Assembly: GCF_030818795.1 (NCBI RefSeq)
Contig: NZ_JAUTAY010000001.1
Coordinates: forward strand, 2,356,001-2,420,000
Length of the DNA: 64,000 bases
Reading direction: 5' to 3'
From: Microbacterium sp. SORGH_AS_0862
GTDB taxonomy: Bacteria > Actinomycetota > Actinomycetes > Actinomycetales > Microbacteriaceae
Part shown: piece by piece, positions 1 to 64,000 of the stretch
Position numbering within the stretch: position 1 is the first letter of the stretch
Layout of the letters: each line of letters starts with the position of its first letter
Program-made: the position numbers and the translations under genes
The notes under the pieces: generated by a model
What the model saw: the letters and a program-made list of their open reading frames with translations, nothing else
Told to the model about the DNA's origin: nothing
Database searches by the model: none

Positions 1-1
1 C

Positions 2-1546
2 GTGCTGCTCACCGAGGAGACGGACTGGCTCGGCGGGCAGCTCACGGCTCAAGCCGTGCCGCCCGACGAGAACGCGTGGATCGAGGGGCCCCACGCCTCG
101 CCCGGGTACACCGACTTCCGGCAGCGGGTGCGTGCGTACTACCGCCGCAACTACCCGCTGACGCCGAAGGCCGCGGCGGACCCGCTGCTGGACCCGGGAC
201 TGGGGATCGTCAGTCGGCTCTGCCACGAGCCGCGGGTCGCCGCGGCGGTGATCGAGGAGATGGTCGCGCCGTGGCTGGCCTCGGGGCGGCTGCGGGTGCT
301 GTTCGAGCATCGACCCGTTGCGGCCGAGACGGCGGGCGACCGCATCCGCTCGGTCACGGTGCGCGCGGCCGACGGCACCGAGAAGGAGCTGCGGGCGCCG
401 ATCGTCGTCGACGCCACGGAGCTGGGCGAGCTCCTCGAGCTCGCCGGCGTCGAGCACGTCATCGGAGCGGAAGGACGTGACGACACGGGCGAGCTGCACG
501 CGCCCGAGACCGCTGACCCGATGGACCAGCAGGCGATCTCGTGGTGCTTCGCCCTCGAGCACCGTCCGGGGGAGGACCACACGGGGGACAAGCCCGCTCG
601 CTACGACCACTGGCGCACGCACGTGGATCCGTTCTGGCCGGGACCGCAGCTGTCGTGGGTGGACGTCGAGCCGATCGGGTTGCGCGTGCGCACGCGCCCG
701 ATCTTCCAGCTGCGTCCGACCCCCGACGTGCCCTTCGATCTCTGGCGCTTCCGTCGGGTTGTGGCGGCGGAGAACTTCCGCGACGGCACGATCGATTCCG
801 ACGTCTCTCTCGTGAACTGGCCGCAGATCGACTACTGGGAGGCCCCGCTGCTGGGTGTCGGCGAGAAGCAGCGTGAGCGGGCGCTGGCCTCCAGCCGAGA
901 GTTGTCCGCGTCGTTCCTGTACTGGATGCAGACCGAGGCGCCGCGCGAGGACGGCGGTCACGGCTACCCCGGGCTGCGACTGCGCGGTGACGTGACGGGA
1001 ACCGCCGACGGCTATGCGAAAGCGCCGTACATCCGTGAGGCGCGACGGGCGCTCACCGAGTTCCGCATCGTGGAACAGCACGTGGGTGTCGAGGCGCGCG
1101 GCGCGGGTGCCGGCAGCGAGCTGTTCGCCGACAGTGTCGGCCTCGGCCACTACCGGATCGATCTGCATCCGAGCACCGCGGGACGCACCTACGTCGACAT
1201 CGAGTCGTACCCGTTCCAGATCCCGCTGGGCGCGCTGCTTCCGGTGCGGGTCGACAACCTGCTGCCGGCGGGCAAGAACATCGGCACGACGCACATCACA
1301 AACGGGTGCTACCGGCTGCACCCCGTGGAGTGGGCGATCGGCGAGGCCGTCGGCGCGCTCGCCGCGTTCAGTCTGCAAGAGGCCCGGCCGCCGCGGGCGG
1401 TCCGCGCCGACCGGCGGCTTCTCGAGGACTACCAGCGTCTGCTCGGCGACACGCTCGGCATCAGTCTGCGCTGGCCCGAAGAGGTACGCACCCATCACTG
1501 GAAGCCCCGGCCCGCGTCGCAGGATGCGGTCGTACCGACCGGTTGA
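2..1546 (+). CDS. FAD-dependent oxidoreductase (5' end outside window)
   Basis: The frame is open from the first bases, so the real start and the nucleotide-binding GxGxxG loop lie upstream of the window; 514 residues are visible. The visible N-terminus (EETDWLGGQLTAQ) is the segment that normally follows the dinucleotide fold in PF12831-type FAD-dependent oxidoreductases. The C-terminal block (NIGTTHITNGCYRLHP, then EWAIGEAVGALAAF) is the usual FAD-contacting end of this family. The electron donor and substrate cannot be told from sequence. A secreted GH5 enzyme follows 72 bases downstream on the same strand, so a role in using an imported plant-derived compound is possible but only inferred. 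No frameshift is seen in the visible part. Confidence 0.8.
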   Translation: MLLTEETDWLGGQLTAQAVPPDENAWIEGPHASPGYTDFRQRVRAYYRRNYPLTPKAAADPLLDPGLGIVSRLCHEPRVAAAVIEEMVAPWLASGRLRVLFEHRPVAAETAGDRIRSVTVRAADGTEKELRAPIVVDATELGELLELAGVEHVIGAEGRDDTGELHAPETADPMDQQAISWCFALEHRPGEDHTGDKPARYDHWRTHVDPFWPGPQLSWVDVEPIGLRVRTRPIFQLRPTPDVPFDLWRFRRVVAAENFRDGTIDSDVSLVNWPQIDYWEAPLLGVGEKQRERALASSRELSASFLYWMQTEAPREDGGHGYPGLRLRGDVTGTADGYAKAPYIREARRALTEFRIVEQHVGVEARGAGAGSELFADSVGLGHYRIDLHPSTAGRTYVDIESYPFQIPLGALLPVRVDNLLPAGKNIGTTHITNGCYRLHPVEWAIGEAVGALAAFSLQEARPPRAVRADRRLLEDYQRLLGDTLGISLRWPEEVRTHHWKPRPASQDAVVPTG

Positions 1547-1618
1547 GAGATCTTCCCGGCTCCGGCCGGAAGCGTCGTGGGCAACGAGGCCGGCGACGAA
1601 CAGGAAAGGGAACACACC

Positions 1619-3109
1619 ATGCACCGATCCTCCTCACACGCACGCCGGCGCTGGCCGCTGGCGGTCGCCTCCGCGCTCGCCGCCGTCGCGCTGTCCGTGC
1701 CTCTCGCGGCGCACGCCGCGGCGGGGCCGGACAGCGCAGCAGTGAGTCCTGCGGCCGCCGCCCTGCCGGCCCTGCAGGTCGACGGCAATCGCATCGTGGA
1801 TGCGAACGGCCAGGACGTCGCCCTGCGCGGGGTCTCCGTGCTCGCCCCCGAGCAGAACGATCTGTGCGAGTACTGCAATGCGCGGCCCACATCCGAGTTG
1901 ATCGACGTGGCCGTGGATTGGAACTCACGCGTGATCCGCCTGCCGGTCACCGAGATCGGCGCGACGACGGATCTCGCCGCCTACGACGCCGAGTACATCG
2001 CCCCGTACGTGGCTCAGGCGGTCGAGCGCGGCGTCTACATCATCATCGATCTGCATCTCGTGCGGAACTACGGGGATGCGGCCGGCGCCGTGCCGCGCTC
2101 CACGGTCGAACGGTTCTGGGACTACATCGCGCCCGTCTACGGCTCGAACCCGAATGTCGTGTTCGAGGTGTTCAACGAGCCGATCTCGCCGGCGAGCTGG
2201 AGCACCTGGAAGGACTACATCCAGCCGGTCGTCGACGGGATCCGCACTGCGGCGCCGGACACCCTCCTGCTGATGGGCTCCCCGCAGTGGAGCACGATGC
2301 TCAATGGTGCGTTGACCGATCCCATCGTCGACGACAACACCGCCTACGTGTACCACCTGTACCCGAATCAGGGTGCGCCGACGACCGCGCTCCTGGACCA
2401 GAAGTTCGGTACTGCAGCCCAGACGCTGCCGGTCGTGGTCAGCGAGTTCGGCTGGAACCCGCCGGGGGAGTTCTCGGACTCGATCACCGCGGGAACGACC
2501 ACGAACTGGGGTGTGCCGTTCCGCACGTACATGGACGCGCGGCCCTGGATCGGGTGGCAGGCGTGGATCCTCGACAACTTCTGGAAGCCGCAGATGTTCG
2601 ACTACGACTGGAACGTCCTCGCCGGCGAGCACCAGGGGCAGTTCGTGAAGGACTGGCTCGCGGGCGCGCCGAACACCTCGCCGTGCGCGGACCACGATGC
2701 GATCGGCGCGAGCGTGCAGGTGTCTTCGCAGAACAGTGCGTCCACACCCGGCGCGAAGGTGGTCGACGGCGACTGCTCGGATGCGGGCCGCTGGCTCTCC
2801 GCCGTCGGGGACGCGACGCCGACGGCGACGCTCACCTTCGCCCAGCCGCTCGATGTGGCCTCGGTGGGGGTGTACAGCGGCTACGGCACCAGCACGGGCA
2901 CGGTCCTGGTGGACTTCTCGGTCCAGGCCCACACGGCTGCCGGGTGGCAGACGGTCCAGGCCGTCACCGGCAATACGCAAGGGGCGCGTGAGATCGCCGT
3001 CGGCGTCGCCGGCGTCGACCAGCTGAGACTCGTCGTGACGAACCCCTCCGCGTCCACGACCGAGGCGAAGATCGCGCGCGTCCACGAGATCGCCGTGCAC
3101 ATCGGTTGA
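1619..3109 (+). CDS. Secreted glycoside hydrolase family 5 (cellulase-like) with C-terminal discoidin-like domain
   Basis: The 496-residue product starts with a Sec signal peptide (RRR, then a hydrophobic stretch ending AAHAA near residue 30). I chose the ATG at 1619 because a purine-rich GGAAAGGG lies just upstream and the signal peptide begins there; an in-frame GTG at 1577 would only add a non-hydrophobic tail. Residues of about 50-350 look like a GH5 (beta/alpha)8 barrel: the acid/base Glu is in FNEP (E187) and the nucleophile Glu in VVSEFGW (E276). Residues of about 365-496 resemble an F5/8-type carbohydrate-binding domain. It probably cleaves beta-1,4- or beta-1,3-glucan or mannan outside the cell; the exact substrate is unknown. 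A terminator-like hairpin follows. Confidence 0.88.
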   Translation: MHRSSSHARRRWPLAVASALAAVALSVPLAAHAAAGPDSAAVSPAAAALPALQVDGNRIVDANGQDVALRGVSVLAPEQNDLCEYCNARPTSELIDVAVDWNSRVIRLPVTEIGATTDLAAYDAEYIAPYVAQAVERGVYIIIDLHLVRNYGDAAGAVPRSTVERFWDYIAPVYGSNPNVVFEVFNEPISPASWSTWKDYIQPVVDGIRTAAPDTLLLMGSPQWSTMLNGALTDPIVDDNTAYVYHLYPNQGAPTTALLDQKFGTAAQTLPVVVSEFGWNPPGEFSDSITAGTTTNWGVPFRTYMDARPWIGWQAWILDNFWKPQMFDYDWNVLAGEHQGQFVKDWLAGAPNTSPCADHDAIGASVQVSSQNSASTPGAKVVDGDCSDAGRWLSAVGDATPTATLTFAQPLDVASVGVYSGYGTSTGTVLVDFSVQAHTAAGWQTVQAVTGNTQGAREIAVGVAGVDQLRLVVTNPSASTTEAKIARVHEIAVHIG

Positions 3110-3123
3110 CCCTCGAGAACGAG

Positions 3124-3157
3124 AGAGCCCCCGCACCGGTGTCGGTGCGGGGGCTCT
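3124..3157. terminator. Bidirectional hairpin between GH5 and marR
   Basis: Perfect 14-bp inverted repeat (AGAGCCCCCGCACC and its complement) with a 6-base loop, placed between the convergent ends of the GH5 and MarR genes. There is only a short T stretch on the plus strand. Confidence 0.8.
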
Positions 3158-3166
3158 TGCTGACCG

Positions 3167-3643
3167 TCAGGAGACCGTGTCGGGGTTGATGCCGGCCATG
3201 AGCGCTTGGAGCAGGCGGCGCAGATTGTCGATGTCCGAGACGTCCCAGCTCTCGAGGGCGCGCACCAGCACGCCCTCCTGCGGAGCGCGCGCGGCGGCGA
3301 GCCGTTCGAGCCCGTACTCGGTGGGTGAGAGCAGGCTCGAGCGTCCGTCGGCAGGGTCAGGGGAGCGGGTGATGAGACCGAGGGCCTCGAGTTCACGTAC
3401 GGTCCGGCTGAGCTGACCCTTGTCCAACAACAGGTGATCCGCCAACGTCGCCTGCGTCACGGTCTCGTGGCGCGCGATGGTCGTGAACACCTTGTACGCC
3501 CCTGGGAGGAGTCCCGGGCTGACGCGATGCGCGTTCTCGCTGATGACGCGTCGAAACTGTCCGATGAGGTCGCTGAACTGGGCCTCGAGTGCGCGCACGG
3601 CCTCGGTGCGCTCCCCGTCGCTCGACTTCTCGGACATCGTCAT
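3167..3643 (-). CDS. MarR-family transcriptional regulator
   Basis: A 158-residue winged-helix protein: the DNA-binding part is around residues 55-115 (VTQATLADHLLLDKGQLSRTVREL, written here as TQATLADHLLL then KGQLSRTVREL, followed by the wing ITRSPDPADGRSS). It lies four bases after the stop of the DHA2-type exporter gene, so both are almost certainly one transcript. MarR proteins usually repress their own operon and let go on binding a small molecule; the three dyads in front of the exporter are the likely targets. The start is uncertain: GTG 3646, ATG 3643 and ATG 3637 are all in frame and none has a strong Shine-Dalgarno sequence. Confidence 0.88.
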   Translation of the reverse strand: MTMSEKSSDGERTEAVRALEAQFSDLIGQFRRVISENAHRVSPGLLPGAYKVFTTIARHETVTQATLADHLLLDKGQLSRTVRELEALGLITRSPDPADGRSSLLSPTEYGLERLAAARAPQEGVLVRALESWDVSDIDNLRRLLQALMAGINPDTVS

Positions 3644-3647
3644 CACT

Positions 3648-5339
3648 CTACTTGCGCTCGTCGCCCGTGTCCGGCGTGCTCGACGGGGTCGCGATGGCTC
3701 CGGTCGCGGTCAACGTGGCCATAGCCTCCGGCACCGACACCGTCGCCAGATCCGCCTCGGAGGCATGTGCACGCTCCGTCGTGGTCATCCGCGTCAGCGG
3801 GGTGTTCGGGAGGAACACGATCGCCAGCACGCTCAGCACGGCCACGGGCACCGCGATGAGGAACGCGTGGGAGATGCCGTTCGCGTACACATCCTCGAAG
3901 ATGACCCGCAGCGGCTCAGGCATCGCCGAGACCTGCGGCAGAGTGCCCGAGCTCAGCTGAGTGGCCCACTGCGCGCCCGCTTCGCCCAGCCCGGCCAGCG
4001 CGGTGCGGACCTCGTCCGCCCGGTCGGTGAGCAGGTCGGTCACCCGGGCCGCCAGAGCCGCGCCCATCACGGAGACGCCGATCGTGCCGCCGAGACTGCG
4101 GAAGAACGTGACGCCCGAGCTCGCGGCGCCGATCTCGGTCGGGTGCGAGGTGTTCTGCACGACGAGCACGAGATTCTGCATGGTCATGCCGACACCCGCG
4201 CCCAACAGGAACATGTACACCGACACGAGGACGAAGGGGGTGTCGTAGTGGATCGTCGACAGCAGTGCGGAGCCCGCCGTCAGCAGCACGCCGCCCGCGA
4301 TGAGGTAAGGCTTCCAGTGACCGAACCGGGTGATGAGCGCTCCGACGCCCATGGATGCGACGAGCAGTCCCGCGATCATCGGGATGGTCATCACGCCGGC
4401 CTCGGTCGGCGTGGCCCCGCGAGCCGACTGCATGTACTGGCTCAGGTACACGGACGCGCCGAACATCGCGATGCCGGTGGCGATCGAGGCGATCACGGCC
4501 AGCGTGAAGGTGCGGTTGCGGAAGAGCGTCAGAGGGATGAGGGGTTCGCGCACCCGCAGCTCGACGACGATGAACAGGATCGTCGCGAGGACCGCGCCGC
4601 CGATCATGAACAGCGTGTTCAGGCTCCACCAGTCGAAGGACTTGCCGGCCAGGGTGACCCAGATGAGCAGGAGGGAGACGGCGGTGGCCAGCAGCACGAT
4701 GCCCGTGTAGTCGATCGACACCTTGCGCGGCGTGCGCTGGGGGAGGTGGAGGGTGCGCTGGACGATGAGCAGGGCGGCGACGGCGAAGGGCAGCGCGACG
4801 AAGAAGTTCCAGCGCCAGCCCCAGGCGTCCGTGATGACGCCGCCGAGCAGCGGGCCGCCGACGGTCGCGACCGCCATCACGGCGCCGAACAGGCCCATGT
4901 AGCGCCCGCGCTCACGCGGGCTGATGATGTCCGACATGATGACCTGGCTGAGTGCGGCCAGGCCGCCGGCGCCGATGCCCTGGACCGCGCGGAACGCGAT
5001 GAGCATCTCGGGGCTCTGCGAGAACCCGGCGGCCGCCGTGGCGAGGACGAAGATCGCGATGGCCAGCTGGTAGAGCACCTTCCGGTTCGTGAGGTCCGCG
5101 AGCTTGCCCCAGATGGGGGTCGTGATCGCGGTGGTCAGGAGGGTCGCGGTGACGACCCACGTGAAGGAACTCTGGTCCCCGGAGAGGTCGTGGATGATCA
5201 CGGGGAGCGAGGTCGAGACGACGGTCGAGGCGAGCATCGACACGAACATGCCCAGCAGCAGGCCGGACAGGGCTTCGAGGACGTGACGGCGCGAGGTCTT
5301 GCTCGACGCGTCCGTCGGTCGGGAGATGGTGGTGGTCAC
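3648..5339 (-). CDS. MFS exporter, DHA2 (EmrB/QacA, 14-TM) family
   Basis: The 563-residue membrane protein has about 14 hydrophobic helices, the length and number expected of proton-driven DHA2 multidrug exporters. Motif A is seen as WGKLADLTNRK after TM2 and the antiporter motif C as VGGPLLGG in TM5. It starts with GTG at 5339, with GAAGGA seven to eight bases upstream. The C-terminus is a long cytoplasmic tail. With the marR gene directly behind it and operator-like dyads over its promoter, it is a classic inducible efflux operon; the exported compound cannot be predicted. Confidence 0.9.
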   Translation of the reverse strand: MTTTISRPTDASSKTSRRHVLEALSGLLLGMFVSMLASTVVSTSLPVIIHDLSGDQSSFTWVVTATLLTTAITTPIWGKLADLTNRKVLYQLAIAIFVLATAAAGFSQSPEMLIAFRAVQGIGAGGLAALSQVIMSDIISPRERGRYMGLFGAVMAVATVGGPLLGGVITDAWGWRWNFFVALPFAVAALLIVQRTLHLPQRTPRKVSIDYTGIVLLATAVSLLLIWVTLAGKSFDWWSLNTLFMIGGAVLATILFIVVELRVREPLIPLTLFRNRTFTLAVIASIATGIAMFGASVYLSQYMQSARGATPTEAGVMTIPMIAGLLVASMGVGALITRFGHWKPYLIAGGVLLTAGSALLSTIHYDTPFVLVSVYMFLLGAGVGMTMQNLVLVVQNTSHPTEIGAASSGVTFFRSLGGTIGVSVMGAALAARVTDLLTDRADEVRTALAGLGEAGAQWATQLSSGTLPQVSAMPEPLRVIFEDVYANGISHAFLIAVPVAVLSVLAIVFLPNTPLTRMTTTERAHASEADLATVSVPEAMATLTATGAIATPSSTPDTGDERK

Positions 5340-5381
5340 GGCGGCATCCTTCGGTGGGGTGCGGCGTCATCGGCGCAGTAA

Positions 5382-5443
5382 GTTGATATATGTCAACGAT
5401 TGAGTTGGGTCAACTATATGGCCAATCGTTGAGACGCGTCAAC
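5382..5443 (-). promoter_or_regulatory. Efflux operon promoter with three MarR-type operator dyads
   Basis: Three copies of RTTGA-N6-TCAAC are seen: 5382-5397 (GTTGA/TCAAC), 5399-5414 (ATTGA/TCAAC) and 5428-5443 (GTTGA/TCAAC). Read on the minus strand, a promoter TTGACC (5408-5413), 17-base spacer, TATATC (5385-5390) lies within the first two dyads. A bound MarR dimer would cover both the -35 and -10 boxes. The 5339 start codon is about 45 bases downstream. Confidence 0.75.
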
Positions 5444-5481
5444 TATTCCCGGTCGACGAGATGTGGGAAGCGAGCGGCGTG

Positions 5482-6135
5482 TCAGTCGCTGAAGACGAGC
5501 GCGCGATACTCGCGACGCGGCGGAGCCTCCGGGGCGGGCGCGGGCGCGCGACCGCGTGTCGTGCGCAGGTGCAGCTCGTCGATGAGGGCGGTCGCAAGGC
5601 GCACGAGCTTGCCGATCTCGACCTCGTCGCGCTCGACCCATGCGCACCGCGGCTCGTCGTCGACGGGGACGAAGCCGTCGTGCTGCTCCCAGGCGACGAG
5701 GGTGCGCTCGGCGCCGAGCACGTGCTGCTGCCACCACACCTGACGCAGGTAGCCGCGCGGGATCGACCGCCACGACTTGTTGGTCGTCTTGATCTCCGCC
5801 AGCGTGACCCGGCCTTCGGTATCGACGGCGATGCCGTCGGGAGTCGCGAGATGGCGCTTCTCGACGACCGCGTGGAACAGCGCCGACGAGGGCTGGATGC
5901 CGTGGGTCGCGGCGACCCATGCGGCGATCTCGGGCTCGCGGCGCCGGCCGTGATCGGTGTAGGCGTTGCCCGAGAACCTCGAGCCGCCCAGCTTCTGGTC
6001 GGCGGCCTTCGCGATCGCCCGCTCACTCGTGAGCGATGCCACATCCGTCGCCGTGATGCCGCGTGAGCGCGCCCGGATCCACGCCACCCGGTCGCGGGAG
6101 TCCGCGACGATGCGAGCGGCGAGTTCGGGGGTCAC
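5482..6135 (-). CDS. YqaJ-type viral recombinase family nuclease
   Basis: The 217-residue protein has the PD-(D/E)xK exonuclease layout of the YqaJ family (lambda-exonuclease-like): an N-terminal RGITATDVASL segment, the REPEIAAW glutamate helix near residue 65, the acidic residue in TPDGIAVD and the catalytic LAEIKTT (ExK) strand near residues 115-120. In phages such enzymes resect DNA ends for single-strand annealing; chromosomal copies are common in actinobacteria and their role is unclear. No phage gene neighbours it. The GTG start sits six bases after TACGCT (minus-strand reading, 6142-6147), which fits a leaderless transcript. It ends upstream of the efflux promoter and seems to be an independent gene. 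Confidence 0.8.
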   Translation of the reverse strand: MTPELAARIVADSRDRVAWIRARSRGITATDVASLTSERAIAKAADQKLGGSRFSGNAYTDHGRRREPEIAAWVAATHGIQPSSALFHAVVEKRHLATPDGIAVDTEGRVTLAEIKTTNKSWRSIPRGYLRQVWWQQHVLGAERTLVAWEQHDGFVPVDDEPRCAWVERDEVEIGKLVRLATALIDELHLRTTRGRAPAPAPEAPPRREYRALVFSD

Positions 6136-6305
6136 CTCTCGAGCGTACGCCCGGTGGCCGACGCCTTCGAGAACGACATGCGCCGCCGGCGGCGCCGGGG
6201 CGGATATTTGGAACGGCTGGGAAACCGGTAAGAAATCTCTGAACCCTAGGGTCGGGCCGTTGCACCTTCCTCGCGAATTCGCGCCCGTGCCGACCCAGGG
6301 GGACC

Positions 6306-7823
6306 ATGTCCGACTCCGCTCTCCGACCGCACCGCCGTGGCCGGATCCTCACCGCAGCGCTCATCGTCGGAGCCGTCGTCGCGGCCTCCGCGGTGGCGAC
6401 CGTTCCCGCCGTCGGCGCTGAGCCGACGGTCGGCGCCCGCACGGCGGGTGACCCGCTCTTCCCCCACGTCGGCAACGGTGGCTACGACGTCACCCACTAC
6501 GACCTGGACCTCACGTACCGCGCGAACGACGACGTGAGCGCGGTCGCGACGATCGCCGCCACCGCTCCGGCGCCGCTGTCGGCCTTCTCGCTCGACTTCG
6601 AGGGCATGACCGTCGACAGTGTGACGGTCAACGGGGTGCCTGCCCAGTTCTCCCGTGAGCAGGATGTGGACGCCACTCTCTTCAAGCTCGACATCACCCC
6701 CGCGACGGCGGTGAGCGGACCGTTCACGGTCGCGGTGGCCTACTCGGGCGCTCCCGTCAGGCACATCGACGCCGACGGTTCCTCGGAGGGGTGGGTGAAG
6801 ACATCCGACGGCGTGACGGCCCTGGGTCAGCCGATCGGAGCCATGACCTGGTTCCCGCAGAACAACGCCCCGGCGGACAAGGCCACCTACGACATCAGCG
6901 TGACGGCGCCCACCGCCGCCGGCGGCAACCCGCTGAGCGTCGCGAGCAACGGCGAGCTGATCGGCAAGACCGTCGACGCCCAGGCGGGGACCACCACCTG
7001 GGACTGGCAGCAGCGCAATCCCATGGCGACCGAGCTCTCCGTCCTCTCGATCGGGCGCTTCAACGTGCTGGAGAGCGACATCACCCTCGCGAGCGGCCGC
7101 ACGCTGCACGAGTGGAGCTTCGTCGACCCGACCATCAGCGTGAACGTCCAGAACGCGATCAACACGCGTCGCGGTGAGATCAAGCAGATCATCGACTGGC
7201 TCGAGACGAAGCTCGGCCCCTACCCCGGCAACAGCGTCGGCCTCATCGTCGACCGCGTCGGCGTCGGGTACGCCCTGGAGACCCAGGACCGGCCGTTCTT
7301 CGACGGGAGCGTCTCCGCCAACACGCTCATCCACGAGCTCGTCCACCAGTGGCTGGGCAACGAGGTCGCCCCGGCCGACTGGTCGCACATCTGGCTCAAC
7401 GAGGGCGCGGCGGAGTTCTTCACCACCTACTACCGCTACGGCGTCGGCCTCAGCCAGACCACCCCGGAGAACGACTCGTTCGGCAGCTGGAGCTCTGCGT
7501 CGGCCTCCCGGTGGCTGACGCCCACCCGTCGGTTTCACCGACCCGGCCGAACTGTACGACTGGCAGGTCTACAACCGCGGAAAGTACACGCTCGGCGCCC
7601 TCATGACGGCCATCGGCCGCGACGCCTTCGACGCGACATATGCCACGTGGACGAAGGCGCACGCCGGCGGTTCCGCGGACACCGACGACTTCATCGCGCT
7701 CGCGGAGCAGGTCTCCGGGCGCGAGCTGGGTGCGTTCTTCCAGGACTGGCTGTTCGACACGGACAAGCCGGCCTGGCCCGCGATGTGGACCGCGGGCATC
7801 ACGAGCGACGTACCCGCGGGTGA
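6306..7823 (+). CDS. Secreted M1-family aminopeptidase, 5' part of a frameshifted M1/5'-nucleotidase gene
   Basis: The product begins with a signal peptide (RRGR, a hydrophobic core, cleavage near VGAEP). The gluzincin zinc site is complete: HELVH (H343, E344, H347) and the distal Glu E366 in WLNEGAAEF, with the expected 18-residue spacing. A YALETQDRP segment takes the place of the GAMEN exopeptidase motif, as in related bacterial M1 proteins. Up to about nucleotide 7518 the frame is plainly M1. Beyond that it becomes arginine-rich nonsense and stops at 7823. The proper continuation (VGFTDPAELYDWQVYN) is in the +1 frame, so one extra base around 7519-7530 explains the break. ATG 6306 follows AGGGGACC. 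If intact, the full protein would be about 1,380 residues and wall-anchored. Confidence 0.85.
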   Translation: MSDSALRPHRRGRILTAALIVGAVVAASAVATVPAVGAEPTVGARTAGDPLFPHVGNGGYDVTHYDLDLTYRANDDVSAVATIAATAPAPLSAFSLDFEGMTVDSVTVNGVPAQFSREQDVDATLFKLDITPATAVSGPFTVAVAYSGAPVRHIDADGSSEGWVKTSDGVTALGQPIGAMTWFPQNNAPADKATYDISVTAPTAAGGNPLSVASNGELIGKTVDAQAGTTTWDWQQRNPMATELSVLSIGRFNVLESDITLASGRTLHEWSFVDPTISVNVQNAINTRRGEIKQIIDWLETKLGPYPGNSVGLIVDRVGVGYALETQDRPFFDGSVSANTLIHELVHQWLGNEVAPADWSHIWLNEGAAEFFTTYYRYGVGLSQTTPENDSFGSWSSASASRWLTPTRRFHRPGRTVRLAGLQPRKVHARRPHDGHRPRRLRRDICHVDEGARRRFRGHRRLHRARGAGLRARAGCVLPGLAVRHGQAGLARDVDRGHHERRTRG

Positions 7824-10452
7824 GACCGTCCTTCCGGGCGACACGGCGACGCTGACGCTCAAGGTCGAGAACACCGGACGGGTCGACCTGGCCGGCGCGA
7901 CCGTCGTCGCCGATGCGACCCAGCTGCTGACCCAGGCATCCTTCCCGATCCTCCCGAAGGATGTCGCACGTCAGGACTCGACGCTGACATGGTCGATCCC
8001 CACGACCGCGCCCGGCGCGACCGCATCCGTCGACATCGAGGTGAAGGTGGCCGCGGAGGCCCCCGGCGGTGCGATCACGATCCCGATCACGGCGCCGCAG
8101 CTGGGCTCGACCCTGACCTCGGCCCAGGCGGTCTTCCAGGTCGCCGGCCCCGTCGCGCTGAACCTGCTCAACATCAACGACTTCCACGGACGCATCGACC
8201 AGAACACGGTCAAGTTCGCCGGGACGATCGAGCAGCTGCGCGCGGAGTACGGCGAGGCCAACACCCTGTTCCTCTCCGACGGTGACAACATCGGTGCATC
8301 CCTGTTCGCCTCGTCGTACTTCAAGGACGAGCCGACCCTCGAGGTGCTGAACGCGCTGGAACTGAAGGCGTCCGCGGTCGGCAACCATGAGTTCGACAAG
8401 GGGATCGCCGATCTCACCGGTCGTGTCGCCGACAGCGCCGACTTCACCTATCTCGGCGCGAACGTCTACGACGCGAAGACGGGGGAGGTGCTGCTCCCGG
8501 AGTACGCGACCTTCACCGTCGACGGGCTGACGGTCGCCGTCATCGGCGCCGTCACGGAGGAGACGCCGAGCCTGGTCTCGCCCGACGGCATCAAGGGAGT
8601 CACGTTCGGTGACCCTGTCGCAGCCGTCAACCGGGTGGCCGCGCAGCTGACCGACGGCGACCCGGCCAACGGAGAGGCGGACGTCATCGTCGCGGAGTAT
8701 CACGAGGGTGCGTCGGCGGGCACGCCCGACAAGTCGACCCTCGAACAGGAGGTCGCGCACGGGGGAGCATTCGCCTCGATCGTCGAGGACACCTCCGCGG
8801 CGGTCGATGCCATCTTCACCGGCCACACCCACAAGCTCTACGCGTGGGAAGCTCCGATCCCGGGCACGGATCGCACACGTCCCATCGTTCAGACCGGAAA
8901 CTACGGTGAGAACATCGGCCAGGTCGTGCTGCAGCTCGACCCGGTGACCGGAGCGGTGGAGTCCTACACGGTCAAGAACGCCGCGCGCACCACCGCCGCG
9001 GATGCCGACCTGGTCGCCGCATATCCCCGTGTCGCCGAGGTGAAGCGGATCGTGGACGCCACGCTGGCGGATGCCGCTGCCGTCGGCAACCAGCCGGTGG
9101 GGTCGGTGGCCGCCGACATCACGACCGCCTTCAGCGGTGGTTCCTACGTCGACGGCGTGTACCGAGGAGGAGCGCGCGACGACCGCGCCGCGCAGTCGAC
9201 GCTGGGCAACCTCGTCGCCGACTCCATCCGCGACGCACTGACCGACCCGGCGCGCGGTGGAGCCGAGATCGGTGTGGTCAACCCGGGCGGGTTGCGAGCC
9301 GAGTTGAACTACGCGCCCGACGGCGTCATCACGTACGCCGAGGCGAACGCCGTCCTGCCCTTCGTCAACAACCTGTGGACGACGGCCCTCACGGGCGCCC
9401 AGTTCACGAAGGTGCTCGAGGAGCAGTGGCAGCTCGACGACAAGGGCCAGGTCCCCTCGCGGCCGTACCTGCAGCTCGGACTGTCCGAGAACGTGTTCTA
9501 CACCTACGACGCCGCGGCGGCGCAGGGCTCGCACATCACAGGCGTGTGGATCGACGGACAGCCGATCGACCCGAATCGCGAGTACCGCGTGGGCTCGTTC
9601 AACTTCCTGCTGACCGGTGGTGACAACTTCCGCACCTTCAAGGAGGGGACCCAGACGCGCGACTCGGGTCTCGTCGACCGCGACGCCTGGATCGACTACC
9701 TGGCGGCGCATCCCGCACTGGCACCGGACTTCTCATCCCGCAGCGCACAGGTGTCCGGTCTTCCGGCATCCGTCGTCGCGGGCGAGGCCGTCACCTTCCA
9801 GGTGTCGCGGTTCGACCTGACCTCGCTCGGGAGCCCCGCCAACACGGTGCTGGAGCCGTCGATCGGTCAGGCCGCCTACGCGCCGATCGCCGTCACGAAC
9901 GGTGTGGCGAACGTGTCGTTGACGACGCCCAGCGACGTCGCCGGGCCGGCGGTCGTCTCTCTCAAGGCGCCGGATTCGGGGACCGTCATCCGCGTGCCGA
10001 TCGATGTGCGCCCGGCTGTTCCGGGAACGGGTGGCGGCGTGGTCGAGACGCCGGCGCCCGAGTCGGCGCTCACGCCCGCCACCCAGAATGCGGTCCAGAT
10101 CCAGGGCGGGACGACCCTCCAGCCCGGGCAGACGATCACGATCCACGTCGGCGAGGAGTACGCCGGCGACTGGGTGAGCGTCTGGTTGCGCTCCGACCCG
10201 CTGCTGCTGGGCTGGTACCGCGTGGACGAGCTCGGCAACATCACGGTGACCCTGCCCGCGGGCGTCTCGGGGGCGCATCGACTCATCGTGCAGGATGCGG
10301 AGGGCAACGTGATCGGGTGGCAACAGGTCCAGATCGGCGCGCTGCCCAGCACGGGCCAGGACGGCGGATTGATTCTCGGGCTGTCGCTCGTCGCCCTGCT
10401 CCTGGTCGGTGCGGGAGTCTCGGCGCGGACCATCCGTCGCAGGCGATCCTGA
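7603..10452 (+). CDS. Bifunctional metallophosphatase/5'-nucleotidase, 3' part of the same frameshifted gene, LPSTG-anchored
   Basis: This frame is open from 7519 on, after a TGA at 7516-7518; ATG 7603 lies inside the M1 domain and is not a natural start. Up to about residue 70 it completes the M1 helical domain, then a CARDB/DUF11-like beta domain follows (about residues 72-180). The calcineurin-like metallophosphatase has NDFHG (D193, H195), GNHE (N261, H262) and GHTH (H408, H410). The 5'-nucleotidase C-terminal domain runs to about residue 700. A beta-rich stalk precedes LPSTG (914-918), a membrane helix and RRRR, a textbook sortase signal. It should release phosphate from extracellular nucleotides. 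It is strongly similar to the C-terminal half of the nuclease gene at 11870. Confidence 0.88.
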   Translation: MTAIGRDAFDATYATWTKAHAGGSADTDDFIALAEQVSGRELGAFFQDWLFDTDKPAWPAMWTAGITSDVPAGETVLPGDTATLTLKVENTGRVDLAGATVVADATQLLTQASFPILPKDVARQDSTLTWSIPTTAPGATASVDIEVKVAAEAPGGAITIPITAPQLGSTLTSAQAVFQVAGPVALNLLNINDFHGRIDQNTVKFAGTIEQLRAEYGEANTLFLSDGDNIGASLFASSYFKDEPTLEVLNALELKASAVGNHEFDKGIADLTGRVADSADFTYLGANVYDAKTGEVLLPEYATFTVDGLTVAVIGAVTEETPSLVSPDGIKGVTFGDPVAAVNRVAAQLTDGDPANGEADVIVAEYHEGASAGTPDKSTLEQEVAHGGAFASIVEDTSAAVDAIFTGHTHKLYAWEAPIPGTDRTRPIVQTGNYGENIGQVVLQLDPVTGAVESYTVKNAARTTAADADLVAAYPRVAEVKRIVDATLADAAAVGNQPVGSVAADITTAFSGGSYVDGVYRGGARDDRAAQSTLGNLVADSIRDALTDPARGGAEIGVVNPGGLRAELNYAPDGVITYAEANAVLPFVNNLWTTALTGAQFTKVLEEQWQLDDKGQVPSRPYLQLGLSENVFYTYDAAAAQGSHITGVWIDGQPIDPNREYRVGSFNFLLTGGDNFRTFKEGTQTRDSGLVDRDAWIDYLAAHPALAPDFSSRSAQVSGLPASVVAGEAVTFQVSRFDLTSLGSPANTVLEPSIGQAAYAPIAVTNGVANVSLTTPSDVAGPAVVSLKAPDSGTVIRVPIDVRPAVPGTGGGVVETPAPESALTPATQNAVQIQGGTTLQPGQTITIHVGEEYAGDWVSVWLRSDPLLLGWYRVDELGNITVTLPAGVSGAHRLIVQDAEGNVIGWQQVQIGALPSTGQDGGLILGLSLVALLLVGAGVSARTIRRRRS
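8155..10452 (+). repeat. Paralogous 5'-nucleotidase module, copy 1
   Basis: From LNLLNINDFHGRID to the C-terminus this module matches the second copy (14453-16807) in order and spacing. Shared blocks include NTLFLSDGDNIGAS, SAVGNHEFDKG, VNPGGLRAEL and the stalk motif TITIHVG-x2-YAGDWV. Nucleotide identity is also high by eye, so it is a duplicated or shuffled module. Confidence 0.85.
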
Positions 10453-10470
10453 GAGAACGTCGGCACTGAG

Positions 10471-10505
10471 GCAGCCCCCGCCCGGATGATCCGGGCGGGG
10501 GCTGC
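10471..10505 (+). terminator. Terminator hairpin after the 5'-nucleotidase gene
   Basis: Perfect 15-bp stem (GCAGCCCCCGCCCGG and complement) with a five-base loop ATGAT, starting 18 bases after the stop codon. No T-tract follows, as is common in high-GC actinobacteria. An 11-base G run (10513-10523) lies just downstream. Confidence 0.8.
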
Positions 10506-10525
10506 GCTGTCCGGGGGGGGGGGAT

Positions 10526-10554
10526 TTGGGGCGGCGGGCGATGTGGCGTAGTCT
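10526..10554 (+). promoter_or_regulatory. Predicted sigma-A promoter of rplJL
   Basis: TTGGGG (10526-10531), a 17-base spacer and TAGTCT (10549-10554) fit the actinobacterial TTGNNN/TANNNT pattern. They lie directly in front of the rplJ leader. Confidence 0.6.
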
Positions 10555-10561
10555 TGGTGAC

Positions 10562-10765
10562 AAGCCAAAGACCGCCGGTCATCGCTGTGCGTGCAAACGT
10601 GACGCGATCGAAGCTCTGCCACGCAGGGGCCCGCGCAGGTGACACTGAACTTCCTCCTTCGGGAATCGAGCTCCGTGCGCTTGCGCCGGAGCTTTTGTCA
10701 TGTGCGGGTGGTCCAGGCCGACGCTCCGCCACCGCGGGGTGTCACGTTCACATCAAGGAGTGACC
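10562..10765 (+). ncRNA. Ribosomal protein L10 leader (autogenous control region of rplJL)
   Basis: The roughly 200-base leader begins with the AGCCAAAGACCGCCGGTC element typical of L10 leaders in actinobacteria, where the L10-L12 complex binds the mRNA to limit its own synthesis. It contains a terminator-like hairpin (10669-10696) before the rplJ ribosome-binding site. The interval 10453-10765 holds only the upstream terminator, the G run, the promoter and this leader; no gene is seen. Confidence 0.75.
10669..10696 (+). terminator. Attenuator-like hairpin in the L10 leader
   Basis: Stem AGCTCCG (10669-10675) pairs with CGGAGCT (10687-10693) and is followed at once by TTTT. This resembles an intrinsic terminator inside the leader and may set the basal rplJL level. 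Confidence 0.6.
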
Positions 10766-11254
10766 ATGGCGCAGAAGGATGCATCGGTCGCCGAGCTCAC
10801 GAAGAACTTCGAGGACTCGACCGCCGTTCTGCTGACCGAGTACCGCGGTCTGACGGTTGCCCAGCTGAAGCAGCTGCGCAACAGCATCCGTCAGGACGCG
10901 AGCTACGCCGTGGTGAAGAACACGCTGACCAAGATCGCCGCGAACAACGCGGGGATCACGGCGCTGGACGAGGACCTCAAGGGTCCCTCGGCCGTGGCGT
11001 TCGTGCACGGTGACTTCGTCGCCACTGCCAAGGCTCTGCGTGACTTCGCCAAGGCCAACCCGCTTCTCGTGATCAAGGGCGGCATCTTCGAGGGCAACGC
11101 CCTGAGTGCCGACGAGGTCAACAAGTACGCCTCCCTGGAGAGCCGTGAGGTTCTGCTGGCGAAGGCCGCGGGCATGATGAAGGCGACGATGGGCAAGGCT
11201 GCTGCCACCATCGACGCGCTTCGCGAAAAGCTGGAGACCGCCGAGGCCGCGTAA
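10766..11254 (+). CDS. rplJ: 50S ribosomal protein L10
   Basis: The 162-residue protein ([15 protein letters not shown]...) is full length for bacterial L10. It forms the base of the ribosomal stalk and carries L7/L12 dimers on its C-terminal helix (here ending [12 protein letters not shown]). ATG 10766 follows AAGGAGTGACC; the in-frame upstream start at 10700 lies in the leader and would add non-conserved residues. rplL follows after 51 bases, the normal operon order. It is unusual only in its setting: both flanking genes are extracellular nucleotide-degrading enzymes, and rpoB is not next door. Confidence 0.97.
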
Positions 11255-11305
11255 GCGTCCGGCGAGCTCTTTCCCACACACCCCCACCTATCTAGGAGAT
11301 ACATC

Positions 11306-11689
11306 ATGGCGAAGCTCACCACTGAGGAGCTGCTCGAGCAGTTTGCCGGCCTGACCCTCGTCGAGCTCAGCGAGTTCGTGAAGGCGTTCGAGGAGAAGTT
11401 CGACGTCACCGCTGCCGCCCCCGTCGCCGTTGCCGGCGCTGCGGGTGCTGCTGGTGGCGCGGAAGAGGTCGAGGAGAAGGACTCCTTCGACGTCATCCTC
11501 GAGGCTGCCGGCGACAAGAAGATCCAGGTCATCAAGACGGTCCGCGAGCTCACCTCGCTGGGCCTCGGCGAGGCCAAGGCTCTCGTGGACGGCGCTCCCA
11601 AGCCCGTTCTCGAAGGCGCCAACAAGGAGACCGCCGACAAGGCGAAGGCCGCTCTCGAAGAGGCCGGCGCGACGGTCACCCTCAAGTAA
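11306..11689 (+). CDS. rplL: 50S ribosomal protein L7/L12
   Basis: The 127-residue acidic protein has the three usual parts: an N-terminal dimerisation and L10-binding helix pair ([20 protein letters not shown]), an Ala-rich hinge at about residues 40-55 ([16 protein letters not shown]), and the C-terminal factor-binding domain ([20 protein letters not shown] region to ATVTLK). It recruits translation GTPases to the ribosome. AGGAG lies nine bases before ATG. A strong terminator follows 16 bases after the stop, closing the rplJL operon. Confidence 0.98.
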
Positions 11690-11705
11690 GGTCCTCACCT
11701 TCTTC

Positions 11706-11749
11706 ACGAAGGCCCCGGACGCGGTTCGCCGCATCCGGGGCCTTCGTGC
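11706..11749. terminator. rplJL terminator
   Basis: Perfect 15-bp outer stem (CACGAAGGCCCCGGA and complement, 11706-11720/11735-11749) enclosing a smaller GCGG-TTCG-CCGC hairpin (11722-11733). Confidence 0.85.
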
Positions 11750-11764
11750 GTCCGCGCGTAGCAC

Positions 11765-11791
11765 GTTCGGATGAGAGCAATCTCATCGAAC
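11765..11791. promoter_or_regulatory. Dyad upstream of the nuclease gene (possible operator)
   Basis: GTTCG-GATGAGA, a four-base spacer, then TCTCATC-GAAC: 11 paired bases with one bulged G, ending 78 bases before the ATG at 11870. The GTTC-starting arms invite comparison with actinobacterial phosphate (PhoP) boxes, which would suit a nucleotide-scavenging gene, but the match is loose and the function is a guess. TAGTCT at 11831-11836 could be a -10 box. Confidence 0.35.
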
Positions 11792-11869
11792 CGTCATCTT
11801 CTCGTAAGCCGCGGAAGGGGTCTCTCTTCGTAGTCTCCTGGTGTCCCCCAGCAGAAACTCAGGAGATCC

Positions 11870-14800
11870 ATGTCCCCCTCCCAGCCGAGGCGACCGTTCG
11901 CAGCGCTCGCCTTCGGGATCGGAACCGCGGTCGTCGCGGGCATGTTCGTGCCCGCCGTCGCCGTCGCCGCCGAACCCGCCGATGTCGTCATCAACGAGGT
12001 GTACCTCAAGGGCGGAAGTGCCAACGCTCCGTTCAACAAGAAGTTCGTCGAGCTGTACAACGCCGGCGACACCGCGCAGAGCCTGGAGGGCTGGTCGCTC
12101 CAATACCGTTCCGCCGACGGAACGGGGGGCCCTTCGGTCACCGAGCCGCTGAGCGGCGTCATCGAGCCCGATGACTACTACCTGATCGCATGGAACGGCA
12201 ACGGCGCCGTGGGCGCCGCGCTCCCCGTCACCCCGGACCTGTCGTTCGACAAGGGCTTCAACGCCTCCGGCACGACGGGCACGCTCTACCTCGCGGACAC
12301 CACGCAGGCGCTCACGCTTCCCACCGGATCCGTCGTGGGGCAGCAGCACGTCGTCGATCTTCTCGGCTACGGTGCATCCAAGACGTTCGAGACGAGCGTG
12401 GTCCCGGTCACCGGTGCGAACAGCGTCCCCAACTCGCTCGCCCGCACGAACTTCGTCGACACGGACAACAACGCGGGAGACTTCAGCCACCCCGCGCAGA
12501 TCACGCCGCAGGCATCCGCGACCTCGGGTATCGACCCCGACCCGGGCACCGACCCCGATCCCGGCACGGACCCGGATCCCGGCACCGACCCCGGAACCCC
12601 CGCGACCAGGACGATCGCCGAGATCCAGGGCACCGGCGGCGCGACGCCTCTGCTGGGCCAGACGGTCACCACGCGCGGCATCGTGACCGGCGCCTACGCG
12701 GAGGGCGGCTTCAACGGCTTCACCATCCAGACTCCCGGCACCGGCGGCGCGGTGGATGCTTCGCACGCCGCATCCGACGCCGTCTTCGTCTACGGAGGAT
12801 CCGGACAGGCGGGAGCGGCCCTCGCCGCGAAGGCCCCGATGGGCGCCTACGTCGAGGTGACCGGCGTGGCCGGCGAGTACTCGAGCGTCGCGGGCGACGC
12901 CCAGACCCTCACACAGCTCAACGTCTCGGCGGGCTCGGTCACCACGATCGACGAGCAGGTCGCGGCGGTGACGCCGGTGCCCCTCTCCTGGCCGATCGCG
13001 CCGGCGGACCGCGAGAAGTTCGAGAGCATGCTCGTCGCTCCCCAGGGCCGGTTCACGGTGAGCAACACGTACACGACGAACCAGTACGCCGAGATCGGGC
13101 TCGCCTCGGGCGAGAAGCCGCTCATCACACCGACGGATGTCGCGCGTGTGGGCACCCAGGAGTACACGGACGCCGTCGCCGACAACGCCGCGCGCGGTGT
13201 CGTGCTCGACGACGGCGCGTCGATCAACTTCCTCGGCGGTTCGACGAACAAGGCGATCCCGCTGCCGTACCTGACCGACGTCGATGTCACGGTGGGCGGC
13301 GCGGTGTCGTTCACGCAGCCGGTGATCCTGGACTACCGCAACGGCGCCTGGAAGGTTCAGCCGACCACGCAGCTCGAGGCCGGCGACCCGCTGCCCGTCA
13401 CCATCGGGTCGGCGCGCGCAGCATCCGCACCCGACGCGGTCGGCGGCGACATCTCGATTGCCAGCTTCAACGTGCTGAACTACTTCACGACGACCGCCGC
13501 AGAGGTGGGCTGCACGTCGGTCTACACGGATCGAGACGGCACCCCCATCACGGCGAACCAGTGCCCGAACAACGGCCCGCGCGGCGCCGCGACCGACGTC
13601 AGCCTGAAGCGTCAGCAGGACAAGATCGTCGACGCGATCAACAACCTCGGCACCGAGGTCGTCTCGCTCGAGGAGATCGAGAACTCGGCGGCGTTCGGCA
13701 AGAACCGCGACACCGCGCTGTCGAGCCTCGTCGACGCCCTGAACGCCGATCTCGGCGCGGACGAGTGGGCCTACGTGCCCTCGCCCAGCCAGGTGCCCGC
13801 CGGTGAGGACGTCATCCGCACCGCGTTCATCTACAAGGCGGATGCGGTATCGCCGGTCGGCGACTCCGTCATCGACCTCGATGCCGCGTTCGTCAACGCG
13901 CGACGCCCGCTCGCTCAGGCGTTCGCCCCCAAGGGTGAGACGGATGCCGCCTTCCTGGCGATCGTGAACCACTTCAAGTCGAAGGGCGACGACCGCGACA
14001 ACCCGGCCACGGGCGACAACGCCAACGGGCCGCAGGGCGCCTACAACGGCGACCGGATGCGCCAGGCGCAGGCGCTCGTTGACTTCGCCGACGAGCGGAA
14101 GGCGGCTGCCGGGACCGACCGCGTGTTCCTGCTCGGCGACTTCAACTCGTACACGCAGGAAGACCCCATGCAGGTCTTCTACGCGGCCGGGTACACCGAT
14201 CTCGGATCCCGCACGGGCAAGCACACGTACTCCTTCGACGGTGCGAGCGGCTCGCTCGATCACGTGCTCGCCTCGCCTGCCGCCGCCAAGATGGTCACCG
14301 GCGTCGACGTGTGGAACATCAACGCGGGGGAGTCGATCGCGCTCGAGTACAGCCGGTACAACTACAACGCGACGAACTTCTACGAGGTGTCGCCCTACCG
14401 CTCCAGCGACCACGACCCGGTCGTGGTGGGCATCACGTGGCGCCCGACGGTCGAGCTGAACCTGCTGAACATCAACGACTTCCACGGTCGCATCGACGAC
14501 AACACGGTCAAGTTCGCGGGCACCATCGAGCGGTTGCGGGCGGAGGGCGGCGAGGAGAACACGCTGTTCCTCTCCGACGGCGACAACATCGGAGCCTCCC
14601 TGTTCGCCTCGTCGGTGGCCGACGACAAGCCGACCTTGGACGTTTTGAACGCGCTGGAGCTGAGCGCCTCGGCGGTCGGCAACCACGAGTTCGACAAGGG
14701 TCTCGAGGATCTCGAAGGACGTGTCAAGGATCAGGCGGCGTTCCCGTACCTCGGAGCGAACGTCTACAACAAGGGAACCACCACGCCGGCGCTGCAGGAG

Positions 14801-16807
14801 TATGCGACGTTCGAGGTGCAGGGGCTGACGGTCGCCGTGATCGGCGCCGTGACGGAGGAGACTCCCACGCTCGTGTCGCCCGGCGGGGTGGCCACGGTCG
14901 ACTTCGGTGATCCCGTCGAGGCCGTGAACCGAGTGGCGGCGCAGCTGACCGACGGCGACCCGTCCAACGGTGAGGCGGACGTCATCATCGCCGAGTACCA
15001 CGAGGGCGCTGCAGCCGGCGTCACGGAGAAGTCGACGCTGGAGGAGGAGCTGAAGGACGGCAAGGCGTTCGCCGACATCGTCACCAACACCTCGGCCGCG
15101 GTCGACGCGATCTTCACCGGTCACACCCACAAGCTGTACGCGTGGGACGCCTCCATCCCGGGCACGGACCGCACGCGTCCGGTGGTGCAGACGGGCAACT
15201 ACGGCGAGAACATCGGTCAGGTGCGTCTGACGGTGGATGCGGAAACGGGAGATGTGCTCGCGCACACGCAGCGGAACGTGCCGCGCATCGCGATCGAGAA
15301 CGACGGCACCACCGCCAACGACGCGGCGCAGAGCGCGGCTCTGAACGCCGAACTGGCGGCTCAGTATCCGCGCGTCGCGGCGGTCAAGCAGATCGTCGAC
15401 GCGGCGCTCGCCTACGCCGCCGAGAAGGGCAGTGTCCCGGTCGGAAGCGTCACGGCGGACATCACGACGGCCTTCACGGGCGGTGCGTACACGGGTGGCG
15501 TCTACGCCGGGGGCACACGTGACAACCGCGCAGCGCAGTCGACGCTCGGCAATCTCGTCGCCGACTCGCTCGTGGCGACGCTGTCCGATCCGCTTCGCGG
15601 CGGCGCCGAGATCGGCGTGGTGAACCCCGGTGGCCTTCGCGCCGAGCTGCTGCGCGGCGACGACGGCGTGATCACGTTCGCCGAGGCGAACGCGGTCCTG
15701 CCGTTCGTGAACAACCTCTGGACGACGACCCTCACGGGCGAGCAGTTCACGCAGGTGCTCGAGGAACAGTGGCAGACGAACGCGGACGGCTCCATCCCGT
15801 CACGTCCGTACCTGGCGCTCGGTCTCTCGAAGAACGTGACCTACACCTACGACGCGGATGCGGCGCAGGGATCCCACATCACGGGCGTCTGGATCGACGG
15901 CGAGCCGATCGATCCCGCCGGCCAGTACCGGATCGGCTCGTTCAACTTCCTCCTGCAGGGCGGCGACAACTTCCGCACCTTCGCGGAGGGAACCGACACG
16001 CGCGACTCCGGGCTCATCGACCGGGATGCGTGGATCTCGTACCTGACGGCGAACAGCCCGGTCTCGCCGAGCTACGCCTCCCGCAGCGTCGAGGTGACGG
16101 GGCTCCCCGCATCCGTCGCGCCGGGCGCGCAGGTCTCGTTCCAGGTGGGCGGGCTGAACCTCACCTCGCTCGGAAGCCCGGAGACGACCTCCCTGCTGGT
16201 GAGCATCGAGGGCAGCACGGCCGTCCTCGATCCGGTCACCGTCACGGGCGGAGCGGCGACGGTTGCCTTCACGGTGCCTGCCGATGCGCCGGCCGACAGC
16301 ACGATCGTCCTCCAGGCCCCGCAGACGGGTACGGAACTCCGTCTGCCGCTGAAGGTGGCGTCCGACATCCCGCCGACCACGACGCCGCAGCCCGCGGATC
16401 CGAGCCAGCTCGTGCCCGCGCTGCAGGACCTCATCAAGGTCATCGCGGGCGAGCTGCGCGCCGGAGCCACGATCACGATCCACGTCGGCACGCAGTACGC
16501 GGGCGACTGGGTGACGGTCTGGCTGTACTCGACCCCGCGTCAGCTCGGTGGATGGCACCAGGTCGATGCGGCGGGCAATGTCACGGTGACCCTGCCGGCC
16601 GATCTCACGGGTGACCACCGGCTCGTCGTGCTCGACGCGAACGGCCAGGTCATCGGCTGGCAGGCGGTGTCCATCGCGCCCAGATCGGGCTCGCTGGCCG
16701 CCACCGGTGCGCAGACGCAGTGGATCGCGGGTGCGCTGCTCGCCGCCTCGCTGCTGCTCGCGCTCGGCATCGTCGGACGCGCGGTGCCGTTGCGTCGACG
16801 CAACTGA
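11870..16807 (+). CDS. ExeM/NucH-type extracellular nuclease fused to 5'-nucleotidase, wall-anchored
   Basis: A 1,645-residue secreted protein. Domains in order: signal peptide (to about residue 34), lamin-tail domain (about 36-190), a DPDPGT repeat linker (about 221-243), an OB-fold-like region, an endonuclease/exonuclease/phosphatase domain (about 525-850, with IASFNVLNYF, the LEEIEN metal-binding Glu, LLGDFNSY and SSDHDPVVV), a calcineurin-like phosphatase (from about 864, with NDFHG, GNHEFDKG, GHTHKLY), the 5'-nucleotidase C-terminal domain, a beta stalk, then LAATG (1609-1613), a membrane helix and RRR. It should cut extracellular DNA or RNA and then strip phosphate from the nucleotides. 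The end is a sortase-like signal variant. AGGAGATCC precedes ATG. It probably works with the M1/5'-nucleotidase encoded upstream. Confidence 0.92.
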   Translation: MSPSQPRRPFAALAFGIGTAVVAGMFVPAVAVAAEPADVVINEVYLKGGSANAPFNKKFVELYNAGDTAQSLEGWSLQYRSADGTGGPSVTEPLSGVIEPDDYYLIAWNGNGAVGAALPVTPDLSFDKGFNASGTTGTLYLADTTQALTLPTGSVVGQQHVVDLLGYGASKTFETSVVPVTGANSVPNSLARTNFVDTDNNAGDFSHPAQITPQASATSGIDPDPGTDPDPGTDPDPGTDPGTPATRTIAEIQGTGGATPLLGQTVTTRGIVTGAYAEGGFNGFTIQTPGTGGAVDASHAASDAVFVYGGSGQAGAALAAKAPMGAYVEVTGVAGEYSSVAGDAQTLTQLNVSAGSVTTIDEQVAAVTPVPLSWPIAPADREKFESMLVAPQGRFTVSNTYTTNQYAEIGLASGEKPLITPTDVARVGTQEYTDAVADNAARGVVLDDGASINFLGGSTNKAIPLPYLTDVDVTVGGAVSFTQPVILDYRNGAWKVQPTTQLEAGDPLPVTIGSARAASAPDAVGGDISIASFNVLNYFTTTAAEVGCTSVYTDRDGTPITANQCPNNGPRGAATDVSLKRQQDKIVDAINNLGTEVVSLEEIENSAAFGKNRDTALSSLVDALNADLGADEWAYVPSPSQVPAGEDVIRTAFIYKADAVSPVGDSVIDLDAAFVNARRPLAQAFAPKGETDAAFLAIVNHFKSKGDDRDNPATGDNANGPQGAYNGDRMRQAQALVDFADERKAAAGTDRVFLLGDFNSYTQEDPMQVFYAAGYTDLGSRTGKHTYSFDGASGSLDHVLASPAAAKMVTGVDVWNINAGESIALEYSRYNYNATNFYEVSPYRSSDHDPVVVGITWRPTVELNLLNINDFHGRIDDNTVKFAGTIERLRAEGGEENTLFLSDGDNIGASLFASSVADDKPTLDVLNALELSASAVGNHEFDKGLEDLEGRVKDQAAFPYLGANVYNKGTTTPALQEYATFEVQGLTVAVIGAVTEETPTLVSPGGVATVDFGDPVEAVNRVAAQLTDGDPSNGEADVIIAEYHEGAAAGVTEKSTLEEELKDGKAFADIVTNTSAAVDAIFTGHTHKLYAWDASIPGTDRTRPVVQTGNYGENIGQVRLTVDAETGDVLAHTQRNVPRIAIENDGTTANDAAQSAALNAELAAQYPRVAAVKQIVDAALAYAAEKGSVPVGSVTADITTAFTGGAYTGGVYAGGTRDNRAAQSTLGNLVADSLVATLSDPLRGGAEIGVVNPGGLRAELLRGDDGVITFAEANAVLPFVNNLWTTTLTGEQFTQVLEEQWQTNADGSIPSRPYLALGLSKNVTYTYDADAAQGSHITGVWIDGEPIDPAGQYRIGSFNFLLQGGDNFRTFAEGTDTRDSGLIDRDAWISYLTANSPVSPSYASRSVEVTGLPASVAPGAQVSFQVGGLNLTSLGSPETTSLLVSIEGSTAVLDPVTVTGGAATVAFTVPADAPADSTIVLQAPQTGTELRLPLKVASDIPPTTTPQPADPSQLVPALQDLIKVIAGELRAGATITIHVGTQYAGDWVTVWLYSTPRQLGGWHQVDAAGNVTVTLPADLTGDHRLVVLDANGQVIGWQAVSIAPRSGSLAATGAQTQWIAGALLAASLLLALGIVGRAVPLRRRN
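12533..12598 (+). repeat. Tandem DPDPGT-coding repeat (inter-domain linker)
   Basis: About three and a half 18-base units encode an Asp-Pro-Gly-Thr linker between the lamin-tail and nuclease parts. Units differ at synonymous positions (CCC/CCG, GAC/GAT), so the protein repeat is kept while the DNA has diverged. Confidence 0.85.
14453..16807 (+). repeat. Paralogous 5'-nucleotidase module, copy 2
   Basis: Second copy of the module at 8155-10452, in the same orientation about 6.3 kb away, with rplJL and the nuclease domains between them. It shares the catalytic blocks, the C-terminal stalk and the general anchor layout, but has LAATG in place of LPSTG. Confidence 0.85.
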
Positions 16808-16823
16808 TCGACGACGGATGACG

Positions 16824-16857
16824 CGAGGGCGTCGGCGCTTCGGCGCCGGCGCCCTCG
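16824..16857. terminator. Bidirectional terminator between nuclease gene and lacI
   Basis: A 15-position stem (CGAGGGCGTCGGCGC against GCGCCGGCGCCCTCG, one mismatch) capped by a TTCG tetraloop, between two convergent genes. Confidence 0.85.
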
Positions 16858-16858
16858 T

Positions 16859-17890
16859 TCACACCGTCGCGTCGGCCGTGGCGCGATCAGAGCGCAGCGG
16901 ACCGGTGGAGCTGCGCACGATCAGACGCGGCTTGAGGCGCTGGATGACGGGAGCGAGGGTCGGGTCTTGGATCTGCCGCATGAGCAGTTCGACGGCCGCT
17001 TCGCCCTGTTCGCGCGGGACCTGGCGGAAGGTGGTCAGCGCGAACATCTCGGCGAACTCGTGGTCGTCGATGCCGACCACGCTCAGCGCCGCGGGAACGT
17101 GCAGGCCGAGGCGCCTCGCCGCGATGATGGCACCGATGGCGACCTCGTCACAGGCGGCGACGATCGCGGTGGGGCGTGTGCGCGCGTCGCTGAGCAATTC
17201 GACCGCGGCGTCGTAGCCGGCGGGCAGCGTCAGCTCCGATTCGGTGTGGGTGGCCTCTTCCGACAACCCCGCATCCGCCATCGACTGCATGTAGCCGTCG
17301 AGTCGCGACGACTCCACGTGCGGCCAGCGGGTGCGCGAGCCCGCACCGAGGAAGGCGATGCGGCGGTGTCCGAGCTCGATCAGGTGCTCGGTAGCGCGCC
17401 GGGCGGTCAGCGCATCGTCGAGGGTGACGACACTGGTGCGCTCGTGGTTGCCGACCACGCTCACGACGGGTTTGCCGAGGGCGAGCATGCTGTCCAGCTC
17501 GTCCTCCTCGGGCTCCAGCCCGACGGCGATCAGGCCGTCGAATCGCTTGCGCGTCAGGAAGCTCTCGAAGATGCGCTCGCGTGTGTCACTGCCCGGTTTG
17601 GCGTCGTAGAGCGTCAGATCCAGCCCTCTCTCGAGAAGCGCGGCCTGGATACCCTCCAGCACCTCGGCGAAGAACCACCGGTTGACGTAGGGCATGACCA
17701 CGCCGATGTTCTGGGTGCGCCCGGTCGACAGGCTCTGCGCGTTGGTCGACGGGACGTACCCCAGCATCTCGGCCGCACGAGTGACCCGGTCTCTCGTCTC
17801 CTGGGAGACGTAGCCCGAACCGCTGAGCGCGCGTGACGCCGTGGACTTGGAAACACCGGCCTGACGCGCGACGTCGGCGATTCCGCTCAT
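16859..17890 (-). CDS. LacI-family transcriptional regulator (CebR/CelR-like)
   Basis: The 343-residue repressor has an N-terminal LacI helix-turn-helix (SGIADVARQAGVSKSTASRA, residues 2-21) and a periplasmic-binding-protein-like effector domain (from about residue 60). ATG 17890 is preceded by GAGGAAGAGGG; a frame extension to 17935 lacks a ribosome-binding site and precedes the HTH by 15 non-conserved residues. It is divergent from a sugar ABC importer. The shared intergenic region has two copies of the palindrome GGGAGCGCTCCC, which match the published operator of the cellobiose repressor CebR (TGGGAGCGCTCCCA), and two GGAAYCGGTTCC palindromes. It most likely represses the importer and itself until an oligosaccharide binds. 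Confidence 0.9.
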   Translation of the reverse strand: MSGIADVARQAGVSKSTASRALSGSGYVSQETRDRVTRAAEMLGYVPSTNAQSLSTGRTQNIGVVMPYVNRWFFAEVLEGIQAALLERGLDLTLYDAKPGSDTRERIFESFLTRKRFDGLIAVGLEPEEDELDSMLALGKPVVSVVGNHERTSVVTLDDALTARRATEHLIELGHRRIAFLGAGSRTRWPHVESSRLDGYMQSMADAGLSEEATHTESELTLPAGYDAAVELLSDARTRPTAIVAACDEVAIGAIIAARRLGLHVPAALSVVGIDDHEFAEMFALTTFRQVPREQGEAAVELLMRQIQDPTLAPVIQRLKPRLIVRSSTGPLRSDRATADATV

Positions 17891-17916
17891 GGGAACACCC
17901 TCTTCCTCGACGGGTG

Positions 17917-17935
17917 ATGTGGGGACGCTCCACAT
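17917..17935. promoter_or_regulatory. Inverted repeat in the lacI leader
   Basis: ATGTGG and CCACAT arms are separated by seven bases (GGACGCT). The core resembles a degenerate GGGAGCGCTCC operator and lies between the lacI promoter region and its start, so it may serve autoregulation. Confidence 0.4.
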
Positions 17936-17959
17936 GGTAGGCGATTTCCCCGGCGATAG

Positions 17960-17971
17960 GGAACCGGTTCC
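17960..17971. promoter_or_regulatory. Operator palindrome GGAACCGGTTCC
   Basis: Perfect 12-bp palindrome 70 bases upstream of the lacI start, of LacI-operator form (CG centre). Its near-copy lies at 18101 at the importer promoter. Confidence 0.65.
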
Positions 17972-17989
17972 ACATAGCTAAAGAGCCGC

Positions 17990-18001
17990 GGGAGCGCTCC
18001 C
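17990..18001. promoter_or_regulatory. CebR-type operator GGGAGCGCTCCC, copy 1
   Basis: Perfect 12-bp palindrome; with the following A it matches 13 of 14 bases of the known CebR operator. Confidence 0.75.
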
Positions 18002-18022
18002 AAGGCCCCGTTGAGCCCTCGC

Positions 18023-18034
18023 GGGAGCGCTCCC
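18023..18034. promoter_or_regulatory. CebR-type operator GGGAGCGCTCCC, copy 2
   Basis: Identical to copy 1, with centres 33 bases apart (about three helical turns), so two dimers could bind on the same face of the DNA. Confidence 0.75.
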
Positions 18035-18066
18035 ATAGCAGGTTATCGAGTTGTGATGGTTCGCTG

Positions 18067-18112
18067 TTGTGTCAGATGCGGGATTGGATTACGGTGGCGT
18101 GGAATCGGTTCC
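18067..18112 (+). promoter_or_regulatory. Importer promoter and overlapping operator GGAATCGGTTCC
   Basis: TTGTGT (18067-18072), a 17-base spacer and TACGGT (18090-18095) form a plausible promoter. The near-palindrome GGAATCGGTTCC (18101-18112) covers the expected transcription start, a typical repressor position. Confidence 0.6.
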
Positions 18113-18170
18113 TGAGTGAAGCCGATACGCGGGGCAAGATGCTCCTGCGTGCTCAAAGAGGAGGAATCAC

Positions 18171-19502
18171 ATGACCAGGTCACAGCGACGTCGGGTGCTC
18201 GTCCCGATGGCTCTGTTGGGAGTCGCCGGCCTTGCGCTCGCAGGCTGTGCCGAGACCAGTTCGTCCCAGGGCGGCGGCTCGGTCGAGGGCGCGACGGTCC
18301 AGATCGCCGGCGGTATCACCGGTGGAGAGGCGGATGCGCTCAACAAGTCCTTCGAGCAGTTCACCGCCGACACCGGCATCAAGGTCGTCTACACGGGTGA
18401 CAAGAGCTTCGAGGGCAACATCGTGACGAAGGTGACGGGCGGCTCGGCCCCCGACATCGCGATCGTCCCGCAGCCGGGTCTGCTCAAGTCCCTCATCGAG
18501 ACCGGTGAGGTCAAGGAGGGCTCCGACGCCGTCTCCAAGAACGTCGACGAGTACTGGTCCGCAGACTGGAAGAACTACGGCAGCCTCGACGGCACCTTCT
18601 ACGCGGCGCCGATGCTCGGCAACGTCAAGGGCTACGTCTGGTACTCGCCCGCCAGCTTCAAGGAGTGGGGTGTCGAGGTTCCCAAGACGTGGGACGACCT
18701 GCTGACGCTCACCCAGACCATCCGTGACAAGACCGGCGCCGCTCCGTGGTGCGCGGGCTTCGCGTCCGACGCCGCATCCGGTTGGCCGGGCACGGACTGG
18801 ATCGAGGACCTCGTGCTGCGCCAGTCCGGTGCCGACGTCTACGACCAGTGGGTCGACAACGAGGTCAAGTTCACCGATCCGCAGATCAAGGAGGCCTTCG
18901 AGGCCGTCGGCACGATCTTGCTGAACCCGGACTACGTCAACGCGGGCTACGGCGACGTCAAGAGCATCAACTCCACCGCTTTCGGTGACGTCGCGGCTGC
19001 GGTCGCCGACGGTCGTTGCGCTCTGACGCACCAGGCGTCGTTCCTGTCGGCGAACTTCCTCGAGGCCAAGACCGCCTCGGGCGCCACGCCCACCGTCGCC
19101 CCCGACGGTGACGTCTACGCGTTCCTGCTGCCCGGCATCACCGCCGACGGCGAGCAGTACGTCGAGGCCGGTGGCGAGTTCGTGACCGCGTTCAGCGATG
19201 ACGAGGCCGTCCAGAAGGTCGTGGAGTACATGTCGACCCCGGAGTTCGCGGACGCTCGCGTCAAGCTCGGCGGCGTCATCTCCGCCAACAAGGGCGCCGA
19301 CCCGTCGCTCGCCTCCAGCGAGTTCCTGACCGACGCCATGAAGACGCTGCAGGACCCGTCCACGGTCGTCCGCTTCGACGCCTCCGACCTGATGCCGGCC
19401 ACGGTGGGTCAGGGCTCGTTCTGGAAGGGCATGGTCAACTGGATCGACGGCCGTCCGCTCGACCAGGTTCTCAGCGACATCCAGGCGGGATACGACAACT
19501 AA
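18171..19502 (+). CDS. Sugar ABC transporter substrate-binding lipoprotein (AglE-like)
   Basis: A 443-residue solute-binding protein of the extracellular family 1. The lipoprotein signal peptide ends in LAGC (lipobox Cys at residue 25), so it is tethered to the outer face of the membrane. A strong GAGGAGG ribosome site lies in front of ATG 18171. Conserved binding-protein features include GSAPDIAIVPQPG and the ASGWPGTDWIEDLVL segment, which resembles alpha-glucoside binders such as AglE. The two permease genes follow. The sugar is uncertain: binding-protein similarity points to alpha-glucosides, whereas the operators point to cellobiose-type control. Confidence 0.88.
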   Translation: MTRSQRRRVLVPMALLGVAGLALAGCAETSSSQGGGSVEGATVQIAGGITGGEADALNKSFEQFTADTGIKVVYTGDKSFEGNIVTKVTGGSAPDIAIVPQPGLLKSLIETGEVKEGSDAVSKNVDEYWSADWKNYGSLDGTFYAAPMLGNVKGYVWYSPASFKEWGVEVPKTWDDLLTLTQTIRDKTGAAPWCAGFASDAASGWPGTDWIEDLVLRQSGADVYDQWVDNEVKFTDPQIKEAFEAVGTILLNPDYVNAGYGDVKSINSTAFGDVAAAVADGRCALTHQASFLSANFLEAKTASGATPTVAPDGDVYAFLLPGITADGEQYVEAGGEFVTAFSDDEAVQKVVEYMSTPEFADARVKLGGVISANKGADPSLASSEFLTDAMKTLQDPSTVVRFDASDLMPATVGQGSFWKGMVNWIDGRPLDQVLSDIQAGYDN

Positions 19503-19522
19503 TCCCGTCGGCTCGCTCGCGA

Positions 19523-19562
19523 CCGCGGGGTCGTCCGGCTCTGATGCCGGGCGGCCCCGCGG
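19523..19562 (+). terminator. Hairpin between binding-protein and permease genes
   Basis: CCGCGGGG (19523-19530) pairs with CCCCGCGG (19555-19562), with an inner CCGG/CCGG. It sits 21 bases after the binding-protein stop and probably acts as a partial terminator or mRNA stabiliser that raises binding protein over permease. Confidence 0.6.
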
Positions 19563-19601
19563 CCCCGCCCGCGGGCAGCCGCCCGGAGGACAAGGACCCA
19601 G

Positions 19602-20936
19602 ATGTCCCAGACGAAAACGACGGAGCCGCTCGTCTTCCATGACGAGCTCCAGCCTCCGAAATCGCCCCGCGCGCGCAAGATCGCGACGATCATCGCCATC
19701 GCCGCCGCGGCTCTCGTCGTCATCGCCGCGCTTCTGCTGTGGCTGAGCCCACAGGTTGACGACGCGCCGCCGACTTCGCTCGGTTTCTCGCTCAACAGCT
19801 TCTTCATCTGGCTCGGTGGGCTGAACCCCATCGTTCAGATCCCCATCGTGCTGATCGTGTTCGGCGCCGTGGTCGGACTCGTGCTGCTGCTCATCGAGTT
19901 CGCGCCCCGACGCGGTCGCGGCTACATGTGGCTGCGCGTCGTCGCGTGCTTCGCGATTCCGCTGCTCGCCTTCATGCTGCTGCGCCCCTACCAGAACGCG
20001 CTCGTCTACGTCCTCGCCATCGCGCTGGGCGTGGGAGCCCTGCTCTTCTTCGCCGACTATCGATCCCGCGAAGGGGCGGGATACGTGTTCCAGCTGGTCG
20101 TCTTCCTGGCGCCGGCGATGCTTCTGCTCCTGCTGGGACTCATCTACCCGGCGATCTCGACCTTCTTCCAGTCGTTCTTCGACAAGTCGGGCGACAACTT
20201 CGTCGGTCTCGAGAACTACATCTGGACCTTCACGAACCCCGAGGGCTTCTGGTCGGTCATCAACACGATCATCTGGGCCCTGTTCGCCCCGACGCTGTCG
20301 ACGATCATCGGCCTCGCCTACGCCGCGTTCATCGACCGTGCGCGCGGAGAGAAGATCCTCAAGGTGCTCGTGTTCATGCCCGTCGCGATCTCGTTCGTCG
20401 GCGCCGGCATCATCTGGAAGTTCGTCTACGACTACCGCCAGGGCGAGCAGATCGGTCTGCTCAACGCGATCGTGACCATGTTCGGCGGACAGCCCGTCGG
20501 CTGGCTGGACGCGCAGCCGCTCGTCAACACCTTCGCGCTGCTGGCCGTGTTCGTCTGGACCCAGACCGGCTTCGCGATGGTCATCCTCTCCGCCGCCATC
20601 AAGGCCATCCCGACGGAGCAGCTGGAGGCCGCGCAGCTCGACGGTGCGTCGGCCTGGCAGCGGTTCACGAACGTGACCGTTCCCGGCATCCGTTCCTCGC
20701 TGATCGTCGTGCTCACGACCATCACGATCGCTTCGCTGAAGGTCTACGACATCGTCGCCGTCATGACCGGCGGCCGGTCGAACACCTCGGTGCTGGGCTT
20801 CGAGATGGTGAACCAGCAGCAGCGGTTCCAGAGCTACGGGCACTCCTCGGCGCTGGCCGTCGTGCTCTTCCTCTTCGTGCTGCCGCTGATCATCTACAAC
20901 GCGCGTCAGATGCGCAAGCAGAAGGAGATCCGATGA
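19602..20936 (+). CDS. Sugar ABC transporter permease with N-terminal membrane extension (AglF-like)
   Basis: At 444 residues it is about 140 longer than a standard MalF-like CUT1 permease. The first 145 residues add four hydrophobic helices (for example TIIAIAAAALVVIAALLLW and YVLAIALGVGALLFF). The usual six-helix core begins near GYVFQLVVFLAPA. The ATPase-contacting EAA loop is seen as EQLEAAQLDGASAWQRF. GGAGGACAAGGACCCAG precedes the ATG. Its stop overlaps the start of the next permease gene (ATGA), so the two are translationally coupled. No ATP-binding subunit is encoded nearby, which suggests a shared MsiK-type ATPase from elsewhere (inference). Confidence 0.9.
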   Translation: MSQTKTTEPLVFHDELQPPKSPRARKIATIIAIAAAALVVIAALLLWLSPQVDDAPPTSLGFSLNSFFIWLGGLNPIVQIPIVLIVFGAVVGLVLLLIEFAPRRGRGYMWLRVVACFAIPLLAFMLLRPYQNALVYVLAIALGVGALLFFADYRSREGAGYVFQLVVFLAPAMLLLLLGLIYPAISTFFQSFFDKSGDNFVGLENYIWTFTNPEGFWSVINTIIWALFAPTLSTIIGLAYAAFIDRARGEKILKVLVFMPVAISFVGAGIIWKFVYDYRQGEQIGLLNAIVTMFGGQPVGWLDAQPLVNTFALLAVFVWTQTGFAMVILSAAIKAIPTEQLEAAQLDGASAWQRFTNVTVPGIRSSLIVVLTTITIASLKVYDIVAVMTGGRSNTSVLGFEMVNQQQRFQSYGHSSALAVVLFLFVLPLIIYNARQMRKQKEIR

Positions 20937-21907
20937 GCGCCGCCGCCCCGACCACGCCGGCGTTCGACGCCAAGGCTGCGCGCAAGGTCGCGCGCGACAC
21001 GCGCCGCAACGAGAAGACGGCGCAGAAGCGGATGACGTCGAAGACGGCCACGCTGATCGCGATCATCATCGCGATCTTCTGGACCATCCCGACCTTCAGC
21101 CTCTTCGTCACCTCGTTCCGCCCCGGTGCCGACTCCCAGACGAGCGGATGGTGGACGGTCTTCGTCGATCCCGCGTTCACGCTCGACAACTACTTCGACG
21201 CGCTCACCTCTGGTGGTACCGCGTTGACGCTGGGGGAGTCGTTCCTCAACTCGCTCGCCATCGCCATCCCCGCGACCGCCATCCCGATCGCGCTGGCGTC
21301 GCTGGCGGCGTACGCGTTCGCCTGGATCGACTTCAAGGGCAAGAACGGCCTGTTCATCTTCGTCTTCGCGCTGCAGATCGTGCCGATCCAGATGGCCCTC
21401 GTGCCGCTGCTCAGCCTGTTCTCGCGCGGTCTCGAGATCAACGGTGTCGCGGTCTTCCCCGGGTTCGAGCTGCGCGGGGTGGAGCACAGCTTCGCGACGG
21501 TGTGGATCGCGCACGCGATCTTCGCCATGCCGCTGGCGATCTTCCTCCTGCACAACTTCATCTCGGAGATCCCGAGCGAGGTGATCGAGGCGGCACGCGT
21601 CGACGGCGCCGGTCACGGGCAGATCTTCTTCCGGATGATCCTGCCCCTGGCGATGCCGGCGATCGCGTCGTTCGCGATCTTCCAGTTCCTGTGGGTGTGG
21701 AACGACCTGCTGGTGGCCACGATCTTCGCGCCGAGCTCATCGCTGCCGTTGACGCAGACGTTGAACTCGCTGTCCGGGTCGTGGGGCGACCGCTGGTATC
21801 TCCAGTCGGCCGGTACGTTCATCTCGATCATCGTCCCGTTGATCGTGTTCTTCGCCCTGCAGCGGTTCTTCGTGCGCGGGCTGCTGGCCGGCGCGACGAA
21901 GGGCTGA
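20933..21907 (+). CDS. Carbohydrate ABC transporter permease (AglG-like)
   Basis: A 324-residue MalG-type permease with six membrane helices and the EAA loop SEVIEAARVDGAGHGQIFF. It has a longer cytoplasmic N-terminal tail (about 40 residues, Ala/Lys/Arg-rich) than typical. The start is the ATG at 20933 that overlaps the TGA of the preceding permease by four bases; longer starts in this frame would run inside that gene. It forms the heterodimeric channel with the 19602 product. A strong terminator follows. Confidence 0.92.
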   Translation: MSAAAPTTPAFDAKAARKVARDTRRNEKTAQKRMTSKTATLIAIIIAIFWTIPTFSLFVTSFRPGADSQTSGWWTVFVDPAFTLDNYFDALTSGGTALTLGESFLNSLAIAIPATAIPIALASLAAYAFAWIDFKGKNGLFIFVFALQIVPIQMALVPLLSLFSRGLEINGVAVFPGFELRGVEHSFATVWIAHAIFAMPLAIFLLHNFISEIPSEVIEAARVDGAGHGQIFFRMILPLAMPAIASFAIFQFLWVWNDLLVATIFAPSSSLPLTQTLNSLSGSWGDRWYLQSAGTFISIIVPLIVFFALQRFFVRGLLAGATKG

Positions 21908-21928
21908 CGCCCCGCGCGAGACGCAGAT

Positions 21929-21962
21929 CAGGGGGCCGCATCCGCGAGGATGCGGCCCCCTG
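21929..21962 (+). terminator. Terminator of the sugar importer operon
   Basis: Perfect 15-bp stem (CAGGGGGCCGCATCC and complement) with a GCGA tetraloop, 22 bases after the permease stop. Confidence 0.85.
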
Positions 21963-21996
21963 CTGCGTTCACGCGGCAGGCGGATAGGGTGAGCGC

Positions 21997-24462
21997 ATGC
22001 ACCAGGGGGCGGGCCCATCCGAGCAGGCACTGTCGATCGCCGACCCGGACACCGGGCTCGACGCGGAGGAGGCTGCACGACGTCTCGCCGCGGGTCTCGG
22101 CAACTCGGTCGATCCCGACACGTCGCGCAGCGTCTGGAACATCGTGCGCGCCAACGTTTTCACCCTTTTCAACGGCATCGTCGGGGCGTGCTTCCTCGTG
22201 CTGCTGCTGGTGGGGCGGTGGCAGGACGCCCTGTTCGGCCTCGCCGCCTTCGCCAATGCGATCATCGGCACGGTGCAGGAGTTCCGTGCCAAGCTCGCCC
22301 TCGATCGTCTCGCCCTGCTGAACGCGCCGCGGGCCCGCGTGCGACGAGCGGGTCGCGAGGTGGAGATCGCGCCGGCGGAGGTCGTGCTCGGCGACGTGAT
22401 GGTTCTGCGTGCGGGCGATCAGATCTCTGCGGATGCGGTGCTGGAGCGCTCCGTGGCGCTGCAGGTCGACGAGTCGATGCTGACCGGCGAATCGGATGCG
22501 GTGGACAAGCGCCCCGGCGACGAGGTGCTTTCGGGGTCGATCGTCGTGGGCGGCGAGGGCGATGCGCGGGTCGACAAGGTCGGGGCCGATTCGTACGCCA
22601 ATCGCTTCCAATCCGAGGCCAAGCGCTTCTCGATGGTGCGCAGCGAGCTCCGCACGAGCATCGACCGCGTGCTGAGGTGGGTGAGCTGGGGGATCGGACC
22701 GATCGGGCTGCTCGTGCTCAACGCGCAGGTCATGGTCGCGGGCGGCTGGACGGTGATCTTCTCCGAGGGGCGCTGGGAGCAGGCGGTCGTCAACACCATC
22801 GCCTCGCTCACGGCGATGATCCCGCTGGGTCTCGTGCTCATGACCTCCATCGCCTTCGCGGTGGGGGCGGCGAAGCTCGCCGCCAAGCAGGTGCTCGTGA
22901 ACGAGTTGCCGGCCGTGGAGGGTCTCGCCAGGGTCGACGTCATCTGTCTCGACAAGACCGGCACGCTGACCGAGGGGGAGATCACCTTCGACGCGGCGCA
23001 TCCGCTGCCGGATGCGGCAGGGGATTGGGAGAGCGCGCTCGCGTGGTACGGCGCGGCCCCCGATGCCAACGCGACGGCGCGGTGTCTGCGCGAGCCGTAT
23101 CCGAACGCGCCGGACACCCCGCCGACCGCGCGGATCGGGTTCTCGTCCGCCCGCAAGTGGAGCGCGGTCTCGCTGGCGGGGGCGACCTGGGTGCTCGGCG
23201 CTCCCGAGATGGTGTTCCCCGAGGAGGCGACCGATACCGCATCCGTCCTCGGCGGGCTCGTGACCGGACTCGCCTCGCGGGGACTGCGCACGCTGGTACT
23301 GGCGCAGGCGCCGGTCGAACTCGATGACCGAGACGTGGCGGAGGAACGGCTCCCGGCCCCGCTCCGCCCCGTCGCGGTCGTCACGTTCCGGGAGCGCGTG
23401 CGCGCGGATGCGGCGCAGACGCTCTCGTACTTCCACGCGCAGGGCGTCGGCGTGCGCATCATCTCCGGCGACAACCCTCGCACGGTCGCGGCCATCGCCC
23501 GCGAGGTGGGGCTCGACGTCGCCGAGGGATACGACGCGCGGACGCTCCCCGAGGATCAGGAGGCGCTGGCCGAGGTCCTCGAGACGCACACCGTGTTCGG
23601 GCGGGTCACCCCGGAGCAGAAGAAGGCGATGGTGCTCGCCCTGCAGAGCCGCGGACACACCGTCGCGATGACGGGTGACGGCGTCAACGACGCGCTCGCC
23701 ATCAAGAGTGCCGACATGGGCATCGCGATGAACTCGGGCGCCGCCGCGACGAAGGCTGTCGCACGCCTCGTGCTGCTGGACGGCAGGTTCTCGCACCTGC
23801 CGGACGTCGTTGCCGAGGGGCGTCAGGTCATCGCGAACATCGAGCGCGTCTCGATGCTGTTCCTCACCAAGACCGCCTACGCGACGGCGTTGGCCATCCT
23901 GTTCGGCACGCTCGTCCTGTCGTTCCCGTTCCTGCCGCGCCAGCTGTCCATCACCGACGGACTGACCATCGGCATCCCCGCGTTCTTCCTCGCGCTCATG
24001 CCGAACGCCCGGCGCTACATCCCGGGCTTCCTGCCGCGCTCACTCGCCTTCGCCCTGCCGTCGGGGCTCATCGTGGCGCTCACGCTCACCGGCTACGCGC
24101 TCGTCGCACGTTCGATCGGTGTCGGGGAGGACCAGCTGCGCACGGGCTCGACCATCATCCTCGCCGTCGTCGGCATCTGGATCCTGTCCATCCTGTCGCG
24201 CCCGCTCAACCGCTTCAAAGTGATCGTGATCGGGGTCATGTTCCTCGCGCTGATCACGCTGTTCACGGTGCCGTTGTCGATCGAGTTCTTCCAGCTCGTC
24301 GATCCCGGCCGCGAGGGCGCGTACGCCCTGACGCTCTTCGTGATCGGCGCCATCGGCGCGATCGAGATCGTGCGTGTGTTCCACGTGCGGTACGTTCGCG
24401 CCTCGCTCGCCCGCTCTCAGGGGGCGAAGGGGTCCGGCGCGGTGTCCCGAGAGCGGAAGTAG
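21997..24462 (+). CDS. HAD-family P-type cation-transporting ATPase (CtpE-like)
   Basis: An 821-residue membrane pump. All catalytic signatures are in place: TGES (163-166) in the actuator domain, DKTGTLTEGE with the phosphorylated Asp at residue 319, and the hinge GDGVND (560-565). It has no N-terminal heavy-metal-binding domain and no CPC metal site, and its overall layout resembles mycobacterial CtpE, a calcium-linked P-type ATPase; the ion is therefore likely Ca2+ but not proven. TAGGGT (21985-21990) lies six bases before ATG, which fits a leaderless message. Its 3' end overlaps the convergent membrane-protein gene by 46 bases. Confidence 0.9.
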   Translation: MHQGAGPSEQALSIADPDTGLDAEEAARRLAAGLGNSVDPDTSRSVWNIVRANVFTLFNGIVGACFLVLLLVGRWQDALFGLAAFANAIIGTVQEFRAKLALDRLALLNAPRARVRRAGREVEIAPAEVVLGDVMVLRAGDQISADAVLERSVALQVDESMLTGESDAVDKRPGDEVLSGSIVVGGEGDARVDKVGADSYANRFQSEAKRFSMVRSELRTSIDRVLRWVSWGIGPIGLLVLNAQVMVAGGWTVIFSEGRWEQAVVNTIASLTAMIPLGLVLMTSIAFAVGAAKLAAKQVLVNELPAVEGLARVDVICLDKTGTLTEGEITFDAAHPLPDAAGDWESALAWYGAAPDANATARCLREPYPNAPDTPPTARIGFSSARKWSAVSLAGATWVLGAPEMVFPEEATDTASVLGGLVTGLASRGLRTLVLAQAPVELDDRDVAEERLPAPLRPVAVVTFRERVRADAAQTLSYFHAQGVGVRIISGDNPRTVAAIAREVGLDVAEGYDARTLPEDQEALAEVLETHTVFGRVTPEQKKAMVLALQSRGHTVAMTGDGVNDALAIKSADMGIAMNSGAAATKAVARLVLLDGRFSHLPDVVAEGRQVIANIERVSMLFLTKTAYATALAILFGTLVLSFPFLPRQLSITDGLTIGIPAFFLALMPNARRYIPGFLPRSLAFALPSGLIVALTLTGYALVARSIGVGEDQLRTGSTIILAVVGIWILSILSRPLNRFKVIVIGVMFLALITLFTVPLSIEFFQLVDPGREGAYALTLFVIGAIGAIEIVRVFHVRYVRASLARSQGAKGSGAVSRERK

Positions 24463-24839
24463 CGCGAGCCCAGCGGCGTCCACAGGACGACGAGGAGGGC
24501 GATCTGCAGGGCGATCTGCACGAAGAGCAGGCCGTCCCAGGTATCGCTGGTGACGATGGTGATCACATGCAGCGTGAGCTGGATGCCGATGTAGACGGTC
24601 ACGAGCAGCCGGGAGAGCCGACTGCCTCGCGCGATGCCCGAGGCGACCGCGAGTGTCAGAAGTCCGAACAGGATGATGCCCGCGCCGATGAGCGAGACGG
24701 CCAGCACGTCGTCGGCGGCGACGTCGTAGCGGCTCAGCAGCACGAGGATGCCGAGCACGACGTTGTACGCCCCGGTGAGGGAGACCAGCACGACCGCGAG
24801 GGTCACCGCGACGGGGCGGCGGACGCGGTGCTGGTTCAC
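24417..24839 (-). CDS. Small four-helix membrane protein, function unknown
   Basis: A 140-residue protein with four predicted membrane helices (AVTLAVVLVSLTGAYNVVLG, VSLIGAGIILFGLLTLAVA, LLVTVYIGIQLTLHVITIV, VQIALQIALLVVLW) and a charged C-terminal tail. I do not recognise a defined family; similar small membrane proteins are common in Microbacteriaceae. It starts with GTG and TAGGGT lies six bases upstream on the minus strand (24846-24851), so it is probably leaderless. The last 46 coding bases overlap the end of the opposing P-type ATPase gene. Confidence 0.75.
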   Translation of the reverse strand: MNQHRVRRPVAVTLAVVLVSLTGAYNVVLGILVLLSRYDVAADDVLAVSLIGAGIILFGLLTLAVASGIARGSRLSRLLVTVYIGIQLTLHVITIVTSDTWDGLLFVQIALQIALLVVLWTPLGSRYFRSRDTAPDPFAP

Positions 24840-24864
24840 GCGACCACCCTAGCGGCCGCTTGGC

Positions 24865-25518
24865 TCAGCCGGCCGAGCAGCCCAGCCGCGCCTGCGAGGC
24901 GCGCATCGCGTCGATCTCCGCCGTCTGGTTCGTCTTCATCGTCTCCGCGACCTGGAGCACCCGGGGCATGCTGCCGCGCTCGAGCACGGCATCGGCCATC
25001 GGGATGGCGCCCTCGTGGTGACGGATCATGAGCGTCAGGAACTGGCAGTCCAGCGCCGTGCCGGTGGCGCCGCGGAGCTCGGCCAGCTCTGCATCGGTGG
25101 CCATCCCCATGGAGGCGCGTACCTCGGCCGGGTCGGCGTCGGCTGCGGTTCCGTGCGAGCCGTGACCGTCGGCGTCACCCATCCAGCTCATGAGTGTGCC
25201 CTGCTGCGGCACGCCCCACTCGGTGAGCCACTCGAACATCCAGCCGTTCTGCGACGCCTGACCCGTGGCGATGTCGTACGAGAGCGCCTTCACGATGTCA
25301 TCGTCCGTGCCGCGGTAGGCGATCATCGCCATCTCGACGGCCTGGTCGTGGTGCACCTGCATGTCGCGGGCGAAGCCGATGTCGGCGGCATTGGGCACGG
25401 CGGGCCCGTTGCTGAAGAGCGAGAAGCGCCCGATCGCGAAGCCGACCGCGATCACGGCGAGCACGACCAGCCCGATGGCGAGCCATCGGACCGGTCGGCG
25501 CTCCGTGCGTTCGGTCAT
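24865..25518 (-). CDS. DUF305 domain protein, membrane-anchored
   Basis: A 217-residue protein with a short cytoplasmic N-terminus, one membrane helix (IGLVVLAVIAVGFAIGRFSL) and an extracytoplasmic ferritin-like DUF305 domain. The two family histidine motifs are seen: ARDMQVHHDQAVEMA and MIRHHEGAIPMAD. DUF305 proteins are often linked to copper or other metal handling, but no biochemical role is firmly set. It begins four bases after the stop of the DUF3105 gene, so the two form an operon, a pairing seen in many actinobacteria. Confidence 0.9.
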   Translation of the reverse strand: MTERTERRPVRWLAIGLVVLAVIAVGFAIGRFSLFSNGPAVPNAADIGFARDMQVHHDQAVEMAMIAYRGTDDDIVKALSYDIATGQASQNGWMFEWLTEWGVPQQGTLMSWMGDADGHGSHGTAADADPAEVRASMGMATDAELAELRGATGTALDCQFLTLMIRHHEGAIPMADAVLERGSMPRVLQVAETMKTNQTAEIDAMRASQARLGCSAG

Positions 25519-25522
25519 CGGG

Positions 25523-26227
25523 TCACTGACGGCCGGGGGCGTCGACGCCGCCGCTGCACACGGCGTTCGGCTCGGGCGCGTTCTGGCTGCGCCAGTACTC
25601 CTCGAAGAACTCCGGGATGCGGGTGTCGTCCGCCGTGTCGAGCTTGAGCTGCGCGTTCCATGCGCTCAGCACGATGGGGGAGTCGAGGCCCTCGTACGGC
25701 GAGAGCAGCGTGTACGTCTGCGGGAAGTAGCTCTTCAGGGTCGCGAGCTCGTCGTCGCCCACCCGCGCCGGATCGTAGGTGACCCAGACCGCGCCGTGCT
25801 CCATCGAGTGCACGGCGTTCTCGTTCGGGACGGGCTCGGTGTAGATCCCGCAGTTGAGCCAGATCGGGTTGTGCTCGCCGCCCGCCGGTGGGGTCTGCGG
25901 GTACTCGACCGGGCCCTCGACGTGATTCGTCGTGTTCGAGAAGGTCTCGACGCCCTCGATGACCGCACCCGTCGAGTCCTGGGCGCCGTAGGTGACCGGC
26001 TTCGGCGTGAAGACGATCGAGGCGACCACGAGGGCGACGACGACGACCGCTGCACCCGAGCCGACGACCCACCACACGAGCTTGCTGCGCCGACGCTTGG
26101 CGAGCTGGCGCTGGTACTCGGCCAGCTTCTCCTGACGGCGCTGCTCGCGCTCCTGCTTCTGGGAGCTGGCGATCTTGGCCTGCGTCGCGGGATTGCCGCT
26201 CTGGCGCTTGTCGGGCGTCGGGGTCAT
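25523..26227 (-). CDS. DUF3105 domain protein, membrane-anchored
   Basis: A 234-residue protein: a Lys/Gln/Arg-rich cytoplasmic N-terminus (coiled-coil-like, residues 15-48), one membrane helix (VVGSGAAVVVVALVVASIV) and an outer DUF3105 domain with HNPIWLNCGIYTEP and VHSMEHGAVWVTYDP. Conserved His and Cys residues hint at metal binding, unproven. I start at ATG 26227; the frame remains open to 26650 but the extension is arginine-rich and crosses the AT-rich promoter region. It is the first gene of a pair with the DUF305 gene. Confidence 0.88.
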   Translation of the reverse strand: MTPTPDKRQSGNPATQAKIASSQKQEREQRRQEKLAEYQRQLAKRRRSKLVWWVVGSGAAVVVVALVVASIVFTPKPVTYGAQDSTGAVIEGVETFSNTTNHVEGPVEYPQTPPAGGEHNPIWLNCGIYTEPVPNENAVHSMEHGAVWVTYDPARVGDDELATLKSYFPQTYTLLSPYEGLDSPIVLSAWNAQLKLDTADDTRIPEFFEEYWRSQNAPEPNAVCSGGVDAPGRQ

Positions 26228-26441
26228 GTGATGTACGTCCTCGGGTGAGTGGGGGCACGGAAGGGCGGGACACGGGCCGTGCTGGCGGCCCGGATGAATT
26301 GTATTCGAACGCATTTTGTAAGGGCTGGAAAGTCGTCCGGGCCGGTGTCGGAGGACCTCGGATAGAATCGATCTGCCGCTCGAATCGTTTCGAGCTCGGC
26401 CCGCCGCTCGGCGCCACCCTCTCTTGCGAACTGGTACCCCT

Positions 26442-27791
26442 GTGTCTGACGTCCCTGCTCCCGACCGCAACGAGACCACCGCCACCGGTTCGGTGCGCGT
26501 GCCCCGCCCGGCGACGGGCGCCATCCGCACGCTCGGCTCGAACCCGGCGACGGCCCCCATCGTGCTGCACCCCGGCGATGCCATGCCGACGTGGCGTCGC
26601 GTGCTGTACATCGTGCTGCTGGGCGCGCTCACCGCGCTCGGCCCGTTCACGATCGATCTCTACCTGCCGGCGTTCCCGATCCTCGAAGCGGACTTCGACA
26701 CGACGGCGGCGATGATCCAGTTGACCCTGACGGGGACGACCATCGGATTCGCGCTGGGTCAGCTCGTCGTCGGACCGCTCAGCGACAAGCTGGGGCGGCG
26801 TATCCCGCTGCTGATCGTGACGGGCCTGCACATCGTGGCGAGTGCGGCCGCCGCCTTCGCTCCGGATCTCGTGAGCCTGGGTGTGACCCGTGTGCTCATG
26901 GGCGCGGGCGCCGCGGCCGGCGGTGTCGTCGCGGCCGCGATCGTGCGCGACCTGTTCGGCGGACGGCGGCTCGTGGTCATGCTCTCGCGGCTCGCCCTCG
27001 TCTCCGGTGTGGCACCGGTTCTGGCTCCGCTCGTCGGCTCCTGGCTGCTGCAGGTCATGCCGTGGCGCGGGATCTTCGTCGTCCTCGCGATCTACGGCGT
27101 CGTCATGCTGGTGTCCGCGCTCGTCTTCATCCCCGAGACCCTCCCGCGCGCTCGCCGTCAGGAGCGGGGATCGACGACGATCTGGCAGCGCTACCGGAGT
27201 GTGTTCAGCGACCGCGTCTTCGTGGGCGTGCTGATCATCGGCGGCATGACCTTCAGCGGGCTGTTCTCCTACCTGTCGGCGTCCTCGTTCCTCTTCCAGC
27301 AGAGTTACGGCTTCGACGCGCAGCAGTACGGCCTGCTGTTCGCCGCCAACTCGGTGGGCCTCGTGATCGGCGTGCAGACCGCATCCCGGCTCGCCGCCCG
27401 GTTCGGGCCGCAGTGGGTGCTGGCGTTCTCGACATCGGCTCTCGTGCTGACCGGTGCCGCCATCATCGTCGGCGATCAACTGCACCTCGGAGTGTGGGGC
27501 ACCGTCGTGCCGCTGTTCCTGTTCATGACGACGTGCGGATTCACCTTCCCGTGCGTGCAGGTGCTCGCGCTCGACCGGCACGGCAATGCCGCGGGAACCG
27601 CGCAGTCGATCATCGGAGCCACGAACTTCGGTGTCGCGGGCATCATCTCGCCGCTCGTGGGCGGGCTGTCCCACGGGGCGCCCATCTCGCCCACGACGAT
27701 GGCATCGGTGATGGTCGGGTGCGGCGTGATCGCTGCGCTGTCGCTCTGGCTCATCGTGCGTCCGCGAACGGTCGCCCAGCTCGCGCCCTGA
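26442..27791 (+). CDS. MFS exporter, Bcr/CflA (DHA1) family
   Basis: A membrane protein with 12 helices. The Bcr/CflA signatures are seen: ALGPFTIDLYLPAFP in TM1, the motif A loop GPLSDKLGRRIPLL, and a motif C-like ALVSGVAPVLAPLVGSWLL stretch in TM5. Such proteins export drugs or metabolites by proton antiport. The start is unclear: GTG 26442 (449 residues) gives a polar 47-residue cytoplasmic lead, ATG 26583 would begin just before TM1, and TTG 26424 is also in frame; none has a clear ribosome site. No regulator is adjacent. Confidence 0.82.
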   Translation: MSDVPAPDRNETTATGSVRVPRPATGAIRTLGSNPATAPIVLHPGDAMPTWRRVLYIVLLGALTALGPFTIDLYLPAFPILEADFDTTAAMIQLTLTGTTIGFALGQLVVGPLSDKLGRRIPLLIVTGLHIVASAAAAFAPDLVSLGVTRVLMGAGAAAGGVVAAAIVRDLFGGRRLVVMLSRLALVSGVAPVLAPLVGSWLLQVMPWRGIFVVLAIYGVVMLVSALVFIPETLPRARRQERGSTTIWQRYRSVFSDRVFVGVLIIGGMTFSGLFSYLSASSFLFQQSYGFDAQQYGLLFAANSVGLVIGVQTASRLAARFGPQWVLAFSTSALVLTGAAIIVGDQLHLGVWGTVVPLFLFMTTCGFTFPCVQVLALDRHGNAAGTAQSIIGATNFGVAGIISPLVGGLSHGAPISPTTMASVMVGCGVIAALSLWLIVRPRTVAQLAP

Positions 27792-27845
27792 TACACCATC
27801 GCGATCCGCCCCGCGGATCCCGGATGCGCGTGCCAGACTGACGCG

Positions 27846-28472
27846 ATGAGCCAGCCCAGCGCGTCCGCCCGCCGCGGCATCCTGTGGATCGGGGGAGGAC
27901 TCGTCGCGCTCGGGGTGGCGATCGGGGTGTGGATCGTGCTGAGCGGTGATGCGCCGTTCGCCATCGACACCGCCTGGAACGACCTGCTCGCCGCGGCCGA
28001 CTGGCCGTTCCTCACGCAGCTCTCGCTGTTCCTCAATGTCGCCGGCGGAACGCTCGTCGGGTCGCTGGTCGTGCCGGTCGTCGGCGTGATCCTCCTGATG
28101 CTGGCGCGGCGTCCCTGGTCGGCGGCGACGCTCGTGATCGCCATCGCGGCGAGCGCTCTCGTCGTGCAGATCCTGAAGAACGTGTTCGCGCGGGGGCGCC
28201 CCGCCGACATGTCGGTGCTGAGCGACTTCGGCTCGTACCCCTCGGGTCATGTGGCGAATGCCGCGACGGTGGCGACGATGCTCGTCGTGCTGCTGCCGCG
28301 GGTGTGGACGATCGTCGTCGCTGCTGCCTGGGTGCTGCTCATGGCGTTCAGCCGTACCTACCTGCACGCGCACTGGCTCACCGATGCGATCGGCGGCATC
28401 GCCGTCGGCGTGGGCGTCGCGCTGGTATGCGTCGCGCTCCTCGGGCGCCGGCTGGAACCCGAGCGCCGCTGA
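27846..28472 (+). CDS. PAP2-type membrane phosphatase
   Basis: A 208-residue membrane protein with about six helices and the complete three-part phosphatase signature: KNVFARGRP (motif 1), YPSGHVAN (motif 2, catalytic His) and SRTYLHAHWLTD (motif 3). Members dephosphorylate lipid phosphates such as phosphatidate, phosphatidylglycerol phosphate or undecaprenyl pyrophosphate on the outer membrane leaflet; which one cannot be told here. CAGACT lies six bases before ATG at the position of the -10 boxes of leaderless genes nearby. Confidence 0.9.
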   Translation: MSQPSASARRGILWIGGGLVALGVAIGVWIVLSGDAPFAIDTAWNDLLAAADWPFLTQLSLFLNVAGGTLVGSLVVPVVGVILLMLARRPWSAATLVIAIAASALVVQILKNVFARGRPADMSVLSDFGSYPSGHVANAATVATMLVVLLPRVWTIVVAAAWVLLMAFSRTYLHAHWLTDAIGGIAVGVGVALVCVALLGRRLEPERR

Positions 28473-28538
28473 GGCGGCGTCTGCGCTGCGCCTGTCAAGA
28501 GCCGCCCCCGCCGCGGTGGGCGGGCTTACCCTCGCAGC

Positions 28539-30071
28539 ATGACGACGCTCTCCTCGCCCACCGGGCACGAGCCCGCCCTGCGCGCCCAGAACCGCGAGGA
28601 CGGCTCGACGCCTCTCGTGCTGGTGCTGGGCGCCACGGGGTACATCGGAGGGCGGCTCACCCCGCGCCTGCTGGCGGCCGGGTACCGGGTGCGTGTGCTC
28701 TCCCGTGACGCCGAGCGGGTGCGGGCCCTGCCCTGGGGGAGCGACGTGGAGATCGTCGAGGGCTCCGTCACCGACCCCGACGCCATGGCCGAGGCCTGCG
28801 ACGGGGTCGACGTCGTGTACTACCTCGTGCATTCGATGGGACAGGGCAAGGGATTCGAGGACACCGACCTCGCCGCCGCTCGCACGGTCGCGGATGCGGC
28901 GGCTGCCGCATCCGTCTCACGACTCGTCTACCTCGGGGCGCTGCATCCCGAGGGCGTGCCGCTGTCGCCGCACCTCGCGAGCCGGGTCGAGGTCGGCGAG
29001 GTGTTCCTCGACAGTCCCGTTCCCACCGCGGTGCTCCAGGCGGGCATCGTCATCGGTTCGGGTTCCGCATCCTTCGAGATGATCCGCCACCTCACCGAGG
29101 TGCTGCCGTACATGCCGGCGCCGAAGTGGGTGCGCAACCGCGTTCAGCCGATCGCCGTGCGCGACGTCCTGTACTACCTGCTGGGGGCGGCGCGTCTCGC
29201 CCCCGACGTCGATCGCGCGTTCGACATCGGCGGACCCGACGCGCCCCGCTACGGCCAGATGATGAACGGCTACGCCGTGGAGGCGGGGCTCCCGCAACGC
29301 CCCATCGCCCCCCTGCCCGTGCTGACTCCGGGACTCGCCTCGCACTGGGTCAACGTCGTCACCCCGGTGCCCCGTTCGATCGCACGACCGCTCATCGCCT
29401 CGCTGCAGAACGAGTGCGTCATCAAAGACCGTTCGATCGACGAGTTCATCCCGCCGCCGCAGGGCGGCCTCACGTCGTACCGGCGCGCCGTGCAGTTCGC
29501 GCTGGGGCGCGTGGATGCCGACGACATCGAGACGAGCTGGCAGGACGCCGAAGTCTCCGGGGTTCCCAGCGACCCGCTGCCGAGCGATCCGGAGTGGGCG
29601 GGGCGCACGGTGTACACGGATGCGCGCAGTGCCGTGACGACCGCATCGCCCGAGGATCTCTGGAGCGTCGTCGCCGGCATCGGGGGAGAGAACGGCTGGT
29701 ACTCCACGCCGATCCTCTGGGCCGTGCGCGGGTGGATGGACCGCGCGGTGGGCGGGGTGGGGCTCCGCCGGGGGCGACGCAGCCGCACCCGCGTCGCCGT
29801 CGGGGACGCGATCGACTTCTGGCGCGTCGAGGCGGTGGAGCCCGGACGGATGCTGCGGCTGCGCGCCGAGATGAAGGTGCCGGGCCTCGCCTGGCTCGAG
29901 TTGTCCGTGACGCCCGAGCCGAGCGGTTCGCGCTACGACCAGCGGGCGGTGTTCTTCCCGCGGGGACTCAGCGGCCGGCTGTACTGGTTCGCGGTGCTGC
30001 CGTTCCACGGCTTCGTCTTCCGCGGCATGGCCGAGCACATCATCGCGGCCGCCGAAGCGCGCGAGCTGTGA
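28539..30071 (+). CDS. NAD(P)-binding SDR-type protein with DUF2867 domain
   Basis: A 510-residue two-domain protein. The N-terminal half is an atypical short-chain dehydrogenase Rossmann fold (LVLGATGYIGG, residues about 29-39, and the VVYYLVHSMG segment); the C-terminal third (from about residue 360) is DUF2867, a START-like fold. This architecture resembles YbjT-like proteins, whose substrate is unknown. TACCCT (28527-28532) six bases before ATG indicates a leaderless transcript. It is followed by mogA after 22 bases, but that gene has its own promoter-like box. Confidence 0.85.
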   Translation: MTTLSSPTGHEPALRAQNREDGSTPLVLVLGATGYIGGRLTPRLLAAGYRVRVLSRDAERVRALPWGSDVEIVEGSVTDPDAMAEACDGVDVVYYLVHSMGQGKGFEDTDLAAARTVADAAAAASVSRLVYLGALHPEGVPLSPHLASRVEVGEVFLDSPVPTAVLQAGIVIGSGSASFEMIRHLTEVLPYMPAPKWVRNRVQPIAVRDVLYYLLGAARLAPDVDRAFDIGGPDAPRYGQMMNGYAVEAGLPQRPIAPLPVLTPGLASHWVNVVTPVPRSIARPLIASLQNECVIKDRSIDEFIPPPQGGLTSYRRAVQFALGRVDADDIETSWQDAEVSGVPSDPLPSDPEWAGRTVYTDARSAVTTASPEDLWSVVAGIGGENGWYSTPILWAVRGWMDRAVGGVGLRRGRRSRTRVAVGDAIDFWRVEAVEPGRMLRLRAEMKVPGLAWLELSVTPEPSGSRYDQRAVFFPRGLSGRLYWFAVLPFHGFVFRGMAEHIIAAAEAREL

Positions 30072-30093
30072 CGCGCGTCGTAGGCTGACCGGT

Positions 30094-30567
30094 ATGCGTC
30101 TGGCGGCTGTCATCACCGTGTCCGATCGGTCCGCCGCGGGCGAGCGCGAGGACGCATCCGGACCCGTCGCCGTCGAGCAGCTGCAGGCCGCGGGGTGGGA
30201 GTGCCCGCCGGCTCGCGTCGTCGCGGACGGCGCCGACAGCGTCGAGCGCGCCCTGCGGGCGGCGCTCGCCGAGGGAGCCCTGCTGATCGTCACCTCGGGA
30301 GGCACGGGCGTCTCCCCCCGGGATCAGACGCCCGAGGGAAGCGCGCGCGTGATCGAGCGGGAGCTGCCCGGCATCGCGGAGGAGCTGCGACGGCGCGGCG
30401 GCCGGAGCAAGCCTGCGGCCCTGCTCACCCGCGGTCTGGCGGGAACGGCGCGAGGCGCTCTGATCGTCAATCTGCCCGGGAAGCCGGCCGCGGTCGCGGA
30501 GGGGATGCCCCTGATCATCGCCGTCGCCGACCACGTCGTCGACCAGCTCGCCGGAGGAGATCACTGA
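30094..30567 (+). CDS. mogA: MogA/MoaB-type molybdopterin adenylyltransferase
   Basis: A 157-residue protein of the MogA/MoaB fold, acting late in molybdenum cofactor synthesis by adenylating molybdopterin before metal insertion by MoeA. The conserved SGGTGVSPRD loop (near residues 68-77) and the ITVSDRSAAGE N-terminal motif are present, as is NLPGKPAAV. It is single-domain, so MogA and MoaB cannot be told apart by length. TAGGCT (30081-30086) lies seven bases before ATG (leaderless type). Its stop overlaps the moaE start by one base (TGATG). Confidence 0.88.
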   Translation: MRLAAVITVSDRSAAGEREDASGPVAVEQLQAAGWECPPARVVADGADSVERALRAALAEGALLIVTSGGTGVSPRDQTPEGSARVIERELPGIAEELRRRGGRSKPAALLTRGLAGTARGALIVNLPGKPAAVAEGMPLIIAVADHVVDQLAGGDH

Positions 30568-30992
30568 TGCCCGTCGTCATCGCCCGCGTGAGCGCCGAGC
30601 CCCTCGACCTCGACGCGCACCTCGCCGCCGTGGACGACACCGCATCGGGCGCGCTCACCACGTTCGTGGGCCGCGTCCGCGACAACGACCCGGACGCGCG
30701 GACCGCGGTCGTGGCCCTCGAGTACTCGGCCCACCCGGATGCGGAGCAGTTCCTGCACCGGATCGCCGAGCACGCCGTCGGCGACACCGGCGCGCTCGTG
30801 GCGGTCAGTCACCGCATCGGCCGGCTGGAGGTCGGTGACGCCGCGGTGGTCATCGCCGTCGCATCCGGGCACCGCGATACGGCCTTCACGGTGTGCCGTG
30901 AGGTGATCGAGCAGATCAAGCGCGAGCTGCCCGTGTGGAAGCGCCAGGTCGAGTCCGACGGCACGACCGCGTGGAAGGGTCTGGGCGGCTGA
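30567..30992 (+). CDS. moaE: Molybdopterin synthase catalytic subunit MoaE
   Basis: A 141-residue protein, the large subunit of molybdopterin synthase, which adds dithiolene sulfur from MoaD to cyclic pyranopterin monophosphate. Conserved parts are FVGRVRDND, HRIGRLEVGD and the active-site lysine region IKRELPVWKRQ. It is coupled to mogA by a TGATG overlap. Its partner moaD is encoded on the opposite strand and the two stop codons are only two bases apart (30993-30994), an unusual tail-to-tail layout for the two subunits of one enzyme. Confidence 0.93.
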   Translation: MPVVIARVSAEPLDLDAHLAAVDDTASGALTTFVGRVRDNDPDARTAVVALEYSAHPDAEQFLHRIAEHAVGDTGALVAVSHRIGRLEVGDAAVVIAVASGHRDTAFTVCREVIEQIKRELPVWKRQVESDGTTAWKGLGG

Positions 30993-30994
30993 GC

Positions 30995-31231
30995 TCAGCC
31001 GCCCGCGAACGGCGGCAGCACGTCGACCAGAGTGTCGGCGTCCAGCGGCGCATCGTCGTCGCGCCGCGCTCCGGCCACGAGCACGGCGCACCGCGGCAGG
31101 ATGCCGCCGAGACCAGGGCGCTCCTCGGCCAGGGCGCGTCGGAGCTCTCCGACCGTCGTCTCCGTGCGGTGCTCCTCGGCCCGCCCGGCGAGCTCCTCGG
31201 CGGCGGCGAAGTAACGGACGTGCGCCATCAT
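30995..31231 (-). CDS. moaD: Molybdopterin synthase sulfur-carrier subunit MoaD
   Basis: A 78-residue beta-grasp protein ending in the Gly-Gly required for thiocarboxylation (LPPFAGG). It begins MMAHVRYFAAAEELAG. The start ATG at 31231 overlaps the TGA of the preceding DUF6457 gene (ATGA). MoeB (gene at 33801) is the likely activating enzyme and MoaE the partner. It is the last gene of a six-gene minus-strand operon moeB-moeA-moaC-mobA-DUF6457-moaD. Confidence 0.9.
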   Translation of the reverse strand: MMAHVRYFAAAEELAGRAEEHRTETTVGELRRALAEERPGLGGILPRCAVLVAGARRDDDAPLDADTLVDVLPPFAGG

Positions 31232-31488
31232 GCCTCCCGTTCGGTCACGAGACCGGCGATCTCGGCGATGGCCCGGCGCACGTCGTCGGGCGAGCCGCCG
31301 GCCCGTCCGGCCGCCAAACCCGCCGCGAAGGTGCTCACCGGCGCCGCGGGGCGTGCGACACCGCGCGCCACGACGCCCGCCAGATCCAGCACGGCCGAGA
31401 TCGGCAGGTCTTCGGGCGCGAGTCCCAGACGTTCGGCGATCTGCGCCGCCCATGCGTCCAGGGCCTCCGGCGGAAGGTGCTCGCTCAT
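31228..31488 (-). CDS. DUF6457 domain protein
   Basis: An 86-residue, mostly helical soluble protein (MSEHLPPEALDAWAAQIAE...). It resembles the small DUF6457 proteins that are commonly found next to molybdenum cofactor genes in actinobacteria; some are fused to MobA. GGAGGACGACC precedes ATG 31488. Both ends overlap neighbours by four bases (ATGA with mobA, ATGA with moaD), so it is translated as part of the operon. The biochemical role is unknown; assistance to MobA is a fair guess from context. Confidence 0.85.
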   Translation of the reverse strand: MSEHLPPEALDAWAAQIAERLGLAPEDLPISAVLDLAGVVARGVARPAAPVSTFAAGLAAGRAGGSPDDVRRAIAEIAGLVTEREA

Positions 31489-32099
31489 CGGTCGTCCTCC
31501 TTCTCGGCGCGGGGCGCGACGGCGCCCGCATCCTGCAGATCCTGCCATGTGTCGATATCGGCCACGACCTCGTCCGGTGCGCGCACGACCGCGATCGCGA
31601 GGTCGGCCATGATCTCGCGCACCGCGTGATCCCTGCCTTCGTCGTCGAGGGATGCGGCTCCGCGTGTCAGGGAGGCGGTGCGGTAGAGACCCGTCAGCCA
31701 TTGCGGCCGGGACGAGGCGTCGCCGAGGCAGACGCCGTCGGTGTCGCCGGGGAGCAGATCCCGGTCCGCCATCAGGCGGGCGACGGCATCCGCGGGACGG
31801 ATGAGATCGACCGCGAGCACGAGAGTCCAGGCCGCGTCGGTCGCGGCGATCGACATCGCGGCACGCAGCGCCGCTGCGGGGCCGGTGAAAGCCGGGTCCT
31901 CCCGCACCCATCGCACCCGGCCGGGGGCGGGATCCACTTCGGGACCGGCGACGATGACGTCGGTGGCGCCCGCGGCGCGGGCGGCGTCGACGGCGCGCTC
32001 GAGCAGGGTGGCACCCTCCAGGCGCACGAGCGCCTTGGGGACGCCGCCCAGGCGTGCGGCGCGGCCACCGGTCAGGATGATCGCCTGGAGGTCGCTCAT
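31485..32099 (-). CDS. mobA: MobA-like molybdenum cofactor nucleotidyltransferase
   Basis: A 204-residue NTP-transferase fold protein. The nucleotide-binding loop LTGGRAARLGGVPKAL (residues 9-24) matches the family LxGGxxxRxGxxKA pattern. The metal-binding acidic region reads LAVDLIRP, near the usual CDxP form but diverged. MobA joins GMP to molybdopterin to make the guanine dinucleotide form; a CMP- or other transferase role cannot be excluded from sequence. ATGA overlaps join it to moaC upstream and DUF6457 downstream. Confidence 0.85.
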   Translation of the reverse strand: MSDLQAIILTGGRAARLGGVPKALVRLEGATLLERAVDAARAAGATDVIVAGPEVDPAPGRVRWVREDPAFTGPAAALRAAMSIAATDAAWTLVLAVDLIRPADAVARLMADRDLLPGDTDGVCLGDASSRPQWLTGLYRTASLTRGAASLDDEGRDHAVREIMADLAIAVVRAPDEVVADIDTWQDLQDAGAVAPRAEKEDDR

Positions 32100-32572
32100 G
32101 CCTCGCCCGGGCGCTGCCAGGTGCCGGACTTGCCGCCCTCCTTGCGGACGATCCGGACGTTCTCGATCGACGGCGACTTGTCGATCGCCTTGACCATGTC
32201 GATGACCGTCAGCGCGGCCACGCTCACCGCGGTGAGTGCTTCCATCTCCACGCCGGTGCGGTCGGCTGTGCGCACCGTGGCTTCGATCTCGACACCCTCG
32301 TCCACGACCACGAGGTCGACGACCGCCCCGTGCACCCCGATCACATGCGCCAGCGGCAGCAGGTCCGGGGTGCGCTTCGCCGCCTGGATGCCGGCGATCC
32401 TGGCGACGGCGAGGACGTCCCCCTTGGGGACGGAGCCGTCGCGCAACGCCGCCACGATGCCGGCAGAGGTGCGCACGACGCCCCGCGCCGTCGCCGAACG
32501 GACGGTCGGTTGCTTCGCGGTGACGTCGACCATGCGGGCGTGGCCTGCCGCATCCAGGTGGGTGAAGCTCAT
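32096..32572 (-). CDS. moaC: Cyclic pyranopterin monophosphate synthase MoaC
   Basis: A 158-residue MoaC with the family motifs MVDVTAKQPTVRSATA, KRTPDLLPLAHVIGVHG, VEMEALTAVSVAALT and the catalytic IDMVKAIDK (Asp and Lys). It converts the MoaA product 3',8-cyclo-GTP to cyclic pyranopterin monophosphate. Note that moaA itself lies 13 kb away at 45905. It overlaps moeA and mobA by four bases each. Confidence 0.95.
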   Translation of the reverse strand: MSFTHLDAAGHARMVDVTAKQPTVRSATARGVVRTSAGIVAALRDGSVPKGDVLAVARIAGIQAAKRTPDLLPLAHVIGVHGAVVDLVVVDEGVEIEATVRTADRTGVEMEALTAVSVAALTVIDMVKAIDKSPSIENVRIVRKEGGKSGTWQRPGEA

Positions 32573-33804
32573 GAGATCAGCATGACATCGACGAGATCGC
32601 CCTCGCGGACTTCCTCGACCTCCGCGGGCACGACGGCGTAGGCCTCGGCGTGCGCGAGGCCGCCGGCGAGGTGAGAGCCCGAGCCGCCGGCGGTCGCAGG
32701 TCCCACGCGCCAGGCTGCGGCGTCGGAACGGTCGATCGCCGCAGGCAGGTACTGGCGGCGGCCGGGCGGCGTGCGCCAGCCGGTGGCCGCGGGAAGGCGG
32801 ATGATGTCGCGGTGCAGCTCGGTCCGACCGAGCATCCGCAGCAGGGCCGGGCGCACGAACACCTCGAACGAGACGGCGGACGAGACCGGATTGCCGGGTA
32901 GAGCGAACAGGAGGGGTCCCGCGGCGAGACGCCCGAAACCCTGCGGCTTGCCCGGCTGCATGGCGACCTTGGGGAAGGCGATGTCGCCGCTGAGTGCGTT
33001 CTTGACGACCTCGTACGCTCCCGCGCTGACGCCGCCGGAGGTGATCACGACGTCGGCGCCGGCGACGTGCGCATCGCGAAGGACCTCGAGCAGCGACGTG
33101 TCCGTGTCGTCGACGCTCGCGCGCAGGACGACCTCGGCGCCCGCGGCCGCCGCGAGGCCCGCCAACAGGATGCTGTTCGACTCCGGGATCTGTCCGCGCC
33201 GCAGGGGCAGTCCTGGAGTGACGAGCTCGTCGCCGGTGGAGACGACGGCGACGCGCGGGACACGCGTCACCTCGACCTCGCCGACACCCGCGGCCGCGAC
33301 CGCCGCAATCTGAAGCGGACCGAGCAGGACGCCGGTCCCGATCACGACATCGCCGGCGGAGAGGTCGGCAGCACGTCGACGGACGTGTGCGCCGGATGCG
33401 GGTGGGGCGACGAGCACGGCGATGTCGCCCAGCGAATCATCGAGCCCGCCCGCGGTGTGCTCGAACGGCACGATCGTGTCGGCAGCGGTGGGCACGGGCG
33501 AGCCCGTCATGATGCGTGCGGCCTCACCGGGGCGCAGATCGGGGTCGAGGGGGGTTCCGGCGGGCAGGTCGGCGATGACGCGCAACCGGCTGGGCTCGGC
33601 ATCCGTGGCGGCTCGGACATCGGCGAAGCGCACCGCGAAACCGTCCATCGCGGAATTCTCGAAGACGGGGATGTCGACACCGGCGTGCACCGGCGCGGCG
33701 GTCGTGCGGCCGGCCGCGGCCGACAGGGCGACCCGCTCAGCGGGCAGGGGCGCCGCCTCGGCGAGCACGATCGCGAGCTGTTCCTCGACTGTGCGGATGC
33801 TCAC
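32569..33804 (-). CDS. moeA: Molybdopterin molybdenumtransferase MoeA
   Basis: A 411-residue enzyme that inserts molybdate into adenylated molybdopterin. Motifs in order: PVFENSAMDGFAV, TGSPVPTAADTIVP, VVSTGDELV, SGGVSAGAYE and LFALPGNPVSSAVSFE. The GTG start at 33804 overlaps the moeB stop (GTGA); a longer frame upstream to 34443 overlaps moeB throughout and is arginine-rich, so I reject it. The substrate molybdate would come from the ModABC importer encoded 4 kb away. Confidence 0.95.
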   Translation of the reverse strand: MSIRTVEEQLAIVLAEAAPLPAERVALSAAAGRTTAAPVHAGVDIPVFENSAMDGFAVRFADVRAATDAEPSRLRVIADLPAGTPLDPDLRPGEAARIMTGSPVPTAADTIVPFEHTAGGLDDSLGDIAVLVAPPASGAHVRRRAADLSAGDVVIGTGVLLGPLQIAAVAAAGVGEVEVTRVPRVAVVSTGDELVTPGLPLRRGQIPESNSILLAGLAAAAGAEVVLRASVDDTDTSLLEVLRDAHVAGADVVITSGGVSAGAYEVVKNALSGDIAFPKVAMQPGKPQGFGRLAAGPLLFALPGNPVSSAVSFEVFVRPALLRMLGRTELHRDIIRLPAATGWRTPPGRRQYLPAAIDRSDAAAWRVGPATAGGSGSHLAGGLAHAEAYAVVPAEVEEVREGDLVDVMLIS

Positions 33805-34892
33805 GCGCGGCCCCTGCTCCACGCATCCATGCCGCCGGCGAGCACCACGACGTCGGCTCCCACCGCAGCGAGGGCCCGGGCTGCGCGGTGCGCCCGCATC
33901 CCGGCCTTGCACACCAGCGCATAGGGCCCGGCGCCGAGTGCGGCGGGGTTCTCGAGGACCACGGCCAGCGGCACGAGCTGCGCGCCGGGAACCGTACCCA
34001 GGTCGGTCTCCTCTGGCTCGCGCACGTCCAGCACGACGACACCGGCGGCGCGGCGCGCATCGAACTCCGTGATGTCGATCTCGGCGATCTCCGGGAGCGG
34101 ATCGGGCGCCGGTCGCATGCTCTGGGCGCTCGGGCGCAGCGGGACCTCGCGGACGCGGGCAGCGAGGGCGTCGACGAGCAGGATGCGGCCCAGTAGCGGC
34201 TCGCCGATCCCCGTGAGGAGCTTGACGGCCTCGATCGCGAGCGCTCCGCCGACCTGTACGCACAGGGCCCCGAGGACGCCGACCTGCGAGCATGACGGCA
34301 CCTCGCCCACCGTCTCGGGCGGGTACAGATCTGCGAGCACGACGGGGGCGACGCCGTTCGGGGGCGCCGACCAGAACACGGTCACCTGGCCCGCGAACTC
34401 CTGCACGGTCCCCCACACGAGAGGGATGCCGCGGCGCTCGCACGCCGCCGCGACCGTCGCTCGGGTGGCGAAGGTGTCGCTGCCGTCGATGACGAGGTGC
34501 GCGTCGGCGAGCAACTGATCCGCGTTCGTCTCGTCGATGCGCGCACGGATGCCGGTGACCACGGTGGCCGAGCCCAGGTCTTCCGCGGCGCGGCGGGCGC
34601 TGTCGATCTTCGGAGCCCCCACGTCCCCGACGCGGTGGAGCACCTGACGCTGCAGATTCGTCAGCTCGACCTCGTCGTCGTCGATGACGACGAGCTCGCC
34701 CACACCGGCGGCGGCCAACGCGAGAACGACGGGGGATCCGAGTCCGCCGACGCCGATGACGGCGACACGGCCGGCCGCCAGACGGCGTTGACCGAGCTCA
34801 CCGAATCCGGCGAGGACGGCGTGGCGTGCGGTGCGGGCGCGCTCGGACTCCGACAGCGCCGCAACCGGCTCGACGAGCGCGGGCAGGGGCAT
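33801..34892 (-). CDS. moeB: MoeB/ThiF-type adenylyltransferase with rhodanese domain
   Basis: A 363-residue protein. The N-terminal E1-like domain has the ATP loop VIGVGGLGSPV, IDDDEVELTNLQRQVL and the SCSQVGVLG cysteine region. The C-terminal rhodanese domain (from about residue 265) has VLDVREPEE and the persulfide loop VCKAGMRAHRAA with its active Cys. It adenylates and probably sulfurates the MoaD C-terminus, similar to MOCS3 and MoeZ. It is the first gene of the minus-strand Moco operon. TACCCT (minus strand, 34899-34904) sits six bases before ATG: a leaderless-type start. Confidence 0.92.
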   Translation of the reverse strand: MPLPALVEPVAALSESERARTARHAVLAGFGELGQRRLAAGRVAVIGVGGLGSPVVLALAAAGVGELVVIDDDEVELTNLQRQVLHRVGDVGAPKIDSARRAAEDLGSATVVTGIRARIDETNADQLLADAHLVIDGSDTFATRATVAAACERRGIPLVWGTVQEFAGQVTVFWSAPPNGVAPVVLADLYPPETVGEVPSCSQVGVLGALCVQVGGALAIEAVKLLTGIGEPLLGRILLVDALAARVREVPLRPSAQSMRPAPDPLPEIAEIDITEFDARRAAGVVVLDVREPEETDLGTVPGAQLVPLAVVLENPAALGAGPYALVCKAGMRAHRAARALAAVGADVVVLAGGMDAWSRGRA

Positions 34893-35009
34893 GACCCCAG
34901 GGTAGCCGCGCCCGACGGTGCCGGGATGATCGGACGGAAGCCAGGGCGGCGAACGGGAGACCGCCCGCGTGTGCGCCGCTTTCCGGATGCCGACTGCCAG
35001 ACTTGCCGG

Positions 35010-35468
35010 ATGCGGATCGGAGAGCTGTCGGCGAGGACGGGGGCGTCCGTGCGGGCGCTTCGGTACTACGAGGAGCAAGGGTTGCTCCAGCCGCGACGCA
35101 CCGCCGCCGGCCAGCGGGTCTACCGTCCCGACGACGAGCGCGTCGTCAGCACCATCCGGGACCTCTTCGATGCGGGGTTCTGCAGCTCCGTGATTGCGGC
35201 CCTCCTGCCTGCCGTAAGCGAACCGGGCGCGTCCGCGGCAGCCCTTCAGGCGGTTTTCGACGCCGCCGAGGCGCGACTCGCGAGCGAGAGGCGACAGATC
35301 GAACAGGAGATGGGCGCGCTCGCCGAGCTTCGCGTGCGATGGGGGCTTGCCCCTCACGTGCGCGTCAGGGGTGAGGGTGGGGACCATGACACATCCCCCT
35401 CGCCCGAAGCAGCTCCGTCTGATCATCGAGACCGACGACTTCGAGGAAGCCCTCCGCTTCTACCGTGA
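35010..35468 (+). CDS. MerR-family transcriptional regulator
   Basis: A MerR-type activator: winged HTH MRIGELSARTGASVRALRYY at residues 1-20 (shown to 20), then RTAAGQRVYRPDD, and a coiled-coil dimerisation helix to about residue 115. The last 35 residues (from GLAPHVRV onward) are coded by DNA that is also the next gene's promoter and start, overlap the VOC gene by 83 bases and are low-complexity. The natural stop has probably been lost or the frame shifted near 35340. CAGACT is six bases before the ATG. It likely controls the VOC gene through the operator at 35347-35378. Confidence 0.85.
   Translation: MRIGELSARTGASVRALRYYEEQGLLQPRRTAAGQRVYRPDDERVVSTIRDLFDAGFCSSVIAALLPAVSEPGASAAALQAVFDAAEARLASERRQIEQEMGALAELRVRWGLAPHVRVRGEGGDHDTSPSPEAAPSDHRDRRLRGSPPLLP
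35347..35378 (+). promoter_or_regulatory. MerR-type promoter/operator of the VOC gene
   Basis: TTGCCC (35347-35352) and GAGGGT (35373-35378) are 20 bases apart, the over-long spacer typical of MerR-activated promoters. Between them is the inverted repeat CCCCTCACG-N4-CGTCAGGGG (35350-35358/35363-35371, one mismatch). The ATG at 35386 follows the -10 box by seven bases. Confidence 0.7.
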
Positions 35469-35862
35469 CATTCTGGGCATGCCCGAGCAGGTGGCCTTCG
35501 CAACAGACGGCGAGGACCGCGTCGCGATCCTCCACGCGGGCGTCGCGACCATCGAACTGGCCACCGGCGTCCACGCGAGGAACATCGACGCCGTCGAGGG
35601 CATGCCGCCGGGGTCGGGCTCGTCGCTTCGGATGGCGCTCGAGGTCGAGGACACCGTCGACGCCGTCGCGCGGGTCGTCGACGCCGGCGTGACCGTTCTC
35701 GCTGCGCCCACGCACACGCCCTTCCGGTCGCTCAACGCGCGCGTGCAAGGGCCGGCGGGGTGGCAGGTCACGCTCTTCCAGGAGTGCGAATCCCTCGAGC
35801 AACGCCGGGAGCGGCCCGGGTTCCTGACCGATGGTGAGCGCGACCGGTCGTCGGAGCCGTGA
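35386..35862 (+). CDS. VOC (glyoxalase/bleomycin-resistance) family protein
   Basis: A 158-residue protein with the paired beta-alpha-beta-beta-beta modules of the vicinal oxygen chelate superfamily: LRLIIETDDFEEALRFYRDI at the N-terminus, and THTPFRSLNARVQGPAGWQV in the second half. Some members bind and sequester antibiotics or act as metal-dependent lyases; this one cannot be assigned. Expression is likely leaderless and MerR-activated. The upstream merR frame overlaps its first 83 bases. Confidence 0.85.
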   Translation: MTHPPRPKQLRLIIETDDFEEALRFYRDILGMPEQVAFATDGEDRVAILHAGVATIELATGVHARNIDAVEGMPPGSGSSLRMALEVEDTVDAVARVVDAGVTVLAAPTHTPFRSLNARVQGPAGWQVTLFQECESLEQRRERPGFLTDGERDRSSEP

Positions 35863-35982
35863 GCAGCAGGGCTCCCCGACCGCGTGCTCCCTCGGCACGG
35901 CCACACGGCTCGGTGCCCGATTGAGGCGTGGATGCGGGAAAAATGACGATCCACACCCGCAGATGCGGCTATTGTCGCTGAC

Positions 35983-36375
35983 ATGCGCTCTTTCAAGGTC
36001 TCTCACGCCGCTCGGCTGCTCGGGGTCAGCGATGACACCGTGCGGCGGTGGATCGACCAGGGCATCCTGCCGACGACCGATGCCACCCCGGTCGAGATCC
36101 CCGGCGCCGCGCTCGCCGTGCGCGCGAGCGAGCTCGCCGCCGCATCCGAGGATCCGAGCGACGTGCTCTCGAGCGCGCGCAACCGCTTCGTGGGCCTCGT
36201 GACCCGGGTTCAGATCGACGGGGTGATGGCGCAGGTCGACATCCAAGCCGGGCCGCACCGCGTCGTCTCGCTCATGACGGCCGAGTCGGCGAGGGACCTC
36301 GCGCTCGAGCCAGGGTCCCTCGCCGTCGCGGTCGTCAAGGCCACCACCGTCATCGTCGAGACCCCGAAGGACTGA
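35983..36375 (+). CDS. Mop/TOBE-domain molybdate-binding regulator with HTH
   Basis: A 130-residue protein: an excisionase/MerR-like HTH (SHAARLLGVSDDTVRRWIDQ, residues 6-25) followed by a single TOBE/Mop domain (about residues 66-130, NRFVGLVTRVQIDG...). Such small proteins bind molybdate and are found at actinobacterial mod operons, taking the place of ModE. It ends one base before modA. TATTGT (35970-35975) is seven bases before ATG (leaderless). It probably senses molybdate and controls modABC, itself included. Confidence 0.9.
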   Translation: MRSFKVSHAARLLGVSDDTVRRWIDQGILPTTDATPVEIPGAALAVRASELAAASEDPSDVLSSARNRFVGLVTRVQIDGVMAQVDIQAGPHRVVSLMTAESARDLALEPGSLAVAVVKATTVIVETPKD

Positions 36376-36376
36376 C

Positions 36377-37169
36377 ATGCCCGCTCGCCGCCTTTCCCTG
36401 ATCGGCGTGGTCGTCGCCGGATCCTTGCTACTCGCAGGTTGTGCCGGGACCGCTGAACCGGCCTCCGACCCGAGCACATCCGCCACGGCGGAGTTGACCG
36501 GAACGCTCACGATCTCGGCCGCCGCATCGCTGAGCGGCGCGTTCGACGAGATCGCCCAGGACTTCGAGGCGGAGTACCCGGGCGTGCAGATCCAGCCCAT
36601 CTCGTACGACGGATCGTCGACCCTCGCGACCCAGATCATCGGCGGCGCGCCCGTCGACGTGTTCGCTTCGGCCGACGAGAACAACATGGACAAGGTGGTG
36701 GATGCGGGCCTCGCCGGAGATCCGCAGGTGTTCGCCACGAACACGCTCGTCATCGCGGTGCCCCGGGGGAATCCTGCAGGCATCTCGTCGCTCGAGGACC
36801 TCGCCGAGCCCGGCGCGACCGTCGTCCTGTGCGCTCCGGAGGTGCCGTGCGGCGCCGCATCCCAGAAGCTCTTGAGTGCGGCCGGCGTGACCGTGACCCC
36901 GGTCAGCCAGGAGCAGAACGTGACCGCCGTGCTGACGAAGGTCGCCGCCGGCGAGGCCGACGCGGGCCTCGTGTACGCGACCGACGTCAAGGGCCGCGAC
37001 GATGTGGACTCCCTCACTCCCGACGGGGGCGGGAGCCGTCGTCAACCGGTACCCGATCGTCGCGTTGAAGGACGCACCGGATGCGGCGGCCGCCGCCGCT
37101 TTCGTCGCCTTCGTGCGTGGCGAGCGGGGCCAGGCGGTTCTGGCCGCGCACGGCTTCGGCGCACCGTGA
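36377..37169 (+). CDS. modA: Molybdate ABC transporter substrate-binding lipoprotein ModA, frameshifted
   Basis: Lipoprotein signal peptide with lipobox LLAGC, then a typical ModA: TLTISAAASLSGAFDEI, the GAPVDVFASADE oxyanion region, and AGLVYATDVKG. After the Asp codon at 37022-37024 there is a five-G run (37025-37029); as written, the frame then turns into arginine-rich residues and runs on into modB without a stop. Dropping one G restores the expected ModA end (GAGAVVNRYPIVALKDAPDA, finishing FGAP) and a TGA at 37167-37169 that overlaps the modB GTG. So one base appears to be inserted, either in nature or by sequencing. It captures molybdate or tungstate outside the cell. Confidence 0.88.
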
Positions 37170-37969
37170 GCGGTGTGCCCGGCGGCCACCTGCCACGCTC
37201 CCTCGCACTGCCGGCTGCGGTCGGACTCGCTTTCCTGCTGCTGCCTCTGCTCGCGCTCATCGCCCGTGTCGACTGGTCCACCTTCCTCTCGGACATCACG
37301 TCGCCGGCTGCGCTGAGCGCGCTCACGCTGTCGCTCGGCACGGGGGCCGTCGCCACGGCCCTCTGCGTCGTCGTCGGTGTGCCGCTCGCGCTGCTCATCG
37401 CGCGTGCGGCGCCCCGCACCGCCGCCGTGCTGCGCGCGCTCGTGACGGTGCCCCTCGTGCTCCCGCCGATGGTCGGCGGTGTCGCCCTGCTGTACCTCTT
37501 CGGTCGCAACGGGGTGCTCGGCGATGCCCTCGGCGCGATCGGGGTGCGGGTGCCGTTCACGACGACGGCCGTCGTCATGGCGCAGGTCTTCGTGGCACTC
37601 CCGTTCCTCGTCCTCGCCGTGGAGGGGTCCCTGCGTGCCGTCGGCACGGGCTACGAGCGTGCCGCCGCATCCCTCGGTGCCGGCCGGTGGACGGTGCTGC
37701 GCCGCGTCACCCTTCCGCTGGCCGCTCCCGGGCTCGTCGCCGGCATCGTGCTCTGCTTCGCGCGGGCGATCGGCGAGTTCGGCGCGACGGCGCTGTTCGC
37801 GGGCAACGCCCCGGGCGTGACCCAGACCATGCCGCTCGCGATCTACACCGCGTTCAACGGGGCCGGCGTCTCACAGGGCGCCGCCGTCGCGCTGTCGTTG
37901 CTGCTGCTGGCGACCGCGGTGCTGGTTCTCCTGCTCGTGCGAGCGTGGCGTCCGGGGGCTGTGCGATGA
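37166..37969 (+). CDS. modB: Molybdate ABC transporter permease ModB
   Basis: A 267-residue permease with five to six membrane helices and the conserved ATPase-contacting loop GTGYERAAASLGAGRWTVL. The inner-membrane signature ARAIGEFGATALFAGN is characteristic of ModB. The GTG at 37166 overlaps the restored modA stop (GTGA). In the sequence as given the same frame is open back to 36377, making an artificial-looking 530-residue ModA-ModB fusion. Its stop overlaps modC (ATGA). Confidence 0.92.
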   Translation: MSGVPGGHLPRSLALPAAVGLAFLLLPLLALIARVDWSTFLSDITSPAALSALTLSLGTGAVATALCVVVGVPLALLIARAAPRTAAVLRALVTVPLVLPPMVGGVALLYLFGRNGVLGDALGAIGVRVPFTTTAVVMAQVFVALPFLVLAVEGSLRAVGTGYERAAASLGAGRWTVLRRVTLPLAAPGLVAGIVLCFARAIGEFGATALFAGNAPGVTQTMPLAIYTAFNGAGVSQGAAVALSLLLLATAVLVLLLVRAWRPGAVR

Positions 37970-38997
37970 CTGCGGTGCACGCTCGCATCCACGTCTCGCG
38001 GGCGGGATTCGACCTGGACGTTCCCCTCTCGGTGGCATCCGGCCAGACGACGGCGATCATGGGCCCGAGCGGCGCAGGAAAATCCACGCTGCTGGACGCG
38101 CTCGCCGGTCTCGTGCCCCTGAGCGACGGGCGGATCGTCCTCGGCGGGGACGAGGTCTCGACCCCGCGGTTCCAGCTCGCACCGGCGCGCCGGGGGACCG
38201 TGCTGCTGGGGCAGGACCCCCACCTGTTCCCGCACCTGAGCGCACGCGAGAACGTGGCATTCGGGCCCCGCGCGGCCGGGACGCCGGCGCGCGCGGCGCG
38301 GTCGCTGGCGGAGGACTGGCTCGGACGGATGGGACTCGCGGATGCGGGCCGGCGACGACCCGCTGACCTCTCCGGAGGACAGCAGCAGCGCGTCGCGATC
38401 GCGCGTGCGCTCGCCGCATCCCCTCGGCTCGTGCTGCTCGACGAGCCGCTGACCTCGCTCGATCCCGTGACGGCGGACGGGATCCGTGCGCTCCTGGCCG
38501 AACACCTCGTCGGCCGGACGTGCGTTCTGGTGACGCACGATGCGGTGGACGCGGTGGCCTTCGCCGATCGTGTCGCGGTGGTGGAGGCGGGCCGGATCAC
38601 CCAGGAGGGTGCGGTGCGCGACGTGCTCGGCGCCCCCGCGACGTCGTTCGTCGCGTCGCTGGCCGGGCTCAACCGCGTCGTGGGCGCCGCGGCAGCCGGC
38701 GGAGTGCGGGTCGACGGTGTCCTGATCGAGGGACGCGGCGACCTCCGCGGTGCGCCGGAGGGCGCGGCCGTGTTCCGCCCCGCGGATGTGCGGATCGTGG
38801 GCGACGGGGCGCCCGGGGCGTGGTCGACCCGCATCGTGCGGGTCGAGCCCACGATCGCGGGCGCGCGTGTGCACACGTCGACGGGCGGGATCGCCGTGGA
38901 TGTGTCGCTCGACGAGCTCGCGGGGCACGGTCTGTCGGCGGGAGCGGAGGTCACGCTGTCCGTGGACGCCCGTCGCGTGCGCGTCGTCCCCGCCTGA
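37966..38997 (+). CDS. modC: Molybdate ABC transporter ATP-binding protein ModC
   Basis: A 343-residue ATPase: Walker A GPSGAGKST, Q-loop LLGQDPHLFPH, signature LSGGQQQRVAIARAL, Walker B RLVLLDEPLTSLD and the H-loop in VTHDAVDA. The C-terminal region (from about residue 280) looks like a TOBE/Mop regulatory domain, which binds molybdate to limit uptake. It is the last gene of modABC and is followed by a GNAT gene with its own promoter-like box. Confidence 0.93.
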   Translation: MTAVHARIHVSRAGFDLDVPLSVASGQTTAIMGPSGAGKSTLLDALAGLVPLSDGRIVLGGDEVSTPRFQLAPARRGTVLLGQDPHLFPHLSARENVAFGPRAAGTPARAARSLAEDWLGRMGLADAGRRRPADLSGGQQQRVAIARALAASPRLVLLDEPLTSLDPVTADGIRALLAEHLVGRTCVLVTHDAVDAVAFADRVAVVEAGRITQEGAVRDVLGAPATSFVASLAGLNRVVGAAAAGGVRVDGVLIEGRGDLRGAPEGAAVFRPADVRIVGDGAPGAWSTRIVRVEPTIAGARVHTSTGGIAVDVSLDELAGHGLSAGAEVTLSVDARRVRVVPA

Positions 38998-39077
38998 TCC
39001 GCGTCCCCTCATCCCTGCCGGGCGACAGGGGAGACGCCCGCCCGCGGGCGCACGGGAGGGCCGGGTACGCTCGGCGC

Positions 39078-39668
39078 ATGGGAGTCATCCGTCCGTTCCG
39101 CCCGGGTGACGAGGACGCGCTGGCGGCGGTCTGTCTCGCGACGGCGGCCGCCGGTTCCAACGGTGCGGGCATCCTGACCGACGACGGTCTCTGGGCCGAC
39201 CTCTACCTGTTGCCCTACCTCGACCGGCATCCCGACCTCGCCTTCGTCGCCGAGGACGCCGAGGCTCGGCCGGCGGGATACATCGTCGCGACCGACGACA
39301 CGGTCGCTTTCGACACGTGGTTCGCGGAGCACTGGTGGCCGGCCCGCCGCGCCCGCTACGCGCACGCCGACGCGAACGCCAGGCAGTGGGCGATCGTCGC
39401 CGAAGCGGATGCGCGCACCGAGAGCAGCGCGCTGTGCTCCACCCACCCCGCGCATCTGCACATCGATCTGCTGCCGGTGCTCCAGGGGCAGGGCACAGGG
39501 CGGCGCCTGGTCGACACGCTCGTCGAGGCGTTGCGCGAGCGCGGCGTGCGCGGCCTGCACCTGGGCGCGGACGCGCGCAACGCCGGAGCACTGGCGTTCT
39601 ACGACCGTCTCGGATTCGTTCGTGCCACGTCTCCCGAGGGTGCTCAGCTGTTCACCCTGGGGCTCTGA
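39078..39668 (+). CDS. GNAT-family N-acetyltransferase
   Basis: A 196-residue protein with the GNAT acetyl-CoA loop in HIDLLPVLQGQGTGRRLVDT (the Q/RxxGxG/A motif) and the C-terminal GLHLGADARNAGALAFYDRL segment. The substrate is unknown. TACGCT (39066-39071) six bases before ATG fits a leaderless transcript. It ends three bases from the convergent cydC stop. Confidence 0.87.
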   Translation: MGVIRPFRPGDEDALAAVCLATAAAGSNGAGILTDDGLWADLYLLPYLDRHPDLAFVAEDAEARPAGYIVATDDTVAFDTWFAEHWWPARRARYAHADANARQWAIVAEADARTESSALCSTHPAHLHIDLLPVLQGQGTGRRLVDTLVEALRERGVRGLHLGADARNAGALAFYDRLGFVRATSPEGAQLFTLGL

Positions 39669-39671
39669 AGC

Positions 39672-41387
39672 TCAGGCGGATGCCGCCAGTCGGCCGTTCT
39701 CCAGGCGCACTTCCCGATCGACGAGCCCCTCCGGGGGTGCCACGTGCGAGATCAGCACGACGGCGCGGTCGGCCTGAACGGCGCCGAGCAGGTCGCGCAG
39801 CAGCCGATCGGATGCGGCGGGATCCACGCCCGCGGTGGGCTCGTCGAGCACGAGCACGGGGAACCGCGCGAGCAATGCCCGCGCGAGCGCGATCCGCTGC
39901 GCCTGTCCGCCCGACACGAGCGCACCGCGCTCGCCCAGCTCGGCGTCGAGCCCGCCGCGCTCGCGCGCCCATTCGGTGAGCCCGACGCGCCCCAGCACGT
40001 CCCACAGTTCCGCATCGTCGGCGCTGTCGCGGGCGAAGAGCAGGTTCTGCCGGAGCGTCTCGTCGAAGAGGTACGGGGACTGCTCGCAGAGACCGATCGT
40101 CCGGCGCAGGTCGTCGCCGGAGATCTCGCGCACCTCCAGGCCGCCGATGCGGTAGGAGCCCTCGTAGTCGAGGAAGCGCACGAGAACGTGCGCGAGGGTC
40201 GTCTTGCCCGCGCCGCTCGGGCCCGTCACGAGCACACGCTCGCCGGGGCGTACGTCCAGGTCGATCGCCGTCAACCGGCCGGCGTCGTCGACGGATGCGG
40301 CTGCGGCGTCGTCCTGGAACGTCTGCGCGCCGAGGCGGTCGGGCCAGCGCGCCGAGACACCCGAAAGACGTAGTCCGTCGCCGAGCGGCGGAGCATCTCC
40401 CGTCGCCGCCGGCTCGTCACGGGGGAGTCCCGCGGGCACCTCGTCGGGCACCGTCTCGGCCACGCGCTGGGCGGCCGTGCGCACCTGACGCCACGCGGCG
40501 AGGGCCAGCGGCACCGTCCCGAAGACCTCGAACACCGCCATCGGCAGGAGGACGACGACGGCCAGCGCCGGCCCGTCGAAACCGCCTTGTCCGAGCAGGG
40601 CGGCGCAGGCGAGGAGAGTGGCGAGCGAGGCGACCCCCGCCACGAGCGACACCGCTCCCGAGGTGAGCCCCTGTGCGCCCGCCCGGCGCACCGTAGCCCG
40701 GCGCAGCCGCTCGTCGGCGTCACGGATGCGGGTGCTCACCGCATCCGTCGCCTCGAACGCGGTGAGCACGTCGAGAGCGGTCAGCTGATCGAGGAGGGCG
40801 TCGGAGAGATGGGAGCGCAGCGGCGCGATGCGGCGCTCGGCCCGCGCGCCGGCGCGCCAGCCCACCCACGCGGCCAGAGCGAAGGCCGCCGCCAGGCACA
40901 CGGCGAGCACAACGGCGGCGATCGGCTGCAGGAAGGCCGTGAACACGACGCTCGCGACGGAGGCGAGGGTGGCCGTCGCGAGGGGCATGACGACGCGCAG
41001 AGGGAGGTTCTGCAGTTCGTCGACGTCGTCGACGAGGCGGGACAGCAGCGCACCGCGCCGGGTCGTCCCCAGCCCGTCGGGGGCGAGCGGCACGATGCGG
41101 CGCACGAGATCGGCACGCACGGTGGCGAGGCGGCCGAGCGCGGCATCGTGTCCGCTCAGCCGCTCGAGGTAACGGAAGACGCCGCGGCCGAGGGCGAAGG
41201 CGCGGACCGCGACCACCACCGCGGTGATGTACATGACAGCGGGCTGCTCGGCGGATCGCGTGATGAGCCAGGCGCTGGCCGCCAGCAGAGCGATCGCGCT
41301 CACGGCCGTTCCGGTGCCGGCCGCGAGCGCCCACCAGAAGCTTCGCAGCGGCGGTTGCGCCGACCGCAGGACGTCCGAGGCTCTCAT
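39672..41387 (-). CDS. cydC: Thiol-reductant ABC exporter subunit CydC
   Basis: A 571-residue half-transporter: six membrane helices in the first 320 residues, then an ATPase domain with Walker A TGPSGAGKTT, signature LVSGGQAQRIALARALL and Walker B FPVLVLDEPTAGVD. With CydD it exports cysteine or glutathione-type thiols to the outside, which is needed to mature cytochrome bd. The ATG at 41387 overlaps the cydD stop (ATGA). Confidence 0.92.
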   Translation of the reverse strand: MRASDVLRSAQPPLRSFWWALAAGTGTAVSAIALLAASAWLITRSAEQPAVMYITAVVVAVRAFALGRGVFRYLERLSGHDAALGRLATVRADLVRRIVPLAPDGLGTTRRGALLSRLVDDVDELQNLPLRVVMPLATATLASVASVVFTAFLQPIAAVVLAVCLAAAFALAAWVGWRAGARAERRIAPLRSHLSDALLDQLTALDVLTAFEATDAVSTRIRDADERLRRATVRRAGAQGLTSGAVSLVAGVASLATLLACAALLGQGGFDGPALAVVVLLPMAVFEVFGTVPLALAAWRQVRTAAQRVAETVPDEVPAGLPRDEPAATGDAPPLGDGLRLSGVSARWPDRLGAQTFQDDAAAASVDDAGRLTAIDLDVRPGERVLVTGPSGAGKTTLAHVLVRFLDYEGSYRIGGLEVREISGDDLRRTIGLCEQSPYLFDETLRQNLLFARDSADDAELWDVLGRVGLTEWARERGGLDAELGERGALVSGGQAQRIALARALLARFPVLVLDEPTAGVDPAASDRLLRDLLGAVQADRAVVLISHVAPPEGLVDREVRLENGRLAASA

Positions 41388-43096
41388 GCTGTGCCCCCCT
41401 CGCCGGCCGCATCCACCGCGGAACCGAGGGCGGCAGCCGAGGAGACGGTGATGACGCGGTCGGCGACCTTCCGCGCCGTCGGCCGGTGCGAGACCAGCAG
41501 GACGGCAGCGCCTTCCACGTCGGCTGCGCGGCGCACGGTCTGCCACAGAGCGGCCTCGGTGTGCGCGTCGAGGGCGCTCGTCGGCTCGTCCAGTGCGAGC
41601 ACGGGCGTGCCGCGGCGCCGCACCCGGTACAGGGCGCGCGCCACCGCGACGCGTTGCGCCTGGCCGCCCGACAGTCCTGCCCCGGCGACGCCGAGCACCA
41701 GAGCGCCGTCGACATCCGCGACGGCGTCGGCCAGGCATCGTGCCACGAGAGCCTCGTCGGGACGCTCGTCGCCGAGGGCGACGTTCTCGGCCACGGAGCC
41801 GCTCACGAGGCCGGGTCGCTGACCCGCCCAGGCCAGGATGCCGCGCGCTGCCGCATCCGTCGCCGGCGTCCCGGCCACCTCGAGGCGACCCGTGTAGTCG
41901 GCGAAGCCGAGGAGGGCGGCGAGGATACTCGACTTGCCCGCGCCACTGGGGCCTTCGAGCAGCACGACCTCTCCGGACGACAGCTCCAGATCGATCGGAC
42001 CGATCTCACGATCCCCGCGCGGCACGCGCAGATGGTCCAGGCGAAGCAGGGGGCCGGCCGTCGGCGCTGTCGCCCCGGAGGCGACGGATGCTGCCGGCGT
42101 CAGCGCGCGGGCGTCGTCCAGAGTCTGGAAGATCTCGTCGGTCGCGGCGACGCCCTCGGCCGCGGCGTGGAACTGCACACCCACCTGCCGCAGCGGCAGG
42201 TACGCCTCCGGCGCGAGCAGGAGCACGAACAGGCCCACCAGCAGCGGCATCTGTCCGCCCAGCAGACGGAAGCCGATTTCGACCGCGATGATCGCGACGG
42301 AGATGGACGCCAGGAACTCGAGGGCGAAGCCGGACAGGAAGGAGACGCGCAATACCGCCATGGTCTCGCGCTTGTAGTCGCCCGTGACGGTCTCGATGCT
42401 GCGCGCGGCGCGGTGCTGGCGTCCGAAGACCTTGAGCGTGCCGAGGCCCGCCACCGTGTCCGCGAAGCGGGACGCCAGATGCTGCAGGGTCCCGTACTGC
42501 CGGCGCTGCACGGTCTGTGTGGCCAGTCCGATCAGCACCATGAACAGCGGGATGAGTGGCATCGTGAGCACGACGATGAGGCCCGAGAGCGGATCAGAGA
42601 CGAGGATCGTGACGATCAGGACGGGCATCGTGATCGCCGTCGCGACCAGCTGCGGCAGGTAGCGGCCGAAGTAGGCGTCGAGGGCCTCGAGACCGTGGCC
42701 TGCCGTGACCGCCAGCGCCGCACTGTTGCGGCGGGAGAGCCACGCGGGGCCGAGCCGGTCGACGGCGGACACCAGTGCCGCGCGCAGCTGCAGTGACGCG
42801 CGCGCAGCGCCCACCGCCGAGGTGCGCTCGGATGCGGCGATCAGCAGCCCCCGCACGAGCGCGAGTGCCGCTGCGCCCCCGAGGGCCGGCAGGAGCGTCT
42901 CGACGGGCTCGCCGGCGATGGCGCCGACCAGCGCCGTCGTCAGAAGCCAGGCGAAGCCGATGATCACGCCGGTCTGCGCCAGCACGATCGCGGCGGTGAT
43001 CAGCAGGAAGTGGCGCGACGCGGAGCTGTATCGCAGCAGCCGCGGATCGATCGGGCGGTTACTGCCCGACGCGCGGGTGGCGGCGTCCGTACTCAC
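41384..43096 (-). CDS. cydD: Thiol-reductant ABC exporter subunit CydD
   Basis: A 570-residue half-transporter with six membrane helices and a C-terminal ATPase domain (Walker A EGPSGAGKSS, signature GLSGGQAQRVAVARAL, Walker B TPVLALDEPTSALD). I prefer GTG 43096 with AGGATCGAAGA in front over ATG 43114, which has no ribosome site and falls at the foot of a hairpin. It follows cydAB on the same strand but is separated from it by two large hairpins. Confidence 0.92.
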   Translation of the reverse strand: MSTDAATRASGSNRPIDPRLLRYSSASRHFLLITAAIVLAQTGVIIGFAWLLTTALVGAIAGEPVETLLPALGGAAALALVRGLLIAASERTSAVGAARASLQLRAALVSAVDRLGPAWLSRRNSAALAVTAGHGLEALDAYFGRYLPQLVATAITMPVLIVTILVSDPLSGLIVVLTMPLIPLFMVLIGLATQTVQRRQYGTLQHLASRFADTVAGLGTLKVFGRQHRAARSIETVTGDYKRETMAVLRVSFLSGFALEFLASISVAIIAVEIGFRLLGGQMPLLVGLFVLLLAPEAYLPLRQVGVQFHAAAEGVAATDEIFQTLDDARALTPAASVASGATAPTAGPLLRLDHLRVPRGDREIGPIDLELSSGEVVLLEGPSGAGKSSILAALLGFADYTGRLEVAGTPATDAAARGILAWAGQRPGLVSGSVAENVALGDERPDEALVARCLADAVADVDGALVLGVAGAGLSGGQAQRVAVARALYRVRRRGTPVLALDEPTSALDAHTEAALWQTVRRAADVEGAAVLLVSHRPTARKVADRVITVSSAAALGSAVDAAGEGGTA

Positions 43097-43117
43097 TCTT
43101 CGATCCTGCCTCATGTG

Positions 43118-43161
43118 CCGTCGGACCGGCCGATGCTCACGAGCATCCGCCGGTCCGACGG
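43118..43161 (-). terminator. Large hairpin in front of cydD
   Basis: A 13-bp outer stem (CCGTCGGACCGGC and complement), one mismatch, then a 7-bp inner stem GATGCTC/GAGCATC with a two-base loop: about 20 pairs in all. It is the second of two hairpins between cydB and cydD. Confidence 0.75.
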
Positions 43162-43167
43162 GGTGTG

Positions 43168-43203
43168 CCTTCATCCGCTCCGAAGGGGAGGAGCGGATGA
43201 AGG
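43168..43203 (-). terminator. Hairpin directly after cydB
   Basis: Perfect 14-bp stem (CCTTCATCCGCTCC and complement, 43168-43181/43190-43203) with an eight-base loop, only three bases after the cydB stop. It looks like an intrinsic terminator or mRNA end-stabiliser for cydAB. Confidence 0.8.
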
Positions 43204-43206
43204 CGG

Positions 43207-44238
43207 TCAGTGGACGACCGCCGCGGCCTTCTCGATCCGGGAGCGCATCACGCGCTTGCGGAACACCCAGTACGTCCAGCCCTGGTAGAGCAGCACGAGC
43301 GGCAGAAAGACCACCGCGGCCCAGGTCATGATCGTGAGGGTGTAGTCGGTGCTCGAGGCGTTCTCGATCGTCAGCGTGCCCGCGGGGTCCGTCGAGGACG
43401 GCATGACGTTCGGGAAGAGGGCGAGCCACAGCGTCAGCACGGCGAACGCCACGGTGCCCGCGCCGAAGGCGAACGCCCATCCCTCGCGGTCGGTCGCGTT
43501 GGCCAGCACGGAGGCGATCAGCAGCACGGCTGCGAGAACGGCGCAGACGATCACGAGCGGCAGCGCGGGAGCCTGGGCGCCCATCGCGTTCATGACGGTC
43601 CAGCCGAGGAACGCGGCGGCGACCACGATGGTCAGCAGTCCCGAGGTGCGCGCGAGCTTGCGGGCGTCGGTGCGCACCTGGCCGTCGGTCTTCAGAGCGA
43701 CGAAGTACACGCCGTGCGTGAAGAAGAGCAGCAGTGTCGTGAGACCGCCGAGCAGGCCGTACGGGTTCAGGAGCGTCAACAGCGAACCCGTGAACTCGTG
43801 GTGCGCGTCCAGGGGGACGCCCTGCACGATGTTCGCGACAGCCACGCCCCACAGCAGCGCCGGAAGGGCGGAGCCGATGACGATCATCGTGTCGAAGCCC
43901 TTCTTCCACCGCAGCGAGTCGCGCTGGTGGCGGTACTCGAAGGAGACGCCGCGGGCGATCAGGGCCAGCAGGATCAGCAGCAGCGGAAGATAGAACCCGC
44001 TGAACAGCGTGGCGTACCACTCCGGGAAGGCCGCGAACAGGCACGCGCCGGCGACGATGACCCACGTCTCATTGAGGTCCCAGACGGGGCCGATCGTGTT
44101 GATGATCTGCCGGCGGCCGATGTCGTCCTTGCCGAGGAACGGCAGCGACATCCCGACGCCGAAGTCGAATCCGTCGAGCACGAAGTATCCGACGAACAGC
44201 ACGCCGACGATGAAGAACCAGAGGTATGCGAGATCCAT
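43207..44238 (-). CDS. cydB: Cytochrome bd oxidase subunit II
   Basis: A 343-residue membrane protein with about eight helices; the N-terminal MDLAYLWFFIVGVLFVGYFV and DGFDFGVGMSLPF are typical of CydB. It pairs with CydA to reduce oxygen to water with quinol electrons at high oxygen affinity. ATG 44238 follows GAGGAGCTC, and cydA ends 10 bases upstream, so they are co-translated. Confidence 0.96.
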   Translation of the reverse strand: MDLAYLWFFIVGVLFVGYFVLDGFDFGVGMSLPFLGKDDIGRRQIINTIGPVWDLNETWVIVAGACLFAAFPEWYATLFSGFYLPLLLILLALIARGVSFEYRHQRDSLRWKKGFDTMIVIGSALPALLWGVAVANIVQGVPLDAHHEFTGSLLTLLNPYGLLGGLTTLLLFFTHGVYFVALKTDGQVRTDARKLARTSGLLTIVVAAAFLGWTVMNAMGAQAPALPLVIVCAVLAAVLLIASVLANATDREGWAFAFGAGTVAFAVLTLWLALFPNVMPSSTDPAGTLTIENASSTDYTLTIMTWAAVVFLPLVLLYQGWTYWVFRKRVMRSRIEKAAAVVH

Positions 44239-44248
44239 GGCGAGCTCC

Positions 44249-45694
44249 TCAGTAGACCGTGGTCATGCGGTGGGCATCGTCGTCGGCGCTCTCGCCGTCC
44301 CCGGGCTCGGGGATCGGCTCGGGCCCCTTCCTCGCGGCCTTCAGGATGAGGCCGAACTCCACGACGGCCAGCGCCGCGTAGGTGAGGGTGAAGGCGATCA
44401 GCGAGATCAGGACGTTCCACCCTGGAACACTCGGCGACACACCGTCCTGGGTGAGCATGAGACCGAACACGATCCAGGGCTGACGCCCCATCTCGGTGAA
44501 CAGCCAGCCGACGAGGCTGCCGAACATGGGCAGCGGTGCCGACCAGATCGCCACGCGCCACGCCCACTGCGGGACGGCGCGCTTGGCCTTCTTGCGGGTC
44601 AGCCACAGGCCGACCACGGAGATCACCGCTGCGAGGCCGCCGAAGCCGATCATCCAGCGGAAGGACCAGTAGGTGATCCAGATGGTGGGGGCGAAGGGCA
44701 GGTCGCCGCCCAGCTGGTCGGCGAACACGGGCCAGTTCTGGGTGTACTCGGCGTTCAGGTTGTTGATGCCCTCCACGCAGCCGTCGAGCGTGTGCGTGGA
44801 CAGGAACGACAGCAAGTACGGCACCCGCAGCGACCAGATCTCGCTCGTTCCGTCGGGGGTGCCGAGCGAGAAGATCGAGAAAGAGGCGTCCGCGCCGCAC
44901 GCCGTGTTGTACAGCGCCTCCGCGGCCGCCATCTTCATCGGCTGGGTCGCGACCATCTGAAGGCCCAGGAAGTCGCCCGAGATGGCGGTGCCGGCGAAGG
45001 AGATGATGACCGTCCACATCCCGAAGCGCAGCGCGGGTCGCATGGCCTCGAAGTGCTGCCCGCGGGCGAGATGCCAGGCGGCGACGGCGACGACGACGGC
45101 GGCGGCGAACATGATGGCCGCGAACATCGTGTGCGGGAAGGTCGCGAGCACGACGCGATTGGTGATCACCGCGAGGAAGTCCGTCATCTCGGCGCGGGTG
45201 CCGTCGGGCGACATGGTGTAGCCGACGGGGTTCTGCATGAACGAGTTGGCGGCGAGGATGAAGAACGCCGAGATCGTGGCGCCGATCCAGGCGCACCAGA
45301 TCGTCGCCAGGTGCACGCGCTTCGACAGGCGATCCCACCCGAAGATCCACAACCCGATGAAGGTCGCCTCGAAGAAGAAGGCGAGCAGGCCCTCGAAAGC
45401 GAGCGGAGCACCGAAGACGTCGCCGACGAAGCGCGAGTACGCCGACCAGTTCATGCCGAACTGGAACTCCTGCACGATGCCGGTCACCACGCCCATGGCG
45501 AAGTTGATCAGGAAGATCTTGCCGAACAGCCGTGTCAGCTGGAGCCACTTGGTCTCGCCGGTGCGCACCCACCAGGTCTGGAAGATCGCGACGATCAGTC
45601 CCATGCCCAGCGTCAGCGGGACGAACAGGTAGTGGTACAGCGTGGTCAGACCGAATTGCCAGCGCGCGAGCGCGAGCGGATCAAGAAAATCCAT
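44249..45694 (-). CDS. cydA: Cytochrome bd oxidase subunit I
   Basis: A 481-residue subunit with nine membrane helices that carries the three hemes. H21 in LYHYLFVPLT corresponds to the heme b595 ligand of E. coli CydA (His19). The quinol-binding loop between helices 6 and 7 is of the short type, as usual outside Proteobacteria. The GRQPWIVFGLM segment is conserved. ATG 45694 follows GAAGGGGACGCTC. It leads the cydAB(DC) operon; a palindrome at 45756-45772 is a possible regulatory site. Confidence 0.96.
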   Translation of the reverse strand: MDFLDPLALARWQFGLTTLYHYLFVPLTLGMGLIVAIFQTWWVRTGETKWLQLTRLFGKIFLINFAMGVVTGIVQEFQFGMNWSAYSRFVGDVFGAPLAFEGLLAFFFEATFIGLWIFGWDRLSKRVHLATIWCAWIGATISAFFILAANSFMQNPVGYTMSPDGTRAEMTDFLAVITNRVVLATFPHTMFAAIMFAAAVVVAVAAWHLARGQHFEAMRPALRFGMWTVIISFAGTAISGDFLGLQMVATQPMKMAAAEALYNTACGADASFSIFSLGTPDGTSEIWSLRVPYLLSFLSTHTLDGCVEGINNLNAEYTQNWPVFADQLGGDLPFAPTIWITYWSFRWMIGFGGLAAVISVVGLWLTRKKAKRAVPQWAWRVAIWSAPLPMFGSLVGWLFTEMGRQPWIVFGLMLTQDGVSPSVPGWNVLISLIAFTLTYAALAVVEFGLILKAARKGPEPIPEPGDGESADDDAHRMTTVY

Positions 45695-45755
45695 GAGCGT
45701 CCCCTTCAGAGCCCTCGCCTCGACTCCAGACCGCGGGACCGGCCGGATGGGAGGT

Positions 45756-45772
45756 TGCGGCACAGTGTCGCA
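45756..45772. promoter_or_regulatory. Palindrome upstream of cydA (possible operator)
   Basis: TGCGGCACAGTGTCGCA has seven of eight symmetric pairs around a central A. It lies 62 bases before the cydA start and 104 bases before the moaA leader codon, between the divergent genes. It does not match the Rex consensus. An eight-G run (45793-45800) is nearby. Confidence 0.5.
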
Positions 45773-45863
45773 GTTCGAAATGAGATGGCCGCGGGGGGGG
45801 CGGCCGTGAATAATGGCGGGGAATTTCCGCGCCGATGCGCGCCGGGGGTCCGAGCGCGGCACG

Positions 45864-45869
45864 TACCCT
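45864..45869 (+). promoter_or_regulatory. -10 box TACCCT for a leaderless moaA message
   Basis: TACCCT lies six bases before an ATG at 45876 that opens a 10-codon frame overlapping moaA. The same TANNNT-to-start distance is seen at many other genes here. Confidence 0.55.
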
Positions 45870-45875
45870 CGTGTC

Positions 45876-45908
45876 ATGGGTGATCGAGCGGCGGAGGCGA
45901 GCGGATGA
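45876..45908 (+). CDS. Possible 10-codon leader peptide overlapping moaA
   Basis: ATG 45876 encodes MGDRAAEASG and stops with TGA at 45906-45908, overlapping the moaA ATG (45905) as ATGA. Its position right after a leaderless -10 box means ribosomes could load here and pass on to moaA, which lacks a clear ribosome site apart from GGAGGCGAGCGG inside this frame. The peptide itself need not have a function. Confidence 0.4.
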   Translation: MGDRAAEASG

Positions 45909-46963
45909 CGGCGATTCCGCTCCAGCTGCGCCGCACGCCGCCCCCGGATGCGGGGCAGCAGCGTCAGGGCGATCCACTCGTCGACGTGTTCGGCCGGGTG
46001 CACCGGGACCTTCGCATCTCGCTGACCGACCGCTGCTCGTTGCGCTGCACGTACTGCATGCCCGAGCAGGGCAACGAGTGGCTCGCGCGCAACAGCATCC
46101 TGACGACGGACGAGATCGAACGCGTCGCCCGCATCGCCGCCGCCGACGGGATCAGCACCTTCCGGCTGACCGGCGGTGAGCCGCTGCTGCGCCGCGACAT
46201 CGTGGACGTCGTGGCGCGCCTGGCGCGCATCGAATCCCCCGAGGGGCCGGTCGCGATCGCGATGACCACCAACGGGATCCGCCTTCCGGAGCTTCTGCCC
46301 GACCTCGTCGCGGCGGGGCTCAGCCGGTTGAACATCTCCATCGACACGCTGCGGCGCGACCGCTTCGCCGAGCTCACGCGTCGCGACCGACTCGACGAGG
46401 TGCGCGAGGCGATCACCGCAGCCGCCGCATCCGGGCTCCGCCCGCTCAAGCTCAACGCCGTCGCGATGCGGGGAGTGAACGACGACGAACTGGTCGACCT
46501 GGTCGAGTTCGCCGTCGCGCACGACGCGCAGATGCGTTTCATCGAGCAGATGCCGCTGGATGCGGGTCACACCTGGGATCGTTCGCAGATGGTCACCCGC
46601 GAGGAGATCCTCGAAGCGCTCGGCCGCCGGTGGAAGCTGACCCCCGTCCCTGGTCGCGGCGGCGCACCCGCGGAGCGCTGGGCGCTGGGCGCCGGCCCGC
46701 ACACCGTGGGCGTCATCGCGTCGGTCACGGCGCCGTTCTGCGGCGACTGCGACCGGATGCGGCTGACCGCCGACGGGCAACTGCGCAACTGCCTGTTCTC
46801 CACGACCGAGTACGACCTCGTGCCGTTGCTGCGCGGAGGCGCGTCCGACGCCCAGGTCGACGCTATGCTGCGGTCGTGCATCGCGGGCAAGCTCGCGGGG
46901 CACGCCATCGATGACCCCTCGTTCCTGCAGCCGTCGCGGGGAATGAACGCGATCGGCGGCTGA
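45905..46963 (+). CDS. moaA: GTP 3',8-cyclase MoaA
   Basis: A 352-residue radical-SAM enzyme that starts molybdenum cofactor synthesis by cyclising GTP. The N-terminal cluster motif is C44-x3-C48-x2-C51 (DRCSLRCTYC). The C-terminal cluster is FCGDCDRMRL plus NCLF. The protein ends with the functional Gly-Gly (AIGG). It stands apart from the other Moco genes, divergent from cydAB. GGAGG lies within the small leader frame upstream. It converges with an HTH regulator after 11 bases. Confidence 0.96.
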   Translation: MTAIPLQLRRTPPPDAGQQRQGDPLVDVFGRVHRDLRISLTDRCSLRCTYCMPEQGNEWLARNSILTTDEIERVARIAAADGISTFRLTGGEPLLRRDIVDVVARLARIESPEGPVAIAMTTNGIRLPELLPDLVAAGLSRLNISIDTLRRDRFAELTRRDRLDEVREAITAAAASGLRPLKLNAVAMRGVNDDELVDLVEFAVAHDAQMRFIEQMPLDAGHTWDRSQMVTREEILEALGRRWKLTPVPGRGGAPAERWALGAGPHTVGVIASVTAPFCGDCDRMRLTADGQLRNCLFSTTEYDLVPLLRGGASDAQVDAMLRSCIAGKLAGHAIDDPSFLQPSRGMNAIGG

Positions 46964-46974
46964 GGGCCGCTCGT

Positions 46975-47622
46975 TCATACCGGTAGCGTCACCCGCTGCG
47001 CGAGCATCAGCTTGACGACGCAGTTGCGCGGGTCGCACGAGGCGGCCATCTTGTCCACCCGCAGCGGGCCTCCGGCCTCGGCGAGGACGCCGTCCATGAG
47101 TCCCAGGTGCACATCGCACAGGGTCTCGCGGTGGTCGGGATCCGCCCCCGCGTTGGGGCAGGGGGAGATGTCGACGGTGAGTTCGGCTTCGTCGACGATC
47201 GGCTCGAATCCGGCATCGCCGAGGTCTTCGACGAGGGCATCGATCTGGTGCACGGCGTCCGGGGTGAGTCCGGTGTCCGACACGTTCGTCCACGGCATGA
47301 TGCGGCGCATGAGGTCGCCGCGCTGCGCCGCCTCACGCACCTTGCGCTGCGAGATGACGCTGATGCCCTGGCGGTCCGAGGTCGTGCTGTACAGCACGCG
47401 GGGGCGGCCCCGGGTGGTGCGGTGCTCGGTCTCGGCCACGATGTAGCCGCCGTCGAGCAGGCGCTGCAGGTGCTCGCGAACCGTGTTCGGGTGCAACTCG
47501 GTCGCCTCGCACAGTTCGGCGACCGTGCGCTGTCCGCGCTTCTGCAGAACGTGGAGGATCTGGACGCGCGAGTAGCTGGAGATCGCGCTGTAGCCGGGGC
47601 GGGTCATGTCTTCATTGTTCAT
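46975..47622 (-). CDS. HTH regulator with C-terminal cysteine cluster (SufR-like layout)
   Basis: About 215 residues. A winged HTH (residues about 10-75: ISSYSRVQILHVLQKRGQRT, AELCEATELHPNTVREHLQR, then TTRGRPRVLY) is followed by a C-terminal domain with four cysteines spaced C-x13-C-x26-C-x4-C (SPCPNAG, TLCDVHLG, SCDPRNC). The order (ArsR/DeoR-type wHTH, then a cysteine domain) recalls SufR-type iron-sulfur sensors, but the spacing differs, so this is a likeness rather than an assignment. ATG 47622 is my choice; the frame extends to 47688. Its neighbours are moaA, an Fe-S enzyme, and cydAB, so a redox or iron-sulfur sensing role is plausible. Confidence 0.78.
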   Translation of the reverse strand: MNNEDMTRPGYSAISSYSRVQILHVLQKRGQRTVAELCEATELHPNTVREHLQRLLDGGYIVAETEHRTTRGRPRVLYSTTSDRQGISVISQRKVREAAQRGDLMRRIMPWTNVSDTGLTPDAVHQIDALVEDLGDAGFEPIVDEAELTVDISPCPNAGADPDHRETLCDVHLGLMDGVLAEAGGPLRVDKMAASCDPRNCVVKLMLAQRVTLPV

Positions 47623-47797
47623 GTTCTCGGATGAAATTGAAAGGTCAGACCACAACATTTCCGAGGTTCTACAGTCGAGGTCGCGCATTCGCGCGGTGAG
47701 CGTTGTGGATTATCCACGGCTCCGGCGGGAGAGCGCCGCGACCCGCCTCTCGCTGCAAGCGGAGCCCTGCGCCGCGTCGGGGTGAGAGCATGTGTGC

Positions 47798-48727
47798 ATG
47801 CCCGCATCCCGCACCGCCGTGATCTACAACCCGAGCAAGACCAAGCGCGAGGACCTCGCGCGTGCGTGGGCCGGTGTCAGCGCTGAAGCCGAGCCCGAGT
47901 GGTTCGAGACGACCCCCGAGGATCCGGGGCAGGGCCCGGCACGCGCGGCGATCGAGGCCGGGTGCGATCTGGTGATCGCTGCCGGCGGCGACGGCACGGT
48001 GCGCGCGGTGGCGGAGGGGCTCGCCGGAACGGATGTCGCACTCGGCATCGTGCCCCGCGGGACCGGCAATCTGCTGGCACGCAACCTGGGCGTGCCGCTG
48101 CTGAGTCTTCCTGCCGCCATGCGCCGGGCATTGACCTCGGAGTCGCGCTCGATGGACATCGGCTGGGTCGATCTGACCCGGGAGAGCGGCACCGAGCGCC
48201 ACGCTTTCGTCGTGATGGTCGGCTTCGGTCTGGACGCTCAGATGCTCGCCGAGACGGACGACGACCTGAAGTCGAAGGCGGGATGGCTCGCCTACGTGGC
48301 GGCGATGGGGCGCGCCCTGTCGTCATCGAGCGTGATCGATGTCCGCCTCGCGCTCGATGACGAGCCGGCGCAGAGCGTCGAGGCGCACACGTTGCTCGTG
48401 GGCAACTGCGGCGCCATCCAGGGCGGGGTCACCCTCTTCCCTGACGCTCAGCTGGACGACGGACTGCTCGACGTGCTCGTGATGAGCGCGGCCGGGGTCG
48501 GCGACTGGCTCGAGACGCTGCGCACCGCGATGTGGGACAACGGCATCCTCCGACTGTTCGATCGCGAGCGCTCGGCGACGAGCACGGAGTCGGCGCGGCA
48601 CGCGCAGGCCCGGCGGTTGAGTGTCGAGCTGTCCGAGCCGTGCGCGTTCGAGATCGACGGCGAGGAGGTCGGCGAGGTGACCGGCTTCACGGTCAGCGTC
48701 GAGCCCGGAGCGCTGCGCGTGCGCTGA
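47798..48727 (+). CDS. Diacylglycerol kinase-family lipid kinase
   Basis: A 309-residue protein with the DAGK catalytic domain: VIYNPSKTKRED at the N-terminus, the nucleotide loop AAGGDGTVRAVAEGL and the IVPRGTGNLLARNL motif, followed by a C-terminal beta-sandwich with EIDGEEVGEV. It would phosphorylate a lipid or sphingoid-like alcohol; the substrate is unknown. GTG 47792 is two codons upstream in frame and is an alternative start. It converges with the zinc-ribbon gene, seven bases apart. Confidence 0.88.
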   Translation: MPASRTAVIYNPSKTKREDLARAWAGVSAEAEPEWFETTPEDPGQGPARAAIEAGCDLVIAAGGDGTVRAVAEGLAGTDVALGIVPRGTGNLLARNLGVPLLSLPAAMRRALTSESRSMDIGWVDLTRESGTERHAFVVMVGFGLDAQMLAETDDDLKSKAGWLAYVAAMGRALSSSSVIDVRLALDDEPAQSVEAHTLLVGNCGAIQGGVTLFPDAQLDDGLLDVLVMSAAGVGDWLETLRTAMWDNGILRLFDRERSATSTESARHAQARRLSVELSEPCAFEIDGEEVGEVTGFTVSVEPGALRVR

Positions 48728-48733
48728 GCGGGC

Positions 48734-49141
48734 TCAGGCGATCTGCTCGCCGCACATGCCGCACACGCCGTTGGCGTTCGCCTCGAGGAAGCAGGTGGGG
48801 CACACGGCGCGGACGCGCTCGGGCACGACGGGCTTCGGTGCGGCCTGGCGGGCGGGCGCGGCCTGACGGGCGGTGCTGCGCTTCGCGCGTACCGCGGTCG
48901 CCGCGGGCGCGGGTGCGCGGGGCGGCTCGGGGCGGTGCTCGGCGCAGTAGAAGCGCACGAACCCGTCGTGGTTGTTGGGGTGGCGATGCTTGACGGCCCA
49001 CAGTTCCGTGCGCTCCCGTGCGGGCGCGTCGGAGGGGCAGGATGCGCAGCGTCCCGCATCGCCCGGGGCGATGTCGGCGACCAGCAGCGGTGTCTCGAAG
49101 GGGATGTTCTGCCGCCAGTCCGATGACGATGCGATCCTCAC
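48734..49141 (-). CDS. Small zinc-ribbon protein, function unknown
   Basis: A 135-residue protein with two cysteine clusters: CASC and YCAEH in the N-terminal half, and CPTC...CGMC (CxxC-x10-CxxC) at the C-terminus, separated by a Pro/Ala/Arg-rich linker. Both ends probably bind zinc. Homologues in this family are, to my memory, sometimes labelled glucose-6-phosphate dehydrogenase, which the sequence does not support: there is no Rossmann motif and it is far too short. It starts with GTG and GGAAGGACCCC precedes it. Confidence 0.75.
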   Translation of the reverse strand: MRIASSSDWRQNIPFETPLLVADIAPGDAGRCASCPSDAPARERTELWAVKHRHPNNHDGFVRFYCAEHRPEPPRAPAPAATAVRAKRSTARQAAPARQAAPKPVVPERVRAVCPTCFLEANANGVCGMCGEQIA

Positions 49142-49202
49142 GGGGTCCTTCCTGGCTGGCGCGCTTCGGGTGCGCGGATCCTGCCTCTACAACGGTAGAT
49201 CA

Positions 49203-49237
49203 CCTGGCGGGGGCCGGGCGCCTCGGCCCCCGCCAGG
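49203..49237 (-). terminator. Terminator after the CNNM/CorC-type gene
   Basis: Perfect 14-bp stem (CCTGGCGGGGGCCG and complement, 49203-49216/49224-49237) with a seven-base loop, five bases after the stop at 49242. Confidence 0.85.
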
Positions 49238-49241
49238 GCGA

Positions 49242-50543
49242 TCAGTCCGGGATCTCTTCGAGGGATGCCGGTGCGCGGGTCACGTGCAGTTCACTGATCC
49301 GGCGTCGATCTATCGCGCTCACGCGGATCGTCGCGCCGTCGAGATCGACGACATCGCCCACGCGGGCGAGGCGCCCGAGCCTCTCGACCACGTAGCCGGC
49401 GACGGTGTCGGCGCTGCCGCGGGGGATGGCGATGCCGGTCGCCTCTTCGAAGTCCTGCAGGTTGAGTCGACCGTCGACGGTGCCGCCCTCGGCGCTGAGC
49501 GCTTCGGCGACCGCATCCGTGTCGTACTCGTCGAAGATCTCGCCGACGACCTCCTCCACCAGGTCCTCGAGCGTGACGATGCCGTCCGTGCCGCCGTACT
49601 CGTCCACGACGACCGCGATGTGGTGCCCCTGCGCCCGCATCCCCGTAAGCGTCGGCAGGACGCGCGCAGAGGAGGGGAGGTACGGGATCTCGCGAGCGAG
49701 CGAGATCAGCTCGCCGTGGCCGGATGCGGACACCGCGTCGAAGATGTCGCGCACGTGCACGAACCCGACGATGTCGTCGATCGACGCGTCGATGACGGGA
49801 TAACGCGAGTGCGGCAGCTCCTTCACGCGCGAGGCGGCCTGGTCGATCGGCTCATGGGCATCGAGCGCGATCACCTCCGGGCGGGGTCGCATGACCTCGC
49901 TGATCTGGCGGTCGCGCAGCGAGAGCACGTCGTCGAGGATGCGGCGCTCGTCCTCGGGCAAACCCTCATGACTGGAAACGATGTCGCGCAGTTCCTCGTC
50001 GGTGAGCTCGTCGGCGGTCTTGTCGGGGTCGCCGCCGAGCAGCCGCACGAGAGCGTTCGTCGACACCGACAGCAACCAGATGACGGGACGCATGAACCGT
50101 GCGAATCCGCCGAGGACCGGAGCGACGGCGTAGGCGAACTGCGCGTTGCGCTGGATCGCGAGACGCTTGGGCACGAGCTCGCCGAGCACCAGCGAGAGGT
50201 ACGCGATCACCAGGGTGAGCACGATCGTCGCGACGGTCGCAGCGACGGACTCAGCGAGTCCGAGGGACACGAACAGCGGCGTCACCGACGGAGCGATCGA
50301 CGAGGCGCCGTACGCCGCCGAGGCGAAGCCGGCCACCGTCACGCCGATCTGGACGGCGGAGAGGAACGTGTTGGGGTTACGGGCGAGATCGGCGACCTTG
50401 CGACCGCGCTTGCCCCGTGCGGCGAGGGCATTGACCTGGCTCTCACGCAGGGTGACGAGGGCCATCTCCGTGGCGGCGAACACGCCGCCGATGAGCACGA
50501 AGACGATGACCAGGGCGATATTGAGAAGGAGGTCGCCGTTCAA
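49242..50543 (-). CDS. CNNM/CorC-type hemolysin-family membrane protein
   Basis: A 433-residue protein with an N-terminal DUF21 (CNNM) membrane domain of three to four helices (about residues 1-190), a pair of CBS domains (about 205-330, with [16 protein letters not shown] and [20 protein letters not shown]) and a C-terminal CorC/HlyC domain. Family members are linked to magnesium or cobalt export. The start is the rare TTG at 50543, supported by a strong GAGGAGG seven bases upstream. A CGCCCGGG-N4-CCCGGGCG hairpin (50572-50591) lies in the leader just before the ribosome site. Confidence 0.9.
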
Positions 50544-50701
50544 CGGCCGACCTCCTCAATGTGCAGGCAGACGCCCGGGGTCACCCGGGCGCGCGGACTA
50601 TGACTGTCGGAGGAATCGGCAGAGTGCGTCATCGCACCAGCGTACGGCGACGGGGGGCCGCGATGCTCGGTGTTCGCCGAGAGAGGGCGGCGCGGCAGCG
50701 C

Positions 50702-50729
50702 TTGACAGAGCATGCGTTCGCGCTAACAT
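50702..50729 (+). promoter_or_regulatory. Predicted promoter of the WxL/DUF916-like cassette
   Basis: TTGACA (50702-50707), 16-base spacer, TAACAT (50724-50729). The -10 box is part of the octamer CGCTAACA (50721-50728), repeated at 50750-50757; this octamer is the complement of the half-site TGTTAGCG found at 54260. In the interval 50544-51070 I see this promoter, the repeats, the CNNM leader hairpin and one tiny frame, but no clear gene. Confidence 0.6.
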
Positions 50730-50761
50730 CGACCACAAGTCATTGGTACCGCTAACACGCG

Positions 50762-50857
50762 ATGTCGCGTATCCGCATCCCGCTCGACGCCCCCGCATCC
50801 TGTGCGCGCGTCGTGGCGTGCGCCGGTGACGACCTGATCAAGACGAAGAACGAGTGA
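50762..50857 (+). CDS. Tentative 31-codon small ORF in a long leader
   Basis: ATG 50762 to TGA 50855-50857 encodes 31 residues, starting MSRIRIPLDAP and ending DLIKTKNE. It is the first open frame after the promoter at 50702-50729. There is no strong ribosome site and I recognise no family; it may be chance. Confidence 0.2.
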   Translation: MSRIRIPLDAPASCARVVACAGDDLIKTKNE

Positions 50858-51070
50858 GTGGCCCATCGTCGGGTCACAGCAAAGGTGCACGATGCTCGCT
50901 GCGAACGCCGGCCCTCGGCCCGACGTCGCGACCGCACGCGGCGGCAGCGCCCTTTCATCGGAGGAGCGCGGCTGCGGCCGCCTCCTCCCGGACAATCTGG
51001 CGACCGGAGAGACCGGCCGTCCTGGAACTCGGCTGAGCGCTGTCGCCTCGCCGGAGATCGGAGACACACC

Positions 51071-51676
51071 ATGAAGAAGGGCCTTCTCGCCCGGACCGCC
51101 GTCGGCCTGGTCGGCGGCGCACTCCTCATCGGCGCCGCGGGAGCGGCTGTCGCGGACGAGATCGGCAACGACGAGGTCGACGTCACGGTCGACATCGCGG
51201 CGCTGCCCGACGCCGGCGCGCTGACTTTGAGCGTCGCCCCCGGCTCGGCCGTGTTGGCCGAGGGGGAGTCCGCGGACCCCGACCAGCGCGTCTTCGAAGG
51301 CACGCTTCCCACCGTGACCGTCACCGACGATCGCGACGCCATCCCGGCCGGCTCCGCCTGGTACGTGACCGGCCAGGCGAGCGCGCTGGCGTCAGGCAAC
51401 GCCTCGATCGCCCCGGGCCATCTGGGCTGGAAGCCGAAGCTGCTGACCCAGAGCGCCGATGTCGCCGAAGGTCCGGACGTCGACACCGTGCTGGACGGCG
51501 GGCCGAACAACGTCGGCCTCGTGGATGCGGAGTTCCTGGCGATCGCCTTCGATGCCGAGAGCGCTGCCGGCACCTGGCAGGCCACCGCCGACCTGCTGCT
51601 CAAGACACCGAAGACGGTCACGCCGGGCAGCTACTCCGGCACGATCACGCTCACCCTGTGGGAGGAGCTCTCCTGA
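51071..51676 (+). CDS. Secreted WxL-like surface protein
   Basis: A 201-residue protein with a Sec signal peptide (MKKGLLARTAVGLVGGALLI, cleavage near AVADE) and an all-beta body that ends GTITLTLWEELS, similar to the C-terminal strand of WxL cell-wall-binding proteins, though the Trp is displaced. A second Trp-containing strand is LGWKPKLL. ATG 51071 fits the signal peptide; upstream in-frame starts from 50858 only add Arg-rich residues. The following gene encodes a DUF916-type protein, which in Firmicutes accompanies WxL proteins. A wall-surface structural or binding role is inferred. Confidence 0.75.
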   Translation: MKKGLLARTAVGLVGGALLIGAAGAAVADEIGNDEVDVTVDIAALPDAGALTLSVAPGSAVLAEGESADPDQRVFEGTLPTVTVTDDRDAIPAGSAWYVTGQASALASGNASIAPGHLGWKPKLLTQSADVAEGPDVDTVLDGGPNNVGLVDAEFLAIAFDAESAAGTWQATADLLLKTPKTVTPGSYSGTITLTLWEELS

Positions 51677-51747
51677 GGACGCGCCCCCGCCTCGCGCACG
51701 CCCGACGCGGAGGAGCCGGTGACGGCTCCTCCGCCCCTTCCCCCAGG

Positions 51748-52833
51748 ATGACCGCTGTGTTCCCACGCTTTCGTACCCCGCCGTCCGCGATCCGGGCGTC
51801 CGTGCTGTCCGTTGCCGCTCTCGCGGCCGTGCTCGCGCCTCTCACCCCTCTCTCGGCTGCCGTGGCCGACGACGATCCCGTCCGCTGGTCGGTCGCTCCC
51901 GCCGATGCCGCCGGAGCGGATGGGCGGCGCGCCGTCGAACACGAGCTGGCGCCGGGGGAGAGCGTGGACGAGCATTTCGCGGTGCGCAACCTCAGCGAGC
52001 AGGAGATCACCTTCCGGATCACGGCGGCCGACGGTTTCTTCACGCAGACGGGCCGTTTCGACATCCTCGCGGATACGACGGCGTCGACCGCGGCGGGCAC
52101 GTGGATCACGGTGCCCGACGCGGTCACCGTGCCCGCGGGCGAGAGCATCGTCGTCCCCTTCTCGCTCGCGGTGCCCGAGCGTGCGGAGCCCGGCGACTAT
52201 GCGGCGGGCGTCACCGCATCCATCCTTTCGACGGGCAGCGCGACGGGAGGGGCGAGCGTCGGGGTCGAGAGCAGGGTCGGCTTCCGGGTGCTGACGCGGG
52301 TGACGGGTGAGATCACGCCGGCAGCCTCGCTCGACGCGCTCGCCGGCGACTACCGCCTGTCGTGGGACCCGCTGCGCGCAGGCGAGGCGCAGATCTCGTT
52401 CGAGGTCGTGAACGAGGGGAACACGCGCCTCGCGGCTGCCGGCACGGTGGCGGTCGGCGGTCGGAGCCTCACCTTCCCCGCGCCGGGACAGCAGGCACAG
52501 GAACTCCTGCCCGGTGATCGTCGCGAGATCACGGTCGCGGTCGACGACGTATGGCCCTGGGTGCTGCTGACCGCCACCGTGACCCTCGCGCCGGAGGTGC
52601 TGACCATCTCCGACACGGATGCGGCCATGGCGCCGATTTCCGCCGACGTGGCGATCTGGGCGGTACCGTTGCCGCAGTTGGCGATCTTGCTGGGGGCGGG
52701 TCTCGTCGTCTGGGCTATCCTGTGGCGACGATCACGCTCCCGGAGACGGATCTCCGCGATGATCGACGACGCGCTCCGACGAGGGCGCGAAGAGGGACGC
52801 AACGAGATGACCGACCGGGTGGGAGCATCATGA
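51748..52833 (+). CDS. DUF916-type (WxL-associated) surface protein with membrane anchor
   Basis: A 361-residue protein: signal peptide (to about residue 40, AAVADDD), two Ig-like beta domains (the first with VRWSVAPADA and AVRNLSEQEITFRIT, the DUF916 hallmark of a protein starting with paired beta strands), a C-terminal membrane helix (LPQLAILLGAGLVVWAIL) and a basic cytoplasmic tail. It likely holds or exports the WxL-like partner at the cell wall. The start is uncertain (ATG 51748 or GTG 51757). Its stop overlaps the next gene (ATGA). Confidence 0.8.
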   Translation: MTAVFPRFRTPPSAIRASVLSVAALAAVLAPLTPLSAAVADDDPVRWSVAPADAAGADGRRAVEHELAPGESVDEHFAVRNLSEQEITFRITAADGFFTQTGRFDILADTTASTAAGTWITVPDAVTVPAGESIVVPFSLAVPERAEPGDYAAGVTASILSTGSATGGASVGVESRVGFRVLTRVTGEITPAASLDALAGDYRLSWDPLRAGEAQISFEVVNEGNTRLAAAGTVAVGGRSLTFPAPGQQAQELLPGDRREITVAVDDVWPWVLLTATVTLAPEVLTISDTDAAMAPISADVAIWAVPLPQLAILLGAGLVVWAILWRRSRSRRRISAMIDDALRRGREEGRNEMTDRVGAS

Positions 52834-53165
52834 AGCGCTGGGGCGCGGTGCTGACCACGGTCGTGAGCGCGCTCGCGGCTGTTGCTGCGGCGGCGCCCGC
52901 CTACGCCGCCGACATCGACGCCGATCCCGGGAGCATCGGTGTCAGCGTCCAGATCACCCCGATCGAGTGCGCGAGCGGATGCGGAGCCGGGGCCGACGGT
53001 ATCGGCTCCCTTGCTGCCAGCGGTCTGACGCCGATGGAGCCGGTCCTCTGGGGGGCGACCCTGCTCCTGGGGCTGGGTGCCGCCCTGGCCCTGCGCGCCA
53101 CCGTCTCGCGCCACGCGAAGCCGGCGCCCGCATCCGATTCCGGAGACGGTGCGTGTCAGAGCTGA
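52830..53165 (+). CDS. Small secreted or membrane-anchored protein of the WxL-like cassette
   Basis: A 111-residue protein: signal peptide (MKRWGAVLTTVVSALAAVAA, cleavage near AYAAD), a short Cys-containing outer part (ITPIECASGCGAG, a likely disulfide), LAASG followed by a membrane helix and a basic tail (layout of a degenerate sorting signal). Coupled to the preceding gene by ATGA and overlapping the lacI gene by 13 bases. No family recognised. Confidence 0.72.
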   Translation: MKRWGAVLTTVVSALAAVAAAAPAYAADIDADPGSIGVSVQITPIECASGCGAGADGIGSLAASGLTPMEPVLWGATLLLGLGAALALRATVSRHAKPAPASDSGDGACQS

Positions 53166-54172
53166 CGCGCGGCTGGCAGCGGCCCAGCATCTACGACGTC
53201 GCCAAACATGCGGGCGTGTCCCATATGACCGTCTCGCGGGTGCTCAACGACCATCCCAACATCCGCGACTCGACGCGTCAGCGTGTGCTGAAGGCGATCG
53301 AGGAGATGAACTACACCCGCAGCTCGATCGCGCGGGCGCTGGCCACGAGGCGGGCGATGCGCATCGGAGTGCTGGTCGACGGGCCGGTGCAGTTCGGTCC
53401 GAACAGCACGCTGCGGGCGCTGGAGGCCGCGGCCCGCGACGTCGGGTACGCGATCAGCGCGTTCTCGATCGACGACGACGATGACGCGCAGCTGGATGCC
53501 GGGGTCGTGGAGCTCGTCACACAGGGCGTGGACGCCCTGTGCGTCATCGCCCCCCGCGCATCCTCGCTCGAGCTGCTGCGGCAGAAGAGCACGGGGCTGC
53601 CGACGATCGTCATCAAGGCGGAGTCCGACGATGTGTGGCACACGGCGGCCGTCGATCAGCGAAGCGGGGCGCGATTGGCGGTCGATCACCTGATCGAGCT
53701 CGGCCACAGACGCATCGCGCATCTCGCGGGACCGCTGGACTGGTACGACGCGAGGGAGCGCGAGCAGGGCTGGCGCGAATCGCTGGCTGCAGCCGGCCTG
53801 GAGGCCGGTGAGGCGATCATCGGCGACTGGACCTCGGACTACGGCTACGAGGTGGGCAATGCGTTCGACCCCCGCAGCGCGACGGCCGTGTTCGCCGCGA
53901 ACGACCAGATGGCGCTCGGCCTCGTGCACGGCCTGGTCGATCAGGGCTTGCGCGTGCCGGAGGACGTTAGCGTCGTCGGCTTCGACGACGTCCCGGATGC
54001 GCGGCACTTCCTGCCCCCGCTGACGACCGTCCGCCAGGATTTCTCGGCTCTGGGCGAGCTTGCGCTGCAACTCGTGATCGCTGCCATCGACGGCGAGGAT
54101 CACACCCGGCACGATCGCATCGCGCCGGTCCTGGTCGTGCGTTCGTCCACGGCGTCCGCGCCGCGCGACTGA
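53153..54172 (+). CDS. LacI-family transcriptional regulator of the furanose importer
   Basis: A 339-residue repressor: HTH RPSIYDVAKHAGVSHMTVSR (residues about 9-28), hinge helix SSIARALATRRA, and the periplasmic-binding-like effector domain ending RSSTASAPRD. GTG 53153 is chosen because it lies just before the HTH; it overlaps the previous gene by 13 bases. The downstream ABC importer has LacI-type operators (54188-54203, 54257-54276), so it most likely represses that operon. Because it overlaps the WxL-like cassette, its expression may be tied to that cassette. Confidence 0.9.
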   Translation: MSELTRGWQRPSIYDVAKHAGVSHMTVSRVLNDHPNIRDSTRQRVLKAIEEMNYTRSSIARALATRRAMRIGVLVDGPVQFGPNSTLRALEAAARDVGYAISAFSIDDDDDAQLDAGVVELVTQGVDALCVIAPRASSLELLRQKSTGLPTIVIKAESDDVWHTAAVDQRSGARLAVDHLIELGHRRIAHLAGPLDWYDAREREQGWRESLAAAGLEAGEAIIGDWTSDYGYEVGNAFDPRSATAVFAANDQMALGLVHGLVDQGLRVPEDVSVVGFDDVPDARHFLPPLTTVRQDFSALGELALQLVIAAIDGEDHTRHDRIAPVLVVRSSTASAPRD

Positions 54173-54187
54173 GTCGCCTGCCATGCG

Positions 54188-54203
54188 TTGTTAGGCGCAA
54201 CAA
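54188..54203. promoter_or_regulatory. LacI-type operator O1
   Basis: TTGTTAGGCGCAACAA: symmetric arms TTGTT/AACAA around AGGCGC, 16 bases after the lacI stop. Confidence 0.6.
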
Positions 54204-54245
54204 ATGTTCGCGGTAACGGAAAAATAACGAATCGCCCCGAAAGAG

Positions 54246-54276
54246 TTGCGAAGTCGCATTGTTAGCGCGCACAATG
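54246..54276 (+). promoter_or_regulatory. Importer promoter with LacI-type operator O2
   Basis: TTGCGA (54246-54251), 18-base spacer, CACAAT (54270-54275). The 20-bp dyad CATTGT-TAGCGCGC-ACAATG (54257-54276) covers the -10 box, so repressor binding would block the polymerase. Confidence 0.6.
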
Positions 54277-54357
54277 TGGCTACCCGACGTTCCCGCTGGG
54301 GGCACACGGACCACCTCTTCGACGATGAGCGTCGGGGAGTCTCAAGGAGGAGATCAC

Positions 54358-55374
54358 ATGGCACACAACAAGCGCGCACTGGGCATGCTGGGATTCATCG
54401 GCGTGGGGGCTCTCGCGCTGGGTCTGGCCGGCTGCTCGAGCGGTGACGCAGAGGCCGGCGGCGACGCGACCGGCGGCAGCGGCAGCGGCGACCTCACCAC
54501 GGTCGGTTTCGTCGCGGTGGGCCCCGAGGGCGGCTGGCGCAACGCCAACGAGCAGGCCATCAAGGACGCCTTCACCGAGGACGCCGGCTTCGAGCTCAAG
54601 TACGCCCCCGCCGCCAGCCCGAGCGACCAGAAGTCGCAACTGGACGCCTTCTCGACGTTCGTCAACGACGAGGTCGACGTCATCCTGCTCACCGCCACCG
54701 AGGCATCGGGCTGGGAGGACTCGCTCAAGCTCGCCAAGGAGGCCGAGATCCCGGTCATCCTGCTCGACCGCGGTGTCGACGCTCCCGAGGACCTCTACGT
54801 CACCCGCATCGCGCCCGACAACGTGCAGGTCGCGAAGTCGGTCGGCGAGTGGGCGACCACCGCGTTCCCCGAGGGCGCCAACTACTTCGTCCTCGAGGGC
54901 GTTCCGGGTCTCTCGGTCGTCAACGAGCGCAACGAGGGCTTCGACGAGGCGCTCGGCGGCGCGTCCGGCTGGAACAAGGTCGGCGCACAGACCGCCAACT
55001 GGAAGACGGATGAGGGCAAGTCGGTCATCGAGACCGTCCTGAAGGCCAACAACAACGACATCCAGTTCATCTTCGCTCAGAACGACGAGATGGGCATCGG
55101 CGCGGCGCAGGCCGTGACGGCGGCGGGCCTCAAGCCCGGCACCGACGTGAAGATCGCCACGATCGACGGCACCAAGGGCGCGCTCGAGGCTCTCTCCAAG
55201 GGTGACCTGAGCTTCGTCGCTCAGTACAACCCGTTCTTCGGCACCGACGCCGTCGACGCCGTCAAGAAGGCCCTCGCGGGCGACAAGGTCGACTCGACCA
55301 TCATCGTCAAGAGCGCCACGTTCGACTCGCCCGAGGCGGCGGACAAGGCGCTCGCCGACGGCCTCGCCTTCTGA
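54358..55374 (+). CDS. ytfQ: Sugar ABC transporter substrate-binding lipoprotein (YtfQ-like)
   Basis: A 338-residue periplasmic-binding-type lipoprotein; the lipobox is LAGC near residue 25. Conserved segments are VGFVAVGPEGGWRNANE, LLTATEASGWEDS, FAQNDEMGIGAAQA and the C-terminal FVAQYNPFFGTDAV. These features place it with the galactofuranose binder YtfQ of E. coli. A strong AAGGAGGAGATCAC precedes ATG 54358. It is the first gene of a four-gene importer and should be the most abundant product, helped by a hairpin behind it. Confidence 0.88.
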   Translation: MAHNKRALGMLGFIGVGALALGLAGCSSGDAEAGGDATGGSGSGDLTTVGFVAVGPEGGWRNANEQAIKDAFTEDAGFELKYAPAASPSDQKSQLDAFSTFVNDEVDVILLTATEASGWEDSLKLAKEAEIPVILLDRGVDAPEDLYVTRIAPDNVQVAKSVGEWATTAFPEGANYFVLEGVPGLSVVNERNEGFDEALGGASGWNKVGAQTANWKTDEGKSVIETVLKANNNDIQFIFAQNDEMGIGAAQAVTAAGLKPGTDVKIATIDGTKGALEALSKGDLSFVAQYNPFFGTDAVDAVKKALAGDKVDSTIIVKSATFDSPEAADKALADGLAF

Positions 55375-55409
55375 GCGCCGGAAGCACGCACTAAACCGCG
55401 CCGGCAGGC

Positions 55410-55442
55410 AGAGCGGGGATCGCCCCGGGCGATCCCCGCTCT
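55410..55442 (+). terminator. Hairpin between ytfQ and ytfR
   Basis: Perfect 15-bp stem (AGAGCGGGGATCGCC and complement) with a three-base loop, 35 bases after the ytfQ stop. It is probably a partial terminator or 3'-end stabiliser that separates binding-protein from ATPase and permease levels. Confidence 0.75.
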
Positions 55443-55491
55443 CCGTCCGGCCCCAAGGGCATCAGCCCCGTAGCGAGGAAGCTCGTCAGTG

Positions 55492-57063
55492 ATGACCGAA
55501 TCACCCCCGATCGTCGAAGTCCGCGGCGCATCGATCACCTTCCCCGGCGTCAAAGCCCTCGACGCCGTGAACTTCCGACTCCTCCCCGGAGAAGTCCACA
55601 CCCTGATGGGTGAGAACGGCGCAGGCAAGTCGACGCTGATCAAGGCGCTGACCGGCGTGTACCAGATCGACTCGGGATCGATCCTCGTGGGCGGCGTCGA
55701 GCGGCGCCTGACCGGCACCAAGTCGGCGCAGGACGCCGGTATCTCGACGGTCTACCAAGAGGTCAACCTCTGCACGAACCTCACGATCGGCGAGAACGTC
55801 ATGCTGGGCCACGAGGTGCGCGGCCCGCTCGGCATCAACTGGCGCAAGACGCACGCCCGGGCCGCCGAGGCCCTCTCGCGCATGGGTCTCGGTCATCTCG
55901 ACCCCCGCGCCCCCTTGGCCTCCATCTCGATCGCCCTGCAGCAGCTCGTGGCCATCAGTCGCGCCATGGTCACCGAATCCAAGGTGCTCATCCTCGACGA
56001 GCCGACCTCGAGCCTGGACTCCGCCGAGGTCGAGGTGCTCTTCGGCGTCATCCGCAGTCTCCGCGACCAGGGCGTCGCCATCCTCTTCGTCTCGCACTTC
56101 CTCGACCAGGTGTATGCGATCAGCGATCGCATCACGGTTCTGCGCAACGGGGCGTTCGTGGGGGAGTACCTCACCCACGAGCTCGACCGCACGCAGCTCA
56201 TCTCGAAGATGATCGGCAAGGACCTCGACGCGCTTCGGGCCCTCGGCTCCAACCGTCAGGTCGACGAGCGCGACCGAACGGACACCCCCGTCTACAGCGC
56301 GCAGGGGCTGGGTCGTAAGGGCGCACTGAACCCGACCGACATCGAGATCCACCGGGGCGAGGTCGTCGGCTTCGCAGGTCTCCTCGGCGCCGGCCGCACC
56401 GAGCTCGCCCGGCTCATCGTGGGCGCCGACCGTGCCGATTCCGGCACCGTGCGCATCCGGGGCAAGAAGGCCAACATCGCCTCGCCCGTCGCGGGCCTCG
56501 CCAACCGGATCGCCTACTCCACCGAGAACCGCCGTGACGACGGGATCATCGGCGACCTGAGCGTCCGCGAGAACATCATGCTCGCGCTGCAGGCGAAGCG
56601 GGGCTGGTTGCGTCGCGTACCCGCCCGCGAGGTCGACGCGCTGGTCAAGACCTACATGGAGCGCTTCAGCGTGCGGCCGAACGACCCCGACCGGCCGATC
56701 CGGCTGCTTTCGGGCGGCAACCAGCAGAAGGTGCTCCTCGGCCGCTGGCTGGCCACGGAGCCCGAGCTGCTGCTGCTGGACGAGCCGACCCGCGGTATCG
56801 ACGTCGGCGCGAAGGCCGACATCCAGGAGACCGTCGCCGAGCTCGCCGAGGGCGGCATGGGCGTCGTCTTCATCTCCTCCGAGTTGGAGGAGGTCGTCCG
56901 CCTGTCCGAGCGCATCGTCATCCTCAAGGACCACGACAAGATCGGCGAGGTCGTCAACGGACCCGACGTGACGGCCGAACGCATCGTCTCGATCATCGCC
57001 GCCGAAACGGAAGAGAAGGCCGAGGCCCAGACCGAGGCGCTCGCCGAAGGAGAGCTCTCATGA
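55492..57063 (+). CDS. ytfR: Sugar ABC transporter ATP-binding protein (YtfR-like, two ATPase domains)
   Basis: A 523-residue protein with tandem nucleotide-binding domains, as in CUT2-type importers. The first has Walker A GENGAGKST, signature-region LASISIALQQLVAISRAM and Walker B KVLILDEPTSSLD. The second has the degenerate P-loop GLLGAGRTEL, then LLSGGNQQKVLLGRWL and LLLLDEPTRGIDVG. ATG 55492 is preceded by a GTG (55489) in frame; the AGGAAG at about 55476 fits either. It overlaps ytfT by four bases (ATGA). Confidence 0.92.
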   Translation: MTESPPIVEVRGASITFPGVKALDAVNFRLLPGEVHTLMGENGAGKSTLIKALTGVYQIDSGSILVGGVERRLTGTKSAQDAGISTVYQEVNLCTNLTIGENVMLGHEVRGPLGINWRKTHARAAEALSRMGLGHLDPRAPLASISIALQQLVAISRAMVTESKVLILDEPTSSLDSAEVEVLFGVIRSLRDQGVAILFVSHFLDQVYAISDRITVLRNGAFVGEYLTHELDRTQLISKMIGKDLDALRALGSNRQVDERDRTDTPVYSAQGLGRKGALNPTDIEIHRGEVVGFAGLLGAGRTELARLIVGADRADSGTVRIRGKKANIASPVAGLANRIAYSTENRRDDGIIGDLSVRENIMLALQAKRGWLRRVPAREVDALVKTYMERFSVRPNDPDRPIRLLSGGNQQKVLLGRWLATEPELLLLDEPTRGIDVGAKADIQETVAELAEGGMGVVFISSELEEVVRLSERIVILKDHDKIGEVVNGPDVTAERIVSIIAAETEEKAEAQTEALAEGELS

Positions 57064-58100
57064 CGTCCTTCCTGAAGACGCTCGTGCGCACGCCCTGGTT
57101 CTGGGGCATCGTCGGCATCGTCCTGCTGCTCACGCTCAACGTCATCAAAGACCCGACCTACCTGTCGGTCGGCATCAACCCGACGACCGGGATGCTGGCG
57201 GGCAACCTCCTCGACATCCTGCGCGTGTCGGCCCCGATCATCATGATCGCCCTCGGCATGACCTTCGTCATCGCGACCAAGGGCATCGACCTGTCGGTGG
57301 GGTCCATCATGGCCGTCGGTGGCGCCGCGGCCATGGAGAGCCTGTCCGCGGCCGGTGCGCCGAGCTCGGTGGGCGCCATGCTGACGGCGATCGGCATCGC
57401 ACTCCTGCTGGGTGCCGTCCTCGGTCTCGTCAACGGCCTGCTCGTGTCCGTCATCGGACTCCAGCCCTTCATCAGCACGCTCGTGATGATGCTCGCCGGC
57501 CGCGGTATCGCCCGCGTCATCACGGGTGGACAGAACACGAACGCCACCAACGAGCCGTTCCGCCAGATCGCGAACGGGCAGATCCTCGGACTGCCGATGA
57601 GCTTCGTCGCGGCGATCGTGATCGTGGTCCTCGTCTCGGTCATCATGCGGCGCACGGCGCTGGGGCTCATGATCGAGTCGATCGGCGTGAACCCCGCCGC
57701 CAGCCGTCTCGCCGGCATCCGGCCGCGGCCCATCCTCATCGCGGTGTACATCCTCTCGGGCGTCCTGGCGGCCACGGGCGGCCTGTTCACCGTCTCGGAG
57801 GTCATGACCGTCGACGTCTCGGGCACGGGATACCAGATGGAGCTCGACGCGATCCTCGCGGTCGTGATCGGAGGGACGTCGCTGGCGGGCGGCAAGTTCT
57901 CGATCCTCGGCTCCACGGTCGGCGCCCTGCTGATCGCGACGCTCAACAAGACGGTCCTCTTCCTCGGGATCTCGGCCGCCGCGACGCCCGCCTTCAAGGC
58001 GATCGTCATCGTGGTGCTGGTTCTCCTGCAGTCCGAGCGGGTGCGGGGCTACGTCCTGCGTCTCGGGCGCACCCGTTCCCGAAAGGAGGCCGTCGCGTGA
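57060..58100 (+). CDS. ytfT: Sugar ABC transporter permease (YtfT-like)
   Basis: A 346-residue CUT2 permease with eight to ten membrane helices and the family signature TKGIDLSVGSIMAVGGAA. Also seen are LNVIKDPTYLS near the N-terminus and GGTSLAGGKFSILG. It pairs with YjfF to form the membrane channel. Its end overlaps the yjfF GTG by four bases (GTGA). Confidence 0.92.
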   Translation: MTSFLKTLVRTPWFWGIVGIVLLLTLNVIKDPTYLSVGINPTTGMLAGNLLDILRVSAPIIMIALGMTFVIATKGIDLSVGSIMAVGGAAAMESLSAAGAPSSVGAMLTAIGIALLLGAVLGLVNGLLVSVIGLQPFISTLVMMLAGRGIARVITGGQNTNATNEPFRQIANGQILGLPMSFVAAIVIVVLVSVIMRRTALGLMIESIGVNPAASRLAGIRPRPILIAVYILSGVLAATGGLFTVSEVMTVDVSGTGYQMELDAILAVVIGGTSLAGGKFSILGSTVGALLIATLNKTVLFLGISAAATPAFKAIVIVVLVLLQSERVRGYVLRLGRTRSRKEAVA

Positions 58101-59140
58101 GCGCGTCCGTCTCGACCTCGTCCATCGACCTCGACAAGGTCCCCTCCCGCGGGTTCGCCCGCATCTGGGGGCGCAGCCAGTCGGCGATCCCGTCGCTCGC
58201 GGCGGTCCTGTTGCTGATCGCCATGCTGGTGTACGCAGAGCTCGCCTACGGCCGCGTGTTCCACATGGGCACGATGTCGAGCCTGCTCGTCAGCTTCGCG
58301 CCGACGATCATCCTCGCCGTCGGGATGACGATCGTCATCCTCTCGGGCGGGATCGACCTCTCGGTCGGCGCCGTCGTGGCCTTCACCTCGGTCGCCGGCG
58401 TCATGCTGATGAACATCGGCGTGAACGGGTGGCTCGCGATCGTGCTCATGATCGTCTTCGGCGCGTTGTTCGGCCTCATCTCCGGAGTGCTCATCCAGTA
58501 CTTCAACGTGCAGCCGTTCATCGCGACGCTGGCGATGATGTTCCTGGCTCGCGGGCTCGCGTCGATCCTGTCGACCGTGCCCGTCCAGGCGCCCGAAGAC
58601 TCGCCGATCCTGCTGCTGGCGACCGACTTCAAGCTCATCGACGGCCCCAAGGTGAACGACCTCGTGCTCACGCCCGGGTTCTTCATCGCCGTCCTCGTCG
58701 TGATCGGTGCGTTCTTCTTCCTGCACCGCACCCGCTCCGGACGCACGATCTACGGCATCGGCGGTGCCGAATCTTCGGCGCAGCTGATGGGCCTCCCGGT
58801 CGCGCGCACCCGGGTGTCCATCTACGTCATCAGCGGTGCGCTGGCGGGCCTTGCCGCCGTCGTCTACACGGCCGAGGTGGGCGGCAAGGCGCAGAACGTC
58901 ACCGCCATCGGCTGGGAGCTCGACGCGATCGCGGCCGTCGTCATCGGCGGCACGCTGCTGACCGGCGGCGCGGGCTACGTGCTCGGCTCGGTCGTCGGAT
59001 CGCTCGTGCTCGCGACCCTCTGGATGATCATCACGAAGGACGGCACCATCCGTCCCGAGTACCTCACGATCATCACCGGCGGCATCCTCCTCGTCTTCGT
59101 GCTCCTGCAGCGTGTGCTGACGGCCAGACGACGGAGATGA
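58097..59140 (+). CDS. yjfF: Galactofuranose-type ABC transporter permease YjfF
   Basis: A 347-residue CUT2 permease: SGGIDLSVGAVVAFTSVAG, FNVQPFIATLAMMFLARGLA and GGTLLTGGAGYVLGSVVG are in keeping with YjfF. The start is GTG 58097, overlapping the ytfT stop. Together with YtfQ, YtfR and YtfT it should import a furanose sugar; the next gene encodes a secreted furanosidase-type GH43, which supports a link to arabinofuranose or galactofuranose. A hairpin follows. Confidence 0.92.
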   Translation: MSASVSTSSIDLDKVPSRGFARIWGRSQSAIPSLAAVLLLIAMLVYAELAYGRVFHMGTMSSLLVSFAPTIILAVGMTIVILSGGIDLSVGAVVAFTSVAGVMLMNIGVNGWLAIVLMIVFGALFGLISGVLIQYFNVQPFIATLAMMFLARGLASILSTVPVQAPEDSPILLLATDFKLIDGPKVNDLVLTPGFFIAVLVVIGAFFFLHRTRSGRTIYGIGGAESSAQLMGLPVARTRVSIYVISGALAGLAAVVYTAEVGGKAQNVTAIGWELDAIAAVVIGGTLLTGGAGYVLGSVVGSLVLATLWMIITKDGTIRPEYLTIITGGILLVFVLLQRVLTARRRR

Positions 59141-59144
59141 ACCC

Positions 59145-59191
59145 CGGCACGGCGTCGGGGCGGGCACACCGTCCGCTCCGACGCCGTGCCG
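59145..59191 (+). terminator. Hairpin between yjfF and the GH43 gene
   Basis: A 14-bp stem (CGGCACGGCGTCGG and complement, 59145-59158/59178-59191) with an additional inner GCGG/CCGC pair. It begins five bases after the yjfF stop. Confidence 0.75.
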
Positions 59192-59285
59192 CGCCCGCAC
59201 GCGGGCGGATCCACAACTGAACACCGCATCCGATGCGACGTCGGCTCTCACACTGCCCGGTCGCTCGAGACGAACAGGACTCTCG

Positions 59286-62267
59286 ATGACGAGAAACTCC
59301 CCGCCCGTATCCGTCACCCCGACACGGCACCGCCGGCGCGCCCGCGCGTTCGCCGCATCCGTTCTGGGTGCAGCGCTCGCCGTCACCGGTCTCGGCGTCC
59401 CCCTCGCCGCACAAGCCGCCGACATCCCGGCCCCCACGGCCCACTACGACATGTCCCACCAAGGCCAGTCCCTGATCGATGTGTCGGGCAACGGGCGCAA
59501 CGCCACGCTCACCGGCTTCACCGACGCGTCGTTCGCGGATGCGGCGGGCGACGCCGTGCTGCGCTTCCGTGCCGACGGATACGCATCGCTGCCCAAGGGG
59601 CTCGTGACCGGCACCGACAACGACTTCACCGTCGAGTACACGGTGGCCACGCAGACCTCAGCGAACCACTTCGGCTGGGTCATCGGCGACGGCGTGGGTC
59701 CGTGGAACACGACCCAGCTCGGCAACCACATCTTCCTGAGCCCGCGGTCGTCGCAGAGCGGCTACGTCAACCAGGCGCTCGCCGCGATCCGAGTGAAATC
59801 CGGGAGCGACAACGGCGAGACACGGATGCCGGCCGGCGGCGGTCTGAACCCCGGGTTCACGACTCTCACCATGGTGGGCCAAGGCAACACGCTGACCCTG
59901 TACCGCGACGGCGCCGTCATCTCGACGCTCACCCACACCCGCTCCCTCAGCTCGATCATCCCGAGCGGCAACGTCCTCGGGTATCTCGGACGCTCCCTGT
60001 ACCAGGGCGACGCGCTGCTGCGCGCCGACGTCTCGGACGTGAAGTTCTGGGACTCAGCACTCACCGCGGACGATGTGCGCGCCAGCATGCCGACGGCTCA
60101 GGCGAAGAGCGCGGCCACCGCCGCGTTGCTCCGCGGCGATCTGCTCGCAACGATGCTGGGGGCCAACCCCTCGCTCGACCGGGTGTCGACGAACCTGACG
60201 CTCGCGGCGACGGTCAACGGCGTCGCGCTCACGTGGGCCTCCTCCTCGCCCCAGACCGTGTCCACGACCGGCGTCGTCTCCCGCTCCATCGCCCAGGACA
60301 CCCCCGTCACTCTGACGGCCACCAGCTCGCTGGGCACGCTGACCTTCGATGTCACCGTCGTCGCTCCGTCCGTGTCGAGCGATCTCGACGCGATCGTCCT
60401 GGCGACGCGCACCACCGAGAACCTGCCGCTGGCGACGAAAGGTGCCGTCAACGGCGCGTCCATCACCTGGACCTCGTCCGACCCGACCCTGGTGACCGGC
60501 ACCGACCCGGCTTACACGGCGCCGGCGGCGGGCTCGGCCGACCCGTTCGCGGGCGGCGGGATCGTCTCGCGGCCGGCGTACGGCGCAGGCGACCGCAACG
60601 TCACGCTCACCGCGACGGCCACGCTCAACGGACGCTCCGCCCAGCGCACGTTCGAGGTCACCGTCGCCGAGCACGGCCGGTGGGCACCGGACGCCGGCTA
60701 CGCGGCGGCATACTTCAAGTCCGACGGCGACGAGAAGATCTATCAGGCCGCCACGAGCGGGAACGACTTCTTCACCTTCTCCGCGGTCAACGGCGGTAAC
60801 CCCGTCATCGCCTCGACGACCGACACGAAGGGCCTGCGCGACCCGTATATGCTGCGCTCCAAGGACGGCGACAAGTACTACATGGTCGCCACCGACCTCT
60901 GCATCAGCTGCGGCACCGGCTGGGGCCCGGCCCAGTCCGAGGGCAGCCTCAAGATCGAGGTGTGGGAGTCGACGGACATGGTGCACTGGAAGCGCACCAA
61001 CGACGCGAACACGGGTATCACGATCAACCAGCCGGCCGCCGGCATGACGTGGGCGCCCGAGGCGTACTGGGATGACGAGCTGCACTCCTACGTGGTCCAC
61101 TTCTCGTCGCGGCTGTACTCCGACGCGTCGAAGACCAACAACGACAACCTGCACGCCCGTGTCTTCACCGTCCTGACCCGCGACTTCCGCACCTTCACGT
61201 ACCCGCCCGCCGAGTGGCAGAACACCGGTTACGCGCGGATCGACTCGACGGTCCAGAAGATCGGGGACTACTACTACCGGTTCACCAAGAACGAAGACGG
61301 CGGCGCCGCCGACGGTCTCGAGCGCGGAAAAGACATCTTCCTGGAGCGTTCGAAGGTGCTCACCGCGAAGACCACCCGTTCGGACTGGAACGCGAACCCC
61401 GAGACAGGCTGGCAGCTGATCGACACCGCGATGACCAGTCTCGAGACCGGGCAAGCGGGTGAGGGACCGCAGATCGTCAAGCTCAACGACGGTGACCCGA
61501 ACAACACCGCGGATGATGACGGGTACGTGTTCCTCGTCGACAACTACGGCTCCGGCGGCTACCGCGCGTTCGTCACGACAGGCGACGAGATCGCGAGCAG
61601 CAATCAGGGCGACCGCCTCTCGCGCCGGGCCGACTGGAACGTGCGCCCGGCGGGCGGTCTGCCCGCAAGCCCCCGTCACGGCTCCTTCGTCAACGTGTCG
61701 CAGGCCGTCCTGACGGCCCTGCACGGATGGACGGATGTGGTCGCCGTCACCTCGACGACGACGCTCACCGCCTCCGGCCGCACCGCCACCGCGCACGTCG
61801 TCGCGGCGGATGCCGGTCAGGTCGCCGGCACGGTGACCTTCGCCGGCGCCGGCTGGAGCCAGAGCGCAATCCTCGCCGACGGGGTCGCCTCGGTCGAGGT
61901 TCCCGCCCAGGTCGGTGCCGTCACCGCCACCTACGACGGCTACCGGGATGGACGAGTCAGCGAATCGAGTTCGGCGGCGGTCACGCTCGGTGTCGCGTTC
62001 ACGACCACCGTCGCCGCGAAGTGCCTGGCCGGGAAGGTCGTGCACTCCGTCGCGGTCGTCAACACCGATCCGTCGACCATCACGGCGACGATCGTCGGTT
62101 CCTACGGCAGCAAGGCGCTGACGCTGGCCCCCGGCGCCTCGGCATCCGCAGCCTTCACGACCCGGCTGACGGCGACGCCCGCGCAGACGGTGACCGTGAC
62201 GGCGAGGGCCGCCGACGGGCGCACGACGACGCAGAGCGCCGTCGTGCCGTCGACCACCTGCGGCTAG
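59286..62267 (+). CDS. Secreted LamG/GH43-type furanosidase or arabinanase
   Basis: A 993-residue secreted protein: signal peptide (to about residue 40, AAQAADIP), a LamG/concanavalin-like domain (about 45-255), an atrophied Ig-like domain (about 265-460), a GH43 five-bladed propeller (about 475-800) and a final Ig-like region. GH43 catalytic features are the base Asp in LRDPYML (D519) and the acid Glu in WAPEAYW (E592). Expected to release L-arabinofuranose or related sugars from plant polymers. No membrane anchor is seen. The neighbouring YtfQRT-YjfF importer would take up the product. AGGACT precedes ATG 59286. Confidence 0.88.
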   Translation: MTRNSPPVSVTPTRHRRRARAFAASVLGAALAVTGLGVPLAAQAADIPAPTAHYDMSHQGQSLIDVSGNGRNATLTGFTDASFADAAGDAVLRFRADGYASLPKGLVTGTDNDFTVEYTVATQTSANHFGWVIGDGVGPWNTTQLGNHIFLSPRSSQSGYVNQALAAIRVKSGSDNGETRMPAGGGLNPGFTTLTMVGQGNTLTLYRDGAVISTLTHTRSLSSIIPSGNVLGYLGRSLYQGDALLRADVSDVKFWDSALTADDVRASMPTAQAKSAATAALLRGDLLATMLGANPSLDRVSTNLTLAATVNGVALTWASSSPQTVSTTGVVSRSIAQDTPVTLTATSSLGTLTFDVTVVAPSVSSDLDAIVLATRTTENLPLATKGAVNGASITWTSSDPTLVTGTDPAYTAPAAGSADPFAGGGIVSRPAYGAGDRNVTLTATATLNGRSAQRTFEVTVAEHGRWAPDAGYAAAYFKSDGDEKIYQAATSGNDFFTFSAVNGGNPVIASTTDTKGLRDPYMLRSKDGDKYYMVATDLCISCGTGWGPAQSEGSLKIEVWESTDMVHWKRTNDANTGITINQPAAGMTWAPEAYWDDELHSYVVHFSSRLYSDASKTNNDNLHARVFTVLTRDFRTFTYPPAEWQNTGYARIDSTVQKIGDYYYRFTKNEDGGAADGLERGKDIFLERSKVLTAKTTRSDWNANPETGWQLIDTAMTSLETGQAGEGPQIVKLNDGDPNNTADDDGYVFLVDNYGSGGYRAFVTTGDEIASSNQGDRLSRRADWNVRPAGGLPASPRHGSFVNVSQAVLTALHGWTDVVAVTSTTTLTASGRTATAHVVAADAGQVAGTVTFAGAGWSQSAILADGVASVEVPAQVGAVTATYDGYRDGRVSESSSAAVTLGVAFTTTVAAKCLAGKVVHSVAVVNTDPSTITATIVGSYGSKALTLAPGASASAAFTTRLTATPAQTVTVTARAADGRTTTQSAVVPSTTCG

Positions 62268-62282
62268 GGCCGTCCTACACCA

Positions 62283-62319
62283 CCGGGGCCGGGTCAGCGC
62301 ACAGCTGGCCCGGCCCCGG
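62283..62319 (+). terminator. Terminator after the GH43 gene
   Basis: Perfect 11-bp stem (CCGGGGCCGGG and complement, 62283-62293/62309-62319), starting 16 bases after the stop. Confidence 0.8.
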
Positions 62320-62365
62320 CGCGTGTGCGCAGGATGGTGGGGAGCTTCGACCGACAGGAGCACGC

Positions 62366-62863
62366 ATGAGCGCCGACGACATCGACATCCATCCGATCTC
62401 GCCAGAGGATGCGGGAGAGGTGCTGACTCTCCAGCGCGCCGCGTTCGTGCAGGAGGCGCTGATCTACCGCGACATCGACATGCCGGTGTTCACGCAGACG
62501 CTCGAGGAGGTCGCCTACGAGCTGCGGGAGAATCTCGGTCAGGTGGCACGGCGCGCCGGGAGGATGGTCGGGGCGATCCGCGCGCGTACGGACGGCGACG
62601 TTCTGCTCATCGGACGGCTCGCCATCGCGCCCGACCAGCAGGGTGAGGGCATCGGGTCCGCGTTGCTGGACGCGGTCGAGACACGCGGCCGCAAGGCGGG
62701 CGCCCGCACCGCGGAGCTGTTCACCGGCCGGCTGAGCGAGGCCAACATCCGCTTGTACGAGCGACAGGGATACGCGGTCGCGGAGGCCGCCGGCGGCGCC
62801 GGAGGCGCCGACGAGGTCTTCCTGCGCAAGGACCTCGCCGAGTCCGGTGCCGCCGACGACTGA
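62366..62863 (+). CDS. GNAT-family N-acetyltransferase
   Basis: A 165-residue protein with the acetyl-CoA loop LAIAPDQQGEGIGSALLDAV and the C-terminal RLSEANIRLYERQGY segment. ACAGGAGCACGC precedes ATG 62366. The substrate is unknown. It ends four bases from the convergent SDR gene. Confidence 0.9.
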   Translation: MSADDIDIHPISPEDAGEVLTLQRAAFVQEALIYRDIDMPVFTQTLEEVAYELRENLGQVARRAGRMVGAIRARTDGDVLLIGRLAIAPDQQGEGIGSALLDAVETRGRKAGARTAELFTGRLSEANIRLYERQGYAVAEAAGGAGGADEVFLRKDLAESGAADD

Positions 62864-62866
62864 ACG

Positions 62867-63667
62867 TCAGATGGTGGCGACCGACCCCGAGTCCACGCGA
62901 TAGTTCGACCCGTTGACGAAGGAGGCGCGCGCCGAACAGAGGAAGGCGATCACCGATGCGACCTCTTCCGGCTCGCCGCGGCGGCCGAGCTCCATGTACG
63001 GCCGCTCCTGGTCGAGGAACGAGGCGATCGCCTCGTCGAACGACTCGCCCCGTTCCTTCGAGCGCTTCTCCATCATTGCGTCGGTCATGGGCGTGTGGAT
63101 GAAGGCGGGAGAGACGGCGTTCACCAGCAGTCCCTCGGACGCGTAGCTGCGCGAGAGTCCCTTCGCGAGCGCCAGGATGCCGGCCTTCGCCGCGCAGTAC
63201 GGCAGCTCGTCGTCGTACGGCTGCACCGCATCCTCGGAGGCGAGGAGCACCAGGCGTCCCCATCCGCCGGAGCGCAGATCCGTCAGGAACTCCCGGATCA
63301 CGCGGACCGGTCCGAGCAGATCGGTCTCGATCGTCGACGTCCAGCCCTCGTCGTCGATCTCATGGAACAGCCCCTGCGCACCGGTGATGCCCGCGGACTG
63401 CACCAGGATGTCGATGGCGCCCACCGCATCCGTCGTCTTGCGATGCAGCTCGGCGACGGAAGCGAGGTCGGTGATGTCGGCCGCGAACGCGTGGAGTCGG
63501 CCTTCGGGTGCGTCCAGCTCGGCGGCCGACTTCTCCAGCTTGTCCGCATCGCGGTCGGTGAGCACGACCGTCACTCCCTCAGCGAGGAGCAGCTTTGCGG
63601 TCTCGAAGCCGATACCCGAGTCGCCCCCGGTGATGAGAGCCTTCTTGCCTGCGATGCCGAGATCCAT
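62867..63667 (-). CDS. SDR-family oxidoreductase
   Basis: A 266-residue classical short-chain dehydrogenase: the cofactor loop TGGDSGIGFETA, the catalytic Ser-Tyr-Lys set (LLASEDAV, then YCAAK), and the C-terminal YRVDSGSVATI. An Asp at the end of beta-2 (LTDRDAD) suggests NAD rather than NADP preference. GAAAGGA precedes ATG 63667. It follows an SMP-30-like gene by 12 bases; the pair may oxidise a sugar to a lactone and open it. Confidence 0.9.
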   Translation of the reverse strand: MDLGIAGKKALITGGDSGIGFETAKLLLAEGVTVVLTDRDADKLEKSAAELDAPEGRLHAFAADITDLASVAELHRKTTDAVGAIDILVQSAGITGAQGLFHEIDDEGWTSTIETDLLGPVRVIREFLTDLRSGGWGRLVLLASEDAVQPYDDELPYCAAKAGILALAKGLSRSYASEGLLVNAVSPAFIHTPMTDAMMEKRSKERGESFDEAIASFLDQERPYMELGRRGEPEEVASVIAFLCSARASFVNGSNYRVDSGSVATI

Positions 63668-63679
63668 GTCGGTGTCCTT

Positions 63680-64000
63680 TCATTCGCCGTCGGACGGGAT
63701 CGGTCCGAACGTGTGTGCCGGGCGACCCTCGGCGTCCGTATCGACCACGAAGATCGATCCGCTGAGGGGCGCAGCGGCGAGCTGCTGCTCGGTGAGCTGT
63801 TCGCGAGCGGTCCCCACGAACAGCAGATTCCGCGCGGGTCCGCCGAAGGCGACGGAGGTCACGTGCGGCGCGGGGATCGGGATGCGGGCCTCGATGCGTC
63901 CGTCGGGAGTCCACCGCACGACCTGTCCCGCGCCGTAGATGCCGTTCCAGAATCGTCCGTCGGTGTCGAGGGCGAGGCCGTCGGAGTCCTCGCCGGTCAA
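63680..64000 (-). CDS. SMP-30/gluconolactonase-like protein (5' end outside window)
   Basis: The last 106 residues of a beta-propeller protein. Visible SMP-30 features are DGLALDTDGRFWNGIYGAG, VRWTPDGRIEARIPIP and VTSVAFGGP, which are the metal-binding and propeller strands of the lactonase family. The start lies beyond the window. With the SDR gene just downstream it probably forms a small sugar-acid operon. Confidence 0.82.
   Translation of the reverse strand: MTGEDSDGLALDTDGRFWNGIYGAGQVVRWTPDGRIEARIPIPAPHVTSVAFGGPARNLLFVGTAREQLTEQQLAAAPLSGSIFVVDTDAEGRPAHTFGPIPSDGE

Follow-up and report, generated by a model that had tools for sequence, protein, structure and literature searches.

The stretch of DNA analysed here (the window, 64,000 nucleotides) raises the question of whether an M1 aminopeptidase and a 5'-nucleotidase encoded end to end belong to one fused gene and, if so, what the joined protein would do at the cell surface. 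A sequence-only reading had proposed a single design interrupted by a frameshift, and the evidence from both pieces agrees with this proposal. As sequenced, the window's copy is split over two overlapping frames (6306..7823 and 7603..10452) and therefore cannot yield one protein. The first frame contributes a signal peptide, Peptidase_M1_N and that portion of Peptidase_M1 which includes the zinc site (E 7e-12), and the second carries DUF11, Metallophos (E 5e-7) and 5_nucleotid_C (E 2e-31), followed by the stalk and the LPSTG tail (Table 1), so that the break separates the HExxH-x18-E zinc site from the conserved M1 tyrosine. In alignment to an intact relative, similarity to the first frame extends up to ~7550 and similarity to the second starts at ~7522, hence a single frame change accounts for the split; past the break, the second frame stays open to the end of the gene. 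A codon-usage scan located the switch at ~7484-~7524 and found no other such junction within the 64-kb window. This is further strengthened by the relative P0001 (1,381 aa), which matches the whole length of the second piece at 98% identity, far beyond chance.

Table 1. Positions of the fusion gene, its parts and its neighbours in the window
Feature	Coordinates	Strand	Remarks
DHA2-type MFS efflux transporter, next flank gene	3648..5339	-	
YqaJ/lambda-exonuclease-like upstream flank gene	5482..6135	-	weak family match, below cut-off
Stretch missing in close relative G035 (empty site)	6187..10522	n/a	
M1 aminopeptidase / 5'-nucleotidase fusion gene	6306..10452	+	split by one frame change, ~7485-~7550
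Signal peptide, N-terminal, RR in n-region	6306..6419	+	read by eye; Sec or Tat both possible
Peptidase_M1_N domain	6492..7031	+	E 6e-10
M1 active site: YALET (GAMEN-like), HELVH, third zinc ligand Glu 18 residues on	7269..7403	+	
C-terminal part of M1 catalytic domain with conserved Tyr (YNRGKYTL)	7570..7776	+	second frame
DUF11-type beta sandwich between both enzymes	7822..8076	+	domain scores; model of M. halimionae homologue
Metallophosphatase domain (NDFHG, GDN, GNHEFD, AEYHEG, GHTH)	8164..8835	+	
5'-nucleotidase C-terminal domain (NPGGLR, GGDNF)	9172..9645	+	
Beta-rich stalk	9757..10341	+	model mostly strands, pLDDT variable
LPSTG, hydrophobic stretch and RTIRRRRS tail (sortase-type sorting signal)	10342..10449	+	sequence; relatives
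16-bp G+C-rich inverted repeat after stop	10471..10505	+	possible terminator without T run; read from sequence
rplJ	10766..11254	+	queries used 10745-11251
rplL	11306..11689	+	
ExeM/NucH-type paralogue: LTD, nuclease, 5'-nucleotidase, stalk, LAATG tail	11870..16807	+	
NucH 5'-nucleotidase module	14450..16099	+	73% protein identity to P0001 module

The domain content of the intact relatives, namely M1_N, M1, DUF11, metallophosphatase, 5'-nucleotidase C-terminal domain, stalk and an L(P/A)xTG tail in one chain, matches the design read from the window with one correction. The module between the two enzymes had been called CARDB-like; no CARDB match appeared at E <= 0.01, and the module scores as DUF11 instead, with 23.9 bits in the window (cut-off 24.6) and 24.8 bits in P0005. 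A consensus scan for promoters and terminators returned no promoter and terminators at the level of shuffled sequence, the inverted repeat behind the stop codon not being among them.

For the M1 half, Peptidase_M1 and M1_N scored above their gathering scores; for M1_N (25.8) this was true of the window piece, P0001 and P0005, with P0006 just under at 23.3. YALET, HELVH-x18-E and YNRGKYTL are kept in all six intact proteins (P0001-P0006), which thus hold the HExxH-x18-E zinc site, the exopeptidase glutamate and the catalytic tyrosine. We take the roles of these motifs, and of the dimetal and substrate motifs of the nucleotidase, from the known families. The M. halimionae M1-DUF11 model (mean pLDDT 92.4) found its best solved match in the two-domain M1 metallopeptidase of Deinococcus radiodurans (6ifg, target TM 0.91, 25% identity), an enzyme that was also the best match by sequence (6a8z). 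Surface enzymes may bear inactive heads, and the modest M1 Pfam scores would fit a head that serves for binding or structure; this seems unlikely to us, however, since the zinc site, the GAMEN-like glutamate and the tyrosine do not vary across the 40 rows of an alignment of chosen M1-family relatives or among the intact fusions, and since the M1 part is conserved between distant carriers at least as well as the nucleotidase (P0001 against P0005: M1 76.0%, nucleotidase 75.8% and 69.0%, DUF11 52.1%).

The other half belongs with the UshA/CD73-type 5'-nucleotidases, as its Metallophos domain is followed by 5_nucleotid_C and the dimetal-site and substrate motifs NDFHG, GDN, GNHEFD, AEYHEG, GHTH, NPGGLR and GGDNF are kept in all six intact proteins; the motif DGDN reads AGDN in P0003 and P0005, with the inner aspartate kept. 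The half lies far below the UshA equivalog NF007109 (155.6 bits for the second piece and 156.8 for P0001, cut-off 600), and no NCBIfam equivalog exceeded its cut-off for either half of the fusion. A model of the window's nucleotidase and stalk was of moderate quality (mean pLDDT 74.3, pTM 0.58); its best matches were the E. coli 5'-nucleotidases and human CD73, with UshA matched by sequence too.

The sequence-only reading had the protein anchored in the wall. An LPSTG motif at 10342, a hydrophobic stretch and a basic tail, recognised by eye and alike in the relatives, form a sorting signal, and the PF00746 anchor profile gave no score in the window pieces or in the relatives tested. The motif is LPSTG in P0001, P0002 and P0003, LPATG in P0004, LAVTG in P0005 and LPKTG in P0006, as against LAATG in the window's NucH neighbour. 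Two PF04203 sortase loci were found in the window's genome, one above the class E cut-off and the other under every class cut-off, and LAXTG is reported as the signal of class E sortases (PMC5148588). The LPSTG-type tail and the stalk of the earlier claim thus hold in sequence and model, while anchoring of the window's copy through LPSTG is uncertain, because the only sortase above a class cut-off belongs to class E.

A search of 366 Microbacterium genomes with the M1 piece (E <= 1e-140, a cut-off that would miss more distant fusions) found the fusion in six, the window's own and five others. In these five the gene is a single open frame of 1,400-1,441 codons with no stops, compared with 526 codons for the window's own frame; in the DNA fetched, the stop-free frames measured 1,402 (L217), 1,400 (L218), 1,400 (L219), 1,413 (L220) and 1,440 codons (L039). 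Among protein sequences, Peptidase_M1 and 5_nucleotid_C shared one chain in six proteins (P0001-P0006, 1,375-1,405 residues) within the best 120 of 3,834 matches to the second piece, and the same six were the only ones to carry both domains within the best 120 of 169 matches to residues 1-560 of P0005. The overlap of the open frames in the window could suggest two neighbouring genes and a fusion that is an artefact of frame reading, and independent M1 and nucleotidase genes with a stop and a start between them were the finding that the sequence-only reading had named as fatal to its proposal. Nothing of the kind was found at this locus: five relatives are uninterrupted and six distinct one-piece forms stand in the protein databases, which leaves the two-gene account with next to no probability. 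Programmed frameshifting was likewise rejected, because the relatives have no shift at that place.

The expectation that this fusion would not be common also held. Across 198 genus genomes searched at E <= 0.001, M1 matches beyond the window's own genome and G105 were at most 59% identical, and a 5'-nucleotidase stood beside the M1 gene only in those two genomes (short loci of the best matches, and 20-kb regions round 16 matches). A search of 299 family genomes with P0001, in which two candidates were scored per genome and the window's own was listed by its second frame, gave 164 genomes with matches at E <= 1e-100 and, among the matches listed, no row covering both halves. Among the same matches, the halves lie at separate, distant places in at least five genomes (G304, G360, G389, G447, G475), which is the expected source state rather than a broken pair. 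A scan of named contigs yielded 79 loci, and a match to both halves was confined to M. halimionae (L038) and M. ginsengisoli (L039); among 116 loci both halves were encoded only by these two and the window's own genome. The search of open-access PMC text turned up no paper on such an M1-5'-nucleotidase fusion. The fusion is a rare, maintained new architecture built from known enzymes, and its patchy presence marks the gene as accessory.

The carriers share not only the gene but also its place. In all six (the window, L217, L218, L219, L220 and L039), an MFS transporter, a YqaJ-like gene, the fusion, rplJ, rplL and a NucH-type gene follow one another in this order, rplJ and rplL being, as we take them, the genes of ribosomal proteins L10 and L7/L12; the window DNA is 93.7% identical to L217 and 91.4% to L218. 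L038 and L220 lie on contigs of equal length (1,240,318) and count as one carrier, as do L036, L039 and L005 (contig of 87,963). The rplJ query matched in 145 of 149 genomes, and 40 rplJ regions of Microbacterium genomes other than the window's were fetched, 20 of them being the closest in rplJ and 20 picked from the rest. Neither the fusion nor any M1 gene was present in any of these 40, and two (L133, L160) had a NucH gene after rplL. An intact DHA2-type (EmrB-like) MFS efflux gene was seen near rplJ in 28 of the 40. In the close relative G035 (L133), which has the same rplJ and rplL protein sequences as the window (100% identity), the segment 6187-10522 is missing and the adjoining flanks align at 92% and 87%. 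The 40 regions and this empty site therefore mark the fusion as an accessory unit with a constant location. A run of eleven G (10513-10523) lies where similarity to the empty site resumes, 60 bases past the gene, and is possibly a junction scar or a stretch that is difficult to sequence.

Selection on the gene was estimated by simple counting. Between the intact copies L217 and L218, dN/dS was 0.03 for M1, 0.08 for the nucleotidase and 0.16 for the stalk, and between the window pieces and their nearest relative L217 the values were 0.022, 0.07 and 0.13, respectively. Against the distant L220 and L039, M1 and nucleotidase gave 0.07-0.28, which says little because dS (0.7-3) is near saturation. 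The low ratios among close copies imply that the joined protein has been maintained and that the window's break is either recent or an error; the relatives keep the gene unbroken at a single conserved position, and purifying selection acts on it.

If it is not a sequencing error, the break blocks the joined protein in the window's genome. A sequencing or assembly error, with the strain making the whole protein, has in our judgement slightly better than an even chance: five of the six carriers are intact, the window's M1 and nucleotidase parts show no relaxed selection against L217, and the eleven-G run lies just downstream. The density of frame-break-like junctions in the codon-usage scan is also higher in the window's own genome (8 in 464 kb, compared with 7 in 780 kb of 40 other genomes), counts that are too small to decide and a difference that could be chance or reflect real pseudogenes. 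The genome itself, a single contig of 3.50 Mb with 99.97% completeness, speaks against an error. A real and recent break, which we rate somewhat short of even, would make the gene a pseudogene whose nucleotidase half goes unexported, because the second frame (7603 on) lacks a signal peptide, with the NucH neighbour supplying 5'-nucleotidase activity. The break is, after all, present in the sequence itself, and the patchy presence of the gene (6/366) together with the empty site in a close relative indicates that it is dispensable; against this stand the lack of a second lesion and of any sign of relaxed selection. The scan also marked seven further junctions in the window's own genome, within 400 kb past the window (L193-L212), which are either pseudogenes, residual sequence errors or scan noise.

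Comparison with the NucH neighbour reveals where the fusion was joined. The fusion's nucleotidase-stalk-anchor half is homologous to that of NucH, with clear similarity beginning at the start of the nucleotidase domain (8152 in the fusion, 14450 in NucH), and the M1-DUF11 half has its kin among secreted M1-DUF11 proteins that stand alone in Microbacteriaceae and other actinobacteria. The nuclease domain NF033681 is present in the neighbour and not listed for the fusion pieces, which places the fusion outside the ExeM/NucH family by this criterion. The gene thus encodes a secreted M1-DUF11 aminopeptidase that passes, where the 5'-nucleotidase domain begins, into a NucH-type nucleotidase-stalk-anchor module.

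The two modules appear to have exchanged sequence. In M. halimionae, the nucleotidase modules of the fusion and NucH are identical over ~1.8 kb and drop sharply to 53-70% in the stalk, and the nucleotidase tree groups the fusion nucleotidase with the genome's own NucH. Because of this identity and tree placement, and because the M1 half of the same protein is only ~76% identical to those of P0001 and P0006, the stretch is best read as probable gene conversion between the paralogues across the ribosomal genes. An assembly artefact may instead explain it, although one 1.24-Mb contig spans both copies. The pair P0002 and P0003 offers a second mosaic sign, as the aligned proteins suggest, with 97% identity in M1, 66-90% in parts of DUF11, nucleotidase and stalk (94-100% between these) and 96-100% at the C-terminus. 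For the window's own genome no recent conversion was seen: the two modules never exceed 88% identity over 100 bases, and the ceiling is 91% when L217, L218, L219 and M. ginsengisoli are counted in as well. The window's NucH nucleotidase module (14450-16099) is 81% identical to that of L217 (dS 0.60) and the nuclease module 96% (dS 0.20), which suggests that one of the two lineages acquired a different nucleotidase module by recombination.

The trees alone do not establish a single origin of the fusion, a reading of them that we rejected. The nucleotidase tree places the fusions in three separate positions, and the M1 tree puts three stand-alone Microbacterium M1 genes and P0134 on long branches inside the fusion group, a join that the tree program itself flags as unsafe. 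As both trees fail to group the fusions cleanly, a single origin, which is likely, rests mainly on the shared locus. Two oddities lie elsewhere. A contig titled Vibrio cholerae strain 35D (L042, WNZI01000007.1) contains a nucleotidase gene whose product shares 60% identity with the M. halimionae fusion nucleotidase, and it is ranked amid records of Arthrobacter; it is probably mislabelled or contaminated. Moreover, open frames of 2,302-2,492 codons in G223, G261, G314 and G416 contain two 5'-nucleotidase matches in tandem, which is another multi-headed arrangement of the module.

We consider it probable that the fusion is an exported, bifunctional surface enzyme that scavenges peptides and nucleotides, the architecture being near certain, the activities likely and the role one that we infer. 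The sequence-only reading had likewise proposed breakdown of both kinds of substrate at the surface, with a possible role in biofilm or on dead-cell debris. Once exported, the protein would stay attached to the cell, through sortase or at the minimum through its membrane segment. The M1 head would remove N-terminal residues from peptides, and the nucleotidase would dephosphorylate nucleotides (or UDP-sugars) made beside the cell, one source being the NucH nuclease, which is encoded 1.4 kb downstream; the amino acids, nucleosides and phosphate could then be imported. A more adventurous idea, to which we give very little weight, is that both sites act on one molecule with peptide and nucleotide parts and that the nucleotidase-stalk-anchor portion is a shared chassis that two heads exchange through gene conversion. 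Peptide-nucleotide antibiotics or aminoacyl-nucleotides from dying cells could be such substrates, the M1 site taking N-terminal residues and the nucleotidase the phosphate, which would give a detoxifying or salvaging surface enzyme, with peptidase and nuclease heads flanking an essential ribosomal operon.

Under the scavenging role that we prefer, and provided that both halves work, a single anchored protein would draw nutrients from dead-cell debris of two polymer classes. The fusion adds a peptidase-nucleotidase architecture to the actinobacterial surface enzymes, conserved across species whose M1 halves differ by ~24%. It also offers a clean natural case in which two paralogues have one domain cassette in common and apparently trade it across rplJ-rplL; a simple deletion between the repeats there would take out ribosomal protein genes. 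Taken singly, the parts are ordinary; what is unusual is their combination, its constant position next to rplJ-rplL and the probable exchange of the cassette.

Each half can be set beside known systems. The D. radiodurans M1 metallopeptidase (6a8z, 6ifg) resembles the M1 half in sequence, fold and zinc site, whereas its 474-residue chains have no DUF11, nucleotidase or anchor. The secreted M1-DUF11 aminopeptidases of Leifsonia, Leucobacter and Microbacterium have M1_N, M1 and DUF11 ordered as in the fusion; one example (P0121, 784 aa) is 52% identical to residues 1-560 of the M. halimionae fusion over 99%. These proteins lack the 5'-nucleotidase, and their 40-row consensus ends in an LxxTG-type tail of its own, in place of which P0134 has cell-wall-binding repeats. 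On the other side, UshA and CD73-type 5'-nucleotidases share the metallophosphatase and 5_nucleotid_C domains and the metal-site motifs but have no peptidase, the E. coli enzyme being ~20-22% identical in the fold matches. Natural UshA-CpdB fusions (mentioned in PMC10454023) also join a 5'-nucleotidase to another hydrolase, although the partner there is a further nucleotidase and that of the present fusion is a peptidase; in the passages of that paper covered here, no word starts with "peptidase", a test that "aminopeptidase" would escape. The wall-bound streptococcal Nt5e combines a 5'-nucleotidase with an LPxTG motif, as the fusion does, and surface 5'-nucleotidase activity has been shown for the S. 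sanguinis protein (PMC3369921). ExeM of Shewanella is a membrane-associated nuclease required for normal biofilm formation (PMC6085458). The window's own neighbour is an ExeM/NucH-type protein whose nucleotidase-stalk-anchor half is homologous to that of the fusion, but its head consists of a lamin-tail domain and a nuclease domain where the fusion has M1-DUF11.
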